A DNA stretch of 64,000 nucleotides from Myxococcus stipitatus (GTDB taxonomy: Bacteria; Myxococcota; Myxococcia; Myxococcales; Myxococcaceae). The stretch covers positions 1,054,001-1,118,000 of the forward strand of contig NZ_JAKCFI010000002.1 in NCBI RefSeq assembly GCF_021412625.1, written 5' to 3'. This document shows, piece by piece, positions 1 to 64,000 of this stretch. Each line of letters opens with the position of its first letter. Position 1 is the first letter of the stretch. A program made the translations under genes and the position numbers. A model generated the notes under the pieces. That model did not search any database, was not told where the DNA came from, and saw only the letters and a program-made list of their open reading frames with translations.

Positions 1-447
1 CTGCTCGTGCATGGCGCCTTGTCCGTCGCGCTCTGGCACGTCTTCGGCGCCGCCGTCTATCTGTGCGCCTTCCTGGGGCCGCTCTTCGTCGCGTACGCGC
101 TGGGCACGTATCTCTTCTATGCCCAGCACAACTTCGACGAGGTGAGCATCCTGCCGGAGTCCTCCTGGTCGCACGCGGACGCCGCGCTCGAGGCCTCCAG
201 CTATCTGCGGTGTGGTCCGGTGATGGCCTGGTTCACCGGCAACATCGGCTACCACCACGTCCACCACCTCAACCCGCGCATCCCGTTCTACCGGCTGCCC
301 GAGGCGATGGCCGCCATCCCGGAGCTCCAGCGGCCCCACGTCACCACGCTGCGGCCCCGGGACATCCGGGACTGCCTGCGGCTGAACCTGTGGGACCCGG
401 ACCTGGGGAGGATGGTGCGCTACCGCGACGCGTACGCGCGCGCCTGA
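1..447 (+). CDS. Fatty acid desaturase, C-terminal part (cut by window start)
   Basis: The frame is open from base 1, so this is the 3' part (about 148 residues) of a gene that begins outside the window. Two hydrophobic segments near the start are followed by QHNF and then by the motif GYHHVHHLNP, which matches the second and third histidine boxes of membrane di-iron fatty acid desaturases (FA_desaturase superfamily). The enzyme would introduce a double bond into acyl chains at the cytoplasmic face of the inner membrane. The first histidine box lies outside the window. The gene converges on the bacterioferritin-like gene, with a hairpin between them. Substrate and position specificity cannot be read from this fragment. 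Confidence 0.85.
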   Translation: MLVHGALSVALWHVFGAAVYLCAFLGPLFVAYALGTYLFYAQHNFDEVSILPESSWSHADAALEASSYLRCGPVMAWFTGNIGYHHVHHLNPRIPFYRLPEAMAAIPELQRPHVTTLRPRDIRDCLRLNLWDPDLGRMVRYRDAYARA

Positions 448-460
448 GGTGCCTCGGCCA

Positions 461-496
461 GGTGGGCTCGTTCGGGGCCCGCCCGAGGAGCCCACC
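461..496. terminator. GC-rich hairpin between convergent genes
   Basis: A 9-base arm (GGTGGGCTC, 461-469) pairs perfectly with 488-496, and an inner CGGG/CCCG stem extends it. The hairpin lies between the stops of two convergent genes and could end transcription on both strands. There is no T-tract. Confidence 0.5.
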
Positions 497-508
497 GGGC
501 CGGGCCCC

Positions 509-1069
509 TCAATTGTTCAGCATGGGGCGCCCCTGGTGCGCCACCAGCAGGTCGTGCATGTCGTTGGCGTGCTCCTCCTCCTTCGAGAGGATGTCCTCGA
601 GCAGCCGTCGCGTGGTCGGGTCGCGGTCCGCGAAGTAGCGGATCATGTCGCGGTACGTCTCGACCGCGATGCGCTCGGCGACCAGGTTCTCGCGAATCAT
701 GTCGACCAGGTTCTGCCCTTCGACGAACTGGCTGGCGCTGCGGCCCAGCAGTCCCTCGGGGTTGAAGTTCGGCTTGCCACCCAGCTGGTTGATGCGCTCG
801 GCGAGGCGCAGCGCGTGGTCCTGCTCCTCGCGCGCGTGCTCGCCGAACTCGTCCTTCACCGCCTCGCTGTGGATGCCCACCGCGGAGATGTAGTGCGACG
901 TGTAGCGCAGCACGCACACGATCTCCGTCGCGAGCGCGTCGTTGAGCAGCTTCAGCGTCGTCGTGACGTCGCCCTCGTAGTTCTCCGTGAGGGCACCTTC
1001 GTCCAGGTGCTCACGGGCACGGCGGCGGATCTCCTGGATGTCACTGACGAAGGGCTGCGACTCGGCCAT
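509..1069 (-). CDS. Bacterioferritin-like ferritin family protein
   Basis: 186 residues. The ATG at 1069 is chosen because GGAGGAG lies 8 bases upstream; a longer open frame to 1234 has no such site. The four-helix pattern carries the acidic/His residues expected of a ferroxidase site: ATEIVCVLRY, EHAREEQDH, ERIAVETYRDM and SKEEEHANDM. The protein resembles the bacterioferritin family of di-iron proteins that oxidise and store iron in the cytoplasm. The heme-ligand Met typical of true Bfr cannot be assigned with certainty, so a bacterioferritin-like or Dps-like iron protein is the safest call. It is transcribed towards the desaturase gene and appears monocistronic. Confidence 0.85.
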   Translation of the reverse strand: MAESQPFVSDIQEIRRRAREHLDEGALTENYEGDVTTTLKLLNDALATEIVCVLRYTSHYISAVGIHSEAVKDEFGEHAREEQDHALRLAERINQLGGKPNFNPEGLLGRSASQFVEGQNLVDMIRENLVAERIAVETYRDMIRYFADRDPTTRRLLEDILSKEEEHANDMHDLLVAHQGRPMLNN

Positions 1070-1230
1070 GGCGGTGTCTCCTCCTGGAGGGTGCGTGCCG
1101 GAAAGCTGCGCCGCGCCGCCCGGGAATGACCACCCCTCTCCCGGCGAACTGGAAGCGCTCGCCGCCCGCCAGTCCCACCCTTCTGTCGGAGACCGGCGTC
1201 GCCCCCCGTACGGAGCGCCTCTCGCGAGGC

Positions 1231-2337
1231 TCACCGACCGTGGTGAGGCGAGGGTTCAGCCGAGGGAGGATGCGGCGCCTGGGTTGGGTGTGGCGCCTGG
1301 GTTGGATGCGGCGCCTGGGTTGGGGGTGGTGCCTCGATTGGGTGCGGCGCCTCGCTTGGGTGCTGCGCCTCGGTCGAATGGGGCTCGGGAGGCTCCGAGG
1401 CCTTGGGCCTCGGCACGGTGTGGACCGGCTCCTCGGGCCAGGGGGCTTCCTCCTCGCCCTGGTGCGCGCCTCTCGTCGGCTTCGCTTCCTTGGGTGGCTG
1501 TTCCCGCGGCTGCGCCGGGGGCTGCGGTTGGGGCCTGGGCTGTGTCGGGGGCCTCGGCGCCACGTTCGTCTGCGGGCGCTCGGGCACGGGCGCGGAGCGC
1601 GCCGAGCGGGGAACCTCCGGCGAGGCTCCCGTCACGGGGGGATGCCCTGTCGGCGGCGCCGTCACCTTCGAGCGGGGCACCGGGTGTCCCGTGATGTGCG
1701 CGACCTGTTCGGGCGCGGGGCCCGTGCTCCACTGCCCATGACGGGCCGGCACCCGCCTTCCCACCAACTGGGTCTGCTGGAGGAGCACGGGCATCCGGGC
1801 TCGGGGCACCACGAACTCATTCAAGTGCGGCCGCTCGAAGTCCGTGACTCCGACGAACGTCCACGACAAGCCCACCGAGACACCCGGTGGCCCCAGGGGC
1901 TGCCAGCCGACGAAGCCGTCCCCCCAGCGCCAGTCCACCCAGGAGGGGGCCCACTCGTCGTCAGGCCACCACACCCATCCCGTGGAGGGCGCGAGGTACC
2001 AGCGGCCGTAGTGGAAGGGCGCCCACCCCCAGCTCCAATCCGTCTCGAACGTCCAACCCCAGTCGCTGTACGTCCACTGCCCCCCGGTGACGTAGGGCTC
2101 GAAGTCCGCGCCGACGATGGCGGGGTCGGGCCGCCAGACCCAGCCCACGTCGGGCAGCTGCATCCACGAACCGTAGGGGGACAGCACGTCCCGGAAGGTC
2201 GACACCGGCTGGTTGTCCGGCGTGGCGCTCGTGGTGATCTGCGAGCCGTAGTCCTCCTGGGCGCTCGCGCAGCCGACGGTCGCCAGCAGGGCGCTCGCGG
2301 TGACACACCTCGTTCGCATCCATCGCCAGGTCCGCAT
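1231..2337 (-). CDS. DUF6600-type tryptophan-rich lipoprotein with proline-rich tail
   Basis: 368 residues. The ATG at 2337 is preferred over the in-frame ATG at 2353 because AAAGGAG lies just upstream of it. The N-terminus is a signal peptide with a probable lipobox (LATVGC), so export and lipidation are likely. Residues about 45-160 hold repeated aromatic units of the YGSW...VGWVWRP, YSDWGW, HYGRWYL and GWVWWPDDEW type, the signature of the DUF6600 / YXWGXW-repeat family. The rest is proline-rich and of low complexity, ending in PHPTQA-type hexapeptides encoded by an 18-base tandem repeat. The family's function is unknown; a cell-envelope role is inferred from the signal and the surface-like composition. 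Confidence 0.8.
   Translation of the reverse strand: MRTWRWMRTRCVTASALLATVGCASAQEDYGSQITTSATPDNQPVSTFRDVLSPYGSWMQLPDVGWVWRPDPAIVGADFEPYVTGGQWTYSDWGWTFETDWSWGWAPFHYGRWYLAPSTGWVWWPDDEWAPSWVDWRWGDGFVGWQPLGPPGVSVGLSWTFVGVTDFERPHLNEFVVPRARMPVLLQQTQLVGRRVPARHGQWSTGPAPEQVAHITGHPVPRSKVTAPPTGHPPVTGASPEVPRSARSAPVPERPQTNVAPRPPTQPRPQPQPPAQPREQPPKEAKPTRGAHQGEEEAPWPEEPVHTVPRPKASEPPEPHSTEAQHPSEAPHPIEAPPPTQAPHPTQAPHPTQAPHPPSAEPSPHHGR
1274..1381. repeat. 18-bp tandem repeat, six units, inside the DUF6600 gene
   Basis: Six head-to-tail units of 18 bases (GGCGCCTGGGTTGGGTGT-like) begin at 1274, 1292, 1310, 1328, 1346 and 1364. The first three are nearly identical and the last three have drifted. Read on the minus strand, each unit encodes six residues of the PHPTQA type. 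Such a repeat can change copy number and so lengthen or shorten the protein tail. Confidence 0.85.
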
Positions 2338-2539
2338 GGGCGCTCCTTTCATCGCGGCCGCTGTCCCTCGTCCTTGAAGGATGGGAATGACCTTCCGAGA
2401 AAGCGCCATCCGACGCAGGGGGGCGTCGAGGCCTGGCTGCCCAGCGACTGTCGTCACCGGGTTGCGTGCGGCGCTCACGTCCGGGGAATTTCCGGGGGGC
2501 ATTGGCGGCCCCGGAGCGAGCTGGGGCAGACTTCCGTTC

Positions 2540-3220
2540 GTGCGCTCACGCCTCGCCACCCTCTTCCTGCTGATATCGCCGACCGCAGCGCTCGCCGGCA
2601 TGCCCAGCGTGCACCTGACGGAGGTCGCCACGCTGCGCTTCTCCGCCATCTCCTTCTTCATCGGGGTCTTCCTGGGGGTGACGGTCGCGGTCCGGTTCCT
2701 CTGGAACCGTCTGCGCAGGGACTTCACGCGCATGCCTCCGCTGAGCTTCGGCGCCGCGCTCGCGCTGGTCTTCCTGTTCGGGCTCGGCATCCAGCTCGTC
2801 CTGTCGATGATCGCCGGCGGGCGTGAGCTGATGACGCCAGGGGCGTGGGAGAAGACGGGGGCGACGTATCGGCTCGCCGACGCGCCACCCACGGAGTCGC
2901 AGCTGCTGGTCCAGGCCCGGCGCCAGCGCCTGGACGAGCTGCGGGCCGCGCTCTGGGCACACGCCTCGGCCCACGCGGGCGACTTCCCCGCGAACGATGC
3001 CGGGCTCGAACTGCCCGAGGAGCGCTGGAGGGTGGTCGGCGATTCCGGCATGCACTTCATCTACGTGGCAGGACGCAAGGCGGACGTGGGCTCGGCGCCC
3101 GTGGCCTACGAGCCGGGCATCTTCGGGCGCGAGCGTTGGGTGCTCTTCGCCAACGGCGACATCCGTCGACTGCCCGTCGAGGCCATCCACCGCGCGTTGG
3201 AGCTGGAGGCCGCGCCGTGA
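2540..3220 (+). CDS. Membrane protein with pseudopilin-like C-terminal domain
   Basis: 226 residues from a GTG at 2540; this start places a signal-like segment (LATLFLLISPTAALAG) at the N-terminus, and the open frame further upstream is not protein-like. Two transmembrane segments follow (about residues 28-52 and 70-95). The soluble C-terminal half contains a long helix (RQRLDELRAALWAHA) and the sequence AYEPGIFGRERWVLFANGD, which resembles the tail of prepilin-type proteins that end in a glycine-rich beta sheet. It lacks the usual prepilin leader. The stop overlaps the start of the next gene (GTGA), so the two are translationally coupled. No function is known to me. Confidence 0.65.
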   Translation: MRSRLATLFLLISPTAALAGMPSVHLTEVATLRFSAISFFIGVFLGVTVAVRFLWNRLRRDFTRMPPLSFGAALALVFLFGLGIQLVLSMIAGGRELMTPGAWEKTGATYRLADAPPTESQLLVQARRQRLDELRAALWAHASAHAGDFPANDAGLELPEERWRVVGDSGMHFIYVAGRKADVGSAPVAYEPGIFGRERWVLFANGDIRRLPVEAIHRALELEAAP

Positions 3221-3960
3221 GCATCTGGGTGAAGATCCCTCTCGCGCTGTTGCTCCTCTTCATCGGGCTCATCTTCCTCTCGGTGATGGGGCTGGAGTGG
3301 ACCGTGCAGGCGGCGTTCTTCCTCCTGGTGGGGTGGATCCCCTTCCTGGCGGACGTGGTGTCGCAGGTCACCGTCCGCTGGAACCTGGTCTTCGAGGCGC
3401 TGCTCGTGGCGGGGGCGCTGGTGGCGGGCACCCACCTGTTCATCCGGCGGTTCTGGCCCCGGTTCCACGCGGCCCCCGAAGCCGTGACGCCATGGCCCCT
3501 TCGCTGGAGCCTGTCGCTGGTGGCGATGCTGGTGCTGCTCTTCCTCGCCACGATGTCCACGATGGGCATCGCCCACCACGTGGGGTGGCTCGCCTCCGGT
3601 CGCGCGCCGATCTTCAGGACCCGACTCTTCCCGATGTTCGCGCACGGCATGGGCAGCCATCGGCTGTGTCGCACGGCCCTGGAGCGGGTCTCCGCGGGCG
3701 TGTCGCCCGGCCAGGTGCCGGCGCTGCTCCTCGCCGGCCCCACCACGCGCGAGGACGCGGAGGAGCATCACGTCTTCTCCGTCCCGGGCCCGGGCGGCAG
3801 ACCCGGCTTCGTCGTCTACCCGCGCGACCCGCGTCAGCTCGTGGAGGAAGGGGGCTTCCGGTGTGACGACCCCAACGAGAAACCCGTGCACATGGCCGCT
3901 CCGGAGTTGGTGAAGTGGAGGTCCGAGCAGCACTCCGTCGCCGCCCCCACGCCGCCTTGA
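3217..3960 (+). CDS. Multi-pass membrane protein of unknown function
   Basis: 247 residues starting at a GTG that overlaps the previous stop by 4 bases. Four hydrophobic stretches occupy roughly residues 5-125 (IPLALLLLFIGLIFLSVMG, AFFLLVGWIPFLADVV, LVFEALLVAGALVAG, LVAMLVLLFLATMSTMGIA). They are followed by a soluble domain of about 110 residues containing AEEHHVFSVPG and GFVVYPRDPR. That domain has the same general character as the tail of the upstream protein, suggesting that both partners place related soluble domains on one side of the membrane. I do not recognise the family. Coupling to the upstream gene suggests a two-component membrane complex. Confidence 0.65.
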   Translation: MSIWVKIPLALLLLFIGLIFLSVMGLEWTVQAAFFLLVGWIPFLADVVSQVTVRWNLVFEALLVAGALVAGTHLFIRRFWPRFHAAPEAVTPWPLRWSLSLVAMLVLLFLATMSTMGIAHHVGWLASGRAPIFRTRLFPMFAHGMGSHRLCRTALERVSAGVSPGQVPALLLAGPTTREDAEEHHVFSVPGPGGRPGFVVYPRDPRQLVEEGGFRCDDPNEKPVHMAAPELVKWRSEQHSVAAPTPP

Positions 3961-4141
3961 GTCGTCCCGCTCCGACGGACGCGGCGCGACCCGAGGTCCA
4001 TGTGAGCGCCGCGTTCTCCGCGTGGCGAGGCGAGGTTCCCGCGCGTCCACCCCTTGGCACCCGGGCGGTCGTGCCTACCTTCCGGCGCACATTCCGACGC
4101 CCGGGCCATGCGCGTCCCGGGTGTCGTCACGCGAGGAGTGG

Positions 4142-4384
4142 ATGGTGCAGGCGAAGCTGCTGATGGCCGTGGTGCTGGGGGCCCTGACGTTCGGCGCGGG
4201 CTGCCACCGCAACACCCGTGAGAGCGCGAAGGACGACGCCGAGCGCGCCGCGGACAAGGTGGGGGACACCGCCGAGGAGGCGGGTGACAAGGCGAAGGAC
4301 ACCGCCGAGGACGCGGCCGACCAGGCGGGGGACGCCGCCGAGGAGGCGGGTGACAAAATCGAGGACGCGACCGACAAGCCGTAG
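4142..4384 (+). CDS. Small repeat-rich lipoprotein (LEA-like amphipathic repeats)
   Basis: 80 residues. The ATG at 4142 has GAGGAG 7-12 bases upstream. Residues 1-20 form a lipoprotein signal (VVLGALTFGAGC). The mature part is almost entirely Ala, Asp, Glu, Lys and Gly in 11-residue-like units (AADKVGDTAEEAGDKAKDTAED and variants), as in LEA_4/apolipoprotein-like amphipathic helices. Such proteins are usually disordered and fold on membranes or under drying; a protective or membrane-coating role is inference only. It stands alone between two unrelated genes. Repetition at DNA level (the GCCGAGGAGGCGGGTGACAA segment occurs twice) suggests growth by internal duplication. Confidence 0.7.
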   Translation: MVQAKLLMAVVLGALTFGAGCHRNTRESAKDDAERAADKVGDTAEEAGDKAKDTAEDAADQAGDAAEEAGDKIEDATDKP

Positions 4385-4494
4385 CGCTCGCCCGGAGCCT
4401 CTCGGGTACGCCGCACCGCGTCGGTTCAGCATTCGCGGTTGGGAGGGGCTCCGGGTTGCCCACGGAGCGGGGGCTGGCCGAATAATCACCCCCC

Positions 4495-6486
4495 ATGGGA
4501 GCGCTCACCCTCAGCGCGTCGGCGCATCTGTGGGAGCAGTTCCTCGTCGGCGCGTTCGACGGGGGCCCGGATGCGCGTGTGGAGGCCCACCCCATCCTGC
4601 CTCGGTGGCAGCGCTCGCGCGCGCTCGGGGCGCCGAGCACGGGCCTGCCGGAAGAGGGGCCCAGCGTCGGCGCGCTCGCGCTCGTCGAGCGGCGCGCGCG
4701 GATGGAGCCGGTGTGGCACGAAGTCCGTGAGCTGCTGGAGCTGCTCGCCGCGACGCCATTGCCGTCGGGGCGGGTGGCGCTGCTGGCGGACCGCGAGGGC
4801 GTCATCCTCGCGACGCGCAGCTCCGGCGGCGACTTCCGGGACCACGCGGACTACGTGCGCCTGGTGGCGGGCGCGTGCTGGGACGAGACCTGCCGGGGGA
4901 CCAACGCCATCGGCACCGCGCTGGTGGAGGGCTCCGCGGTCGCGGTGGTGGGCCCCGCCCACTATGCCCAGCGTCACCACGGGCTCGTCTGCTACGCGGC
5001 GCCCATCCACGACCCGTTCGGCGAGGCCGTCGGCGTCCTGGACGTCACCGGACCGGCGAGCGACGCGGACCCGCTGGTGTTGATGACGGTGGCCAGCATC
5101 GCGCACTCGGCGGAGGCCCGGCTGCGCGAGGTCGCCTGGGCGAGGATCGCCTCCTCGACGCGCGGCGCGCTGGCGTCGCGGCTGTCGCGAGAGGACGAGC
5201 CGGTCCTGCTCCTCGAGGCGCCGGGACGCATCGCCCACCTCAACGCGGCCGCGCGGCGGGTGCTCGGCGCGGCGCCCGACGTGCAGGGCCCCACCGACCG
5301 GGTGTTCGGGCTGTCGTGGCGCGCGCTGAAGGAAGCGGCGCTGCGCGGCGACACGTTGGAGGCCGACCTGCCGGGGATGGCCGCGTCCTGGCGCGTCCAC
5401 GCGGAGCTGGTGGGGGAGGGCGCCGGCTCGGCCCTGGCCCTGCTGGTGCGCCTGGAGTCCCGGGGCGCTCGCGCGCAAGGACCCGGGCCTCGCGCCACAG
5501 CGCCGCGCCTGGAGGGCGATGCCTGGGCCGCGCTGAAGGGAGACGACCCCGCGCTGCGCGCCACGCTGCGAGAGGCCGCGCGCTACGCCCCCACGTCGCT
5601 GCCGGTGTTGCTCCTGTCGGAGACGGGCACGGGCAAGGAGCTGCTCGCGCGCGCCATCCATGCCTCCAGCAACGTGGGCGCGGGGCCCTTCGTCGCCGTC
5701 AACTGCGGGGCGCTCTCCAGCACCCTCCTGGAGAGCGAGCTGTTCGGCCACGCGCCCGGTGCCTTCACGGGGGCTCGCGCGGGTGGCGCGGACGGGAAGC
5801 TGGCGGCGGCGGATGGCGGCACGCTGTTCCTCGACGAGCTGGCGGAGATGCCCGCCGCCCTCCAGGTGATGCTGTTGCGCGTGCTGGAGGACGGGAGCTT
5901 CTCGCGCGTCGGCGAGTCGCGGGTGCGGCACTCGCGCTTCCGGCTCGTCGGCGCCACCTGCAGGGACCTCGAGGGCGCCGTGCGCGACGGCTCGTTCCGC
6001 GGCGACCTCTACTTCCGGTTGCAGGGGGCCATCCTCCGCCTGCCGCCGCTGCGCGAGCGCGGGGACCTGCCCGAACTGGTGAAGGCCCTCGTCGTCCAAC
6101 TGGCCCAGGAGGGAGGCCACCCGCCCTGCGCCGTGTCGCCCGCCGCGCTCGCGCGCCTCCAGGCCCACGCGTGGCCCGGCAACGTGCGAGAGCTCAAGAC
6201 GGTGCTGCGCCTGGCGCTGGTCCGGGCCATGGGCGCGGACGTGCTCGACGTGGACGCGCTTCCGCCCTTGTCCGGGGGGGCCCCACCCCGGCATCCCGTG
6301 AGCCCACCGGCGCGAGAGGCTCCGTCCCCCGTGGCGCTGCGCGAGCTGGAGGCGAACGCCATCCTCGATGCGCTCAGCCGCAGCGGCGGCAACGTGGCCA
6401 GGGCCGCCCGGCTCCTGGGCATCGCCCGCAGCACCCTCTACCGCATGGTGGAGCGCTTCGGCCTGTCGCTGCCGCCCCGCTCCTGA
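4495..6486 (+). CDS. Sigma-54-dependent activator, AcoR type (GAF - AAA+ - Fis HTH)
   Basis: 663 residues. An N-terminal GAF-type sensor (about 60-210, with [15 protein letters not shown] as in AcoR) is followed by a sigma-54 AAA+ domain (about 340-570) containing Walker A SETGTGKE, the sigma-54 contact loop GAFTGA and Walker [10 protein letters not shown] Fis-type helix-turn-helix closes the protein ([20 protein letters not shown]). Walker A begins with Ser where Gly is usual. It would sense a small molecule such as an aldehyde or acetoin and activate sigma-54 promoters. The aldehyde dehydrogenase gene 189 bases downstream has such a promoter and is the likely target. An AATAAT hexamer 8 bases before the ATG suggests a leaderless mRNA. 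Confidence 0.93.
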
Positions 6487-6563
6487 GCCCCGCGCCTCCG
6501 CTCGTCACGGGCGCGTCCGGGTGTCGCGGCGTGTCTCGCCCCGCGCCAGCTGTGTCCGTCCAG

Positions 6564-6582
6564 GTGTCGCGATGCGCGACAC
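6564..6582. promoter_or_regulatory. Palindrome, probable enhancer site of the sigma-54 activator
   Basis: GTGTCGCGATGCGCGACAC is a perfect 8+8 palindrome with a 3-base centre. It lies 30 bases upstream of the -24 element of the aldehyde dehydrogenase promoter, where an activator dimer could bind. A GTGTCGCG half-site occurs again at 6521-6528. Binding by the upstream AcoR-type protein is inferred from position. Confidence 0.6.
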
Positions 6583-6612
6583 GACGCACCGCGACGTCGA
6601 GGCGGCGCGGCG

Positions 6613-6627
6613 TGGCACGGGTGTTGC
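6613..6627 (+). promoter_or_regulatory. Sigma-54 (-24/-12) promoter of the aldehyde dehydrogenase gene
   Basis: TGGCACGGGTGTTGC matches the consensus TGGCAC-N5-TTGC at every conserved position, including the invariant GG and GC 10 bases apart. Transcription would begin near 6639, about 37 bases before the ATG at 6676. A sigma-54 activator gene sits immediately upstream. Confidence 0.85.
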
Positions 6628-6675
6628 CCCTGGGGGGCGCCAGTTCCCACCCGCTGCCCACGCAGGAGAGCGTCC

Positions 6676-8195
<1,520 letters not shown>

Positions 8196-8196
<1 letters not shown>

Positions 8197-8624
8197 TGAG
8201 CGACCCCCGCGCCGGCCCCGGTGCGGGAGGGCGTCCGGAGGTGGCCCGGGTGGCGGTGACGCCCGAGGCCGCCGCCGTCATCCGCTCGCTGCGCGCCACC
8301 CACGGGCCGCTCATGTTCCACCAGTCCGGCGGCTGCTGTGATGGCAGCGCGCCCATGTGCTACCCCCAGGGCGAATTCCGCGTGGGCCAGCGGGACGTCT
8401 TCCTGGGCGAGGTCGAGGGCTGCCCCGTCTACATCGGCGGGGCGCAGTTCGAGTACTGGCAGCACACCCACCTCACCGTGGACGTGGTGAAGGGCCGTGG
8501 CGCGGGCTTCAGCCTGGAGTCGCCCCTGGGGGTGCGCTTCCTCACGCGCAGCCGCGTCTTCACGGACGAGGAATACGCGCTGCTGAAGCAAGCCCCACCC
8601 CCGCGCCGCGGGCCACCAGAGTAG
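8196..8624 (+). CDS. DUF779 protein, partner of the aldehyde dehydrogenase
   Basis: 142 residues, starting one base inside the dehydrogenase stop. The core carries the DUF779 signature: PLMFHQSGGCCDGSAPMCYP near residue 50 and GCPVYIGGAQFEYW further on, with three clustered cysteines. DUF779 genes are repeatedly found next to ExaC/AcoD-type aldehyde dehydrogenases, and the coupling here fits that pattern. The cysteines suggest metal or thiol chemistry, perhaps helping the dehydrogenase mature, but I know of no settled function. Regulation is shared with the dehydrogenase through the sigma-54 promoter. Confidence 0.85.
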
Positions 8625-8643
8625 GCGCTCCCCGCGCGACGAC

Positions 8644-8671
8644 GGGGCCCGGGGCGCGACCTCCGGGCCCC
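8644..8671. terminator. GC-rich hairpin after the aldehyde dehydrogenase operon
   Basis: Perfect 9-base arms GGGGCCCGG (8644-8652) and CCGGGCCCC (8663-8671) with a 10-base loop start 20 bases after the DUF779 stop. There is no T-tract. The next gene is convergent, so this is a plausible transcription end. Confidence 0.5.
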
Positions 8672-8837
8672 ACCGCCCGGCGCTCCAGCGGCTCGGGGAG
8701 CAGACGGTGTCGCGGGGCCGCGCCGACGCGAAGCAGGGGGCCTCGCACCCGGTCGTCGTACACTCCGCGACGCGGTGGTCGTACCGCTGGTCACAGGCCG
8801 GGCGACACGGCGGCGGGCCCTGGGGCCGCGCCGACGC

Positions 8838-9182
8838 TCAGGCGGCCTCGTCGAGGATGTCCAGGGCGTCCCGGACGCCGGGCAGGGCGGACAGCAGCTC
8901 CAGCTCTGCGGCCTGGAGGACGGACACGCGCCGGCCGGCGACGCGCTCCATCGTCAGCTCGATGCGGTGGTCGCCCGCCGGGTTGACGTGCCGGAAGATG
9001 CGGGCCCGGCGGCCCTCGGCCTGGCAGGCGAGGATGTCGCGCTGGAGGCTGCGCAGCCGCCGGAACACCTTGAGGGCCAGGCGCCCCTCGGGGGTGTCGA
9101 AGGTGTGGAAGTGCCGGTTGCGCGACAGCGGCTTGCTGGGGTCATGGAGCCTCTCGACGAGGCGCCGAACGAATGGGTCCAT
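8838..9182 (-). CDS. Small protein of unknown function
   Basis: 114 residues from the ATG at 9182. The protein is soluble and basic, with a central NRHFHTFDTPEGRLALKVFRRLRSLQRDI stretch and RHVNPAGDHRIELTMERVAGRR. It has no signal peptide, membrane segment or recognisable motif. A TATCCT hexamer ends 9 bases before the start and there is no Shine-Dalgarno sequence, so the mRNA may be leaderless. The gene is divergent from the TPR lipoprotein gene, with only 40 bases between the two start codons. I do not recognise the family. Confidence 0.6.
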   Translation of the reverse strand: MDPFVRRLVERLHDPSKPLSRNRHFHTFDTPEGRLALKVFRRLRSLQRDILACQAEGRRARIFRHVNPAGDHRIELTMERVAGRRVSVLQAAELELLSALPGVRDALDILDEAA

Positions 9183-9222
9183 CGACGGGGGAGGATAACA
9201 TCCGGTACCCTCCGGCTCAGCG

Positions 9223-10548
9223 ATGCACTGGCGAAATCGACCGCTTCCGTGGACCCTGGCGCTCCTCCTCCCGCTTGCCTGCAAGGAACCGGAGGTCGCG
9301 GCCGTCCAGAACCGTGCTCAACAGGCCCAGGCCGCCCTGGCCGAGGCCCGGGCCCATCTGGCCAATGGGCAACCCGCTCCCGCCCTGGCGGCCGTCCGCC
9401 GCGCCGCCACGGCCGCGCCGGACAGCTCCGAACCGTACCTGCTCATGGCGGACGCCCAGCGCATGAGCAACAACATCGGCGCCGCCATCATGGCCCTCAA
9501 GCAGGCCGAGGCGCTCATCCCCGGCACGGACCCCAGCATCCAGAAGCAGCTGGCGGACATGTACCTGGGCAACGGCAACATCGCCGAGGCCCTCTCCACG
9601 CTCACCACCCTGCGTGACTCCGGGTTGATGACGAACGAGGACGTGCTGGGCCTGGCCCGCCTGCAGGCGAAGGACGGGCAGATGGACGCCGCCTTCACCA
9701 CCATCGAGGGCGTGCTGCGCGAGAGCCCCGACGACCCCGAGGCCAAGGCGGTGGAGGCGGAGGTCCTCCTCATGAAGGGCGACGAGCTGCTCGCCGCCAA
9801 CCTCATGGACAAGCTGCTGGCGAACAACCCGGCGCACACCGCCGCGCGGCTGCTGCGCGCCCGCTACTTCCTCGTCAGCGGCGTGCCGCAGATGGCGGAG
9901 GCGGACCTGCAGGCCATCGAACCCAAGGACGCCAACCGCGCGGACGTCGTCATGCTGCGCGCCCGCGTGCTGCTCGCCCTGGGCCGCGCCGCGGACGCGG
10001 AGGCCGCGCTCAAGCCCCTGGTGGACTCCGAACCCCAGAACGCCGAGGCCCTGGCGTGGATGGCGGACACGGCGCTGGCGCAGGGGCGGCGCGCGGACGC
10101 GCTGTCCCTGGTGGACCGCGCGCTCACCTTCCGGCCCCGGCTCGCCCGCGCGCTGTACGTGAGGGGGCGCGCGCAGGAGGAGCAGAACGACCGCAAGTCC
10201 GCGGAGGAGAGCTACCGCTTCGCCCTGAGCGCCGAGCCCCGCTTCGCCCCCGTCCACGCCCGGCTGTGGCGGATGTACCTGGAGGCGGACCGCAAGGTGG
10301 ACGCCTTCACGTCGCTGGAGCGGCTGCTCGACATGGGCGAGGCCTCCCTCGAGGAGAAGGTCGTGCTGGCGCGGCTGTCCGCGCAACTCCAGACGCAGAT
10401 GACGCGCGGGATGAAGCTCATCGACGAGGCCCTCAAGAAGGATCCGGAGAACGCCGAGTACCAGGAGGTCAAGAAGCAGCTGGTCGCCGTGGCCCCCAAG
10501 CCCAAGAAGAAGCCGGGCGGCCCGGTCATCATCCGCGGCGGTCGCTGA
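9223..10548 (+). CDS. TPR-repeat lipoprotein
   Basis: 441 residues. The N-terminus is a lipoprotein signal with lipobox LPLAC at about residue 20. The mature chain is built of tetratricopeptide-like helical repeats from residue 35 to 420 (for example AEALSTLTTLRDSGLMTNEDVLGLARLQAKDG; ADAEAALKPLVDSEPQNAEALAWMADTALAQGRRADAL; DRKSAEESYRFALSAEPRFAPVHARLWRMYLEA). The C-terminus is a short basic tail, KPKKKPGG. TPR lipoproteins act as scaffolds at the inner face of the outer membrane or in the periplasm; the partner is unknown. The gene is single, divergent from a small gene, and ends just before a tRNA-like segment and a strong terminator. Confidence 0.85.
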   Translation: MHWRNRPLPWTLALLLPLACKEPEVAAVQNRAQQAQAALAEARAHLANGQPAPALAAVRRAATAAPDSSEPYLLMADAQRMSNNIGAAIMALKQAEALIPGTDPSIQKQLADMYLGNGNIAEALSTLTTLRDSGLMTNEDVLGLARLQAKDGQMDAAFTTIEGVLRESPDDPEAKAVEAEVLLMKGDELLAANLMDKLLANNPAHTAARLLRARYFLVSGVPQMAEADLQAIEPKDANRADVVMLRARVLLALGRAADAEAALKPLVDSEPQNAEALAWMADTALAQGRRADALSLVDRALTFRPRLARALYVRGRAQEEQNDRKSAEESYRFALSAEPRFAPVHARLWRMYLEADRKVDAFTSLERLLDMGEASLEEKVVLARLSAQLQTQMTRGMKLIDEALKKDPENAEYQEVKKQLVAVAPKPKKKPGGPVIIRGGR

Positions 10549-10608
10549 CGACTCCAGGGCCCGAGCTTCCCAAGCCCGGGCCCGGGGGTTCGAACCCCGC
10601 GTCCTCCA
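10549..10608 (+). other. tRNA-3'-end-like segment (possible att remnant)
   Basis: Between the stop of the TPR gene and a terminator lies a segment that looks like the last two-thirds of a tRNA. It has an anticodon-arm-like hairpin with loop TTCCCAA (the loop of a Gly CCC tRNA), then GTTCGAA as in a T-loop, then CGTCCTCCA. The T-stem has a mismatch, the anticodon stem has an A-C pair and no 5' acceptor strand is present, because those positions lie in the upstream coding region. It is therefore not a working tRNA. Integrases that target tRNAs leave such 3' copies; this reading is tentative. Confidence 0.35.
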
Positions 10609-10610
10609 GA

Positions 10611-10645
10611 GGCCCAGCACGCCCACCCGGGTGCTGGGCCTTTTT
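10611..10645 (+). terminator. Rho-independent terminator
   Basis: GGCCCAGCAC (10611-10620) pairs perfectly with GTGCTGGGCC (10631-10640), followed directly by TTTTT. This is the clearest intrinsic terminator in the window and closes the TPR lipoprotein transcript. Confidence 0.92.
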
Positions 10646-11083
10646 CATGTCCCCCGGACGTCCCCGCCCCCGGGGACCTGGGACGTCGTCTCGCATTGGC
10701 CCAACACCAGACGGCGTGTCTCCTCTGAATCCTGTCACGTCACCCGCCTCGGGAGCGCCACGGACCGCGCGCCTCCCGGGTGGTGGCCGTTGCCAGTCTC
10801 ATCGTGGAAACCACTGATGCGAGCGCGACCCGGTGATGGAGGAGGGCGGTGCCGAGACGGCCTCCGCGCGTGGTCCTCGCCAGGGTCGACAATTCATGAC
10901 ACACTCTCTGTGAATCCAGTGTTGAAACCGATTTCTCGCCTAAATGCGTCAAAATAGATATCGCGTGAAATCGTGTTCGATGTGTTGACTGCGGGGCTGC
11001 TCTCGCGTATTTCGTCTGTCCATTCCAACCATCTCTTCCCCCGCGCTCGCGTCTCATGATGCGAGCCATTGTCGAGGTGTCAC
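10646..11083. other. Intergenic region, partly AT-richer than its surroundings
   Basis: 438 bases with no credible gene. The part from about 10890 to 11020 is noticeably poorer in GC than the rest of the window (for example AAATGCGTCAAAATAGATAT). It contains a sigma-70-like promoter candidate: TTGACT (10985-10990), 17 bases, TATTTC (11008-11013), reading into the gene at 11084. With the tRNA-like segment just upstream, this may mark the edge of acquired DNA. Confidence 0.5.
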
Positions 11084-11908
11084 ATGGTGACCGTCGAGCT
11101 GGACATCTTCTCGGGTCGTCCCAATCCGAAGTGGACGCTGTCGGAGCGGGAAGTGCGGCAGCTTGCCGAGCGCATCCGCGCCGATCCCTCGCTGCTGCTT
11201 CCGCTCGACGCGGAGACCGGCGGCCTGGGCTACCGCGGCTTCATCCTGAACGCGGAGGACACCGGGAGCGCGGACGACTGGAAGCGGCTGGGTCTGCCGT
11301 CGCAGGTCCGCCTGGGCGGGCGCTTCCAGCCCGGGGCGGCGGAGAGCTCCTCGTTCCTGCTGCACACGGCGGAGAGCGCGCGGCTGGACCTGAAGGATCC
11401 GGGGCCCGTGCTGGGCGTGGCGGAGCGCACCATCGTCGAGACGCTCTCGGTGCCCGGCTTCGCGCCGTCCTACTGCACGCCCGCGGCCCTCTCCAGCGAC
11501 ACGGACTTCTCGTTCTGGAACGGCGCGGCGTACCAGCGGTACAACAACTGCTACAACTTCGCGAGCAACTACCGCACCAACACGTTCGCGCAGCCGGGCC
11601 GCGCGGCCGGTTCCATGTATACGTCCATCGACTGTGGCAGCGTGGGCGGCGCGGCGGAGCGTGACGGCTGGCAGCTGACGTGCCGCGACGACATCAACTA
11701 CAACGTCTGTCTCGTCATCTGGCCGAACTTCGACTACCACTGGTACCGCTGGTGCGCGAACAACCACTGGTGCCACAAGCCGGGCCAGACGGCGGCGCGC
11801 AACTACGACAACTCGAACAACCTCATCACGAACCCCGAGGCCGCCGACCGCGGTGGCTACACCATCTTCTGCGGCTACTACCGCGGCTTCGGCGTCGTCG
11901 TGTCATGA
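11084..11908 (+). CDS. LDIFSGR-domain protein with Cys/His-rich C-terminal domain
   Basis: 274 residues. The ATG at 11084 follows GAGGTG; an in-frame start 15 bases earlier is possible. There is no signal peptide. The N-terminal domain (1-60) has VELDIFSGRPNPKWTLSE and GGLGYRGF, both echoed in the next gene. The C-terminal domain (about 128-274) is rich in Cys, Trp and Asn and carries NNCYNFA (C156), DYHWYRW (H219), HWCHKPGQ and GGYTIFCGYY. An invariant-looking Cys followed downstream by His resembles a papain-like hydrolase layout, but this is inference and no catalytic role is proven. It overlaps the next gene by 4 bases (ATGA). Confidence 0.65.
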   Translation: MVTVELDIFSGRPNPKWTLSEREVRQLAERIRADPSLLLPLDAETGGLGYRGFILNAEDTGSADDWKRLGLPSQVRLGGRFQPGAAESSSFLLHTAESARLDLKDPGPVLGVAERTIVETLSVPGFAPSYCTPAALSSDTDFSFWNGAAYQRYNNCYNFASNYRTNTFAQPGRAAGSMYTSIDCGSVGGAAERDGWQLTCRDDINYNVCLVIWPNFDYHWYRWCANNHWCHKPGQTAARNYDNSNNLITNPEAADRGGYTIFCGYYRGFGVVVS

Positions 11909-12378
11909 GGTCGTCGCGCCTCCCATGGGGGCTGGCCGTGGCGCTGGGGCTGATGGGAGCCCTGGCGTGCACCACGGGGAGCCCCTCCAATCCCACGTCC
12001 GCGAATTCGGAATCGAGAGACGCCATGACGCCGGCGAGAGCCAGTCTGGACCTCTTCAGCGGCCGGGAGGCGATCTCCTGGGCGCTGTCCGCCGAGGAGT
12101 CGCGCGCGCTGCGGGAAGCCGTGCAGGCGCTGCCCAGGGGCTCGAGACCCATCCCGGACGTCGGGTTGGGCTACCGGGGCTTCGAGGTGGCGTGGGAGGG
12201 AGGCGCCCACGCGAGGGTCTACCATGATGTCATCGAATACACCGAGTCAGGGCGCACCGTGCTGCTCGAGGACTCGGGGCGGCAGTTGGAGCAGCGGCTG
12301 CTGACCGGAGCCAGGCCCCATCTGACTCCAGAGCTGTTCACGGCCGTGGAGGCGCAGCTGCGGTCCACCACGCCATGA
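11905..12378 (+). CDS. Lipoprotein sharing the LDxFSGR domain of the upstream gene
   Basis: 157 residues, starting in an ATGA overlap with the upstream gene. Residues 1-22 form a lipoprotein signal (LGLMGALAC). After a linker, ASLDLFSGREAISWALSAEESRAL and VGLGYRGFEV match the N-terminal domain of the preceding protein in order and spacing, so the two are distant paralogues over that domain. The C-terminal part (EYTESGRTVLLEDSGRQLEQRLL) differs. Co-translation of a cytoplasmic-looking enzyme-like protein with a lipoprotein bearing the same domain could point to an effector and cognate partner arrangement, which is only a hypothesis. Confidence 0.6.
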   Translation: MRSSRLPWGLAVALGLMGALACTTGSPSNPTSANSESRDAMTPARASLDLFSGREAISWALSAEESRALREAVQALPRGSRPIPDVGLGYRGFEVAWEGGAHARVYHDVIEYTESGRTVLLEDSGRQLEQRLLTGARPHLTPELFTAVEAQLRSTTP

Positions 12379-12435
12379 GACCTGTCGGCGGGGCTCGTCG
12401 GCCCGCCGTGAGCACTTCCTAGCGAAGGAGAGACC

Positions 12436-12666
12436 ATGTCCGGAGACTCGTCGAACCGCCGTAACTTCCTCAAGGCGATGGGCCTCACCGCCGCCGCCGT
12501 CGTCGTCCCCGTGGGCCTGGGGACCACCGCCGTCAGCGCCGCCCCCGCGGTGGCGCCCGACCTGGGCGAGCTGGAGCTGTGGCTGCTGGATACCGGCGTG
12601 GGCACGCTGGACCCCAGCCTGTACGGCGTGGCCCGCCAGGGCATGCTGACCGCCGCACGCAGCTAG
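12436..12666 (+). CDS. 76-residue peptide with twin-arginine signal
   Basis: The ATG follows a good ribosome site (AAGGAGA, 8 bases upstream). SSNRRNFLKAMG at residues 5-16 is a textbook Tat motif (RRxFLK), followed by a hydrophobic stretch (LTAAAVVVPVGLGTTAV) and a likely cleavage near AVSAAPA. Only about 38 residues remain after cleavage (LGELELWLLDTGVGTLDPSLYGVARQG). A Tat signal on so short a product is unusual, since Tat exports folded proteins. It could be a small secreted peptide, a subunit carried by a partner, or a remnant. It lies 57 bases after the lipoprotein gene and could share its transcript. Confidence 0.6.
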   Translation: MSGDSSNRRNFLKAMGLTAAAVVVPVGLGTTAVSAAPAVAPDLGELELWLLDTGVGTLDPSLYGVARQGMLTAARS

Positions 12667-12921
12667 CCGCCCCGCCCGCGGCAGCAAGCACCCGCGCGCC
12701 GGATGACGGCGCCTTCCTTCCGGGAGGGCGCGGTCGTCCGTGCGCGCGTGTCGTGTTTGACCTGCCCCTGGTGGGAATCCACGATTCCGAATTCGTGCAA
12801 GGATTCCGGCCCGTATGCGTCTCATTTGAGCGTCAGGCGGGTGGGTGTATTCCCAGACACCCTGTGTAGCCCGCCACCCACGCACGGCCGGGCACAGCCA
12901 TGACCAGGTTTCTGGGATTGC

Positions 12922-12966
12922 ATACTGGTGGTGAATTGCGTTGATTCTGTCGGTAAATACCAGTAT
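12922..12966. promoter_or_regulatory. Inverted repeat overlapping a promoter, possible operator
   Basis: ATACTGGT (12922-12929) and its exact complement ACCAGTAT (12959-12966) flank the -35 element and overlap the -10 element of the promoter at 12941-12969. Separated arms of this kind suit a regulator that loops or covers the promoter. No candidate regulator gene is adjacent. Confidence 0.4.
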
Positions 12967-12969
12967 ACG
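12941..12969 (+). promoter_or_regulatory. Sigma-70-type promoter candidate for the Hint genes
   Basis: TTGATT (12941-12946), a 17-base spacer and TATACG (12964-12969) give a good match to a housekeeping promoter in an unusually AT-rich patch. The transcript would start near 12976 and have a leader of about 150 bases. Confidence 0.55.
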
Positions 12970-13124
12970 CTATCCACTCTACTTACCCAGAGGCAGAGGG
13001 GCGGCCTGGGAAGTATTCATGTGCTGGCGTTGATCGCTCGGGCGGGAATGGAGCACCTCTCTGGGGGCCGCAGAGTCGTCATAGCAGTATGTGTTTCCTT
13101 TCATAAAAGGAGGAACAGCCAGCC

Positions 13125-14036
13125 ATGAAGCTCAATCCATTGTCGTGGGCCCGTTCTCTGTCTCTCGCGGTGCTGATCGTCGGGGCGGCCGCGTCCGCGC
13201 AGCCGGTTCCCAACGAGGGTCGGTGCGCGTCGGATCAGATCGGCAGCAACTACTACGCGAACGAGCGCATCGAGTGGGCCCTGAAGTGTGGGCACATCAA
13301 CGCGCAGCAGGCCTTCAACTACCGCCAGTTCTTCGACATCGCCACCGGCACGGTCCAGGTGAAGAGCCTCTACACCTATCCGCTGTATGGGTGGCCGGTG
13401 GACCTCTACAACACCCTGGTCTGGATCGCCCCCATGGACCGCAACGCGCCCTGCACGGTGGGCTACAACGCCACCTACGGCAGCTACGCCCGCGTCGTGT
13501 CGGAGTGCCTGGTGGGCTGCTACACGCCGGAGCAGAAGGTGCGCTTCGCCACGGGCGACATCGGCATCCAGGAGGCGATGATGTCCCAGCGCACGGACGT
13601 CGTCACGCTGGCGCCGGGCGCGACCTTCGACCGGCTGACCTTCCAGACCGGCAAGGTGGTGGCCTACGTCTCCGACGTCGCGGACGCCGAGCAGCCCCTC
13701 CTCAACATCCGCACCCGTGGCGGCGGCCACCTGCGCGTGACCACCAACCACCCCATCGTCGACAGCGCCGGCGTGGTGAAGCAGGCCGACGAGTTCCAGG
13801 AGGGTGAGGAGCTCATCCGCGCGGATGGCTCGCTCGACGCCATCGTCTCCATCGAGAAGGAGATGTACTTCGGCAAGACCTACAACCTGAAGCCCGCCAC
13901 CTTCGACCCGACGACGAACATCGTCGTGGCCCAGGGCTTCCTCAACGGCTCCAGCCGCTTCCAGGACAAGACGGTGACCGAGGGCAACCGGGTCCTGCTG
14001 CGCCAGAACATCCCGGACTCCGCCCTGGCGCCGTAA
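13125..14036 (+). CDS. Secreted Hint-domain (hedgehog/intein-like) protein, copy 1
   Basis: 303 residues with a signal peptide ending AAASAQ. The N-terminal domain (27-131) has four cysteines (C34, C55, C110, C128), likely two disulfides. From residue 131 comes a Hint-type autoprocessing domain: GCYTPEQKVRF with nucleophile C132, the block-B-like motif VTTNHP (T206, H209), GEELIRADG, then YNLKP and TNIVVAQGF. In hedgehog and intein-like proteins the Cys attacks its own backbone and releases the N-terminal part; here the released piece would be the disulfide-rich domain. There is no C-extein or toxin after the Hint core, only a 30-residue tail. A second copy follows at 14327. Confidence 0.75.
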   Translation: MKLNPLSWARSLSLAVLIVGAAASAQPVPNEGRCASDQIGSNYYANERIEWALKCGHINAQQAFNYRQFFDIATGTVQVKSLYTYPLYGWPVDLYNTLVWIAPMDRNAPCTVGYNATYGSYARVVSECLVGCYTPEQKVRFATGDIGIQEAMMSQRTDVVTLAPGATFDRLTFQTGKVVAYVSDVADAEQPLLNIRTRGGGHLRVTTNHPIVDSAGVVKQADEFQEGEELIRADGSLDAIVSIEKEMYFGKTYNLKPATFDPTTNIVVAQGFLNGSSRFQDKTVTEGNRVLLRQNIPDSALAP

Positions 14037-14326
14037 CCGGCGGCCTCCACTTCCGACTCCAGAATGGCAGAGGGCACCCGGACGCGGCCAGCGCACCGCC
14101 CCGGATGCCTTCGTCTTGCCCAATCCGTCACGGGACGGGGGCCCCTTCCAGGGGCCCGCGCACCGGGGGCAAGTCCTCACGCCGGGCCGCGGCTCTGGCC
14201 GTTCGCGGGCCTGGCCGGCGCGAGCGCAGGACCGACGCGATGACAGGCGGTCTCATCGCGTCTCATGAAACACGTGTCATGTCGTTGCAGGAATGAAGTC
14301 TCTCGTCGTCCACCAAGGAGTTTCTC
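14037..14326. other. Intergenic region between the two Hint genes
   Basis: 290 bases with no gene. It contains a palindromic ACACGTGT core (within ATGAAACACGTGTCATG, about 14265-14281) shortly before copy 2, and AAGGAG at 14315-14320 as ribosome site for the GTG start. No clear terminator or promoter hexamer pair was found. Confidence 0.4.
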
Positions 14327-15238
14327 GTGAATATCCGTCACCTCCCGTGGGGGAAGTCGCTGGCTGTGATGATGTTGTTGGGGGCAACAGGGGCCTCGGC
14401 CCAGGTCGCGAACGAAGGAAGGTGCGCTTCGGATCAGCTCTTCACGAATGCCCAGGCCAACGAGCGCATCGAGTGGGCCCTGCGCTGTGGCACGATCACG
14501 GCGCAGCAGGCGTTCGACTTCCGCAACTTCTTCGATCCCGCCTCCGGCACCGTCCAGCCCAAGCCCATCTATACCTATCCCGTGTACGGGTGGCCCGCGT
14601 CCGTCGCGGCGAACGCCGTCGTCTGGGTGGCCCCCACGGACCGTAACGTTTCGTGCACCCTCCCGTACAGCGCGGCCCATGGCGGCTACGCCCGCGTCGT
14701 GACGGAGTGTGTGATTGGTTGCTACACCCCGGAGCAGACGGTGCGCTTCTCCACGGGTGACGTGGCCATCGCGGAGGCGATGAAGTCCCAGCGCACGGAC
14801 GTCGTCACGCTGGCGCCGGGCGCGACCTTCGACCGCATGTCCTTCCAGACGGGCCAGGTCGCGGCCTACACGGCGGACATCGTCGACGCCGAGCAGCCCC
14901 TCCTCAACATCCGCACCCGCGGCGGCGGCCACCTGCGCGTGACCACCAACCACCCGGTGGTGGACAGCGCCGGCGTGGTGAAGCAGGCCGACGAGTTCCA
15001 GGAGGGCGAGGAGCTGGTCCGCGCGGACGGCTCGCTCGACGCCATCGTCTCCATCGAGAAGGAGATGTACTTCGGCAAGACCTACAACCTGAAGCCGTCG
15101 ACCTATGACTCGACGACGAACATCGTCGTGGCCCAGGGCTTCCTCAATGGCTCCGGCCGCTTCCAGAACAAGTCGGTGACCGAGGGCAACCGGGTCCTGC
15201 TGCGTCAGAACATCCCGGACTCCGTCTTCGAGCCGTAA
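14327..15238 (+). CDS. Secreted Hint-domain protein, copy 2
   Basis: 303 residues, starting at a GTG 6 bases after AAGGAG. Same architecture as copy 1: signal peptide ending GASAQ, a four-Cys N-terminal domain (C33, C54, C110, C128), then the Hint core with C132 in GCYTPEQTVRF and the VTTNHP motif with H209. The N-terminal domains of the two copies differ at many positions, whereas the Hint halves are almost the same, at DNA level too. This suggests a tandem duplication followed by divergence of the cargo domain or by conversion of the Hint half. Self-cleavage would release the N-terminal domain outside the cytoplasm. Its target is unknown. Confidence 0.75.
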   Translation: MNIRHLPWGKSLAVMMLLGATGASAQVANEGRCASDQLFTNAQANERIEWALRCGTITAQQAFDFRNFFDPASGTVQPKPIYTYPVYGWPASVAANAVVWVAPTDRNVSCTLPYSAAHGGYARVVTECVIGCYTPEQTVRFSTGDVAIAEAMKSQRTDVVTLAPGATFDRMSFQTGQVAAYTADIVDAEQPLLNIRTRGGGHLRVTTNHPVVDSAGVVKQADEFQEGEELVRADGSLDAIVSIEKEMYFGKTYNLKPSTYDSTTNIVVAQGFLNGSGRFQNKSVTEGNRVLLRQNIPDSVFEP

Positions 15239-15353
15239 GTCTGACATCTGCTTCGACAAGGGGGGCCTGGAGTCGAAGGCTCCCCTTGTGCTTTCCTATT
15301 CCCACTCACGCGTCCGGGGGGGCTCGTTCCGAGACGCACGCGCAAGGGTAGAC

Positions 15354-16187
15354 ATGACCGTGGAGCACACTCGAACCAGTTCGCGACAAGGGTGGATTTG
15401 GGGAATCGTGGCGGCGGCGTGCGTGGGGGGAGGCGTGGTGTGGTTTCTGCGGGCGGACCCCACCCAGGATTCCCAGACATCGTCCGGCGGCCCGCGGCAG
15501 GTTGGAGGCTCGCCTTCGCAATCCGTGACAGGCTCTGCGGACGCGAGGGCGCGGGGCGTGGAGCGGGGCGTCACGGGCGTGGCGTCTGGCGGCGCGCCCT
15601 CCGGAGCGGGGGCGTCCGCGCCGGGTTCGCCCGCGCCAGGAACCCCCGGGCCCCAGGCCGGTGACGTGGACGCGCCCCCAGGCGCTCCGCCCGAGTACTT
15701 CGGGAGCCGGGACTACATCCGCAAGAAGGTGCTCGCGGCGAACAAGGACCTGGAGGACTACAAGTTCTTCGAGGCGAAGGTCCTGCGCACGCCGGCGGAG
15801 ACGGAGACGTTCCAGGCCATGCTGTCCTCGCCGGAGCGGCTCGACCGGGCCTTCACGCGGCTGACGTCCTCGGGCGAGACGGCCTACTCCAGCGAGGTGG
15901 AGCTCGAGCGGATGTACCAGGTGGACTACCTGGAGCAGGCGCTGCGCTGGAAGGAGAACCCGGAGCGGGAGCGGGTGCTCGACCTGGCGGAGAAGGTCAT
16001 CCTCGCGGACAACCTCACGCCGTCGCTCCCCATCGAGCTGCGGCGTTCGTTGGCGGGGGACAAGCTCGAGCTGTTCGGCGTGCTCCAGTCCGTGGCTCCG
16101 GAGCGTGCCCTGCGCACGACGGAGCGGGCGCGGGGCACCCGCCTCGAAAGACTCCTGGCGTTCGCGGGCAAGGCGCCCACTCCTTGA
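15354..16187 (+). CDS. Single-pass membrane protein of unknown function
   Basis: 277 residues. The ATG at 15354 has AAGGG just upstream and gives a short cytoplasmic N-terminus, one membrane anchor (WIWGIVAAACVGGGVVWFL, about 19-37), a long Gly/Ser/Pro/Ala linker (about 40-120) and an alpha-helical domain (about 125-277) starting YFGSRDYIRKKVLAANKDLEDYKFFEAKVL. The layout is that of a periplasmic helical domain on a flexible tether. I do not recognise the domain. It stands 36 bases before the repeat lipoprotein gene and probably shares its transcript. Confidence 0.65.
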   Translation: MTVEHTRTSSRQGWIWGIVAAACVGGGVVWFLRADPTQDSQTSSGGPRQVGGSPSQSVTGSADARARGVERGVTGVASGGAPSGAGASAPGSPAPGTPGPQAGDVDAPPGAPPEYFGSRDYIRKKVLAANKDLEDYKFFEAKVLRTPAETETFQAMLSSPERLDRAFTRLTSSGETAYSSEVELERMYQVDYLEQALRWKENPERERVLDLAEKVILADNLTPSLPIELRRSLAGDKLELFGVLQSVAPERALRTTERARGTRLERLLAFAGKAPTP

Positions 16188-16223
16188 ATGCAGTCGACAC
16201 ATCTCCAGACAGGTCAATCCATC

Positions 16224-17969
16224 ATGCGAACGCGTTGGCAGCTCCTGCTCACCGGCTCCCTGGCCCTGGCGATGGGCTGTGGGGGTGAGCCAGGCGACCC
16301 TCCCCCCCAGGACCCGGGATGTCTGACGGACGATGACTCGGGATGTGGGGGCGGCCCCTCCGTGGAGTGTCTGGGGGAGCGGCCCGCCACCGGGGGGGAC
16401 CCGGCCATGGGGTTCGTGGTGGACGCGGCGGCGCCCGCGGTCATGAACATCCACCCCTGCTCGGGCGCGGTCGGCGTGGACGCCTCCTCGAGGATCCGCG
16501 TCGCGTTCTCGAAGGACGTGGACGTCGCGTCGCTGACCACGTCGACCTTCGTCGTGTCGAAGGGGGGGCAGCGGGTGGTGGGGGCGCTCACGCTCCAGGG
16601 GACGATCGCCACCTTCCAGCCGATGGAGAAGTTCACCCTGGGCCAGTCGTACGAGGTGCTCGTCACGACGGGCGTGCGCGGGGTCGACGGCAAGCCGCTG
16701 GTCTCCGAGTACAGCTGGACCTTCACCGTGCGCGAGGGCCTCTGGGCGGCGCCCATCCGGCTGGAGGCGGATGATCGCGGCAGCGCCTACGACGCGCAGA
16801 TGGTGGCGGACGGGCAGGGCAACGTCCTGGCGGCGTGGCTGCAGTTCGACGGCACTCACACCAATCTCTACGCGCGGCGCTACAACGTCACCACGGGGTG
16901 GGAGGCGGGCAACCGCGTCGTCAGCGAGGAGCGCGGGAGCGCGAGCCGGTTCGCGCTCGCGATGAATGCCCGAGGCGAGGCGATCGCCCTCTGGACCCAG
17001 TGGTACCAGTCGCTGAGCCGCCTCTGGACGAGCTTCTCCTCGTCCACCACGCCCTGGACGGCGCCCTCGGTCGTCGAGCCCCAGGCCAGCCAGGTCCTCT
17101 CGCCGGCGGTGGCCATCGACCGCAACGGCAATGGCATGGCCATCTGGCTGCATGGCAGCGAGCCCGCGCACCTGTGGGGAGGCCAGTACCTCAACACGGT
17201 GGGCTGGGTGGACATGCGCACCCTGTCGTCGCTCGACATGGGCGGGAGCGAGGAGCCGCAGGTCGCGACGGATGGCTTCGGCAACGTCACGGTGGTGTGG
17301 CTGCAGCGGGATGGGGCGCAGAAGGCGCTCTGGATGCGGCGCTTCGCGCCCGACATCGGGTGGGGCGAGGTGCACCGGTTGAAGCCCGCGGAGTCGCTCG
17401 ACGCCGTCTCGCCGCGGCTGGCCGTCGACGCCAACGGCGGCGCCATGGTGGTCTGGCAGTCCCGCCAGACGCCCCAGCGCGTCTACTCCGTCCGCTACGT
17501 CCCCGGCGTGGGCTGGGAGGCGGTCCGGCAGGTGGCCCAACTGGACGTGGGGCAGATCTCCGCGCTGGCCATCGCGGGCGAGCCGGGGGGACGGGTGACG
17601 GCGGTGTGGTCCCAGGGCGACGAGACGCGAGGCAGCATCTGGGCCGCCCGCTACGAGGTCGCCGGCGGCTGGGGCGCCGCCGCGCGCCTGAGCCCGACCG
17701 ACGTCGAGCGCTCCCAGGAGCCCGCCGTCGCCATGGATGGCAATGGCAACGCCGTGGCCGCGTGGTTCCAGATCCACGGCACCACGACCCAGCTGTGGGC
17801 CGCGCGCTCCGCGTCCGGCGGGGGCGGTTGGGGAACGCTGACGCGCGTGGATTCCAGCGGCAACGCCATCACCCCGAAGGTCGTCATGGACAGCAGCGGC
17901 CGAGCCACGATCATCTGGTCCCAGTACGCCGGCAATCACTTCGACCTGTGGACCAGTCGTTTCGAATAG
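16224..17969 (+). CDS. Lipoprotein with Ig-like domain and about eight propeller-type repeats
   Basis: 581 residues from the ATG at 16224, which puts a lipobox (LALAMGC) at the right place; the in-frame ATG at 16188 would lengthen the signal oddly. After a Cys-rich linker, residues about 75-170 form a bacterial Ig-like (SbsA/Big_5-type) domain (VDASSRIRVAFSKDVD, SYEVLVTTGVRG). Then come about eight repeats of some 50 residues with the core AVAxDxxGNAxAxW, a hydrophobic strand, and a closing GW (for example AVAIDRNGNGMAIW, QVATDGFGNVTVVW, AVAMDGNGNAVAAW). This pattern fits a beta-propeller. Surface binding is likely, ligand unknown. The M4 protease gene starts 26 bases later. Confidence 0.75.
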   Translation: MRTRWQLLLTGSLALAMGCGGEPGDPPPQDPGCLTDDDSGCGGGPSVECLGERPATGGDPAMGFVVDAAAPAVMNIHPCSGAVGVDASSRIRVAFSKDVDVASLTTSTFVVSKGGQRVVGALTLQGTIATFQPMEKFTLGQSYEVLVTTGVRGVDGKPLVSEYSWTFTVREGLWAAPIRLEADDRGSAYDAQMVADGQGNVLAAWLQFDGTHTNLYARRYNVTTGWEAGNRVVSEERGSASRFALAMNARGEAIALWTQWYQSLSRLWTSFSSSTTPWTAPSVVEPQASQVLSPAVAIDRNGNGMAIWLHGSEPAHLWGGQYLNTVGWVDMRTLSSLDMGGSEEPQVATDGFGNVTVVWLQRDGAQKALWMRRFAPDIGWGEVHRLKPAESLDAVSPRLAVDANGGAMVVWQSRQTPQRVYSVRYVPGVGWEAVRQVAQLDVGQISALAIAGEPGGRVTAVWSQGDETRGSIWAARYEVAGGWGAAARLSPTDVERSQEPAVAMDGNGNAVAAWFQIHGTTTQLWAARSASGGGGWGTLTRVDSSGNAITPKVVMDSSGRATIIWSQYAGNHFDLWTSRFE

Positions 17970-17995
17970 CGCCCGCTCCTGGAATCCCAAACCTC

Positions 17996-20224
17996 ATGAA
18001 ACTCCCCTGGTCCATGAACAACTCCTGGATGCGAAGCCTCGTGGTGGTCGTGTCGTCGGTGGTCGCGACCGCGTGTCACGAGCCTGGTGCCGCGCCCGAC
18101 GAAGACGTCGTCGAGCCCCAGCCGACGACGGACGCCGACGTGACGGAGGCGCTGCGCCGTCTCCCCGACGCCCATGTCCTGGGCGTGGGGGCGGCGGGGA
18201 CTCCCAACTTCGTGCGCGGCGACCTGGGGAAGCTGGAAGGGGCGCTCGAGGATCGCTCCACGCTGGAGCGGATCGCCCCGGTGTTCCGGCTCACGCCCCA
18301 GGACCTCGAGGTCACGCGGGTGACGTCGGACGAGCTGGGCTTCCGCCACGTCTACTATTCACAGACGAAGAACCGCCTCCCGGTGGTGGGGGGCGAGCTG
18401 GCGGTGCACGTCAACGCGGAGGGGGTCATCTACGCGGCCCACGGCACCGCCCGCGACGGCGTCCAACTGCCCGTCGCCCCGCTCGTGCCGGCGGAGGGCG
18501 CGGAGCGGGCCGTCCGGGACGATTCGCAGGACATCTCCTCCGTCGAGGTGGGGCCCGCGCGTCTGGTGTACCTCCACGCGTTGGATGGGCGGATGGTGCT
18601 GACGTGGGAGCAGGCGGTGATGGGCCTGCGAGGGCAGGACCCGGTCCATGACGTGGTGTACGTGGACGCCCAGAGCGGCGCGGTGGTGGAGCGCCATCCG
18701 CGCATCCACTCGGCGCGGTCGCGGAAGATCCACGACCTGGCCCACGGCACGACGCTGCCCGGCGCCGTGGCCCGGAACGAGGGGGCGCCGAGCGTCGCGG
18801 ACCCGGTGGTCAACCAGAACTACGACCGGCTGGGGGACACCTACGATTGCTACAAGACGCTCTTCAACTGGGACTCCTTCGACAACCAGGGCTCGACGTT
18901 GATCAGCAGCGTCCACTACGGGGAGAACTACGCGAACGCGTTCTGGAATGGCATCCAGATGGTGTTCGGCGACGGGGATGGGGTCCGCTCGGCCAACATG
19001 ACGCAGTCGCTGGACATCACGGCCCACGAGCTGACCCACGCCGTCATCCAGCGCACGGCGAACCTGGTCTATGCCGGGGAGCCGGGGGGCTTGAACGAGT
19101 CCATCGCGGACATCTTTGGCAACGTCTGTGAGTCCTTCCGCGAGGGCGCGGTGACGAGCAAGACGTGGATGGTGGGGGAGGACGTCTGGTCTCCGGCCAT
19201 CCCCGGCGATGCGCTGCGCTACATGAACGACCCCCGGCAGGACGGGGTGTCGATCGACCATTACCTCGACTACAACACGGGGATGGATGTGCATTTCAGT
19301 TCGGGCATCCCGAACCTGGCCTTCCATCTCCTCGTGCAGGGGGGCACCCATCCCCGGGGTCGCTCGACGGTGTCGGTGCCTGGGATTGGGCTCCCCAAGG
19401 CGCGGTACATCTGGTTCCGCGCGCTGACCTTGTACATGACGGCGGGCACGGACTTCCTGGGCGCGCGGAACGCCACCCGGCAGGCCGCGGCGGACGTCCT
19501 CCCGTCCTCGGACGTGGACGCGGTGGAGCGCTCCTGGCGCGCGGTGGGCGTGCCGCCGGTCACCCCGCTGCCCGCCAACGTCCTCGCCCTGAGCAACGGC
19601 ATCCCGGTGGCGAATCTCTCCGGGGCCACGGGCAACAAGCAGTTCTTCTCCCTGGAGGTCCCGGCCGACGAGCCCGAGCTCGTGTTCGAGCTTTCGGGTG
19701 GGGCGGGCGACGCGGACATGTACGTCAAGTTCGGCGCCACGCCGGGCCTCAGCCAGAACGAGTGCCGGGCCTCGCTCGCGGGCACGTCGGAGACGTGCCG
19801 CATCACCAACCCGGTTCCGGGCACGTGGTACGTCCTGGTGCACGCGCACACGGGCTACTCGGGCGTCACCCTCCGTGGGGCCTACTCGAATCCGCCGGAG
19901 CTCGCTGCCCCGCTCACGAACGGGGTGCCGCTGCCGAACCTCTCGGGCGCGGCGGGTTCTAAGGCGTACTGGAAGATGTGGGTCCCCGCCGGGCAGGCCC
20001 GCGTCACGTTCTCGCTGAGTGGCGCGGCGGGAGTCTCCGGGGATGCGGACCTGTATGTGCGCCGAGGCGCCGCGCCGACGCTGACCACCTTCGATTGTGC
20101 CCCTCGCCTCCAGGGCAATTCGGAGACCTGCACCATCAACAACCCGGCCGAGGGCGAGTACTACGTGATGGTCCACGGGTACGTCGGGTACTCGGTCCTC
20201 ACGTTGAGTGGCCAGTATCCGTGA
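17996..20224 (+). CDS. Secreted M4-family (thermolysin-like) metalloprotease with two PPC domains
   Basis: 742 residues. A lipoprotein-type signal (SSVVATAC) is followed by an FTP/PepSY-type propeptide (about 60-240), which inhibits the enzyme until cleaved. The peptidase M4 domain (about 250-520) has the zinc motif HELTH (H344, H348) and the third ligand E368 in GGLNES, exactly the spacing of thermolysin, plus DVHFSSGIPN as the catalytic-His region. Two PPC domains (about 530-630 and 645-742; GDADMYVKFG, GDADLYVRRG) end the protein and are usually removed after secretion. It degrades external protein, fitting predation or nutrient capture. It is probably co-transcribed with the repeat lipoprotein. 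Confidence 0.92.
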   Translation: MKLPWSMNNSWMRSLVVVVSSVVATACHEPGAAPDEDVVEPQPTTDADVTEALRRLPDAHVLGVGAAGTPNFVRGDLGKLEGALEDRSTLERIAPVFRLTPQDLEVTRVTSDELGFRHVYYSQTKNRLPVVGGELAVHVNAEGVIYAAHGTARDGVQLPVAPLVPAEGAERAVRDDSQDISSVEVGPARLVYLHALDGRMVLTWEQAVMGLRGQDPVHDVVYVDAQSGAVVERHPRIHSARSRKIHDLAHGTTLPGAVARNEGAPSVADPVVNQNYDRLGDTYDCYKTLFNWDSFDNQGSTLISSVHYGENYANAFWNGIQMVFGDGDGVRSANMTQSLDITAHELTHAVIQRTANLVYAGEPGGLNESIADIFGNVCESFREGAVTSKTWMVGEDVWSPAIPGDALRYMNDPRQDGVSIDHYLDYNTGMDVHFSSGIPNLAFHLLVQGGTHPRGRSTVSVPGIGLPKARYIWFRALTLYMTAGTDFLGARNATRQAAADVLPSSDVDAVERSWRAVGVPPVTPLPANVLALSNGIPVANLSGATGNKQFFSLEVPADEPELVFELSGGAGDADMYVKFGATPGLSQNECRASLAGTSETCRITNPVPGTWYVLVHAHTGYSGVTLRGAYSNPPELAAPLTNGVPLPNLSGAAGSKAYWKMWVPAGQARVTFSLSGAAGVSGDADLYVRRGAAPTLTTFDCAPRLQGNSETCTINNPAEGEYYVMVHGYVGYSVLTLSGQYP

Positions 20225-20284
20225 CGGTTCCCGACATGGGGCTGGGCGGGTCGTGGAGAGGACTCGCCCCTGAATCGAGGCGCG

Positions 20285-20301
20285 CGGGCCGCCAGGGCCC
20301 G
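20285..20301. terminator. Small hairpin between convergent genes
   Basis: CGGGCC (20285-20290) pairs with GGCCCG (20296-20301) across a 5-base loop in the 88 bases between the M4 protease and the convergent lipoprotein gene. It is weak evidence for a terminator because there is no T-tract. Confidence 0.3.
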
Positions 20302-20312
20302 GCGTGGGGGGC

Positions 20313-21326
20313 TCAGGGCTCGCGAACGCAGTCGTTCGTCACGGGCACGGGCGCTCCGTGGGCGATGACCTCGAAGTCCTCCACGCGGAGGGCCGAGAGG
20401 TCCCGGGGTCGCAGGCCCACCTGGGACCACTTGTGCTGGGTGAAGCGGTCGCCCTGCGCCGTGAGCGCGATGTTGCCGCCGTCCGCGTGGAACATGCCGT
20501 AGCGCTGAAGCGCCCGGGCGACCACGCGCGCCGCGTCGTTGGGCAGGGATTCCAGCGGGAAGTCGCGCCGCAGGCGCAGGTGCACGCCGTAGGGGGGATG
20601 GTTGTCGCCGCCCGTGGTGTTGGTGCCGTGCGTGGCTGGCGCCACATAGGCGCGGCGTCGGATGCAGTCGTTCGGCAGGATGAACCGGATGGCGTGCTTG
20701 ATTTCGCCGGCGGCGATTTCATCCGCGGTGAAGAGCAGCGGTGCGATGGGGAATCCCGCCGCGTCCGCGCTGGTGCACTGCTCTCCGCGGCCCTCCATGC
20801 CGTAGACGCGTGTCAGGTCCCACACCGCGAGGCAGCCCCCGGTGAAGGCGTTGCCCTGGATGTCCGCCCGCCACATCTCGTAGAGCGACGTGCCCCGCAC
20901 CACGAGGAGGTGGCAGTCGCCGTCGGTGGTGCACGCATAGCCGTCCTCGCCCTCGAGCGCTCCGCCAGCCGGCACCGGGACCTGCACGTGGTCGCAGTCG
21001 GGTGAATAGAACTCACCGTCCCTGGGCTGGAACGCGCGCATGGGCGCGGAGCCATCGTCGTGGAGGACGTTGAACGAGAAGTCGATCTGGAAGACGTTGC
21101 CGTTGCCCCAGCCGCCCGAGTCGCGCAGCGCAGAGATCCAGGCGCGCGACTCCGGGGCCACCGGCGCGGAGGAGACATCCTGGTACCAGATGGCCTCGTC
21201 CGGGAAGTGGCGGCCGCCCAGGTCGACGCCGCTGCCCGGGGTGCCGCCATCCGGTGGTTTCGTCCCGTCATCCTCACTGCACCCGGCCAGCGCCAGCGCG
21301 ACCGTGATTGCCCAGGCCTTCCGCAT
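20313..21326 (-). CDS. Lipoprotein of unknown function
   Basis: 337 residues with a clear lipoprotein signal (TVALALAGC) followed by an acidic, Gly/Pro-rich linker. The body (about 40-337) is rich in Trp, Tyr and Gly and contains IWYQDVSSAPVAPESRAWISAL, GGWGNGNVFQIDFSFNVL, GDCHLLVVRGTSLYEMW and FTADEIAAGEIKHAIRFILPN, with Cys pairs that could form disulfides. Secreted proteins with the last two motifs occur in several soil bacteria and fungi, but I cannot name a function. It is a single gene, convergent with the M4 protease. An outer-membrane or periplasmic location is inferred from the signal. Confidence 0.7.
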   Translation of the reverse strand: MRKAWAITVALALAGCSEDDGTKPPDGGTPGSGVDLGGRHFPDEAIWYQDVSSAPVAPESRAWISALRDSGGWGNGNVFQIDFSFNVLHDDGSAPMRAFQPRDGEFYSPDCDHVQVPVPAGGALEGEDGYACTTDGDCHLLVVRGTSLYEMWRADIQGNAFTGGCLAVWDLTRVYGMEGRGEQCTSADAAGFPIAPLLFTADEIAAGEIKHAIRFILPNDCIRRRAYVAPATHGTNTTGGDNHPPYGVHLRLRRDFPLESLPNDAARVVARALQRYGMFHADGGNIALTAQGDRFTQHKWSQVGLRPRDLSALRVEDFEVIAHGAPVPVTNDCVREP

Positions 21327-21396
21327 GTGGACCTCGAAGAAGCGCTTCCGTTTCCCCGAAGCCTAGGCCCGCTGACGGAGGTCAGGGTAGCCGTCC

Positions 21397-22725
21397 TCAC
21401 CCCCGCTGGCCGTTGGCCGCCGCCTTCGACGCGGGGGCGCCGGGCAGGCCCGGGGCCTCTTCGACCACGCGCTCCAGGGCCTTGAGGCCCTTGCGCTGAC
21501 CCACGGCCACCACCGTGAGGTTCTCGCGGCGGAAGTAGCGACGCGCCACCTCGCGCACGCGCGCGGCGGACTGCGCGTCCACCAGGTCCGCCCGGTGACT
21601 GAACGTCTCCGGGAGCCGGAACAGCTCCGTGCCGCCGAACCACCCGGCCAGGTCGCTCGGCGAGTCCTGCGAGAACTCCAACTGCATGCGGTGGCGGCGC
21701 TTGGCGCGGCCCAGCTCCTCCTCGCCAATCTCCTCGTCGCACAGCGCGGCCAGCACGCGGAGGGCCTCCGTCACCACCTGCGACGCCTTCTCCGGAGCAC
21801 TGGCGGCCTCGAACTCGAAGATGCCGGCGTCGTGGTACGTGTCCAACGCCGCGCTGACGGAGTACGCCAGCCCGCGCTTCTCCACGATTTCGAACGGCAG
21901 CCGCGACGACAACCCGTCGTCCAGCACCCGGCGGATGAGCTGCAACGCGGCGTGGTCGTCGTGCTGCTCGGGCACCGTGCGGAAGCTCAGCCGGAACTCC
22001 GTCTGCGACTCGTCATGCGGCACGAAGTGCAGCCGGGGGCCCGTCAGCGCGTCTGGCGGAGGCGCCTCCGTGCTCGCGGGGCCCCGGGGCAGCCGGGCGA
22101 AGGCGCGCTCGGTCAACTCCAGCACCTCGTCGCGGCGCACGCGGCCGGCGGCGGTGACCACCAGATTGCCGGTGACGTAGTGCCTCGCGAAGTGCTCCAA
22201 CACCTGCGCGTGCGCCAGCGTGGTGACGGACTCGCGCGTGCCGGCGATCTTCAGGGCCAGCGGATGGTCCGGGAAGAGCAGGCGCTTGGACAGGTTGTCC
22301 AGGTCGATGTCCCGCCCCTTGTCGTCCACCTCGTCCAGCATCTCCTCAAGGATGATCTGCCGCTCCACCTCCATGTCCGTCAGCCGGGGGCGGGTGAGCA
22401 TGTCGCCGAGGATGTCCAGGCCCACGCGCAGGTGCGCGGGGTGCAGGGGCGTGTAGTAGAAGCCCTGGTCCCGGGTGGTGACGCCGTTGAGGTTGCCGCC
22501 CACCTCCTCCACGGCGGCGTTCATCCGCACCGTGTCCGGCCAGCCCTCGCTGCCCCGGAAGAACAGGTGCTCCAGGAAGTGGCTGACGCCGTTGTTGGCG
22601 GGCGTCTCGTGGCGGCTGCCCGTGCGGACGTAGATGGCGAGCAGGGCGGTGTGGAGGTGGGGCGTCTCGACGGTGACGACGCGCAGCCCGCTGGGCAGCA
22701 CGTCCCGGTACGATGTGAAGCTCAT
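21397..22725 (-). CDS. M16-family zinc metallopeptidase
   Basis: 442 residues, the normal size of a single-chain M16 subunit. The inverted zinc motif HFLEH is at residues 49-53, with E128/E129 in ERQIILEEML as the expected third ligand. The middle and C-terminal M16 domains follow, with RGLAYSVSA, the conserved substrate-loop motif of active members. The start overlaps the stop of the histidine kinase gene by 4 bases (ATGA), so the two are co-translated. There is no signal peptide, so it probably works in the cytoplasm on peptides or misfolded segments. Coupling to a kinase is uncommon and might mean that it processes a signalling partner. Confidence 0.9.
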   Translation of the reverse strand: MSFTSYRDVLPSGLRVVTVETPHLHTALLAIYVRTGSRHETPANNGVSHFLEHLFFRGSEGWPDTVRMNAAVEEVGGNLNGVTTRDQGFYYTPLHPAHLRVGLDILGDMLTRPRLTDMEVERQIILEEMLDEVDDKGRDIDLDNLSKRLLFPDHPLALKIAGTRESVTTLAHAQVLEHFARHYVTGNLVVTAAGRVRRDEVLELTERAFARLPRGPASTEAPPPDALTGPRLHFVPHDESQTEFRLSFRTVPEQHDDHAALQLIRRVLDDGLSSRLPFEIVEKRGLAYSVSAALDTYHDAGIFEFEAASAPEKASQVVTEALRVLAALCDEEIGEEELGRAKRRHRMQLEFSQDSPSDLAGWFGGTELFRLPETFSHRADLVDAQSAARVREVARRYFRRENLTVVAVGQRKGLKALERVVEEAPGLPGAPASKAAANGQRG

Positions 22726-24266
22726 GCGCGGGGAAGCCTTAACACGAAGGCCGTCCCCTGGCCGGGAATACTCTGGCAGGAGAGCGAGCCCCCATGGGCC
22801 TGGAGGATCTGCTGGCTCACCGCGAGTCCCAGGCCGGTTCCGCCCTCCTTGGTGGTGAAGAAGGGCTCGAACAGGTGCTCGCGCACCTCGTCCGTCATGC
22901 CCTGGCCGGTGTCGCGCACCGTCACCTCCACGTCCTGCTCCAGGGGGCGGGTGGCGATGGTGAGCTGCCCGCCGTGGGGCATGGCCTCGCGGCTGTTGCG
23001 CAGCAGGTTGAGGAACACCTGGCGCAGCTGGCCCTCGTCCGCGAGCACCGGCGGCGTGGCGGGGGAGAACTGGCGCACCACCTCCACGCCCGCGCGCTCC
23101 AGCTCCTCGCGGGTGAAGTCGAGCACGCCGTCCAGCACCGCCGTGACGTCGCGCGGGTCCAGGTCCGGCCGCTGCGGGCGGGCCATGCGCAGGTACTGCT
23201 CGGTGACGTCCGCCAGCCGGTCCACCTCGTGGGTGACGGCGGACAACAGGTGTGTCACCTCCCGGGCGTCCTCGGGGGCGTCGAACCGGGCGCGCTCCAC
23301 GGCGTCCTGGAGCAGCTCCACGTTGAGGCCGATGGAGGACAGGGGGTTGCGCACCTCGTGGACGATCTGCGCGGAGATGCGGCCCACGGCGGCCAGCTGC
23401 TCGGCGCGCATCAGCGCCTCCGCCTGCGCCTTGAGCTGGGCCTCGCGCGCCTGGAGCGAGCGGGCCATCTTGTCGAACTCGCGCGCCAGCACCGCCACCT
23501 CGTCGTCGCCGCGCACCCCCAGCTGGGCGGTGTAGTCGCCCCGGCCGATGCGTGAGACGCCCTCGATGAGCGTGCGCACCGGGCGCAGCGTGCGCGCGCT
23601 CCACGCCGTGGCGCCCAGCCCCAGCAGGATGGCGGCGACCGACAGGCTGATGATGGCCAGCCCCGTCTGCCGCTCGCGCTCCTCGGCGCCGTCCACGCGC
23701 TCCCGGATGCGGTTGGACAGCGCCAGCCTCAACAGGCGCAGCTCCCGCCCGATGGCGTCCTCCATGGTCAGCACGTCCGCGGTGGCGCGGTCCACCTCCA
23801 GCTTGTCCGGCGCCTGCGTGCTCAGCGCGGAGAAGACGCTCTCCGCCGCGCGGCCATACTCCTGGTAGCGCGCGTCCAGCTCCACCATGCGCGTCTCCAG
23901 CTCGCGGATGAAGGGCACCTCGCTCTCCGGGGCCTCGGCGCGGACCTCCTCGGCGCGCTTGCGCGCGTTGGCCAGCCGCTGCGTCATCAGCGTGGTGGGG
24001 ACGTAGATGCGCGCCAGCCGGATGATGGCGCGGCGGGTCTCCGGGCTGTCCTCCTCCAGCACGCGCGCCGTGTTCTTCTGCTGGTTGGCGTGGTTCGTCT
24101 CCATCTCCGCCGCGTCCTGGGAGAGCTGGAGGTAGCCCTGGCTGACGAGCCGTATCTCCAGCCGGTTGCGGTGCAGCTCCGCCACGCTGAACAGCGACAC
24201 CAGGCCGAAGGTGACGAGCACCACCGCGTAGCCGAGGAAGATGCGGGTGGCGAGGGAGAGCTTCAT
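22722..24266 (-). CDS. Sensor histidine kinase (membrane sensor - HAMP - HisKA - HATPase)
   Basis: 514 residues. A first membrane segment (about 8-28), a largely helical sensor region of about 170 residues, a second membrane segment (about 203-222), a HAMP linker (about 223-275), a HisKA domain with phosphorylated His H303 in QIVHEVRNPLSS, and a complete ATPase with LRQVFLNLLRNSREAM (N box), DTGQGM (G1), FTTKEGGTGLGL (F and G2). It detects an unknown envelope signal and phosphorylates a response regulator. No regulator gene is adjacent. It is followed in the same operon by an M16 peptidase and is divergent from a beta-lactamase-like gene. Confidence 0.93.
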   Translation of the reverse strand: MKLSLATRIFLGYAVVLVTFGLVSLFSVAELHRNRLEIRLVSQGYLQLSQDAAEMETNHANQQKNTARVLEEDSPETRRAIIRLARIYVPTTLMTQRLANARKRAEEVRAEAPESEVPFIRELETRMVELDARYQEYGRAAESVFSALSTQAPDKLEVDRATADVLTMEDAIGRELRLLRLALSNRIRERVDGAEERERQTGLAIISLSVAAILLGLGATAWSARTLRPVRTLIEGVSRIGRGDYTAQLGVRGDDEVAVLAREFDKMARSLQAREAQLKAQAEALMRAEQLAAVGRISAQIVHEVRNPLSSIGLNVELLQDAVERARFDAPEDAREVTHLLSAVTHEVDRLADVTEQYLRMARPQRPDLDPRDVTAVLDGVLDFTREELERAGVEVVRQFSPATPPVLADEGQLRQVFLNLLRNSREAMPHGGQLTIATRPLEQDVEVTVRDTGQGMTDEVREHLFEPFFTTKEGGTGLGLAVSQQILQAHGGSLSCQSIPGQGTAFVLRLPRA

Positions 24267-24511
24267 GCGCGAGGGGGCCGCCAGTCGTCCGGAACGCCAT
24301 CGCTACGCGCACCGGAGGCCGCGCGCAAGCAAAGCCGTCCTCTCGCCGGCCCCCCCGCGGGGGAGCCAGCCATCCAGGCCTGGGGGTCCATGGTCCCCAG
24401 GATAGTCCGCCGGGGCTGCACGGACTGCAACCCAGATGCAATCACGGCCCGGCCCGCGCGTAGACGGTGCGCGGCGAACCTCCGGCGCCCCCACCAAGGA
24501 CCCCTCCCTCC

Positions 24512-26278
24512 GTGAAAGCCACCCCGGCCCCCGTTCTCCTGGGCGCATTGCTGGCCCTGCTGTCCCTCCCCGGTGCCTCGCTCGCGGCGCCGCCCGAGCC
24601 CGCCCCGGACCCCGCCCAGCGGCTCGTGGGTGTCTGGGCGGGGGACGTCGTCAACGGCCCGGAGGCCCGGGGGCCGCTCACGGTGTACCGCGAGGGCGAC
24701 ACCTGGCGGGCGACGCTCGCGGGCTTCGAGGCGTCCGGGCGGATGGAGAAGTCGACGTTGACGGTGACGCTGCCGGGCGGGCAGGGCGAGCTGCGCGGGC
24801 GGGTGTCGGCGGATGGCCGGCTCATCCAGGGCCACTGGGTCCAGCCGCGCGTCCTGGCGGGCGGCGTCCAGTACGCGACCCCGGTGGAGCTGCGCGCCCT
24901 GCGCAAGGGGGTGTGGCGGGGAGACGTGACGCCGTGGGAGGACCGGCTCACGCTGTACCTCACGGTGTATGCCCGGCCGGACGGCTCGCTGGGGGCGTAC
25001 TTCCGGGATCCGGAGAAGGGCTTCGGTCGACAGTTCGCGTTCGACGCCTCGATGACGGGGAACGCCGTGAAGCTCGTGGACCCCCGGGGGCCCACGACCT
25101 TCGAGGGCACGTATGACGAGCGGTTCGGCCGGCTGACGGTGCCCATCCTGTTCCTGGGGAACGTCACGTTCACGAAGCGGGACCGGAACCAGGCGGTGGG
25201 CCTCTACCCGCGCACGCCGGAGGGGCCCTATGTCTACAGTCCCCCCGTGGCGGACGCGGACGGCTGGGCGACGGCGTCGCTGTCGGACGTGAAGATGGAC
25301 CCAGGCCCCATCGCCCAGCTGGTCCAGAACATCCTCGCGACGCAGCCGGGCCCCAAGCCCACGCCCGTCATCCAGGGGCTGCTCATCGCCCGGCACGGCA
25401 AGCTCGTGGTGGAGGAGTACTTCCATGGCTTCTCCCAGGCGCGGCTGCACGACCTGCGCTCCGCCTCCAAGACGGTGGCCCCCATGCTGGTGGGCACCGC
25501 CATCCAGCAGGGCGCCAAGCTCGAGCCCGGGACGCTCGTGTACGAGCGGTTCCCGGCGTACGCGTCTCCCGCGCCGCTGGACCCGAACAAGGCGAAGCTC
25601 ACCGTCGAACACCTGATGACGATGACGTCGGGCCTCGCCTGCGACGACAACGACGACGCGTCCCCCGGCAACGAGAACACGCTCCAGGAGCAGGAAGGGG
25701 ATTGGTACACGTACACCCTGAACCTCCCCATGGGGCGGGCGCCGGGCGGAGCGAAGGCGGTGTACTGCTCGGCGGGCATCAACCTGCTGGGCGGCGTGGT
25801 GCGCGGCGCGACGGGCGCGTGGGTGCCGGACCACTTCCAGCGCACCCTGGCCTCGCCCCTGGGCATCCGTCACTACGCCATGAACCTGATGCCGGACGGC
25901 GAGGCGTACCTGGGCGGCGGCCTCTACCTGCGCCCCCGGGACGCGCTGAAGCTGGGCCAGCTCTACCTGTCCGGCGGCGTGTGGAACGGCCGGCGCATCG
26001 TCAGCAGGCAATGGGTCGAGCGCTCCGTCGCGAAGCACGCGGAGATGGAGCCCGGCCGCACGTACGGCTACGCGTGGTGGCGGCACGAGCTGAAGGTGGG
26101 CGAGCGCGTCTATGCGGAGTACGAGGCGGGCGGCAACGGCGGCCAGTACATCATGGTGGTCCCGGAGCTGGACCTGACGGTGGTCTTCACCGGCGCCAAC
26201 TACGGCCAGTTCAACATCTGGAAGACCTTCCGGGAGGAATTGCTGCCGCGATACATCCTCGCGGCCGTCCGCCCGTAG
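24512..26278 (+). CDS. Secreted class C beta-lactamase-like serine hydrolase
   Basis: 588 residues from the GTG at 24512, preceded by AAGGA; this start exposes a standard signal peptide (LLGALLALLSLPGASLAAPP). Residues about 30-250 form an N-terminal beta-rich domain of unknown role. The hydrolase domain (about 270-588) belongs to the class C beta-lactamase/PBP-like family: SASK at 317-320 provides the nucleophile Ser and Lys, LMTMTSGL is typical of the fold, YCSAGIN supplies the Tyr of the YxN motif, and GNGGQ near the end replaces the KTG box. Such enzymes act as esterases, peptidases or amidases more often than as antibiotic resistance proteins. It is divergent from the kinase gene. Confidence 0.88.
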   Translation: MKATPAPVLLGALLALLSLPGASLAAPPEPAPDPAQRLVGVWAGDVVNGPEARGPLTVYREGDTWRATLAGFEASGRMEKSTLTVTLPGGQGELRGRVSADGRLIQGHWVQPRVLAGGVQYATPVELRALRKGVWRGDVTPWEDRLTLYLTVYARPDGSLGAYFRDPEKGFGRQFAFDASMTGNAVKLVDPRGPTTFEGTYDERFGRLTVPILFLGNVTFTKRDRNQAVGLYPRTPEGPYVYSPPVADADGWATASLSDVKMDPGPIAQLVQNILATQPGPKPTPVIQGLLIARHGKLVVEEYFHGFSQARLHDLRSASKTVAPMLVGTAIQQGAKLEPGTLVYERFPAYASPAPLDPNKAKLTVEHLMTMTSGLACDDNDDASPGNENTLQEQEGDWYTYTLNLPMGRAPGGAKAVYCSAGINLLGGVVRGATGAWVPDHFQRTLASPLGIRHYAMNLMPDGEAYLGGGLYLRPRDALKLGQLYLSGGVWNGRRIVSRQWVERSVAKHAEMEPGRTYGYAWWRHELKVGERVYAEYEAGGNGGQYIMVVPELDLTVVFTGANYGQFNIWKTFREELLPRYILAAVRP

Positions 26279-26347
26279 GCGGGGAGGGGAGCCCTGGCTG
26301 CGTCTTGTCTCGACGCACGCCGGGGACGGGGGTACAAGGCGCGTGCA

Positions 26348-26746
26348 ATGGAGCCTGTCTCGTCGAAGAAAGTCTCGCTGGTGACGGAAATCTCGAAGGA
26401 GTTCACCTTCGAGGCCGCGCACCGCCTCCCCCACGTCCCCGCCGGTCACAAGTGCTCGCGCGTCCACGGGCACAGCTACCGCATCGAAATCACCGTGCGT
26501 GGCCCGGTGGACCCCCACCTCGGGTGGATCGTCGACTTCGCCGAGCTCAACGCCGCCTGGCAGCCGCTGCACGCGCAGCTGGACCATCGCCTGCTGAACG
26601 ACGTGCCCGGACTGGAGAACCCCACGAGCGAGCTGCTGGCCGGCTGGCTCTTCGAGCGGCTGACGTTCCCCACCGCGAAGGTGGTGAGGATCCGCGTCTC
26701 GGAGACGTGCACGTCCCAGTGTGTCGTCTACCCCGCGGAGGGGTGA
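26348..26746 (+). CDS. queD: 6-carboxytetrahydropterin synthase (QueD)
   Basis: 132 residues, usual for QueD. It converts dihydroneopterin triphosphate to 6-carboxy-5,6,7,8-tetrahydropterin in queuosine (7-deazaguanine) synthesis. Zinc ligands H25 (FEAAHRLP), H40 and H42 (VHGHSY) are present, as is the catalytic Cys (C36) in HKCSRVHGH and the Asp-His pair near 79-80 (LDHRLLND). E119 fits the pterin-anchoring Glu. No other queuosine genes are in the window. The gene faces the SDR/PTPS pair. A TACAAG hexamer lies 9 bases before the ATG and no Shine-Dalgarno sequence is seen. Confidence 0.92.
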   Translation: MEPVSSKKVSLVTEISKEFTFEAAHRLPHVPAGHKCSRVHGHSYRIEITVRGPVDPHLGWIVDFAELNAAWQPLHAQLDHRLLNDVPGLENPTSELLAGWLFERLTFPTAKVVRIRVSETCTSQCVVYPAEG

Positions 26747-26752
26747 GGCGCG

Positions 26753-27463
26753 TCAGGTCTCGACCTGACCGAGGTTGGCGTGGAGGACGGCGCCGTTCAC
26801 CGTCGGCGTCCTCGCGCAGAATGAGACGATGTCGGCGATCTCCTCCGGGGTGATGAGGCGGCCGAAGGTCGTCTTGTTCCGGGCCATGGCGAGCGCCTCC
26901 TGGCGACCTCCCAGGTGCGAGGCCAGCAGCTCCGTGTCCGTGAAGCCGGGGCACACGCAGGCGGTGTGGATGCGCGTGCCCGCCAGGTCCTGGCAGGTGG
27001 CTCGCATCAGCCCGACGAGGGCGTGCTTCGACGTGACGTAGGACGCCGCGCCCCGCACCGCCTTCTCCGACAGGGTGGAGCCCACGTAGAGGATGGAGGA
27101 GCCCTCGGTCAGGTACTCCCGCGCCAGGCGGTTGAGCACCGCGGGCGCGACGAGGTTGACCTCCAGCACCCGGCGCAGGTGCGCCGCGTCGAGCGACAGC
27201 GCGTCGTCGTGCGCGTACAGCGCCGCGTTGTGCACGACGCACACGCGGCCGCCCGCGCGCCTGCCCAGCGTGTCGCGCAGCACGGCGCCGACGGCGCCCT
27301 CCCACCCGGGGGTTCCCAGGTCCACGTTGACGTCGACCACGCCGGGCACGGGGCAGGGGGTGCGCGACAGCGTCACCACGCCCCAGCCCTCCTGGCGGAA
27401 GCGCGCGGCGACGGCCTGCCCGATGCCCCGGCTGGCTCCCGTGACGATGGCCCAGTCAGTCAT
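26753..27463 (-). CDS. Short-chain dehydrogenase/reductase, possibly pterin-reducing
   Basis: 236 residues. The Rossmann motif TGASRGIG is at 8-15, NNA-like VHNAALY in the middle, and the catalytic Ser-Tyr-Lys is visible in YVGSTLSEK...ASYVTSK. Size and start are typical of classical SDRs using NADP. Its start lies inside the end of the upstream PTPS-like gene (8-base overlap), so the two are co-translated. A PTPS paired with an SDR is the arrangement expected for tetrahydrobiopterin-type synthesis, where sepiapterin reductase, an SDR, performs the last reductions. That assignment is inference from context. Confidence 0.85.
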   Translation of the reverse strand: MTDWAIVTGASRGIGQAVAARFRQEGWGVVTLSRTPCPVPGVVDVNVDLGTPGWEGAVGAVLRDTLGRRAGGRVCVVHNAALYAHDDALSLDAAHLRRVLEVNLVAPAVLNRLAREYLTEGSSILYVGSTLSEKAVRGAASYVTSKHALVGLMRATCQDLAGTRIHTACVCPGFTDTELLASHLGGRQEALAMARNKTTFGRLITPEEIADIVSFCARTPTVNGAVLHANLGQVET

Positions 27464-27953
27464 CCCGCGACCACTCCCACGACGACCACTGGCCGGGGCC
27501 GGAGGCGCACTTCACCACCAGCCGGGAGACGCGGTCCCTCCTCAACGCGGAGCCGTCGCCCACCAGCTCCTCGCCGAAGACGCGCGCCAGCTCCTCCAAC
27601 GTCACGTTCTCCACGGGGAGCACGGTGATGTCGCGCGCGAGGAAGTGCAGCGTCTCCCCGTTGAAGTGCGCCGCCACGTTGCCCTTGGCGTCCGTCTCCA
27701 GCCGCAGGTGCGGGGAGCGCCCCGGTAACATGAAGGTCTCGTTCCACCCGTGACAGCGCTCGATGATGGCGCGCTTCATGGGCTTGTAGTCGGAGAGCAT
27801 CCCGTTCTCCGTCACCTCGCCGGTGATGGCGACGTAGACGGTGAAGTTGTGGCCATGCAGGTTCTCGCGCTCCGTGGCGGAGAAGATGGTGAAGTGCCCG
27901 GCCGAGAACTTCATCTCTTCCTTGTGGAGCTCGATGGTCGTCGTGCGTGGCAT
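27456..27953 (-). CDS. PTPS/QueD-family protein lacking the catalytic cysteine
   Basis: 165 residues from the ATG at 27953, which follows GAGGTGG. Zinc ligands H20, H33 and H35 (SAGHFT, NLHGHNF) are conserved, as in 6-pyruvoyl-tetrahydropterin synthase. The catalytic Cys expected four residues before the HGH motif is replaced by Arg (R29 in TEREN), while the neighbouring QueD has it. Variant PTPS enzymes that use a Glu or make other pterins are known; E28 or E30 might take over. Overlap with the SDR gene suggests a shared pterin pathway, probably of the tetrahydrobiopterin or tetrahydromonapterin kind. Confidence 0.82.
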   Translation of the reverse strand: MPRTTTIELHKEEMKFSAGHFTIFSATERENLHGHNFTVYVAITGEVTENGMLSDYKPMKRAIIERCHGWNETFMLPGRSPHLRLETDAKGNVAAHFNGETLHFLARDITVLPVENVTLEELARVFGEELVGDGSALRRDRVSRLVVKCASGPGQWSSWEWSRDD

Positions 27954-28096
27954 GGGCGACCACCTCGTTAGCACCAAGCCAGGACCACCTCAACGGGCCC
28001 GGAGGGCCCGGTGTCCACCGGATGTGCAACCCAGTGACGGATGGAGCCGCCAGGTCCTGGCCTCCCGGGGGCCTGGTGCGCGATTCTACCGGGCCC

Positions 28097-29473
28097 ATGC
28101 TCCTGCCCCTGCTCACCCTGGGTGTGCTCCTCGCCACGAAGCCTGCACCCGCGGAGAAGGTCTTCACTCCCTGTCCCCGGGACACGCCCGAGTGGACGGC
28201 CGCGCGCGAGCGGCTCGCCGCGCTGGACGCGAGGCTGGGCGGCCTGCCGGACGAAGGCGACGCGGACGGGGCGTTCGCGGCGCTCCAGCAGACGCTCGCC
28301 TCGCGCTGTTTCGAGATGAGCCGGGAGGAGAAGGCCGATCGCCCGGAGAAGGGCGTGCTGGCGTCGCAGCTGCGGACGTGGTGGCGGGACGGCGGGAAGG
28401 CGTGGGTGGAGTCCTATCTGGACCTGGGGACTCCCGGCGCTCGCACCGTGGTGCTGCCCCCGAGCGTGCGCCCGATGCTCGCCAGGGAGACGGCCCCGAA
28501 GGACCATCGCCTCGCCAGCCTGCTGTGCCCCCTGTCCGACCTGGCGTGCGCGAAGGGGACGGAGGCGTGGTTCGCGCGCGCGGACGCGGCGTTCCTGCCG
28601 GAGAACCTCGCGAGGTCGGGCATCTCGCGGGACGAGAGACGCGTGGACCCCTTCGACACCTGCGAGGAGGCGGCCCTGAAGCGCCCCAAGCGCTGGCGCT
28701 ATACCCTGTGGCGCCGCTGCCTCGGCGACACCCTGAATTCGGAGTCCGCGCTCCCGCTCGTCCGGCTCCGGGCCCCCGGGGATGGGTGGCTCGTGCTGCG
28801 CGGGCGGCGCGGCCATTACGAATTCTGCGACGAGCTGCGCGCCTACCACCTGGGCACCGGCGCCGCCTGGGTCTCCCAGAGCTGCAGCGCGCTCGTCCTG
28901 CGCGAGGACCCCGAGCACAGGGGCCGGGTGGATGGGAAGAAGACGGACGAGGGGCGCCAGCCGCGGGTGAAGGCGGGCGCGGTGTCGCCGGAGCGGCTGA
29001 GGGAGCTGACGTGGGTGCTCCTGCTCGAGGACGAGCCCGCGTCCCGGACCCTCGTGTCGCGTCACACGGTGCCCGAGGGCTTCGCCGTCGAGCTGCGGGA
29101 GTCCCCGAGCGAGAACCACGGCACGGTGGGGGGCGCCGTCGGTGGCTCGGTCTGGGGCAACACGGGGCAGACCCGCATCACCTGGCGCTGGTTCCCTCCG
29201 GGCGACGCGGAGCCCTTCCATGGGGAGTTCACCTGGCCGGATTCGTCCGACGCCCTCGAGAACCACGCGGACCACCTGCTCGAGGCCCTGGAGAAGGACT
29301 TCGTCGAGGGGTGTCCTCGCAAGCCCGCGCCGCTCGACGTGCTCGACTTCACGCGCGCGACGACGGTGAACCGGGTCGATGCCCCCGACGGCGTGGCGAA
29401 GCCCCAGGACACCCTCCTCGAAGTGCTCCGCGCCTGGAAGGCCCCCGCCTCCTGCGCCACGCCTCCCCCCTGA
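28097..29473 (+). CDS. Secreted protein of unknown function
   Basis: 458 residues from the ATG at 28097, which starts a signal peptide (LLPLLTLGVLLATKPAPA). The mature part contains many cysteines (for example CPRDTP, ASRCFEM, LCPLSDLACAKG, DTCEEAA, RRCLGD, FCDELR), consistent with disulfides, and a Gly-rich stretch HGTVGGAVGGSVWGNTG near residue 350. No catalytic motif or known domain is visible. It is a single gene, divergent from the pterin genes. Base composition matches its neighbours. Confidence 0.65.
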   Translation: MLLPLLTLGVLLATKPAPAEKVFTPCPRDTPEWTAARERLAALDARLGGLPDEGDADGAFAALQQTLASRCFEMSREEKADRPEKGVLASQLRTWWRDGGKAWVESYLDLGTPGARTVVLPPSVRPMLARETAPKDHRLASLLCPLSDLACAKGTEAWFARADAAFLPENLARSGISRDERRVDPFDTCEEAALKRPKRWRYTLWRRCLGDTLNSESALPLVRLRAPGDGWLVLRGRRGHYEFCDELRAYHLGTGAAWVSQSCSALVLREDPEHRGRVDGKKTDEGRQPRVKAGAVSPERLRELTWVLLLEDEPASRTLVSRHTVPEGFAVELRESPSENHGTVGGAVGGSVWGNTGQTRITWRWFPPGDAEPFHGEFTWPDSSDALENHADHLLEALEKDFVEGCPRKPAPLDVLDFTRATTVNRVDAPDGVAKPQDTLLEVLRAWKAPASCATPPP

Positions 29474-29908
29474 CGGACAGGTCCGCCGGGAGGTCGGACC
29501 CGGGACGTCTCCCGACCCGCGAGAAGATTGCGTTGCGCGCCGGACCCACCGGCAATTAGTAATGGCCGGTGTTGCAATTTCCTCCCTGGAGGAGGCCGTC
29601 CATGTCCCGCGCGTCCCGCAGTCTCCGACGCTGTTGTCGCCAACGCTGAGGTTGGCTCTGCGCTGAAATCTGGCTGGGGCGCCGCGTGGCGCACCGGAGC
29701 CGTGTCAGGTTCCGGGGACACAGCCCGTTCCGGCCGCTGAATTTCGTCCCATACCCCGAAAGCGTCATGTCCTCCGGTGGGTGGCACCGGCCGGGAGGCG
29801 TGCGCGTGTGTTTCCCTCGTCTCGTGCCGTGACGGCCGGCTGGAGGTGTGTCCGCGCGAGCGCGGGGACGCCTGGGGCCGTCCGCGTCCCGGCGGTTGGA
29901 GTTCTTCG
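29474..29908. other. Intergenic region upstream of the first RND pump operon
   Basis: 435 bases with no credible gene. A short AT-rich patch (GCAATTAGTAATGG, about 29551-29565) and small hairpins (GCCAAC/GTTGGC near 29640-29656) are present. GGAG at 29897-29900 is the ribosome site of the adaptor gene. No convincing operator or regulator gene is next to the pump. Confidence 0.45.
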
Positions 29909-31096
29909 ATGAATTGGCGACGTACGGTGGCGGGAGGCGCGCTGGCGCTCCCGCTGGTGGTGGGTGGTTTTGTCCTCGCGCGGGGGGATGCGGAGGCGCA
30001 GGAGGGGGGCGGCGGCGCGAAGATGGCGCCGCCTCCGGTGGTGGTGGCGGAGGTGGTGACCCGCCCGGTGTCGGAGAGCGCCGAGTACACGGGCGTGCTC
30101 GCGGCGGTGCAGAGCGTGGAGCTGCGGGCCCGCGTGGGCGGATACATCGACGCGGTCCGCTTCGCGGAGGGCGGCCTCGTCACCCAGGGGCAGGTGTTGT
30201 TCCAGCTGGACGCCCGCACGTTCGAGGCGGCGCTGGCGCGGGCCCAGGCGGACCTCAAGCAGGCCGAGGAGCGCCGGACGCTGGCCGAGCGCAAGTACGA
30301 CCGGGGCGAGAAGCTGGTGGCCGAGCACGCCATCTCCCGCAGCGACTTCGACGTGCTGATCGCGGAGAAGGCGGAGGCCGGGGCGCGGGTGGAGGCGGCG
30401 CGGGCGGCGGTGCGGTCCGCGGAGATCGACCTGCATGACACCCGCGTGCGGGCGCCCATCTCCGGGCGCGTGGGCCGGGCGCTCGTCACCCCCGGCAACC
30501 TGGTCAGCGGTGGGAGCGCTGGCGCGACGCTGCTCACCACCCTCACGTCCGTGGAGCCGTTCCACGTCTTCTTCGACGTGGACGAGGCGACGTACCTGCG
30601 CTTCGCGGGCAGTGCCTCCGGCGCGCGCGGCAAGGACGGCCGGGTCAACCCGGTGCCCGTGCGCGTGGCGCTGACGGGGGAGCAGGGCTTCACGCGCGAG
30701 GCCCGGCTGGACTTCCTGGACAACCAGGTGTCACCGGCGACGGGCACGGCGCGGGCCCGGGCGGTGCTGCCCAACCCGGATGGGAAGCTGGCGGCGGGGC
30801 TGTTCGCGCGGGTGCGGTTGGAGACGGGCGCGGCGAAGCCCACGGTGCTCATCCAGGACCAGGCGGTGGCGACGGACCAGAAGGGCCGCTACGTGCTCGT
30901 CCTGCGTCAGGACCAGTCGCTGGAGCAACGGCGGGTGGAGCTGGGGGCGACGGAGGCGGGGCTGCGCGTGGTGCGCTCCGGGCTGGTGCCCGGTGAGCGC
31001 GTGGTCCTCAAGGGGCTGGCGCGGCCGGGCATGACGGTGACGCCGACGGTGGTGGCCATGGCCGGCTCCGAGCACGCGGAAGGGGCGCGCCCGTGA
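29909..31096 (+). CDS. RND efflux adaptor (membrane fusion protein)
   Basis: 395 residues starting at an ATG 8 bases after GGAG. A signal or anchor segment (residues 6-24) is followed by the typical adaptor layout: lipoyl halves (ELRARVGGYIDAVRFAEGGLVTQGQVLFQLD and VRAPISGRVGRALVTPGNLVSGG), an intervening coiled-coil hairpin (about 95-165), a beta-barrel domain and a membrane-proximal domain (QAVATDQKGRYVLVL). It links the inner-membrane pump to an outer-membrane channel. There is no lipobox Cys. The pump gene overlaps its stop by 4 bases (GTGA). No TolC-type gene belongs to this operon. Confidence 0.93.
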   Translation: MNWRRTVAGGALALPLVVGGFVLARGDAEAQEGGGGAKMAPPPVVVAEVVTRPVSESAEYTGVLAAVQSVELRARVGGYIDAVRFAEGGLVTQGQVLFQLDARTFEAALARAQADLKQAEERRTLAERKYDRGEKLVAEHAISRSDFDVLIAEKAEAGARVEAARAAVRSAEIDLHDTRVRAPISGRVGRALVTPGNLVSGGSAGATLLTTLTSVEPFHVFFDVDEATYLRFAGSASGARGKDGRVNPVPVRVALTGEQGFTREARLDFLDNQVSPATGTARARAVLPNPDGKLAAGLFARVRLETGAAKPTVLIQDQAVATDQKGRYVLVLRQDQSLEQRRVELGATEAGLRVVRSGLVPGERVVLKGLARPGMTVTPTVVAMAGSEHAEGARP

Positions 31097-34000
31097 AGTT
31101 CGCCCACTTCTTCGTGGACCGGCCCATCTTCGCGGCCGTGTTGTCCGTGCTGCTGCTCATCGGCGGCGGGCTGTCGCTGGTGCAGCTGCCGCTCAGCGAG
31201 TACCCGGCCGTGTCACCGCCGACGGTGGTGGTGCAGGCCTCCTATCCGGGCGCCAACCCGAGCGTCATCGCGGAGACGGTGGCGGCGCCGCTGGAGCAGG
31301 CCATCAACGGCGTGGAGGGCATGCTCTACATGTCCTCGCAGGCCACCAGCGACGGCCGGGTGACGGTCACCATCACCTTCGCCATGGGCGTGGACCCGGA
31401 CACCGCGCAGGTGCAGGTGCAGAACCGGGTGGCGCGCGCGGTGCCCCGGCTGCCGGCCGAGGTGCAGCGGCTGGGGGTGCTCACCGAGAAGTCCAGTCCG
31501 GACCTGCTCATGGTGGTGCACCTGGTGTCCCCGGACGGGAAGCTGGATCCGCTCTACCTCTCCAACTACGCGGTCCTCCAGGTCCGCGACGTGCTCCAGC
31601 GCGTGTCCGGCGTGGGCAACGTCATGGTGCTGGGCGCGGGTGAGTACAGCATGCGCGTCTGGTTGGACCCGCAGCTGCTGGCGGCGCGCAACCTGACCGC
31701 CAGCGACGTGGTGAACGCCATCCGCGAGCAGAACGTGCAGGTGGCCGCGGGCGTCATCGGGCAGCAGCCCGACGAGCGCTCCGCCTTCCAGCTCACCGTC
31801 ACCACCCAGGGCCGCCTCACCGACGAGGAGCAGTTCCGGGACATCGTGGTGAAGGTGGGCGAGGCGGGGCAGGTGACGCGGCTGCGGGACGTGGCCCGGG
31901 TGGAGCTGGGGGCGAACACCTACGCGGTGCGCGCGCGGCTGGACGGCAAGCCCGCGGTGGCCATCGGCATCAACCAGGCCTCCGGCTCCAACGCGCTGGA
32001 CGTGTCCGCGGGCATCCGCGCGCGGATGGAGGAGCTGCGCCACGCGTTCCCGGAGGGCATGGAGTACCGCATCGCGTACGACCCCACGCTCTTCGTGCGC
32101 GCCTCCATCCGCAACGTGGTGAGCACGTTGCTGGAGGCGGTGGTGCTGGTGGTGTTGGTGGTGCTGCTGTTCCTCCAGACGTGGCGCGCCTCCATCATCC
32201 CGCTGGCGGCGGTGCCGGTGTCCCTGGTGGGCACGGCGGCGGTGATGCACATGCTGGGCTTCTCGCTCAACACGCTGTCGCTGTTCGGCCTGGTGCTCTC
32301 CATCGGCATCGTGGTGGATGACGCCATCGTCGTGGTGGAGAACGTGGAGCGGCACATCGAGCTGGGCGTCAGTCCCAAGGAGGCCGCGCGCCGCGCGATG
32401 ACCGAGGTGACGGGGCCCATCATCGCGATCACCTCCGTGCTGTCCGCGGTGTTCGTGCCCACCGCCTTCCTGGGCGGCCTCACCGGCCAGTTCTACCGGC
32501 AGTTCGCGCTGACCATCGCCATCTCCACCATCCTGTCGGCCTTCAACTCGCTGACGCTCAGCCCGGCGCTCGCCGGCGTGCTGCTGCGGGGGCACCACGG
32601 GCCGAAGGACGGGTTGACGCGGCTGATGGAGAAGGGGCTGGGGGGCTGGCTGTTCCGTCCCTTCAACCGCTTCTTCGACAAGGCGTCCGCGGGCTACGTG
32701 ACGGTCGTCAAGCGCGTGGTGCGCGTCAGCGCGGTGGCGCTCGCCGTCTTCGCGGGGCTGCTCGTGCTGACGTGGGCGGGCTTTTCGAAGGTGCCCGCGG
32801 GCTTCGTGCCCATGCAGGACAAGTACTACCTGGTGGGGCTGGCCCAGCTGCCGCCCGCCGCGTCGCTGGAGCGCACCGACGACGTCGTCAAGCGCATGTC
32901 GGACCTCATGCTCGCGGAGGAGGGCGTGGCCAACGTGGTGGCCTTCTCCGGCATCTCCATCAACGGCTTCGTCAACGCGCCCAACTCCGCGGTGGTGTTC
33001 GCCATCCTGGACGACTTCGAGAAGCGCAAGTCGGCGGACCTGTCCGCCAACGCCATCGCCGGGCGTCTGCAGGGGAAGCTCTTCTCCATCCAGGAGGGCT
33101 TCGCGGCCATCTTCCCGCCGCCGCCGGTGCCCGGGATGGGCTCCATGGCGGGCTTCAAGCTCCAGGTGGAGGACCGCGCGGGCCTGGGCTCGGAGGCGCT
33201 GTACGCGGCCACGCAGGCGCTGGTGCAGCGGGCCTCGACCGACCCGCGGCTGACGGGGTTGATGTCGAGCTTCGAGATCAACGTGCCCCAGCTGGAGGCG
33301 CACGTGGACCGGGTGAAGGCGAAGCAGCAGGGCGTGTCGTTGAACTCCGTCTTCGAGACGCTGCAGATCCACCTGGGCTCGCTCTATGTGAACGACTTCA
33401 ACCGCTTCGGGCGGACGTACCAGGTGAACGTGCAGGCGGACTCCCGGCACCGCATGGAGCCGGAGTCCATCGGGAGGCTCCAGGTGCGCAACCCCGAGGG
33501 CGGCATGGTGCCACTGGCGACGCTGGTGGACGTGGAGCCCTCGTTCGGTCCGGACCAGGTGCTGCGCTACAACGGCTACCCGTCCGCGGACATCAACGGC
33601 GCCGCGGCGCCGGGAGTCAGCACGGGGCAGGCGGTGGCGGCCATGGAGCAACTGGCGGGGGAGGTGCTTCCCGCGGGCATGGGCTTCGAATGGACCGACC
33701 TGACCTTCCAGGAGAAGCTCGCGGGCAAGGAGGGGCTGTTCGTCTTCCCGCTGGCCATCCTGCTGGCCTTCCTCATCCTCGCGGCGCAGTACAACAGCTG
33801 GACGTTGCCGCTGGCCGTGCTGCTCACGGTGCCGCTGGCCCTGCTCAGCGCGCTGGCGGGGGTGTGGTTCGTGGGGGGAGACAACAACATCTTCACGCAG
33901 ATTGGCCTGGTGGTCCTGGTGGGGCTGGCGGCGAAGAACGCCATCCTCATCGTCGAGTTCGCCCGGGCTCGCGAGGACGAGGGCGTGGGCGTGGTGCAGG

Positions 34001-34281
34001 CGGCGCTGGATGCGTGCCGGCTGCGGCTGCGTCCCATCCTGATGACGTCCATCGCCTTCATCATGGGCGTGGTGCCGCTCGCGGTGGCGACCGGCGCGGG
34101 CGCGGAGATGCGACGGGCCATGGGCATCGCCGTGTTCGCGGGCATGCTCGGCGTGACGTTGTTCGGCCTGGTGCTGACCCCCGTCTTCTACGTCGTCATC
34201 CGCAAGCTCGCGCTGCGTGGCGCGGAGCGGGAGCGCGCTCCGGTGATTCCCACCGGGGCGACGGGCGCCGAGGGGCACTGA
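31093..34281 (+). CDS. RND multidrug efflux pump, HAE1 family (AcrB/MexB type)
   Basis: 1062 residues, full length for a HAE1 trimer subunit with 12 membrane segments and two large periplasmic loops. The N-terminal FFVDRPIFAAVLSVLLLI segment is canonical. Proton-relay residues are present: two Asp in GIVVDDAIVVVEN (TM4) and Lys in LAAKNAILIVEFA (TM10). It exports lipophilic drugs, dyes or detergents by proton exchange, together with the upstream adaptor. The GTG start overlaps the adaptor stop. A strong hairpin follows the gene. Substrates cannot be predicted. Confidence 0.95.
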   Translation: MKFAHFFVDRPIFAAVLSVLLLIGGGLSLVQLPLSEYPAVSPPTVVVQASYPGANPSVIAETVAAPLEQAINGVEGMLYMSSQATSDGRVTVTITFAMGVDPDTAQVQVQNRVARAVPRLPAEVQRLGVLTEKSSPDLLMVVHLVSPDGKLDPLYLSNYAVLQVRDVLQRVSGVGNVMVLGAGEYSMRVWLDPQLLAARNLTASDVVNAIREQNVQVAAGVIGQQPDERSAFQLTVTTQGRLTDEEQFRDIVVKVGEAGQVTRLRDVARVELGANTYAVRARLDGKPAVAIGINQASGSNALDVSAGIRARMEELRHAFPEGMEYRIAYDPTLFVRASIRNVVSTLLEAVVLVVLVVLLFLQTWRASIIPLAAVPVSLVGTAAVMHMLGFSLNTLSLFGLVLSIGIVVDDAIVVVENVERHIELGVSPKEAARRAMTEVTGPIIAITSVLSAVFVPTAFLGGLTGQFYRQFALTIAISTILSAFNSLTLSPALAGVLLRGHHGPKDGLTRLMEKGLGGWLFRPFNRFFDKASAGYVTVVKRVVRVSAVALAVFAGLLVLTWAGFSKVPAGFVPMQDKYYLVGLAQLPPAASLERTDDVVKRMSDLMLAEEGVANVVAFSGISINGFVNAPNSAVVFAILDDFEKRKSADLSANAIAGRLQGKLFSIQEGFAAIFPPPPVPGMGSMAGFKLQVEDRAGLGSEALYAATQALVQRASTDPRLTGLMSSFEINVPQLEAHVDRVKAKQQGVSLNSVFETLQIHLGSLYVNDFNRFGRTYQVNVQADSRHRMEPESIGRLQVRNPEGGMVPLATLVDVEPSFGPDQVLRYNGYPSADINGAAAPGVSTGQAVAAMEQLAGEVLPAGMGFEWTDLTFQEKLAGKEGLFVFPLAILLAFLILAAQYNSWTLPLAVLLTVPLALLSALAGVWFVGGDNNIFTQIGLVVLVGLAAKNAILIVEFARAREDEGVGVVQAALDACRLRLRPILMTSIAFIMGVVPLAVATGAGAEMRRAMGIAVFAGMLGVTLFGLVLTPVFYVVIRKLALRGAERERAPVIPTGATGAEGH

Positions 34282-34305
34282 GCCCCGCCTCCTCACGCCG
34301 TGTCC

Positions 34306-34336
34306 AGGGGGCTGCCGTGGTGCCGGGCAGCCCCCT
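34306..34336 (+). terminator. Strong hairpin after the RND pump gene
   Basis: AGGGGGCTGCC (34306-34316) pairs perfectly with GGCAGCCCCCT (34326-34336) over a 9-base loop, 24 bases after the stop. There is no T-tract, but the 11-bp GC stem at this place suggests transcription ends here. Confidence 0.6.
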
Positions 34337-34421
34337 CCCACAGGGGCATTGCAGGAGGAGGGGGTGGGGGGCTGCCGCCGCGTCGGTCCGTGGCTAGCTT
34401 GGAGGCTCACGGAGGTGCGGC

Positions 34422-35048
34422 GTGGCGAGGGCTCGGAGGGGGACGGGGCCGAGGCCGGTCAGCGGAGCGGACTCGGCGCTGCTCATCATCGACGTCATCA
34501 ACGACCTGGCGTTCCCCGGGGGCGAGCGGGTGCTCCCCTGGGCGCTGCGCATGGTGGACCGGCTGGCGCCCCTCGCGCGGCGGCTGCGGCGCGCGGGCCT
34601 CCCGGTCATCTACGTCAACGACAACTTCAACCACTGGCGCAGCGATTTCCGGGACGTGTTCCGGCACTGCACCCGGGCCGGCAGCCGTGGGCGCCCGGTG
34701 GCCAGGGCGCTCGCGCCGCATGCCTCCGACTACTTCGTCCTCAAGCCCAAGCACTCGGCCTTCTTCTCCACGTCGCTCGTGCCGCTGCTGGAGCACCTGG
34801 GGACGAAGCGGCTGTTGATGGCGGGGATCGCCACCAACCTGTGTGTCTTCTTCAGCGCCCATGACGCGCACATGCTCGAGTACGACATCACCGTGCTGAG
34901 CGACTGCTGTTGCGCGGAGAGCGACGCGGACCATGACCTGGCGCTCGACCAGCTCCAGCGCTTCCTGGGCGTGAAGGTGTGCCGGGCGGACCAGGTGCGT
35001 ACCCGCTCCACGCGGCGCCCACGTCGGCCGCGCGGCGGGCGCGCATGA
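34422..35048 (+). CDS. Isochorismatase-family cysteine hydrolase
   Basis: 208 residues, starting at a GTG preceded by GGAGGTG. It shows the alpha/beta hydrolase fold of the isochorismatase superfamily with the catalytic Asp in LIIDVIND (D24), Lys in LKPKHSAF and Cys in GIATNLCVFFSA. Family members hydrolyse isochorismate, nicotinamide, N-carbamoylsarcosine or ureidoacrylate. The residues needed to tell these apart are not clear here. The tail is very basic (RTRSTRRPRRPRGGRA). It appears to be a single gene with no siderophore genes nearby, so an amidase-like role is as likely as isochorismate cleavage. Confidence 0.88.
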   Translation: MARARRGTGPRPVSGADSALLIIDVINDLAFPGGERVLPWALRMVDRLAPLARRLRRAGLPVIYVNDNFNHWRSDFRDVFRHCTRAGSRGRPVARALAPHASDYFVLKPKHSAFFSTSLVPLLEHLGTKRLLMAGIATNLCVFFSAHDAHMLEYDITVLSDCCCAESDADHDLALDQLQRFLGVKVCRADQVRTRSTRRPRRPRGGRA

Positions 35049-35116
35049 CGCGCGAGCGGGGCGCCCCCTGGGGGGAGAACTCCCAGGCGACGCCCCGCCC
35101 GCGCAAACGCGTGTCC

Positions 35117-36274
35117 TCAGGGCCTCTGCAGCGGCGTGAGCTGCGTGCTCGTGGTGGGCGTCACCTCGAGCCGGCCATAGAGGCCATGGGCTTCGTCCTG
35201 CGGCCCGGAGGTGAAGAACAGGGCGTCGACGGGCTGCTTCTGGAGGCCGTTGCCGAAGGCGATGGACCACAGGCCGTCGATGGTGACCGCCTTCCCGCTG
35301 GGGTCCTGGAGCGCCCCGGCGTGCTTGCCCGTCACGACGTCATACGCGTGGATGGTGCCATCCCCGAAGTTGCCCACCAGCAGGTGGCCCGCGAAGCGCC
35401 CGAAGCTGGCGGGGGCGAGCGCCATGCCCCAGGGCGCGTTGAGCTCACCCTTGGAGATGAGGCGGCGGATGAAGCGACCGTTCGCGTCGAAGACGTTGAC
35501 GTAGCCCAGCCCGGCGCCCTTGACGTCGTCCTTCTTCTCCTCGTCCTGCTGCGCGTAAGTCACGTAGAGGTTGCCGTTGATGTTCTGGATGCCGAAGGGC
35601 GCGAAGCCCGCGGGCAGGTTGGGGTCGGTGAAGCCGCCAGAGAGCGTGGCGGGCGCGAACTTGCTGTCGAAGACGTCGATCTTCCCGTTGTGGAAGTCGG
35701 TGGCGTAGAGGTGGGTCTCCGAGCCGTTGTTCGCCCAGGCCAGCCCCTTGTAGATGGCGTTCGCGCTGGAGCGGTCCGCGACGGTGACGGCGTCGGTCGG
35801 GGCGGCCTGCGGCGACCAGGCGGCGATCAGCCCCTGCTCCGTCGCGAAGATGAAGCGGGCGGGGCCGCTGGCCGCGCCACTGGTGACCATGAAGGCGCTG
35901 TCGGAGCCGCTGAAGACGAGGCCGGTGGGCGCCGCCGTGTCGGTGACGCCCGCTGGGACGGGAATCTTGACGACGAGCTGCTGGGGGTTGCCCTCTCCGT
36001 CATAGAGCGTCGACACGCCCTTGCCGTTGTCCGCCACCCAGGCGACGCCATTGGGGTTGAAGGCGAGCCCCCAGGGATTGACCAGGTTGGGGTCCTGGTG
36101 GTCCGCCGTCACGGCTCCATCGGAGACGAGGTTGTGCTGGGTATAGGAGTTGGGCAGCTCTCCTGGCGCCTGGGCGTTGGCGACACCCGGGAACACCATG
36201 GCGGTGGCGAGCGACAGGCCCAGCACATACTCCCCCCACCGCGGTTGCAGTGAACGACTCGACGATGTCTGCAT
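35117..36274 (-). CDS. TIGR03118-family secreted propeller-like protein
   Basis: 385 residues. The ATG at 36274 follows AGGAGAGG. It has a signal peptide (YVLGLSLATAMVFPGVANAQ). The mature sequence fits the TIGR03118 family of exported proteins, with motifs NLVSDGAVTADHQDPNLVNPWGLAFNP, VADNGKGVSTLYDG, NAIYKGLAWA and LNAPWGMALAPASFGRFAGHLLVGNFGDG. The recurring WG/GN strands suggest an NHL-like beta-propeller. Function is unknown. It is divergent from the potassium channel gene, with about 230 bases between the two starts. Confidence 0.88.
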   Translation of the reverse strand: MQTSSSRSLQPRWGEYVLGLSLATAMVFPGVANAQAPGELPNSYTQHNLVSDGAVTADHQDPNLVNPWGLAFNPNGVAWVADNGKGVSTLYDGEGNPQQLVVKIPVPAGVTDTAAPTGLVFSGSDSAFMVTSGAASGPARFIFATEQGLIAAWSPQAAPTDAVTVADRSSANAIYKGLAWANNGSETHLYATDFHNGKIDVFDSKFAPATLSGGFTDPNLPAGFAPFGIQNINGNLYVTYAQQDEEKKDDVKGAGLGYVNVFDANGRFIRRLISKGELNAPWGMALAPASFGRFAGHLLVGNFGDGTIHAYDVVTGKHAGALQDPSGKAVTIDGLWSIAFGNGLQKQPVDALFFTSGPQDEAHGLYGRLEVTPTTSTQLTPLQRP

Positions 36275-36506
36275 GGACGACCTCTCCTGTACGAGTTTCA
36301 CGGCGACGTTTCCGTCTGGAGAAAACGTGAGAGTGCGTGTTGGACGGCACAATCTGCCCTCGCGGCTCGGGGAGTGATGGCTCCACGGCATTGACGGGTT
36401 CTCGACCAACCGGGGGCAGCCAGGGGGCCGAGCCATGGCGCGCCAGCGCCGGGCGGCGCGCGGAGTTTCTCATCGCGTCGGGTGGCTCCGCTCTAGACTG
36501 TCGCCC

Positions 36507-37352
36507 GTGTCCAGTTCTTCCGAGCAGAGCCCCGGCGAAGGTTTCCGAGCGCGTCTCCACACCATCATCTTCGAGGCGGACACGCCCGCGGGGAAGGCGT
36601 TCGACGTCGCGCTGCTGGGCGCCATCCTGTGCAGCATCGTCGCGGTGATGCTGGAGAGCGTGGCCTCCGTGCGCCAGCAATACGGGCTCGCGCTGTACGT
36701 GGCCGAGTGGGTCTTCACGGTCGTCTTCGCGACGGAGTACGTCCTGCGGCTCATGGCGGTGCGCAGGCCGCTGGACTACGCGCGCAGCTTCTTCGGCGTG
36801 GTGGACGTCCTGGCGATCCTCCCGTCGTTCCTGAGCATCGTGTTCCCCGGCGCCCAGTCGCTGCTGGTGGTGCGCGTGCTGCGCCTGCTGCGGGTCTTCC
36901 GCATCCTGAAGCTGGGGCACCTGCTGGGGCAGGCGGAGGTGCTGATGACGGCGCTGCGCGCCAGCCGGGCGAAGATCACCGTCTTCCTGGTCGCGGTGCT
37001 GAGCATCGCCGTCGTCATGGGGACGCTCATGTACCTGGTGGAGGGCCCCGCGCACGGCTTCGACAACATCCCCCGGTCGATGTACTGGGCCATCGTGACG
37101 ATGACCACGGTGGGCTTCGGCGACATCACGCCGAAGACGGTGCTCGGCCAGTTCGTCGCCTCGGTGCTGATGTTGATGGGGTACGGCATCCTCGCGGTGC
37201 CCACGGGCATCGTCTCCGTCGAGCTGGCCAACGCCACGCGGCTGAGGCCGGACACCCAGGCCTGTCCGGGGTGTGGCGCCCAGGGGCACGACCTGGACGC
37301 GCGCTTCTGCAAGTCCTGCGGGACGGGGCTGGACTGGAAGGGCCATCCCTGA
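36507..37352 (+). CDS. Voltage-gated-type potassium channel with C-terminal zinc ribbon
   Basis: 281 residues from the GTG at 36507; an ATG at 36435 would add 24 residues. The GTG is preferred because TAGACT ends 7 bases before it, as in a leaderless transcript. Six membrane segments are visible. S4 has regularly spaced Arg (VVRVLRLLRVFRILKLGH) and the pore loop carries the K+ selectivity filter TVGFGD. After S6 comes a zinc ribbon with two Cys pairs (CPGCG and CKSCG), which is not part of classic Kv channels. It would pass K+ across the inner membrane according to voltage. The ribbon could sense metal or redox state, or mediate assembly. Confidence 0.88.
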   Translation: MSSSSEQSPGEGFRARLHTIIFEADTPAGKAFDVALLGAILCSIVAVMLESVASVRQQYGLALYVAEWVFTVVFATEYVLRLMAVRRPLDYARSFFGVVDVLAILPSFLSIVFPGAQSLLVVRVLRLLRVFRILKLGHLLGQAEVLMTALRASRAKITVFLVAVLSIAVVMGTLMYLVEGPAHGFDNIPRSMYWAIVTMTTVGFGDITPKTVLGQFVASVLMLMGYGILAVPTGIVSVELANATRLRPDTQACPGCGAQGHDLDARFCKSCGTGLDWKGHP

Positions 37353-37456
37353 GGGGCCGGACGGCCGGGCGGGAGGAGGCTTCCAGGGGCCCGAGGCTTC
37401 AATCGCCCGCGAGGCGTGCGCACCTTCGCTCCAACCCTCTTCCTGGAGACCTCACG

Positions 37457-38353
37457 ATGAACCTGTTCATCACCGGCGCCACGGGCTTCATCGGTGGCTC
37501 ACTCGCCGAGTTCCTGAAGTCCCGGGGCCACGTCATCCGGGGGCTCGTGCGCGACGAGGCCAAGGCCCGTCGCCTGAGGGAGCGGGGCGTCGAGCCGGTG
37601 CTCGGTGACCTCGACGCCACGGACGTACTCCTCGCGGAGGCCCGGCGCGCCGACGGCGTCATCAACGCGGCCAGCAGCGACCACGAGCGCGCCATCCAGG
37701 CGCTCATCGACGGCGTGCGGGGCTCCGGCAAGCCGTTGCTGCATACCAGCGGCTCCAGCGTCATCGGCGACGACGCGCGCGGGGACTCGCTGTCACCGAA
37801 CATCTTCGACGAGGACACCCCGTTCATCGTCGAGCCGGAAAAGCAGGCCCGGCACGCGCTCGACAACCGGGTGCTCGCGGTGCCCGGCGCGCGGGGCATC
37901 GTGTTGTGCAACACGATGATTTATGGAACGGGGCGCGGCCTGAGTCGGGACAGCGTGCAGATTCCGCCGCTGGTGGCGCAGGCGCGCAAGAGCGGCGTGG
38001 TGCGGGTGGTGGGCAAGGGCGTCAACCGCTGGTCCAACGTCCACATCGACGACGTCGCCATGTTGTACGCGCTGGCGCTGGAGAAGGCCCCGGCGGGGGC
38101 CTTCTATTTCGTGGAGAACGGCGAGGCGTCCTACGCGGAGATTGGCGAGGCCATCGCCCAGCGGCTGAAGCTGGGGCCGGTGCAGCACTGGAGCGTGGAG
38201 GAGGCGTCCCGCGAGTGGGGCGAGGGCCACGCGCGCTACTCGTTCGGCTCCAACAGCCGCGTGCGCGGCAAGCGGGCGCGGCGCGAGCTGGGCTGGGCCC
38301 CGCGTCATGCCTCCGTCACCGACTGGATTCGCGACGAGATGCCGGTGGACTGA
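37457..38353 (+). CDS. NAD(P)-dependent epimerase/dehydratase
   Basis: 298 residues from an ATG 10 bases after GGAG. It is an extended SDR with the nucleotide motif TGATGFIG at residues 6-13, HTSGSSVIG at the Ser position, and later SNVHIDDVAMLYALALEKAPAGAFYFVENGE, typical of the family. The Tyr-x-x-x-Lys pair is not found in its usual form (the region reads EKQARHALDN), so catalysis may be atypical or the family may be the nucleoside-diphosphate-sugar epimerase subgroup that lost it. The substrate is unknown. It lies about 100 bases after the channel gene on the same strand and has its own ribosome site. Confidence 0.85.
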   Translation: MNLFITGATGFIGGSLAEFLKSRGHVIRGLVRDEAKARRLRERGVEPVLGDLDATDVLLAEARRADGVINAASSDHERAIQALIDGVRGSGKPLLHTSGSSVIGDDARGDSLSPNIFDEDTPFIVEPEKQARHALDNRVLAVPGARGIVLCNTMIYGTGRGLSRDSVQIPPLVAQARKSGVVRVVGKGVNRWSNVHIDDVAMLYALALEKAPAGAFYFVENGEASYAEIGEAIAQRLKLGPVQHWSVEEASREWGEGHARYSFGSNSRVRGKRARRELGWAPRHASVTDWIRDEMPVD

Positions 38354-38484
38354 GCGCGCCGCCACCCGGGCACGGCGGGCGACGCGGGCACGCGCCAAGG
38401 CTCACCGCCCACGGACGTGACGCGCGCCCGCGCGCGGTGAGCGGCGTCCATGGCGCGTTCGTCGGAGGCTCCGGCCGCGGGTCA

Positions 38485-38955
38485 TCAGGCGAGGGACGGC
38501 ACCTGGCGCCGGGCTCGGAGGTCGTGCACCACGACGGACAGCGTGGCGGCGAGGAAGACGAGCTGCATCGCGGTGCGGGGGAGGAGCTGCTGGTGCGGCT
38601 GGGTCGTCACGCCCGCGAGGGCCGCGTAGACGTTGGCGGGGAAGACCGCGACGAGCAGGACGGACAGGCACGCCGCGGCGAGCGGGGCCGTGCGCCGCCA
38701 GAGCAGCCCCACGGCGCCCACCAGCTCGAGCACGCCCGTCAGCGTGACGAGGAACCCGGGTGCGGGGAGCAGGGGCGGCACCATCCGGATCAACTCCTCC
38801 CGCATCCCGATGAAGTGCGCGCCCCCCGTCATCAGGAACATCGTGGCGAGCCCACCTCGCACGGGGACGACCCACGGGCGGAGCCGCTCCACGCCCAGGG
38901 TTCCCAGCGTGTGCAGGACGAGCGTGACGGCGACGAGGGCGATGAACGGCTCCAT
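38485..38955 (-). CDS. DoxX-like small membrane protein
   Basis: 156 residues with four hydrophobic segments (ALVAVTLVLHTLGTLG; GGLATMFLMTGGAHFIG; FLVTLTGVLELVGAVGLLW; LAAACLSVLLVAVFPANVYAAL) in the DoxX-like arrangement. RGGLATMFLMTGGAHF and LTGVLELVGAVGLL are characteristic. Members are quinone-linked or of unknown function in the inner membrane. It is transcribed divergently from a TetR gene 89 bases away, with two related palindromes between them, so it is almost surely under control of that regulator. Confidence 0.85.
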   Translation of the reverse strand: MEPFIALVAVTLVLHTLGTLGVERLRPWVVPVRGGLATMFLMTGGAHFIGMREELIRMVPPLLPAPGFLVTLTGVLELVGAVGLLWRRTAPLAAACLSVLLVAVFPANVYAALAGVTTQPHQQLLPRTAMQLVFLAATLSVVVHDLRARRQVPSLA

Positions 38956-38977
38956 GTGTGCCTCCTCCAGTGAGAAA

Positions 38978-38994
38978 TCTTTCCAGCGGCAAGA
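38978..38994. promoter_or_regulatory. TetR operator copy 1 (DoxX side)
   Basis: TCTTTCCAGCGGCAAGA is an imperfect palindrome (TCTT and AAGA arms with CC/GG inside), 22 bases upstream of the DoxX start. It matches the second copy in length and outer bases. The two copies are 33 bases apart, three DNA turns, so two regulator dimers could bind on the same face. Confidence 0.6.
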
Positions 38995-39010
38995 TTGGGC
39001 GCGGAGTCAA

Positions 39011-39027
39011 TCTTGTCAATGGAAAGA
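39011..39027. promoter_or_regulatory. TetR operator copy 2 (regulator side)
   Basis: TCTTGTCAATGGAAAGA repeats the palindrome at 38978. It overlaps the region expected for the -35 element of the TetR gene, whose -10-like TAGGCT is at 39033-39038. Binding here would repress the regulator's own gene. The two copies also form one large inverted repeat with each other. Confidence 0.6.
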
Positions 39028-39044
39028 TGGGGTAGGCTGGGTGG

Positions 39045-39617
39045 GTGACGTCTCGCACCTACCACCACGGCTCCCTGCGGCGAGCCCTCCTGGACGCGGC
39101 CGTCGAGGTCATCCAGGAGTCGGGCCCCGCGGACCTCCGCCTCCGCGAGCTGGCGCGGCGCGCGGGGGTCTCGCATGCCGCGCTGGCGCATCACTTCTCG
39201 GACAAGGCGGGGTTGCTCACGGCGCTCGCGGAGGAGGGGTACACGTTGCTGGCGGACGAACTGGCCGCCGAGCGGGCGCGCTCACGGGACTTCGTCGAGC
39301 TGGGCGTGGCGTACGTACGCTTCGCCCTGCGTCATCGCGCGCACTTCGAGGTCATGAACCGGCCCGACCAGTACGACCGGGAGGACGCCGCGCTCGTGGC
39401 CGCGCAGGCGCGCGCCGGGGCGGCGTTGCACGGCGGGTTGGCGGAGCTGGCTGGCGGCCGGCTCGGCAAGGACGCGCGCACGGGCTCGCTCGCCGCGTGG
39501 TCCATCGTGCATGGCTTCGCGTCGCTGTGCCTCAACGGGATGTTCGCCGCGGATGTGATGAAGGACCCGGAGGCCTCGGCGCGGGCCGTCGCGCGCCTCC
39601 TGCTCGACAAGTCGTGA
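39045..39617 (+). CDS. TetR/AcrR-family regulator
   Basis: 190 residues from a GTG at 39045. The N-terminal helix-turn-helix is clear (LRLRELARRAGVSHAALAHHFSDKAGLLTALAEEG, residues about 26-60); the C-terminal ligand domain is of the TetR_C_33 kind (FALRHRAHFEVMNRPD, AWSIVHGFASLCLNG). It probably represses the divergent DoxX-like gene and itself through the two palindromes in the shared promoter. TAGGCT ends 6 bases before the GTG and no Shine-Dalgarno sequence is seen, which points to a leaderless mRNA. The ligand is unknown. Confidence 0.9.
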   Translation: MTSRTYHHGSLRRALLDAAVEVIQESGPADLRLRELARRAGVSHAALAHHFSDKAGLLTALAEEGYTLLADELAAERARSRDFVELGVAYVRFALRHRAHFEVMNRPDQYDREDAALVAAQARAGAALHGGLAELAGGRLGKDARTGSLAAWSIVHGFASLCLNGMFAADVMKDPEASARAVARLLLDKS

Positions 39618-39825
39618 CGGCGCGCCTGGGTGCGTGGGGCCGTGACGGGCGGGGCAGCGGTGGCGGGAGGCTTCCACCAGCCTGGGGGCCCGGGCGCTTC
39701 CTCGGGAATCCGCTGACGTATCCCGGTTGCAAAAAGCGCAGCGGCGTCATCCGGCCAGGGGTACGCTGGAGCGGCAACCCGACCCGGTGTGTGGAGAGGG
39801 CCGCGAGGCCCCAGGTGCTCCTGGC

Positions 39826-41070
39826 ATGGCGAAGAAGACGAAGAAGCCGACGCAGGCGGACATGGCGTTGATCCAGGCCGTCGAGAAGAGGGACGCGAAG
39901 GCGGTGCGTCAGGCGCTCGCCGACGGCGCGGACCCGGACGTGAACACGATGACCCACGAGCCCGGGCTGTTCTATCCGGTGCTGCTGAACGCCGCCGACC
40001 AGGGAGACCTGGCCAGCGTGAAGCTGCTGCTGGACGCGGGCGCGGACATCAACCTCCGCAGCAACTCCGACTTCTCCGCGCTCAGCGTGGCCGTCAGCTC
40101 GGGGCACCTCCCCGTCGTGGCGCTGCTGCTGGCCCGAGGCGGAGAGGCCACGCCGCTCTTCCAGGCGGACGAGCCACGGTGGGCCTTCACGCTGCTCACC
40201 ACCGCGCTGACCCTCGCGGACTCCGCGCCGCCTCCGTCCCTGAAGATGGTGCGCATGCTGCTGGAGGCCGGCGTGGATCCGAACCAGCCCAATGGCTACG
40301 GCCAGACGCCGCTGATGCTCGCCGCCCAGGGCGGGAAGATGCCCATCGTCAAGGCGCTGCTGGACGCGGGCGCCGACCCGGCGCGTGACGGAGGGGTGGG
40401 GTTGTTCGCGGTGGACATGGCCGACGCGGAGGGGCACGAGGCCATCTCCAAGCTGCTCCGGAGGAAGGGCGGCCCCACACCCCTGGAGGCGGCCACCGCG
40501 CGCGTGAAGTACTTCTGGTCCCGGGTGGGTGCGTGGCTCCAGAAGAAGGCGAAGCCCCGCCACGCCCAGTGGAAGAAGGCTCGCGGCGCGACCCAGGAGG
40601 CCATCGACGCACTGGAGAAGACGCTCGGCGTGACGCTGCCCCTCGACTTCCGGGGGCACCTCTCGCTGTACGGAGAGGGCAAGGGGCCGGGGCTCCTCTA
40701 CTTCCAGCACGATGGCCTGTGGCTGGCGGACATCGCGAGGCACTGGGAGGCCCAGCAGGCCCTGGTGGGCGCGAAGCCCGCGCGCAAGCCGGTGGTGCTG
40801 AAGAAGAGCCAGAAGCAGGTGCGCTGGACGTGGTGGAGCCCGAAGTGGGTGCCCTTCGCGCGGAGCGCGCAAGGCGGCTACTGCGTCATCGACCTCGACC
40901 CGGGGGCGAAGGGACACGTCGGACAGGTGCTGCACTGGAGCCCGGAGACGGGGCCCTCGCTCCCCGTCGCGCCGTCCTTCAAGGCCTTCATGGAGGCCTA
41001 CGTCCAGGACCTCGACTCGGGGCTCTGCCGCTACGCCGACAACGTGCTGTCGAAGACGGAGACGTGGTGA
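39826..41070 (+). CDS. Ankyrin-repeat protein with SMI1/KNR4 (SUKH) domain
   Basis: 414 residues from the ATG at 39826. Four to five ankyrin repeats cover about 10-215 (ADGADPDVNTMTHEPGLFYPVLLNAADQGDLASVKLLLDAGADINLRSN; NGYGQTPLMLAAQGGKMPIVKALLDAGADPARDG). A basic linker follows (about 225-255). The C-terminal domain (about 260-400) fits SMI1/KNR4: IDALEKTLGVTLPLDFRGHLSLYGEGKGPGL, then GYCVIDLDPGAKGHVGQVLHW. SUKH proteins are often immunity proteins against polymorphic toxins, and ankyrin repeats are also used that way. No toxin gene is adjacent, so the partner is unknown. It is cytoplasmic, with no signal peptide. Confidence 0.82.
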   Translation: MAKKTKKPTQADMALIQAVEKRDAKAVRQALADGADPDVNTMTHEPGLFYPVLLNAADQGDLASVKLLLDAGADINLRSNSDFSALSVAVSSGHLPVVALLLARGGEATPLFQADEPRWAFTLLTTALTLADSAPPPSLKMVRMLLEAGVDPNQPNGYGQTPLMLAAQGGKMPIVKALLDAGADPARDGGVGLFAVDMADAEGHEAISKLLRRKGGPTPLEAATARVKYFWSRVGAWLQKKAKPRHAQWKKARGATQEAIDALEKTLGVTLPLDFRGHLSLYGEGKGPGLLYFQHDGLWLADIARHWEAQQALVGAKPARKPVVLKKSQKQVRWTWWSPKWVPFARSAQGGYCVIDLDPGAKGHVGQVLHWSPETGPSLPVAPSFKAFMEAYVQDLDSGLCRYADNVLSKTETW

Positions 41071-41156
41071 TGGGGCACACGGAAGGGGCTGCGGGCCGCT
41101 CGGTGAGTGCTTAACTGCCGGGAGGACCCCGAACCCATTTTCCGAGGAGTGAGCCC

Positions 41157-42458
41157 ATGCGCGAGCTGCTGACGACCCTGGCCTGTACCACGTTGCTGTC
41201 CCTCGCCGGGTCGGCCCACGGGCAGGAGGCCGGCGCCTCCCGGAGCCAGGGCGGGAACCTGGCGCCCGGCAAGGCCGCGGGCAGCCAGCAGTCCGTGCCG
41301 CGCGTGGGGCCCAATCCCACGGGGGCCCCCGTCGAGACGGCGCCGCCCAACGTCCCCGAGTTCAAGCCCGCGTTCCCCGGGCAGACGCGCGCTCCCGCGG
41401 TCCAGACGAAGACGGCCTTCCAGGTCACCGAGGTGGCCTCGGGCTTCGACCATCCCTGGGCCATCGCCTTCCTGCCGGACCGGCGGATGCTGGTGACGGA
41501 GAAGCCCACCGGGAAGCTCTACATCGTCACGCAGAAGGGCGAGAAGTCCGCGCCCGTCGCGGGCCTCCCCAAGGTCGACGGGCGCAACCAGGGCGGCCTG
41601 CTCGACGTGGAGCTGGGGCCGGACTACGCGAAGAGCGGGCTCATCTACTGGACGTACTACGAGCCGCGCGAGGGCGGGAACGGGCTCGCGGTGGCCCGCG
41701 CGAAGCTGGTGGACGGCCCCAAGCCCCGGGTGGAGGGACTGAAGGTCATCTTCCGCATGCAGCCCACGTTGGAGTCCACGCTGCACGCGGGCGGGCGCCT
41801 CGTGTTCGCGCCGGATGGGACGTTGTTCGTCACGCTCGGCGAGCGCTCCGTGATGGCGGGCCGTGTCCAGGCGCGCGACCTCAAGAGCCACTTCGGGAAG
41901 ACCGTCCGCATCCATCCGGATGGCTCGGTGCCCAAGGACAACCCGTTCGTGAACACGCCGGAGGCCCGACCGGAGATCTGGTCCCTGGGACACCGCAACG
42001 TGCTCTCCGCCGCGCTCGACAAGCAGAACCGCCTCTGGGAGGTGGAGATGGGGCCTCGCGGGGGCGACGAGCTGAACCTCATCGGCAAGGGCAAGGACTA
42101 CGGCTGGCCCACCATCGGCTACGGCGAGGAGTACTCCGGCAAGCCCATCCACAAGTCCACCCAGGGGCCGGGCATGGAGCAGCCGGTGTACTATTGGGAC
42201 CCGGTCATCTCCCCGTCCGGCATGACCATCTACTCGGGTGACCTCTTCCCGGAGTGGCGCGACGACTTCTTCGTCGGTGGCTTGTCGAGCCAGGCGCTGG
42301 TGCGGCTGGTGGTGCGGGATGACCGCGTGGTGGGCGAGGAGCGATTGCTCACGGACCGGAACGCGCGCATCCGCGAGGTCGTTCAGGGGCCGGAAGGCGC
42401 GCTCTACCTGCTGACCGACGAGGACAACGGGCAGCTGCTCAAGCTCACCCCGCGCTGA
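41157..42458 (+). CDS. PQQ-dependent soluble sugar dehydrogenase (YliI/Asd type)
   Basis: 433 residues. The ATG follows GAGGAG. A signal peptide (LLTTLACTTLLSLAGSAHG) leads to the periplasm, followed by a Pro/Gly-rich linker to about residue 85. The rest is the glucose/sorbosone dehydrogenase propeller: VASGFDHPWAIAFLPDRRMLVTEKP, QGGLLDVELGPDY, EIWSLGHRNVLSAALD, WEVEMGPRGGDELNLI and SPSGMTIYSGDLFPEW. It would oxidise aldose sugars with PQQ as cofactor and pass electrons to the respiratory chain. No PQQ synthesis genes are in the window, so the cofactor may come from elsewhere in the genome or the medium. Confidence 0.9.
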   Translation: MRELLTTLACTTLLSLAGSAHGQEAGASRSQGGNLAPGKAAGSQQSVPRVGPNPTGAPVETAPPNVPEFKPAFPGQTRAPAVQTKTAFQVTEVASGFDHPWAIAFLPDRRMLVTEKPTGKLYIVTQKGEKSAPVAGLPKVDGRNQGGLLDVELGPDYAKSGLIYWTYYEPREGGNGLAVARAKLVDGPKPRVEGLKVIFRMQPTLESTLHAGGRLVFAPDGTLFVTLGERSVMAGRVQARDLKSHFGKTVRIHPDGSVPKDNPFVNTPEARPEIWSLGHRNVLSAALDKQNRLWEVEMGPRGGDELNLIGKGKDYGWPTIGYGEEYSGKPIHKSTQGPGMEQPVYYWDPVISPSGMTIYSGDLFPEWRDDFFVGGLSSQALVRLVVRDDRVVGEERLLTDRNARIREVVQGPEGALYLLTDEDNGQLLKLTPR

Positions 42459-42498
42459 ATCGCTCCCTGGCGCGCGCGGCGTCCGATAGGCTCGCGCC

Positions 42499-43830
42499 GT
42501 GACGTCGCTCGCGCCCCTGTCGCTGCCATCGTTGTCTGCCGAGGACACCTCCCGGGCGGTGTCCCTGCTGAAGCGCATCCACGACCCACGCAACGCAGGG
42601 GCGCCCGGCAAGCCCTACATCCCTCGGACGATGGCCGCGTCGGACGTGGACTGGCTGCGAACCGTGGGGCTCGACCCGAGCGCTGTCATCACGCTGTCGC
42701 ATGACGCGGTGGTGAAGGCCGTCCTGTCCTCGGGGCGCGGCTGGAGCGTCGAGGCGGGGAGCCAGGCCTTCGTGAGCAGCCTGGGCGGAGAAGAGGCCCC
42801 TCATGGGTGCTTCCTCGAGGCCGTGCTGCTCGCGCATGCCATGCCGCCACATGCGCTGGATGCGCCGGATCCGAAGAGCCCGACGGCGTGGTGTCGCGTC
42901 TGCGGCCTCTCACCGGAGGAGACGTTCGAGCCGAGCCGGTTCTTCCTCGACTGGCACCGGAACGGCTCGGGCGTTCCGGGCACGATGGACTGGATGCTCG
43001 TGGCGCTCGCGCAGCGGGCGGAGTGGGGCGCCCGGACGCCCACGCCGCGCGCGCGGGCGCTGCTCGCGCGGACCCTCGCCGTCCTCGATGGGCTGCCGCC
43101 CGAGGCCAGCCCGAGCGCGGCCTTCGAGGCGGTGCGGGGACTGGGGTTCTCCCAGGGCGCGGCGCGCTCCCTCGTGGAGACGCTGGCCTTCGTGGGTGTC
43201 CTCGAGGCTCCGCCTCACGTGGGCATGGCGACGCGGTTCGTGAGCTTCGCCGAGCGCGAGCAGCGTCCGACGGTGCGCGTGGAGGTCGATGCGCCGTTGG
43301 GGTTCTGGCGGGGACGTCACGGCGTTCAATGGAAGAACGCGGAGGTGTTGTTCGGGCTCCGGAAGGACACGCCTCCGCCGCCGTTGGAGCCCGCGAAGCC
43401 GGCGAAGAAGGTGGCTCGGAAGAAGGCGGAGCCCGTGGCGACCCAGAAGGGCCGCGCCAGGACGTTGCCGCGCCGACCTCCCGTGGCCGGCGACGTCTGG
43501 GCGCTGCGGGTCCGGGAGGATGCCTGGGTGCTCGTCTACGCATGGTCCATCCAGCAGACGCCACGCGGGCCCTATGCATTGTGCGAGTTCGTGGGCGAGC
43601 CGTCCGTCGAATGCCCGACCCAGGTCCCCGCGGGGCTGAAGACGCGCCCCCGGTATGACGGCCGTTGGCAGCATTGGACGTCCGCGCTGGAGAAGACGAC
43701 CGGGAGCGCGCTCATCGCCGAGAAGGTGGCTGCGCCGCTCACCCACGATCCGCTGCCCGACCGGGTCTCGTTCGGGTCGGGCAAGGACCTGGCCTGGTTG
43801 TCGTGCCACTGCTTCGCTTCGCTGGAGTGA
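42499..43830 (+). CDS. Cytoplasmic protein of unknown function
   Basis: 443 residues from a GTG at 42499. TAGGCT ends 6 bases upstream and no ribosome site is visible, so the mRNA is probably leaderless. There is no signal peptide or membrane segment. An N-terminal region (1-260) contains VLLAHAMPPHALDAPDPKSPTAWCRVCGL, where CRVC could bind metal. A basic, Pro/Lys-rich linker (about 285-330, KPAKKVARKKAEPVATQKGRAR) leads to a C-terminal beta-like domain (GDVWALRVREDAWVLVYAWSIQQTPRGPYALCEFVG). The first part may be a small zinc site and the last an SH3-like barrel, but both are guesses. I do not recognise the family. Confidence 0.65.
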   Translation: MTSLAPLSLPSLSAEDTSRAVSLLKRIHDPRNAGAPGKPYIPRTMAASDVDWLRTVGLDPSAVITLSHDAVVKAVLSSGRGWSVEAGSQAFVSSLGGEEAPHGCFLEAVLLAHAMPPHALDAPDPKSPTAWCRVCGLSPEETFEPSRFFLDWHRNGSGVPGTMDWMLVALAQRAEWGARTPTPRARALLARTLAVLDGLPPEASPSAAFEAVRGLGFSQGAARSLVETLAFVGVLEAPPHVGMATRFVSFAEREQRPTVRVEVDAPLGFWRGRHGVQWKNAEVLFGLRKDTPPPPLEPAKPAKKVARKKAEPVATQKGRARTLPRRPPVAGDVWALRVREDAWVLVYAWSIQQTPRGPYALCEFVGEPSVECPTQVPAGLKTRPRYDGRWQHWTSALEKTTGSALIAEKVAAPLTHDPLPDRVSFGSGKDLAWLSCHCFASLE

Positions 43831-44011
43831 GGCCCGAGGCTCCGGGACGACGGGCCTCCGACTCGCCGCAACTTCCGGGTCGCGCTCGTGGCCCGGACGC
43901 GACATCTGTCTCCCCGACGGGCACGGTGGCGTGCCCGTGTCGGAGGGAGCGACGGATGGCGAAGGACGTGACGAGTGGTGGATTGGGAGAGCGGGCGAGG
44001 GGGCGGGGGCC

Positions 44012-44755
44012 GTGACGGTGGCGGCCCGACCGAGGAGGCCGGCGACGGCCTCGCTGGACGCGCGCCTGGCGCGGATTGACTGGAGCGCGCTGGGCGCGGA
44101 GCTGGATGCCCGGGGTTGCGCGACCGTGCGCGCGCTGTTGACGCCCGAGGAGTGCGAGGCCCTCGCGGCGCGCTACGCGGAGGACGCTGCGTTCCGCAGC
44201 CGCGTCGTCATGACCCGACACGGCTTCGGGCGAGGGGAGTACAAGTACTTCGCCCAGCCGCTCCCGGACATCGTGGCGCGACTGCGCGAGGGGCTGTATC
44301 CCGGAGTCGCTCCCATCGCGAACCGATGGAACGAAGCCATGGGCCTCGGCGCGCGCTACCCGGACGCGCACGCGGACTATGTCCACCGGTGCCACGAGGC
44401 CGGCCAGCTGCGGCCCACGCCGCTGCTGCTCCAGTACGGCGAGGGGGACTACAACTGCCTCCACCAGGACCTCTACGGCGACGAGGTCTTCCCGCTCCAG
44501 GTGGCGTTCCTGTTGTCGGAACCGGAGCGCGACTTCTCGGGTGGGGAGTTCGTGCTCACGGAGCAGCGCCCTCGCATGCAGTCCCGGGTCGAGGTGGTGC
44601 CCCTGCGTCAGGGCGATGGCGTCGTCTTCCCCGTCCATCACCGCCCCGTGCAGGGCTCCCGTGGCATCTACCGGGTCAACATGCGCCACGGCGTGAGCCG
44701 CGTGCGCTCCGGACATCGCCATACGTTGGGCATCATCTTCCACGACGCGCTGTGA
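44012..44755 (+). CDS. 2-oxoglutarate/Fe(II)-dependent oxygenase
   Basis: 247 residues from a GTG at 44012; the frame is open further upstream, so the start is uncertain. The double-stranded beta-helix motif is complete: LHQDLYG gives the His-x-Asp iron ligands, MRHGVSRV the distal His, and the Arg in HRHTLGIIFHDA should bind 2-oxoglutarate. The remaining text (LLLQYGEGDYNCLHQD, FPLQVAFLLSEPERDFSGGEFVLTEQ) is typical of prolyl-hydroxylase-like family members. It hydroxylates an unknown substrate, protein or small molecule. It is not clearly in an operon; the next gene is convergent. Confidence 0.85.
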   Translation: MTVAARPRRPATASLDARLARIDWSALGAELDARGCATVRALLTPEECEALAARYAEDAAFRSRVVMTRHGFGRGEYKYFAQPLPDIVARLREGLYPGVAPIANRWNEAMGLGARYPDAHADYVHRCHEAGQLRPTPLLLQYGEGDYNCLHQDLYGDEVFPLQVAFLLSEPERDFSGGEFVLTEQRPRMQSRVEVVPLRQGDGVVFPVHHRPVQGSRGIYRVNMRHGVSRVRSGHRHTLGIIFHDAL

Positions 44756-44795
44756 GCCGGCGTGGCTTCAGGGAGCGCCGTGTCGCGCGCGGCGC

Positions 44796-47228
44796 TCAAT
44801 CCACCCGGAGCGCGACGGCGGGCGAGACGCGCGCGGCGCGGCGCGCGGGGATGAGGATGGCGAGGAAGGCCACCGCGACGAGCAGCAGGGGAACGAGGGC
44901 GTAGGTGAGCGGGTCGGTGGCCTGGACCCCGCTGAGCAGATGGCCGAGCGCGCGGCTGGCGCCCGCGGAGAGCCCCAGCCCGACAACGGCTCCCACGAGG
45001 GTCAGGCCGAGGTAGCGCCCCAGGACCATGCCCGTCACCTGGTGGACCTGGGCGCCGAGCGCCATGCGGATGCCCAGCTCCCGCGTGCGTTGAGACACCG
45101 CATACGCCACGACGCCATAGAGCCCCACCGCCGCCAGGGCCATCGCCGTCGCCGCGAAGGTCCCGACCAGCAACAGGTAGAAGCGCAACGGCGCCACCGT
45201 GCCGTCCACCACCGACGCGAGCGTTCGCACGCTGCCGAGCGCGAGCGCCGAGTCGAGCGCGCGGACCTCCGCGCGGACCGCCCCCGCGAGCGTGAGCGGG
45301 TTCCCCGAGGTTCGCAGCACGAGCGTCATGCCGGTGCTGCGCGCCTGCTCGTAGGGGACGTAGACCTCGGGGACCGCGGGCGCGGCCAGCCCATCGATGG
45401 CCATGTCCTCCACCACGCCCACCACGCGGCCTCCGAAGTTTCCATTGCCCCAGTTCATCGCCGTGTCCAGCGTGCGCCCCAGCGGGGACTCTCCTGGCCA
45501 GAAGCGACGGGCCGCCTCCGCGTTGACGAGCACCGCGCGACCGCCGGCGCCCCGGTCCTCTTGCGTCAGCACGCGTCCGTCCAGCACCTTCACGCGCAGC
45601 GCCTCCAGCGCGCCCGGGGTGACGATGCGAATGCTGGCCTGCCAGGACGTGGCGTCCGGCGCCACGGGCCGAGCCGGGTCCTTCACCTCGAGCATCATCT
45701 TCCCGCCGTCCATCGGCAGCCCCGCGATGGCGCCAGCGCTCTCCACCCCTGGGAGGGCTCGGAGCCTCGACAGGAGCTGGTCGTGGAAGGCGGCGGGCGA
45801 GGCGGAGCCGAACGGATATCGATTGGGAGGCAGGTCGAGCCGCACGGTGAGGACGCCGTCGGGGCGGAAGCCCGGGTCGACGCCTCGCAACGTGATGAAG
45901 CTGCGCAGCAGCAGCCCCGCGCTGACCAGCAGCGCCACCGCGAGCGCCGTCTCGCCGATGATGAGCAGCGAGCGGGTCCGATGGTGGCGAGCGCCTCCGC
46001 CCACGCCCGCCCCGGCGACACGCAACCCCCGGTTCAGGTCCAGGCGCGTCGAGATGACCGCGGGCACGAGCCCCACCATCAGCAAGGTGAGCAGCGAGAG
46101 CCCGGCGGTGAACGCCAGCACGCTCCCGTCGATGGCGACCTCGTCGAGGCGGGGGATGTCGCGAGGCCCCAACGCGACCAGCGCATCCAGCGCCCACATC
46201 GACACGAGCAGGCCCGCGGCGCCACCGGCGAGCGCGAGCACCCCCGTCTCCACGAGCAGCTCGCGCACCAGCCTGCCGCGGCTCGCGCCCAGCGCCAGAC
46301 GGATGGACAGCTCGCCCTCGCGCGAGGCGGCGCGGGCCAGCAACAGGTGCGTGAGGTTCGCGCACGCGATGAACAGCACGAACCCGACCGCGCCCATGAG
46401 CATCAGCAGCGATGGGCGCGTCTGCCCCAGCAGCACGTCCCGCAGGGGCTCCACACGCGCGCCCACGTTCGCGTTGGTCCCCGGGTAGCGGTCCGCGAGG
46501 CTCCGCGCGACCGTCGACACCTCGTCGCGCGCCTGCTCCAGTGAGACTCCCGGGGCCAGTCGGCCATGGACCTCCAGCCAGTGCGCGCCCCGGGCCTCGG
46601 GCTTCGTCATCGACTCGTCCCAGGGGATGGGGGTCCACAGCTCCGAGCGCGCGGGGAAGTCGAAGCCCTCCGCGGTGACGCCCACCACCGTGTAGGGTTC
46701 CGGCGCGCCGAGGTTCAGCGTTCGCCCGAGCACGTCCGGCCTCCCTCCGAAGCGGCGCTGCCACAGTCCATGCGAGAGGACCGCGACCTTCGGCGCGCCC
46801 GGCACGCCGTCCGCTGGTTGGAGCGCGCGTCCCAGCTGGATGCGAGGCGACATCACCTGGAAGAAGTCCGCGGTGACGAGGCCCGCCTGGCGCTTCTCCG
46901 GCGAGGGCTCCAGGCTGTCCGCGCCGAGCGTCACCTCCGCCGACGCCACGGCCGTCAGTCCCGCGAAGGAGCGCGTCTGCTCCCTCAGGTCGGTCAGGTC
47001 CGGAGGGGAGGTGGGGCCAGGGCCCTGCTTTCCCACGCTGTACAGCCGCACGAGGCGCGCATCGTCGTGCATGGGCAGTGGCCGCAGCAGCACCGCGCGG
47101 ACCACGCTGAAGATGGCGACGTTCGCGCCGATGCCGAGCGCGAGCGTGGCCACCGCGACCAGCGTGAAGGTCGGGCCGCGCCCCAGCCTTCGCAGCGCGT
47201 GACGGAGGTCCTGGCGGAGAGAGTCCAT
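44796..47228 (-). CDS. Orphan ABC permease with duplicated MacB/FtsX halves (ADOP type)
   Basis: 810 residues from the ATG at 47228, the start that gives the canonical family N-terminus (DSLRQDLRHALRRLGRGPTFTLVAVATLALGIGANVAIFSVVRAVLLRPLP). The order is TM - MacB periplasmic core - three TM (FtsX) - TM - second periplasmic core - three TM (FtsX), the acidobacterial-duplicated-orphan-permease layout. Conserved GELSIRLALGASRGRLVRELL and TRELGIRMALGAQVHQV mark the two FtsX halves. It has no ATPase partner nearby. Such proteins may use mechanotransmission with an ATPase encoded elsewhere. It faces the oxygenase gene and is divergent from glutaminase. Its substrate is unknown. Confidence 0.9.
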   Translation of the reverse strand: MDSLRQDLRHALRRLGRGPTFTLVAVATLALGIGANVAIFSVVRAVLLRPLPMHDDARLVRLYSVGKQGPGPTSPPDLTDLREQTRSFAGLTAVASAEVTLGADSLEPSPEKRQAGLVTADFFQVMSPRIQLGRALQPADGVPGAPKVAVLSHGLWQRRFGGRPDVLGRTLNLGAPEPYTVVGVTAEGFDFPARSELWTPIPWDESMTKPEARGAHWLEVHGRLAPGVSLEQARDEVSTVARSLADRYPGTNANVGARVEPLRDVLLGQTRPSLLMLMGAVGFVLFIACANLTHLLLARAASREGELSIRLALGASRGRLVRELLVETGVLALAGGAAGLLVSMWALDALVALGPRDIPRLDEVAIDGSVLAFTAGLSLLTLLMVGLVPAVISTRLDLNRGLRVAGAGVGGGARHHRTRSLLIIGETALAVALLVSAGLLLRSFITLRGVDPGFRPDGVLTVRLDLPPNRYPFGSASPAAFHDQLLSRLRALPGVESAGAIAGLPMDGGKMMLEVKDPARPVAPDATSWQASIRIVTPGALEALRVKVLDGRVLTQEDRGAGGRAVLVNAEAARRFWPGESPLGRTLDTAMNWGNGNFGGRVVGVVEDMAIDGLAAPAVPEVYVPYEQARSTGMTLVLRTSGNPLTLAGAVRAEVRALDSALALGSVRTLASVVDGTVAPLRFYLLLVGTFAATAMALAAVGLYGVVAYAVSQRTRELGIRMALGAQVHQVTGMVLGRYLGLTLVGAVVGLGLSAGASRALGHLLSGVQATDPLTYALVPLLLVAVAFLAILIPARRAARVSPAVALRVD

Positions 47229-47401
47229 GGTGCGTGGCCCGAGAGCATGTGGCATGCCACGGAGTTCTCGATAGTGCGGACAGTCCGCCAAACCGAGGTC
47301 CCGCCCATGAATGCTGTTCGCTCGTGGGACCTGGGCTTCCCGCAACCGGACAAGCGCGCGGCGGACGCCTCGTCCTGGCGGGCTATCATGTCGGCGGACG
47401 G

Positions 47402-48331
47402 ATGAGGGTGCGCGCGATGGACGATTTCCAGGCGGTCCTGGACGAGGTGATGGCGGCGGTTCGTCCCGTGTTGGGACAGGGGCGGGTGGCCCGGTACATC
47501 CCCGCGCTGGCGGCGGTGGACCCCACGCGTTTCGGCATGGCGCTGGCCACGGTGGATGGCCGGTTGTACGGCGTGGGGGACTGGCGGGTGCCGTTCTCCA
47601 TCCAGAGCATCTCGAAGGTCTTCGTCCTGGCGATGACGCTCGCTCGGGATGGCGACTCGCTGTGGCGCAGGGTGGGCAAGGAGCCGTCAGGCAACCCGTT
47701 CAATTCCCTGGTCCAGCTCGAGTACGAGCAGGGCGTGCCGCGCAATCCGTTCATCAACGCGGGCGCGCTGGTCATCACGGATCGGCTGCTCAGCCTCACG
47801 GGGGACTCTCGCGGCGCCATCCGCGAGTTCCTCCGCGTGGAGAGCGGCAACGCCTCCGTGGACTTCGACCCCATCGTCGCCGCCTCGGAGGCCGAGCATG
47901 GCCATCGCAACGCCGCGCTCGCGCACTTCATGGCGAGCTACGGCAACATCGAGAACCCGGTGCCGCGGGTGCTGGAGCACTACTTCTGGCAGTGCTCGCT
48001 GTCGATGAGCTGCGCGGACCTCGCGAGGGCCTGTGGCGTCCTCGCCCGTCATGGTGAGCGCGCCAATGGCGAGCGGCTCCTGACGCGCAGCCAGGCCAAG
48101 CAGATGAACGCGGTGATGCTCACCTGCGGCACCTATGACGCCGCGGGCGAGTTCGCCTATCGCGTCGGCCTTCCCGGCAAGAGTGGGGTCGGTGGCGGCA
48201 TCATCGCCGTCATCCCGAACGTCTGTGGCCTGTGTGTCTGGAGCCCCGGGCTGGATGCCCACGGCAACTCCGTGGCGGGAGTGGAGGCGTTGGATCGCTT
48301 CACGACCTTGACCGGGCTCTCGGTGTTCTGA
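47402..48331 (+). CDS. glsA: Glutaminase (GlsA family)
   Basis: 309 residues, matching the size of E. coli GlsA2. The ATG at 47402 is kept because MRVRAMDD mimics the E. coli N-terminus; an ATG at 47417 with GAGGG upstream is also possible. It hydrolyses glutamine to glutamate and ammonia in the cytoplasm. The serine nucleophile and Lys are in FSIQSISK (S69, K72), and GKEPSGNPFNSLVQLEYEQGVPRNPFINAGALVI is a family hallmark, as is the ENPVPRVLEHYFWQCSLSM region. It is divergent from the ABC permease, with a TATCAT hexamer about 15 bases before the start. Confidence 0.94.
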   Translation: MRVRAMDDFQAVLDEVMAAVRPVLGQGRVARYIPALAAVDPTRFGMALATVDGRLYGVGDWRVPFSIQSISKVFVLAMTLARDGDSLWRRVGKEPSGNPFNSLVQLEYEQGVPRNPFINAGALVITDRLLSLTGDSRGAIREFLRVESGNASVDFDPIVAASEAEHGHRNAALAHFMASYGNIENPVPRVLEHYFWQCSLSMSCADLARACGVLARHGERANGERLLTRSQAKQMNAVMLTCGTYDAAGEFAYRVGLPGKSGVGGGIIAVIPNVCGLCVWSPGLDAHGNSVAGVEALDRFTTLTGLSVF

Positions 48332-48754
48332 GGCCCACACGCTGAAGAAGAACCGGTCCCCGCGAAGCTCCTCCTCCGCCGAGGACCGGCTCCCTCCTCC
48401 CATCCCTCACGCCCGAGCCGTTCGATCCTGGAGCATCTGTCTCGCTCCATCCATCGCCCGTCCAACCCGCCGCCCGTGCTGCCCGTCCCGCGCACCACCC
48501 CGTCCGCCCCGCCGCCCGTACCGCCCCGTCCGACCCGCCGCCCGTACCGACCGAGCCGCTTCGGGGCCCTCCCCGTCGCGCCTCGTCGCGCGAACACATA
48601 GCAGGGGCCGTGCCGGGCTGGACGTGACATCGCGCCTCAGCGTTTCCGGGGGCTTGCGTGATTCCTCCCGAGCGTGTGCCGCGCGCGTCCGGTAAGAAGT
48701 CGGGTCACCGCGTCTGGACGGAATAGAGGGAGCCTGGCTCCGGGTTGACCGACG
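48332..48754. other. Intergenic region with C-rich tandem repeats
   Basis: 423 bases between the glutaminase and DUF488 genes. No credible gene is seen. The central part (48457-48550) is a C-rich imperfect tandem repeat, annotated separately. No terminator with a T-tract or promoter hexamer pair is obvious. Confidence 0.5.
48457..48550. repeat. Imperfect C-rich tandem repeat
   Basis: Three full units of about 25 bases of the type CCCGTCCNACCCGCCGCCCGT, separated by a partial unit (CCCGTCCCGCGCACCAC), run head to tail. The strand asymmetry (C on +, G on -) is strong. The G-rich strand (GGCGGGTCGGACGGGGCGG and similar) has several runs of three or four G and could form four-stranded structures. 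Confidence 0.7.
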
Positions 48755-49129
48755 ATGCCCATCAAGACCCAGCGCTGGTGTGCCCCCATGGGGCCGGAGG
48801 CCGGGCTCCGCGTGCTCGTCTGCCGCTACCGTCCGCGAGGGCTGCCCAAGGCCCAGGAGACCTGGGACGTGTGGCACCGCGAGCTGGCGCCGAGCCCGGA
48901 GCTCTTCGACGCCTTCTACGGGAAGGGGCGGACGCCCATCACCCTGGATGCCTACCGCGAGCGCTACGTCCAGGAGATGCGGGCCCAGCAAGCGCTCATC
49001 GCGTCGCTGGCGGCGCGCGTGGACCGGGGCGAGACGGTGACGCTGCTCTGCTCGCGTGACTGCATCCTCGAACAGGTGTGCCACCGCAGCCTCCTGGCCG
49101 GCCTCATCGAGGCGGCCCGGCGCCCGTAA
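48755..49129 (+). CDS. DUF488-family protein
   Basis: 124 residues. The sequence fits DUF488 (YeaO-like): an N-terminal VLVCRYRPRGLPK, the central WHRELAPSPELFDAFYGKG and the C-terminal TVTLLCSRDCILEQVCHRSLLAGLI, where ARE/CSRD is the strongest landmark. The family is small, soluble and poorly understood; some members lie near DNA repair or stress genes. It is a single gene convergent with the RND pump operon, with a bidirectional-looking hairpin between. The GC pattern matches the surroundings. Confidence 0.82.
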   Translation: MPIKTQRWCAPMGPEAGLRVLVCRYRPRGLPKAQETWDVWHRELAPSPELFDAFYGKGRTPITLDAYRERYVQEMRAQQALIASLAARVDRGETVTLLCSRDCILEQVCHRSLLAGLIEAARRP

Positions 49130-49136
49130 ACGACGA

Positions 49137-49184
49137 AGGCACCGCCGGGTGGGCGAGGTGGAGACCTCGCGCCCGACGGTGCCT
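49137..49184. terminator. Hairpin between convergent DUF488 and RND genes
   Basis: AGGCACCG (49137-49144) pairs with CGGTGCCT (49177-49184), and inside it GCGAGGT pairs with ACCTCGC around a 4-base loop. The hairpin begins 8 bases after the DUF488 stop and could end transcription from both sides. Confidence 0.6.
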
Positions 49185-49206
49185 CGCGCGGCGAGACGGC
49201 GGTGGC

Positions 49207-52353
<3,147 letters not shown>

Positions 52354-52433
52354 GGCTTCAGACCCTCATGGTCGTGGCGGGGCGGGCCTCGTGCGCGAGC
52401 ACGTCGCGCGCGAGGTCCATCCCCTTGCCTGTC

Positions 52434-53579
52434 TCAGCGGCTGCCCGCGGCGGATGCGCCGGGCGCCGTCACCTGGGTGGCCGGGGCTTCGGCCGTCTTC
52501 AACTTCACGGGCATGCCGTCGCGCAGCGCCTGGAGCGAGGACACCGCCACGCGGTCGCCCTGCTTCAGCCCGTTCTCGACGACGTAGGCCATGTTGCCCA
52601 GCATGCCGAGCGCGATGGGCCGCCGCTCCACCACCGTCTTGCCGTCCTTTTCCTGCACCACCATGGCGAAGGGCTGACCGCTCAGGCGCACCACCGCGAG
52701 CGCCGGAATCTGCAGCGCCTCGTGGCGGGAGTAGACGACGCGCGCGCGCACCAGCTCGCTGGGGCGCAGGCCCACCGTGTTCTGGAAGGCGGCCTTCACC
52801 TCCACCAGCTGCGTGCGCGGGTCCGCCTGCGGCGCCACGAAGAACAGGGTGCTGGTGAGCACCACGTTGCCCTGGCTGTCGAGGATCTCCAGCGCCGTGT
52901 CGGGCTTGAGCGCGCGGGCGCGCTCGGAGGGCAGCGACACGCTCACCTCCAGCACGTCCGCCTGGGCGATGCTCGTCAGCGGCGTGGTGGCGCTGACGAA
53001 GTCACCCAGCCGCACCAGCACGTCGCCCACCGTGCCCGGGAAGGGCGCGCGCACGGCGTGGAACTGCAGCTGCACCTGGCGCTGGGCCACCTGCGCGGCG
53101 GCCGCACGCGCCGCGGCCTCGGCGGCCTCCAGCTGCGCGCGGCCCTGCTCCATCTCCTGGGCGCTCGCCAGGCCTTCCTTGTAGAGGGCCTCCGTGCGCG
53201 CGTAGGTGCGGCGGGCCAGGTCGCGGCTCACCTCCGCGGAGCTGTGCTGGGCCTGGGCGCTGTCGAGCGCGGCCGTCTCCTCGCGGGAGTCGACCTCCAG
53301 CAGCGTCGCCCCGGCCTCCACCTTCTGGCCGGGCTTCACGAGGATGCGGCGCACGTAGCCGTTCACCTGCGGCAGCACCGTGACGCTCTGTCGCGACAGC
53401 AGCGAACCCAGGTACTCCCCGGTGTCGCGCACCTCGCTGGGCGCCAGCGTCAGCACCTCCACCTCGCGTGGCGGCGGCGCGGCCGGAGCCTGCGTCTTGC
53501 CCGAGCAGCCCGCCGCCATGAGCAGCAGGGCACTCCCACACACCGTCTTCTTCAGCGCCACAAGGGGGCGCACCCGCAT
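52434..53579 (-). CDS. RND efflux adaptor lipoprotein
   Basis: 381 residues from the ATG at 53579, which overlaps the TolC-like stop by one base (TGATG); a GTG 12 bases earlier is possible. A lipoprotein signal (ALLLMAAGC) is followed by lipoyl halves (VLPQVNGYVRRILVKPGQKVEAGATLLEVD and AVRAPFPGTVGDVLVRLGDFVSATTPL), a long coiled-coil hairpin (about 95-175), a beta-barrel and a membrane-proximal domain. It ties the inner-membrane pump encoded 80 bases downstream to the TolC-like channel encoded upstream. Confidence 0.94.
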   Translation of the reverse strand: MRVRPLVALKKTVCGSALLLMAAGCSGKTQAPAAPPPREVEVLTLAPSEVRDTGEYLGSLLSRQSVTVLPQVNGYVRRILVKPGQKVEAGATLLEVDSREETAALDSAQAQHSSAEVSRDLARRTYARTEALYKEGLASAQEMEQGRAQLEAAEAAARAAAAQVAQRQVQLQFHAVRAPFPGTVGDVLVRLGDFVSATTPLTSIAQADVLEVSVSLPSERARALKPDTALEILDSQGNVVLTSTLFFVAPQADPRTQLVEVKAAFQNTVGLRPSELVRARVVYSRHEALQIPALAVVRLSGQPFAMVVQEKDGKTVVERRPIALGMLGNMAYVVENGLKQGDRVAVSSLQALRDGMPVKLKTAEAPATQVTAPGASAAGSR

Positions 53580-54955
53580 CACCAGTCGCACCGGGCCTCC
53601 GTCAAGAATGCGTCCAGGCGCGCCTGGACAAGCTCGAATTCGCGCAGCGCCAGCGTCAGCTCCGCCTGGCGCAGGGCCGCTCCGCTCTGCACCAGCTCGA
53701 GGCTGCTGCCGCGGCCCACTTCATAGGAACGGCGGGTCAGCCGGTCGGTCCGGTCCGCCAGCTCGCGGGACTCGGAGGCCGTCTTCACCAGCGCCTCGGC
53801 CACCTCGACACTGCGACGGGCCTGCGCCACCTCGACGGACACGTCGCGGCGGCTGCCCTCCAGCGTCTGCTCCGCCTGCTTCTCGATGCCGGCGCGCTCG
53901 CGCACCAGGCCGCCGCGCAGGCCGCCCTCCCAGATGGGGACGGTGAGCACCGCGGAGATGCTCCAGGTGGAGAAGCGGCCGAAGTCCGGGTCCGTCGTCA
54001 CGGCCTGGAGGCTGCTCTGCAGCCCGAGCGTGGGGAGGTAGCCGGCGGAGGCCTGACGGCGGCTGTCACGCGCGGCGTCCACCTGCGCGCGCGCGGCGAC
54101 CAGGTCCGGACGCGACTGCGGGTCCTCCAGCGCCACGCAGGCCTGGCGCGCGTCCTCCAGCAGGCCGGAGAGGTTGAAGTCCGTGGACACGCCCATGGGG
54201 GCGCCGAAGCCCAGGGCCAGCCCGAGCGCCTCGCGCGCCCGGCGCAGCTGCTCGTCGCCGGACACCAGCGCGCCGCGCGCCAGCGCCACGTCCTGGTTCA
54301 CCCGCACCACGTCGAGCTGGTTGCTCGCGCCCAGTTCGAACGAGCGCTGGGCGAGCGCCGAGCGCTCCAGGGCCTGGAGCAGGCCCACCCGGTTGAGCTC
54401 CGCGGCGCGCTCGGCGGCCACCGTGGCCACCAGCGCCCGCGCCAGCCCCAGCGTGAGGCGGCGGCGGGTGTCCTGGAGGCTGGCCACCGCGCTCCGCTCG
54501 GACGCGGACGCGGAGGACAGGCCCCTCCACGCCCCCACATCGATGAGGGACTGGGTCAGCGTCGCGGTGGCGACGCCCACGATGGGGGTGGTGGGGACGC
54601 GGCCCTCCAGGTTGGAGGTGGCGAAGACGCCCACCGGCGTGTCGGGGTTGAGGATGTCGTGCGCGGCGCTGGCGCTGGCGCGCGCGTTGGGCAGGAGCGT
54701 GGAGAGCGCCTGGCGCCACCGGCCCTCGGCCCGCTCGACGGAGGCCTCCGCGCCGCGCAGGTCCGTGGAGCGCTCCTTCACGAGCTTGAGCGCTTCGTCC
54801 CAGGAACCGACCTGCTGGGGCGCGGGCGGCACCGGGGTGAGCATGGGGTCCTCCACCTTCGGCTGGAAGGGCGTGGGCGGGGGAACGGGGCTGGAAGGCG
54901 CCGCCGGCGTCGACGCCGTGACGAACGCCAGGAGGAGGGCAGAGGAGACGGACAT
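53579..54955 (-). CDS. TolC-like outer membrane efflux protein
   Basis: 458 residues from the ATG at 54955, which starts a signal peptide (VSSALLLAFVTASTPAAP). A Pro-rich linker is followed by two outer membrane efflux (OEP) repeats, rich in long helices (WDEALKLVKERSTDLRGAEASVERAEGRWRQALSTLLPNARA; DLVAARAQVDAARDSRRQASAGYLPTLGLQSSL). Three copies form an outer membrane channel with a periplasmic tunnel. It is the first gene of the tripartite operon and its stop overlaps the adaptor start. The promoter lies in the operator region shared with the MarR gene. Confidence 0.93.
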   Translation of the reverse strand: MSVSSALLLAFVTASTPAAPSSPVPPPTPFQPKVEDPMLTPVPPAPQQVGSWDEALKLVKERSTDLRGAEASVERAEGRWRQALSTLLPNARASASAAHDILNPDTPVGVFATSNLEGRVPTTPIVGVATATLTQSLIDVGAWRGLSSASASERSAVASLQDTRRRLTLGLARALVATVAAERAAELNRVGLLQALERSALAQRSFELGASNQLDVVRVNQDVALARGALVSGDEQLRRAREALGLALGFGAPMGVSTDFNLSGLLEDARQACVALEDPQSRPDLVAARAQVDAARDSRRQASAGYLPTLGLQSSLQAVTTDPDFGRFSTWSISAVLTVPIWEGGLRGGLVRERAGIEKQAEQTLEGSRRDVSVEVAQARRSVEVAEALVKTASESRELADRTDRLTRRSYEVGRGSSLELVQSGAALRQAELTLALREFELVQARLDAFLTEARCDW

Positions 54956-55035
54956 ACCTGGGGGAAGGAAAAGGGTGACTTCGTGTGCGACTCGACTCCC
55001 CCCGAACTTCGACGGCTCGCGTCGCGCCGATGTAA

Positions 55036-55065
55036 TTGACAACCGTTGTAGCTGACAACTATTTC
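55036..55065 (+). promoter_or_regulatory. MarR-gene promoter
   Basis: TTGACA (55036-55041), an 18-base spacer and TATTTC (55060-55065). The ATG begins 9 bases after the -10, so the transcript would start at or next to the start codon. The operator half-sites lie in the spacer, which would give autorepression. Confidence 0.65.
55039..55059. promoter_or_regulatory. MarR operator with three half-sites
   Basis: ACAACCGTTGT (55039-55049) is a perfect palindrome, and GTTGTAGCTGACAAC (55045-55059) forms another with 5-base arms, so ACAAC/GTTGT half-sites occur three times in 21 bases. The site is inside the MarR promoter spacer and also in the promoter zone of the divergent efflux operon. Confidence 0.65.
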
Positions 55066-55074
55066 GGCATCTGA

Positions 55075-55533
55075 ATGACCTTCGCGGAGCAACTCGCTTC
55101 CCTGCGTCGCGCCGTCCGGCGTCACCTCACCGAGATTCTCGGGGGGCGGACGAGCAGGCCCATCACCCAACTGCTGGGGTTGAAGGCCATTTCCGAGGGC
55201 GTGCGGAATCAGGTGGCGCTCGCGGAGCGGCTGATGGTGGACCCGCCCGCGGTGAGCCGGTTGGTGGAGCGGCTGGTCGAGGACGGGCTGGTGCGGCGGA
55301 TGGCGGGGGAGGATCGCCGGTGTGTCCGGCTGGAGCTGACCCCCGAGGGCGAGGCGGAGCTGGGGCTGCTGCGCGAGACGCTGCGGGCGCTCGACGGCGA
55401 GCTGCTCCAGTACCTGTCCCAGGAGGAGCTGTCGGAGCTCCAACGGTTGATGGAGAAGCTGCGCCGGGGGATGTGCACCCGGGCGCAGGGGCCGGGGGAG
55501 CCCGGCTCCTCGGAGGGCTGCGGCGGCGACTGA
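55075..55533 (+). CDS. MarR-family regulator of the efflux operon
   Basis: 152 residues. A winged helix is clear: LAERLMVDPPAVSRLVERLVEDGLVRRMAGEDRRCVRLELTPEGEAELGLL (about 45-100), where the DRR-CVRLELT part is the wing. Helices at both ends form the dimer. It is divergent from the tolC-like/adaptor/pump operon with 119 bases between start codons, and the palindromes at 55039-55059 lie where its own promoter should be. It most likely represses efflux until a drug-like ligand binds. Two cysteines near the end could allow redox sensing but are not conserved family features. Confidence 0.92.
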   Translation: MTFAEQLASLRRAVRRHLTEILGGRTSRPITQLLGLKAISEGVRNQVALAERLMVDPPAVSRLVERLVEDGLVRRMAGEDRRCVRLELTPEGEAELGLLRETLRALDGELLQYLSQEELSELQRLMEKLRRGMCTRAQGPGEPGSSEGCGGD

Positions 55534-55640
55534 GCGGGACTTCGGGGCGTGGCGGGAAACGACGAAGGGCCCGGCCCCCGGAGCCTCCGGTGGACCGAGC
55601 CCCTGGGGCCCGACGTGACCTGTTCGTGACTCAGGCCTGC

Positions 55641-56669
55641 TTAGGCGGGCTTCGCCTCGGCCTCGGAGGCCTGGGCCTCGGCGGCGGGGGGCGCCTCGGT
55701 CGCGGCCTGGTGGGCGGCGGCCTGGGCCTCGGACTCGGCGCGCACGCGGGCGGTCTCCTCGGTGCGCTGGTCGCTGGCGGCCATCTCCTCCGGCGTCAGC
55801 TCCGTGCGCTCGGCGAGGATGCCCGTCTTCTTCTCCAGGTCCTTGATGGCGCGGCGGATGAGGTCGCGCTCCAGGAGGGTGCGGTTGAGGCGCTTCTCCA
55901 GCGCCTTGTACTTGTCCTTCATCAGGTCCAGGTCGCCCTTGGTGGCGGCGTAGACGCGCTGCTGCGTCTGCTCCCGGCCCTTGATGCGGCGCAATTCCTT
56001 CTCCAGCTCCACGGCGCGGGCGCGGTCCTTGTTGGCGGCCTGCTCCAGGCGCTCCATCTTCTCGCGGTCCGCGTCGTTCAGCTCGCGGTAGCGGCGGACG
56101 TTCTTGTCCTCGCGCGCGGGCTCGGCGGCCGCGGGGGCCACCGGGACGGCGGCGGCGACGACGGACTCGCCCTCCTTGGCGGGCGCGGCGATCTGCGCGG
56201 CCGGGGTGGCCTGGGCGGCGGGCGCGGCGGCCGGGGCCTGCTCACGGCGACGGCCGCGCGACTCGGACTCCGCCTTCAGCCGCTGGTTCTCCGTCAGCAC
56301 CGCGGCCAGCTCCTGGCGCGTCTGCTCGAGCTGGATGGAGGCGCTGCGCTCGACCTCGGCGCGGGCCTTGGCCAGGTCCTGGGAACCCTTGTCGGACTCC
56401 TTCTGCTCGAAGACCTTGCGCTTGGTCTGCTTGAGCTGGTCCTTCACCTCCTGGAACTGGGCTCGAAGCTCGTCGAGTTCCTTCTGCTTGCGCTGCACCT
56501 CCGCTTCGGCCTTGGCGCGCGCGGCCTTGTGGTCCGTCTCCTGCTCGGCGCGGGGCGCGTGGTGGGAGGAGGCGGAAGCCGGCAGCGAGGCCTGCTTCGC
56601 GCCGCCGAAGAGGTTGAAATAGAGGGAGATGGCGAGCCCGACTGCCAGGGCGATGACCAGGAACGACAC
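55641..56669 (-). CDS. Membrane-anchored coiled-coil protein
   Basis: 342 residues. A single N-terminal membrane segment (FLVIALAVGLAISLYFNLF) is followed by two long coiled coils (about 45-135, rich in Lys/Glu/Gln; and about 190-300, RRYRELNDADREKMERLEQAANKDRARAVELEKELRRIK) separated by an Ala/Pro-rich linker. The tail is Ala/Glu-rich. No enzymatic motif is visible. The layout suggests a structural or scaffolding role at the inner membrane. It is convergent with the MarR gene and divergent from the acyltransferase gene. I do not recognise a characterised homologue. Confidence 0.75.
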   Translation of the reverse strand: MSFLVIALAVGLAISLYFNLFGGAKQASLPASASSHHAPRAEQETDHKAARAKAEAEVQRKQKELDELRAQFQEVKDQLKQTKRKVFEQKESDKGSQDLAKARAEVERSASIQLEQTRQELAAVLTENQRLKAESESRGRRREQAPAAAPAAQATPAAQIAAPAKEGESVVAAAVPVAPAAAEPAREDKNVRRYRELNDADREKMERLEQAANKDRARAVELEKELRRIKGREQTQQRVYAATKGDLDLMKDKYKALEKRLNRTLLERDLIRRAIKDLEKKTGILAERTELTPEEMAASDQRTEETARVRAESEAQAAAHQAATEAPPAAEAQASEAEAKPA

Positions 56670-56915
56670 GGGACGACCTCCACGGGAGGGATCTGCAAAA
56701 AGCGGGGCAGCCTAACGCCCAGCGCTGGGGCGTCAAGGGTACGCTGCATGGCGTCGCGTCGAGCCGCCGCCTCCATGCCCCGCCGGGGCGGCGGGCGCAT
56801 CCTCGCCCACGCCCCGGCGCGCGGGCGTGGCGGGCCGGGTCTTCCCCGCCCCGGTCGCAGCCGCGATGCTCGCGCGGGCCTTTGCGAGTCTTTCGAGTCG
56901 AGGAGCTGGCCGCGG
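56670..56915. other. Intergenic region before the acyltransferase gene
   Basis: 246 bases between divergent genes. An open frame from 56748 could extend the acyltransferase upstream, but its Arg/Gly-rich sequence is not protein-like and the ribosome site at 56900-56905 (GAGGAG) favours the start at 56916. No operator was seen. Confidence 0.4.
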
Positions 56916-57740
56916 ATGGCGCACCTGGAGCTGATGCCGAAGAAGTCCCTGTCGAGCTTCCGCAAGCTGTCGCTCGGCAGCTGGGGGGCGCCGTATGACC
57001 CCACGGTCTACGGCTCGCTCACGGTGCGCATGGAGCGGGCGCTGACCTATATGGACGCCTTCCGGCGGAGCACGGGCCTGGAGCTGACGGTGACGCACCT
57101 GGTGCTCAAGGCCCTGGCACAGGCGCTCCGGCGCTGCCCGGACGCGAACGCGGTGGTGCGCCTGGGCCGCATCTACCTGCGCCAGCGGGTGAGCGTGTCC
57201 GCGCTGGTGGCGGGGCCGGTGGCCCCGGACGGCGGCGCGCGCTGGCGGTTGGCCCGGGTCGAGGACGCGGATCACAAGTCACTGGAGGAGGTCGTCCGGG
57301 AGCTGGCCCCGGCGCGGGGGGACGTTGGCGCGGGCCGGGCCGCGCGCGTGTTGATGTCCCTGCCCGCGCCGCTGGCGCGGGGGGTCCTGCGGGGCGTGTC
57401 GTTCCTGGCGGCGACGCTCAACCTGGACCTGGAGCGCTTCGGCCTGCCCCGGGACGTCATGGGGGGCGCGGTGGTGGTGGACGTGGGCGCGCTGGGGTTG
57501 GACGCGGCGTACCTGCCGCTGATTCCGTTCGCGCGGGTGCCGGTGGTCATCGCGCCGGGCGCGGTGCGGGAGGTGCCGGTGGTGGAGGAGGACGGGCGGG
57601 TGGGGGTGGGGCGGGTGATGAGCCTCAACGCCTCCATCGACCACCGCTTCATCGACGGCTACCACGCGGGCGTGCTGGCGCGCACGCTCCAGGCGGTGCT
57701 CGAGGACCCCGAGGCGGCGTTCGCGCCGCGGGGGCCATAG
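56916..57740 (+). CDS. Stand-alone 2-oxoacid dehydrogenase-type acyltransferase domain
   Basis: 274 residues from the ATG at 56916, after GAGGAG. The sequence matches the catalytic domain of E2 acyltransferases: LTVTHLVLKALAQALRRCPDANAVV, the DHRxxDG active-site motif in SIDHRFIDGYHAGVLA, and the conserved helix and sheet order. There is no lipoyl domain and no E1/E3-binding domain, which classic E2 proteins carry upstream, and no E1 or E3 gene is near. It may transfer an acyl group from CoA to an acceptor on its own, like chloramphenicol acetyltransferase, whose fold it shares. The acceptor is unknown. Confidence 0.85.
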   Translation: MAHLELMPKKSLSSFRKLSLGSWGAPYDPTVYGSLTVRMERALTYMDAFRRSTGLELTVTHLVLKALAQALRRCPDANAVVRLGRIYLRQRVSVSALVAGPVAPDGGARWRLARVEDADHKSLEEVVRELAPARGDVGAGRAARVLMSLPAPLARGVLRGVSFLAATLNLDLERFGLPRDVMGGAVVVDVGALGLDAAYLPLIPFARVPVVIAPGAVREVPVVEEDGRVGVGRVMSLNASIDHRFIDGYHAGVLARTLQAVLEDPEAAFAPRGP

Positions 57741-57782
57741 ACACGCCACGGCCCCCGCGCGCTCCGCTTCAGGTGTCGCGCG

Positions 57783-58763
57783 TCAGTACGCGTACTCCCA
57801 GCCGCCCCGGGCGCGCCGGGCGCCACCGGCGCGCACGCCCATCTCGCGCAGCCTGCGCACCCGCTCGGGGATGGGCGGGTGCGTGGAGAACAGGCTCATC
57901 ACCCCGCCGTGGTGGAGCGGGTTGACGATGAACAGGTGCGACGTGGCCGGCGCGCGGTCGTACGGCATCAGCTCCGCGCCGCGCTCGAGCTTGAGGAGCG
58001 CGTCGGCCAGCGCGTCCGGGTCGCCGCTCAGCTCGGCGCCCGCGGCGTCCGCCCCGTACTCGCGCGAGCGGCTCACCGCCAGCTGCAGGAGCGTGGCGGC
58101 GATGGGCGCCACCAGCAGCAGGCCCAGGTTGGCGAGCGCGCCCGGCAGGCCGCCCCCCTCCTCGTCGTCGCTCCGGCCGAGCATCGAGCCGCCGAACCAG
58201 AAGAGCATCTGCGCCGCGTAGCTGATGATGCCCGCCAGGGTGGCCGCGACCGTGCCGATGAGCGTGTCCCGGTTGCGCACGTGGCCGATCTCGTGCGCCA
58301 GCACCCCCTCCAGCTCGCGCTGGTCGAGGATGTCCAGGATGCCCGCCGTCACCGCGACGGCGGCGTGCTTGGGGCTGCGGCCCGTGGCGAACGCGTTGGG
58401 CGCGCGCGTGGGGAGGATGTAGACCTTCGGCTTGGGCATGCCCGCGCGGGCCGCCAGCCGCTCCACCATCTGGTGCAGCCACGGCGCCTGCTCGTAGGGG
58501 AGCGGCTGCGCGCCGTGGATGGCCAGGGCGATCTTGTCGCTGAACCAGTACGAACCGAAGTTCATCACGACGGCGAAGAAGCCCGCGTACATCAGGCCCT
58601 GCGCGCCGCCCAGCCGCTGGCCGATGGCCAGCACCAGCGCGGTGAGGCCCGCGAGCAGCACCGTCGTCTTGAGCGCGTTGCCCAGGCGGTGCCACCCACC
58701 GCCGCTCGGCGCCGGACGTCCGCCGCCGTGCCGGGAAGTTTCGTGGGTGCCAGTGAATGCCAT
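57783..58763 (-). CDS. HtpX-like M48 membrane protease
   Basis: 326 residues with AAAGGAA upstream of the ATG. Two membrane segments (about 32-50 and 55-72) precede the zinc motif HEIGH (H157, E158, H161), with E235 in SREYGAD as third ligand, then two more membrane segments flank the active site (LIGTVAATLAGIISYAA and LGLLLVAPIAATLLQLAV). It degrades misfolded membrane proteins in the inner membrane. THPPIPERVRRLREM near the end is typical of HtpX. E. coli htpX is controlled by CpxR; nothing like that is visible here. The tail RAGGARRARGGWEYAY is unusual. Confidence 0.93.
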   Translation of the reverse strand: MAFTGTHETSRHGGGRPAPSGGGWHRLGNALKTTVLLAGLTALVLAIGQRLGGAQGLMYAGFFAVVMNFGSYWFSDKIALAIHGAQPLPYEQAPWLHQMVERLAARAGMPKPKVYILPTRAPNAFATGRSPKHAAVAVTAGILDILDQRELEGVLAHEIGHVRNRDTLIGTVAATLAGIISYAAQMLFWFGGSMLGRSDDEEGGGLPGALANLGLLLVAPIAATLLQLAVSRSREYGADAAGAELSGDPDALADALLKLERGAELMPYDRAPATSHLFIVNPLHHGGVMSLFSTHPPIPERVRRLREMGVRAGGARRARGGWEYAY

Positions 58764-58951
58764 GACCGTGTTCGTTCCTTTCGCCCGCTCAGGGGCTTCA
58801 GAAACGTAAACAGGGGGGGCGGCTCGTCAACGAAAGCGGGCGTCCAGGCCCGTGGTATCGCGGGGTTGCGGGCCGGCTCGTGGGGCCTCCGGACGAGCGT
58901 CCACGGCGGGCGTGCAGGCCAGCGCGGGCCGGGTCGGCCCCTGGCCTGGCG

Positions 58952-59362
58952 TCAGAGGTAGAAGCGGTCCGTCACGCCGGCGGTGCGCTGGAGGATGGCG
59001 CTCCAGCCGAGCCACAGCTCGATGCGGGCCTGGGCCGTGCGCTCCTCCGCGCCGAGCGCGCCCAGCGAGCCGGTGCAGCCCGCCAGCGTGCACAGCCCGG
59101 AGTCCCGCAGGTGCTCCAGCAGCGCGCGCAGGGTGGGCATGCTCCGGGCCTCGAAGCGGTCGCTGACGTCGTCGCGCCCGGGGAAGTCCGGCTCGTCGAG
59201 CGCGTCTGTCAGGAAGCGCTCCAGGGCCCACCAGAAGAGGTACACCTCCGCCCTGCGTCCAGCGGCCGTCGCGGCGGCGGCGATGGACAGGCCCTGGTGG
59301 ACCCGGTCGTAGTCCCCGCTGTGCAGGAAGACGACGACCTTGGACGTCGGGTGCGTGCTCAC
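58952..59362 (-). CDS. DsrE-family-like small protein
   Basis: 136 residues from a GTG at 59362 preceded by GAGG; no ATG is available nearby. The start KVVVFLHSGDYDRVHQGLSIAAAATAAGRRAEVYLFWWALERF shows the alpha/beta layout of DsrE/DsrF-like (sulfur-relay or peroxiredoxin-like) proteins, which share a fold with TusD. A cysteine pair occurs near residue 99-103 (LCTLAGC); the active-site Cys of DsrE sits in a similar place. The reaction is unknown. It lies divergent from the mevalonate operon with 160 bases between start codons. Confidence 0.75.
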   Translation of the reverse strand: MSTHPTSKVVVFLHSGDYDRVHQGLSIAAAATAAGRRAEVYLFWWALERFLTDALDEPDFPGRDDVSDRFEARSMPTLRALLEHLRDSGLCTLAGCTGSLGALGAEERTAQARIELWLGWSAILQRTAGVTDRFYL

Positions 59363-59524
59363 GTGGGCCTCATACCGTCCACAAGCCGCCCCCGTCCATT
59401 GAGCCTCGCGCGGCGACCGTCCAGGCCCTTTGGCTTGCACCCGTCCCCCGGCGCTTGCTAGGAAACCCCCGAGCCTGCGGGTACTTACACGCTTGGCGGG
59501 GAATTCGGGACGGACTTCCAGACG

Positions 59525-60583
59525 ATGGTCGAGGACACCACAGCCCGGCGCAAGGACGCCCACCTCGACCTGTGCGCGACGGGGGACGTCGAGCCCCGCG
59601 AGAACAGCACGCTGCTGGAGTGCGTGCACCTGGTCCACTGCGCGATGCCGGAGATGGCGGTGGAGGACGTGGACCTGTCGGTGCCCTTCCTGGGCAAGCG
59701 GCTGCGCCACCCCCTCCTCATCACCGGGATGACCGGGGGCACCGAGCGCGCGGGGGCCGTCAACCGCGACCTGGCGCTGCTGGCGGAGCGCCACGGGCTG
59801 GCCTTCGGCGTGGGCAGTCAGCGGGCCATGTCGGAGGACGTGGCGCGGGCTGCGTCCTACCAGGTGCGTCAGGTGGCGCCCACGGTGGCGCTGCTGGGCA
59901 ACATCGGCTTGTACCAGGCGGTGCGGCTGGGCGTGGACGGCGTGCGGCGGCTGATGGACGCCATCGGCGCGGACGGGATGGCGCTCCACCTCAACGCGGG
60001 CCAGGAGCTGACGCAGCCCGAGGGCGACCGGGACTTCCGGGGCGGCTATGCCGTCGTCGAGTCCCTGGTGGCGTCGCTGGGCGAGCGGCTGGTGGTGAAG
60101 GAGACGGGCTGCGGCATCGGGCCCCAGGTGGCCCGCAGGCTGGCCGAGCTCGGCGTGCGCCACATCGACGTGTCCGGCCTGGGTGGCACCTCGTGGGTGC
60201 GCGTGGAGCAGCTCCGGGCCTCGGGGGCACGCGCCCGCGTGGGCGCGGAGTTCAGCGCCTGGGGCATCCCGACGGCGGCGGCGGTGGCCAGCGTGCGCGC
60301 GGCCGTGGGCGCCGAGGTCCGGCTGGTGGGCAGCGGCGGCGTGCGGACGGGGTTGGACACGGCGAAGGTGCTGGCGCTGGGGGCGGACGTGGTGGGCATG
60401 GCGCTGCCGCTGTTCCGGGCCCAACAGGCCGGTGGGTTGGCGGGCGCCGAGGCGGAACTCGAGGTCATCCTGACGGGGCTGCGACAGGCGCTCGTCCTGA
60501 CGGGAAGCAGAAGCTGCGCTGAGCTGCGGCGGCGCCCCCGTGTGATGACCGGTGTATTGAAGGACTGGATGGCGGCGCTGTAG
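59525..60583 (+). CDS. fni: Type 2 isopentenyl-diphosphate delta-isomerase
   Basis: 352 residues, FMN-dependent isomerase of IPP and DMAPP (class II IDI). The N-terminal RKDAHLDLC matches the family start, HPLLITGMTGGTERAGAVNRDLALLAERHG is the hallmark, and the flavin-binding VSGLGGTSW and VGSGGVRTGLDTAKVLALGADVVGMALPLF are complete. It is the first gene of the mevalonate operon (followed by HMG-CoA reductase after 29 bases). Cytoplasmic. Use of type 2 rather than type 1 IDI fits the presence of a bacterial mevalonate pathway. Confidence 0.96.
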   Translation: MVEDTTARRKDAHLDLCATGDVEPRENSTLLECVHLVHCAMPEMAVEDVDLSVPFLGKRLRHPLLITGMTGGTERAGAVNRDLALLAERHGLAFGVGSQRAMSEDVARAASYQVRQVAPTVALLGNIGLYQAVRLGVDGVRRLMDAIGADGMALHLNAGQELTQPEGDRDFRGGYAVVESLVASLGERLVVKETGCGIGPQVARRLAELGVRHIDVSGLGGTSWVRVEQLRASGARARVGAEFSAWGIPTAAAVASVRAAVGAEVRLVGSGGVRTGLDTAKVLALGADVVGMALPLFRAQQAGGLAGAEAELEVILTGLRQALVLTGSRSCAELRRRPRVMTGVLKDWMAAL

Positions 60584-60612
60584 CCGCGCCGACGTGGGAA
60601 GAAGGACGACCA

Positions 60613-61941
60613 ATGTCTGAGACCGTGACGTCCCGGCTCTCCGGGTTCCACAAGCTGCCGATGGAGGAGCGACTCGCCCAGCTTGCGCGGATGTTCCGGC
60701 TCACTCCCGGCGAACTGGAGCAGCTGCGTGGCACCGAGGCGCTCCAGCCGGTGCTGGCGAACCAGATGATCGAGAACGCGGTGGGGACCTTCTCCCTGCC
60801 GCTGGGCCTGGGGCTCAACCTCCAGGTGAACGGGCGCGACTACCTGGTGCCCATGGCCGTCGAGGAGCCGTCCGTCGTGGCGGCGGTGTCCTTCGCGGCG
60901 AAGATCGTCCGCGAGTCCGGTGGCTTCACCGCCGAGGCCGACGACTCGATGATGATCGGCCAGGTGCAGGTGACGCGCTACGGCGACCCCTCCGAGGCCA
61001 CCCACAAGATCCTCGCGCACAAGGAGCAGCTGCTCGCGCTGGCCAACAGCTTCCACCCGGCCATGGTGGCCCGTGGCGGCGGCGCGCGCGACATCGAGGT
61101 GCGCGTGCTGCCGGCCCCCGAGGGCCCGCGCGGCGAGCCGCTGCTCATCGTCCACGTCCTCATCGACACGCAGGAGGCGATGGGGGCCAACCTCATCAAC
61201 ACCGTGGCGGAGGGCGTGGCGCCGCTCATCGAGCAGATCACCGGCGGCAAGGTGTACCTGCGCATCCTCTCCAACCTCGCGGACCGCCGGCTGGCGCGCG
61301 CCATGTGCCGCATTCCCCTGGCGCTGCTGGCGGACTTCGAGATGCCGGGCGAAATCATCGCCGAGGGCATCGCCCAGGCCAGTCGGTTCGCGGAGGCGGA
61401 CCCGTACCGCGCCGCCACGCACAACAAGGGCGTGATGAACGGCATCGACTCGGTGGCCATCGCGACGGGGCAGGACTGGCGCGCCATCGAGGCCGGCGCG
61501 CATGCGTTCGCGTGCCGTGGGGGCCAGTACCGGCCGCTCTCCACGTGGTACCTGGAGGAGGGCCACCTGGTGGGCCGCATCGAGCTGCCCATGGCGCTGG
61601 GCACGGTGGGCGGCCCCATCAAGATCCACCCGGGCGTGCAGATGGCGCTCAAGCTGCTGCGCACCTCGAGCGTGCGCGAGCTGGCCATGGTGTTCGCGGC
61701 GGTGGGGCTGGCGCAGAACTTCGCGGCGCTGCGGGCGCTGGGCAGCATCGGCATCCAGAAGGGCCACATGGCGCTGCACGCGCGCTGCGTGGCCGTGACG
61801 GCGGGCGCTCGCGGCGACTGGGTGGAGAAGCTCGCCGACCTGCTCGTGAAGGCCGGCCACGTGAAGGTGGAGAAGGCGCGCGAAATCCTGGCCAGCCTGC
61901 CCGCGGAGGAAGCGGCGGCCGCCACTGGCACCACCGTCTAG
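60613..61941 (+). CDS. mvaA: Class II hydroxymethylglutaryl-CoA reductase
   Basis: 442 residues. It reduces HMG-CoA to mevalonate with NAD(P)H, the first committed step shown in the window. Motifs: MIENAVGTFSLPLGL (catalytic Glu), THNKGVMNGID (catalytic Lys), and GHMALHARCVAVTAG near the C-terminus (catalytic His). The usual DAMGAN motif reads EAMGAN here, so the catalytic Asp seems replaced by Glu, a conservative change. There is no membrane anchor, as expected for class II. HMG-CoA synthase is not in the window and should lie further downstream or elsewhere. Confidence 0.95.
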   Translation: MSETVTSRLSGFHKLPMEERLAQLARMFRLTPGELEQLRGTEALQPVLANQMIENAVGTFSLPLGLGLNLQVNGRDYLVPMAVEEPSVVAAVSFAAKIVRESGGFTAEADDSMMIGQVQVTRYGDPSEATHKILAHKEQLLALANSFHPAMVARGGGARDIEVRVLPAPEGPRGEPLLIVHVLIDTQEAMGANLINTVAEGVAPLIEQITGGKVYLRILSNLADRRLARAMCRIPLALLADFEMPGEIIAEGIAQASRFAEADPYRAATHNKGVMNGIDSVAIATGQDWRAIEAGAHAFACRGGQYRPLSTWYLEEGHLVGRIELPMALGTVGGPIKIHPGVQMALKLLRTSSVRELAMVFAAVGLAQNFAALRALGSIGIQKGHMALHARCVAVTAGARGDWVEKLADLLVKAGHVKVEKAREILASLPAEEAAAATGTTV

Positions 61942-61945
61942 CGCC

Positions 61946-62878
61946 GTGGCCACCGAATCCCCCCTGTCCACCTTCGGCGCCGGCAAGGTCATCCTGCTGG
62001 GCGAGCACAGCGTCGTCTACGGACACTCCGCGCTGGCGGGGCCGCTGTCGTACGGTGTGCGCGCCCGCGGCGTGCCGGCGAAGAAGTGCCAGTTGGCCTT
62101 GCCCGCGACGCTGAGCCGCGCCCAGCGCGCGCTGCTCACCGGCGCGTTCGCGCGCGCCGCGAAGCTGGTGGGCGAGCCCGCGGTGAAGGTGACGTTGGAC
62201 CCGGAGCTGCCGCTGTCGGTGGGCCTGGGCAGCTCCGCGGCGCTGTCCGTGGCGTGCGCGCGGCTGCTGTTGCGCGCCGCCGGCCAGGAGCCGTCTCCCA
62301 AGGAGGCCGCGCGGCTGGCGTGGGAGATGGAGCAGGAGTTCCACGGCACGCCGTCCGGCGTGGACCACACCACCAGCGCGCACGAGAAGCTGCTGCTCTA
62401 CCGGCGCGCGCCGGGCGCGGCGTCGGTGGGCAGGGGCCGGAGCGTGGACAGCCCCAGGCCGCTGAAGGTGGTGGTGGCCCTGGCCGGCGAGCGCAGCCCC
62501 ACCAAGGTGACGGTGGCCGGGCTGCGCGCGCGGCAGGCGCGCTGGCCGGAGCGCTATCAGCGGTTGTTCGCGCAGATCGGCCGGCTGGCGATGGAGGGCG
62601 CGAAGGCGGTGGAGGCGGGTGACCTGGAGGCGCTGGGCGACGCGATGAACGTCAACCAGGGCCTGCTGGCGGCGCTCGGCCTGTCGTCGCCTCCGCTGGA
62701 GGAGATGGTGTACCGGCTGCGAGGGCTGGGAGCCCTGGGCGCCAAGCTCACCGGGGCCGGTGGGGATGGTGGCGCCGTGGTCGGTCTGTTCGTCGATCCA
62801 GAGCCGGCGGTGACACAGCTCACCCGGCTCGGTGTGCGCTGCTTCAGCAGCCAGCTCGCGGGTCCGCGGGCCTCGTGA
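61946..62878 (+). CDS. mvk: Mevalonate kinase (GHMP family)
   Basis: 310 residues from a GTG 4 bases after the reductase stop. GAGKVILLGEHSVVYGHSALAGPL opens the GHMP fold; the ATP-binding loop is SVGLGSSAALSVACARLLLRA; GTPSGVDHTTSAHEKLLLYR contains the catalytic Asp; GAKLTGAGGDGGAVVGL is the third GHMP motif. It phosphorylates mevalonate to mevalonate-5-phosphate. The stop overlaps the next gene (GTGA), so the two are co-translated. Confidence 0.94.
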   Translation: MATESPLSTFGAGKVILLGEHSVVYGHSALAGPLSYGVRARGVPAKKCQLALPATLSRAQRALLTGAFARAAKLVGEPAVKVTLDPELPLSVGLGSSAALSVACARLLLRAAGQEPSPKEAARLAWEMEQEFHGTPSGVDHTTSAHEKLLLYRRAPGAASVGRGRSVDSPRPLKVVVALAGERSPTKVTVAGLRARQARWPERYQRLFAQIGRLAMEGAKAVEAGDLEALGDAMNVNQGLLAALGLSSPPLEEMVYRLRGLGALGAKLTGAGGDGGAVVGLFVDPEPAVTQLTRLGVRCFSSQLAGPRAS

Positions 62879-63873
62879 GTGTCCCCATGAAAGCCACTGC
62901 CCTCGCGCATCCCAACATCGCCCTGGTGAAGTACTGGGGGAAGCGGGACGAAGCGCTCATCCTCCCGCACCAGTCGAGCCTGTCGCTGACGCTGTCGCCC
63001 ATGTCGGTGACGACCACGGTGGAGTTCGGCGCCGCCAGCGACCAGGTGGAGCTCAACGGCCACGTGGCGAAGGGCAGCGAGCGCGAGCGCGTGCTGCGGC
63101 TGCTGGAGACGGTGCGGGCCCAGTCGAGGACGGCGCTGGGGCCCGCGCGGATGGTGTCTCGCGGGGACTTCCCCATGGCGGCGGGGCTGGCGTCGAGCGC
63201 GGCGGGGTTCGCGGCGCTGGCGGTGGCGGCGCGCGCGGCGGCGGGCCTGCCTCGGGACACGCGCGCGGAGAGCATCCTGGCGCGCCTGGGCAGCGGGTCG
63301 GCGTGTCGCAGCGTCCAGGGCGGCTTCTGCGAGTGGCAGCGGGGCGAGCGCGCGGACGGCGAGGACAGCTTCGCGGTGCAGCGCTTCGACGTCTCGCACT
63401 GGCCGGAGCTGCGCATGGTGGTGGCGGTGGTCGACCGGGGCGAGAAGGACGTGAAGTCCCGCGACGGCATGAAGCACACCATCGAGACCAGCCCCTACTA
63501 CCCGGCCTGGGTGAAGGACGCGGAGGCCGAGGTCCCCGTGGCCCGCGAGCTCATCGCCCGAAAGGACCTGCAGGCGCTGGGCGAGCTGTGCGAGCGCAAC
63601 GCGTGGCGGATGCATTGCACGTCGCTCGCGGCGGATCCTCCGCTCTGCTACCTGGAGGCGGGCACCCTGGGCCTCATCCAGCACCTGCGCGAGGCTCGCA
63701 AGAAGGGCGTGCCGGTGTGGTTCACGCTGGACGCGGGCCCCAACCCGGTGCTGCTGACGGACGCGGCGCATGAGGTGGCGGCGGAGGCGCTGGCCCGCGC
63801 GTGCGGCGCGCTGGACGTGATTCGCTGCGTGCCGGGCGGCGACGCCGAGCTGAAGCAGGAGCACCTGTTCTGA
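62875..63873 (+). CDS. mvaD: Diphosphomevalonate decarboxylase
   Basis: 332 residues from the GTG at 62875 (GTGA overlap); an ATG at 62887 is an alternative. HPNIALVKYWGKRDEALILPHQSSLSLTL is a family hallmark, PMAAGLASSAAGFAALAVAARAAAG binds ATP, and GSACRSVQGGFCEW holds the substrate-binding Arg region. The enzyme converts mevalonate diphosphate to IPP with release of CO2. It follows the kinase directly in the operon, and its stop overlaps the next gene by one base. Confidence 0.95.
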   Translation: MSVPMKATALAHPNIALVKYWGKRDEALILPHQSSLSLTLSPMSVTTTVEFGAASDQVELNGHVAKGSERERVLRLLETVRAQSRTALGPARMVSRGDFPMAAGLASSAAGFAALAVAARAAAGLPRDTRAESILARLGSGSACRSVQGGFCEWQRGERADGEDSFAVQRFDVSHWPELRMVVAVVDRGEKDVKSRDGMKHTIETSPYYPAWVKDAEAEVPVARELIARKDLQALGELCERNAWRMHCTSLAADPPLCYLEAGTLGLIQHLREARKKGVPVWFTLDAGPNPVLLTDAAHEVAAEALARACGALDVIRCVPGGDAELKQEHLF

Positions 63874-64000
63874 TGGAGCGCGCCCTCTCGGCCCCGGGGA
63901 AGCTGTTCGTCTCCGGCGAGTACGCCGTGCTGTGGGGTGGGGTGGCGCGGGTGGCGGCGGTGGCGCCCCGGACGGGGGCCTACGTGCGCAGGCGCGCCGA
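63873..64000 (+). CDS. Phosphomevalonate kinase, N-terminal part (cut by window end)
   Basis: An ATG at 63873 overlaps the decarboxylase stop by one base (TGATG) and opens a frame that runs to the window end. The 42 visible residues (ALSAPGKLFVSGEYAVLWGG, then VARVAAVAPRTGAYVRRRA) match the first strand and glycine-rich motif of the GHMP kinase fold, with GKLFVSGEYAVL as in phosphomevalonate kinases. In this operon the missing step is phosphorylation of mevalonate-5-phosphate, so that activity is the natural assignment. The rest lies outside the window. Confidence 0.8.
   Translation, partial: MERALSAPGKLFVSGEYAVLWGGVARVAAVAPRTGAYVRRRA

Follow-up and report, generated by a model that had tools for sequence, protein, structure and literature searches.

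In the Myxococcus stipitatus window analysed here (64,000 nucleotides), a sigma-54 activator gene lies directly upstream of an operon composed of exaC, which encodes an acetaldehyde dehydrogenase, and a DUF779 gene. The activator is probably a substrate-induced switch that drives this operon through two dyads located ahead of a sigma-54 promoter (Table 1). In the pathway that I propose, the GAF-type activator would bind as dimers to the two 17-bp dyads, 6532-6548 and 6564-6582, which would present it on the same face and near the promoter. The activator would then bind an aldehyde (acetaldehyde, the substrate of ExaC, being the most likely one), and the active AAA+ ring would assemble; with its GAFTGA loop this ring would contact the sigma-54 polymerase at 6613-6627 and so open the promoter of the exaC-DUF779 operon. 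The locus is a well-conserved and ordinary kind of sigma-54 substrate switch, and its arrangement is of a known type.

Table 1. Features of the activator-exaC-DUF779 locus (window positions)
Feature	Position	Strand	Description
Activator gene	4495..6486	+	663 aa; GAF sensor, AAA+ sigma-54 interaction domain with GAFTGA, Fis-type HTH
Distal dyad TGTCTCG-CCC-CGCGCCA	6532..6548	+	putative activator site; centre about -99; 8/17 positions invariant in 27 genomes
Proximal dyad GTGTCGCG-ATG-CGCGACAC	6564..6582	+	putative activator site; centre about -66; 12/19 positions invariant in 27 genomes
Conserved block GACGCACCGCGACGTCG	6583..6599	+	17 bp between proximal dyad and promoter; 12/17 positions invariant in 27 genomes
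Sigma-54 promoter -24/-12 TGGCACGGGTGTTGC	6613..6627	+	exact consensus; predicted start near 6639
exaC, acetaldehyde dehydrogenase	6676..8196	+	506 aa; NCBIfam AcaldDHExaC (NF050026) 958.4 bits, cut-off 900
DUF779 gene	8196..8624	+	142 aa; Pfam DUF779 163.1 bits

A sigma-54 activator gene precedes exaC and DUF779

The three genes are on the same strand, with a gap of 189 bp between the activator gene and exaC and an overlap of one base between the exaC stop codon and the DUF779 start codon. An earlier note on this DNA had placed an activator just upstream of the promoter and its likely target, an aldehyde dehydrogenase gene followed by a DUF779 gene, just downstream, and both the coordinates and the comparison between genomes described below support that layout. 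Three domains of the activator score above the Pfam cut-off, namely GAF (31.2 bits, for a cut-off of 22.4), Sigma54_activat (195.3 bits) and HTH_8 (48.1 bits), and the translation contains the GAFTGA motif, which together with the AAA+ domain and the Fis-type HTH characterizes a sigma-54 activator (bEBP). The label "AcoR-type" is one that I assume from the architecture and from motifs; among the best 25 of 26 NCBIfam models none reached its cut-off, and no curated AcoR model was matched at that level. In a search of solved structures, the matches to the activator at an E value of 1e-10 or better covered the AAA+ part and in some cases also the HTH, and none of them covered the GAF sensor. No solved relative of DUF779 was better than E 0.11. 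DUF779 sits beside exaC in many of the loci compared. One rpoN match was found in the host genome.

The promoter and the dyads

The promoter agrees with TGGCACG-N4-TTGC without a mismatch, as the earlier note had stated, and displays the GG at -24 and the GC at -12, 10 bases apart, that are characteristic of sigma-54 promoters. The exact pattern occurs twice in the 10.1-Mb genome, against no occurrence of the reversed control pattern; when one mismatch is allowed, at least one match is present in 87 of 100 shuffles of the window. The other exact occurrence (L185 1501-1515; G000:C13:150819-150833) is located just downstream of an ORF, 19-1362 of the same stretch, whose translation, judged by eye, reads as a response-regulator type sigma-54 activator.

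The proximal dyad was initially described as a 19-base perfect palindrome 30 bases ahead of the promoter. Its place and its distance from the -24 element are correct, but it really consists of a 3-base spacer flanked by two perfect arms of 8 bases each. Chance can produce such a structure: when the 189 bp between the genes were shuffled 2000 times with dinucleotides preserved, 324 shuffles contained an 8-base inverted repeat with a spacer of 0 to 11, and 40 contained one with a spacer of exactly 3. With a comparable repeat in 16% of shuffles, and with the exact 8+3+8 repeat confined to the window among the 27 genomes of the genus examined, the palindrome might be taken for a chance repeat in GC-rich DNA, the promoter alone being functional. 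This explanation is hardly credible, however, given that 12 of the 19 proximal positions are invariant, that the distances vary by no more than 2 bp in all 27 genomes, and that dyads are enriched across taxa at activator-linked exaC loci. It is the conservation of the repeat and the promoter in 27/27 genomes, window included, that raises them above chance.

The switch has one detected target site. With 0 or 1 mismatch allowed, the 8+3+8 repeat matches nowhere in the genome but at its own site; with up to 2 allowed it matches 21 places, its own site included, where the reversed control pattern matches 9. The genome search for further repeat sites suggested by the earlier note therefore yields none at up to 1 mismatch and 20 more at 2 mismatches, to be read against those 9 control sites at up to 2 mismatches. 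A wider operator regulon was rejected for want of a further site at up to 1 mismatch; when the operator is extended by ACGACGC, the next best genome site has 2 mismatches.

Conservation across the genus

To the window were added 26 other genomes of the genus, giving a set of 27 whose exaC upstream regions were aligned; the names of the matching records include Myxococcus and Pyxidicoccus species. Activator orthologues adjoin exaC in 27/27 genomes, and are upstream and co-directional in all 26 of the longer stretches. The activator gene, the two 17-bp dyads, the -24/-12 promoter and exaC are all retained in the 27 genomes examined, and exaC is followed by a DUF779 match in 26 of them. The sole exception is G019 (L044 6018-8018), which has no DUF779 match within 2 kb after its activator-linked exaC; its second exaC copy (L072) does have one.

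Mean column entropy over the 27 genomes is 0.27 for the proximal dyad, 0.28 for the -24/-12 element (10 of 15 positions invariant, GG and GC among them) and 0.49 for the distal dyad, to be compared with 0.96 and 1.16 for the two spacers, 1.05 for the leader and 1.33 for the upstream stretch. The ribosome-site stretch scores 0.46, with 7 of 15 positions invariant, and the fourfold sites of exaC have a mean of 0.62, 36 of the 182 being invariant. The geometry is nearly fixed: the dyads are 33-34 bp apart, centre to centre, in every genome (33 bp, about three helical turns, in the window), and the centre of the proximal dyad is 39-41 bp from -24, while the distance from -12 to the start codon ranges from 40 to 56. 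The earlier description of an enhancer palindrome must consequently be amended. The proximal dyad is indeed conserved, but the enhancer comprises two dyads, of which the distal one (6532-6548) had been missed, and strict palindromy is not conserved. The conserved proximal core is TGTYGC-N5-GSGACA, and all 12 half-site bases of the form TGTYGC-N5-GCRACA are present in 4 of 26 genomes (G015 left out).

A contig titled Comamonas sp. KCTC 72670 (BNCN01000006.1, L091) carries a Myxococcus activator-exaC-DUF779 unit; its exaC stands at the same position as in G024:C6, which belongs to the genus of the window, and the name Comamonas on the record therefore looks mistaken.

Dyads accompany the activator at other exaC loci

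A further 62 exaC loci were scored, 6 of them the genus's own paralogues, after removal of L152 and L162 (the same loci as L094 and L095) and of L074 and L175 (partial exaC). An activator homologue was found upstream in 21 loci, downstream in 1 and not at all in 40, where for part of the loci "not at all" means none within 1.5 kb, and where some of the 21 homologues are weak or distant matches. These 21 loci, together with the 27/27 genomes of the genus, contradict the earlier view that such a unit is uncommon. A dyad scoring at least 10/12 (spacer 4 or 5) is present in 11 of the 21 loci with an upstream activator and in none of the 40 without (Fisher 8e-7), which leaves 10 activator-linked loci without such a dyad; at a score of 9 the contrast is weak (18/21 vs 17/40). 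A sigma-54 score of at least 5/6 is similarly distributed (10/21 vs 1/40; 3e-5). When no motif was assumed, TGTCGC was the most enriched 6-mer, present in 15/21 vs 4/40 loci (one-sided P 1.7e-6, uncorrected for the roughly 2000 words compared); TGTTGC ranked fourth (8/21 vs 1/40). All these P values are nominal because the loci and genomes are related. The paralogues, a second exaC-DUF779 pair present in six genomes of the genus (L068-L073), have no activator match in the stretch around each and no sigma-54-like site above 3/6, and therefore serve as an internal control. A separate GACGTC element beyond the genus was also enriched (7/21 vs 1/40) and was dropped as chance because its positions are scattered in 19 upstream regions.

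These counts bear on another candidate for the palindrome, MrpC, a CRP-family protein whose motif is TGTY-N8-RAC. MrpC has a similar half-site, with GTGTC...GACAC symmetry, and 1608 putative MrpC sites are reported in M. xanthus (PMC4320627, available text). Nonetheless, it is very improbable that the palindrome serves MrpC in place of the sigma-54 activator: the dyad spacing here is N9; in the 200 bp ahead of exaC, TGTY-N8-RACA is present in 4 of 26 genomes, the window genome not among them, and in these 4 it lies away from the conserved dyads; and at the other exaC loci strong dyads of the conserved form are seen only with an activator homologue upstream (11/21 vs 0/40).

Operator and activator may also vary together. 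In L150, L154 and L155, 3 of the 21 loci, exaC is preceded by the operator variant TGGAGCG-TTT-CGCTCCA, and the activators of these three loci share a change in the HTH, VA for AA (GNVS-x-VA-x-RLG). This is suggestive of co-variation between the operator and the DNA-binding domain, though the three loci perhaps represent one lineage. The HTH helix ARST-YR is present in most of 16 aligned activators (no activator reading frame was found in L191, L195 and L196) and does not discriminate, because the activators of L149 and L156 have it too, although no such dyad is seen in the exaC promoters of these loci. TGTYGC-N5-GCRACA is put forward as a candidate operator for a family of aldehyde-type sigma-54 activators, found outside the genus too; the loci carrying an operator of this type there include L133 and L134, which come from the class of a Pseudohongiella genome.

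Nla28 and the MXAN_5040 promoter

By promoter and gene order, MXAN_5041/5040/5039 of M. xanthus is the orthologous operon, and MXAN_5041 is taken as the orthologue of the window activator on the basis of gene order and numbering. Contrary to the reading proposed for the window, the published control of MXAN_5040 is by Nla28, of which the M. xanthus promoter is already a published target (PMC9765219, in the portion available). The same portion describes MXAN_5040 as part of a 2-gene aldehyde dehydrogenase locus with the sigma-54 site TGGCACG-N4-CTGCT and with Nla28 half-sites TGGCGCAG-N12-CTGGGCAT. It reports that the promoter fragment is bound by Nla28-DBD in an EMSA, that half-site changes of 4 to 8 bases reduce activity while a 2-base change does not, that MXAN_5040 mRNA is reduced in an nla28 mutant and during development stays at or below the vegetative level, and that with an insertion in MXAN_5040 the yield is 55.5% for spores and 1.2% for viable spores (PMC9765219). 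The term MXAN5041 is absent from the main text of that paper, and the accessible literature on MXAN_5041 and MXAN_5040 yielded no test of MXAN_5041 as the MXAN_5040 activator. A masABK deletion is reported to lower 5039 and 5040 by 64- and 45-fold, respectively (PMC3546991, available text).

Nla28, and not the neighbouring activator, could be the main activator in the window as well, acting as reported for MXAN_5040 from half-sites that lie within the 3' end of the activator gene. The EMSA, the reduced mRNA of the nla28 mutant and the half-site mutations (PMC9765219, in the portion available) speak for it, and the letters of the MXAN_5040 promoter and of the half-sites are present in M. xanthus AM003, which stretch L055 matches base for base across the 2 kb compared. 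I nevertheless regard Nla28 as an unlikely main activator. With up to 2 mismatches allowed in each, the half-sites are found in 12 of the 26 genomes scored (L013, whose HTH pattern was unmatched, was left out), and in the window genome (L005) the first half-site departs from CT(C/G)CG(C/G)AG at 5 of 8 positions and the second at 2; other single Nla28 half-sites exist nearby. The half-sites moreover fall within the HTH codons of the activator gene, so that their conservation can be put down to constraint on the protein. The dyads, by contrast, are conserved in 27/27 genomes.

Two inputs are likely for MXAN_5040. An MXAN_5041 null mutant is reported, in the literature text available, to have no developmental defect, whereas the MXAN_5040 insertion leaves 1.2% viable spores; the neighbour is therefore unlikely to be the sole activator during development, which speaks for Nla28 or some other input sustaining exaC expression at that stage. 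Nla28 is probably a second, starvation-linked input in M. xanthus-like species, a role with which the half-site pattern agrees in part of the genus (12/26 scored). The comparison points to a likely additional activator of MXAN_5040, a gene so far placed under Nla28, and if it is right the published control of a developmentally important gene would be extended or revised.

A conserved block between the proximal dyad and the promoter

With a mean entropy of 0.21, the block at 6583-6599 varies less than any other stretch scored. At the exaC fourfold rate, 12 invariant positions out of 17 have a nominal probability of 8e-6, the sites and genomes being non-independent. The 12 invariant bases occur together in 27/27 genomes of the genus vs 0 of the 62 other exaC loci, two of which reach 11. 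Nowhere else in the genome is the block matched with 1 mismatch or fewer, and at up to 2 mismatches it has 10 hits (6 forward, 4 reverse) vs 6 and 5 for the reversed control; a repeated regulatory element was rejected on this count.

The block sits where a bending protein would lie. One tentative possibility, to which I give rather less than even credence, is that the block and the dyad-promoter distance of 39-41 bp mark a third protein-bound element, either a third activator subsite or the site of a bending factor, and that the activator operates in a short-range sigma-54 enhancer complex of fixed geometry instead of through the usual flexible DNA loop, while Nla28 would supply a distinct starvation input. 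The locus offers a compact case on whether close-range sigma-54 enhancers need rigid spacing.

The inducer and known relatives

Acetaldehyde is the most likely inducer, by analogy with published relatives of the switch; these point to acetaldehyde or ethanol, and acetoin, which the earlier note had proposed besides aldehydes, receives no special support. The literature search returned no binding or expression test of this activator. In Pseudomonas aeruginosa, EatR (PA4021) is reported to sense acetaldehyde and to drive an ExaC-like gene, and the PA4022-eat-eutBC locus resembles the window in having the activator directly upstream, a sigma-54 promoter and an ExaC-like target (PMC5821096, available text). 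EatR is divergent from its operon, which has ethanolamine genes, whereas the window activator and its target are co-directional and the window genome has no EutB match. Ethanolamine as a source of acetaldehyde was rejected, EutB being present in 1 of the 3 genomes examined (M. xanthus AM003).

Ralstonia solanacearum belongs to a phylum other than that of the window's organism. It has a comparable pair, RSc3129 (AcoR) and RSc3128 (ExaC), in which the AcoR-type activator is predicted to drive exaC, and its growth on ethanol is reported to need rpoN1 (PMC4676750, available text). The bmo promoter of Thauera butanivorans likewise combines a sigma-54 activator, the alcohol-responsive BmoR, with an upstream inverted repeat; unlike that of the window, the BmoR element is 193 bp upstream and involves IHF looping, and deletion of the hairpin alone is reported to leave a response similar to that of the wild type (PMC8899819, available text).
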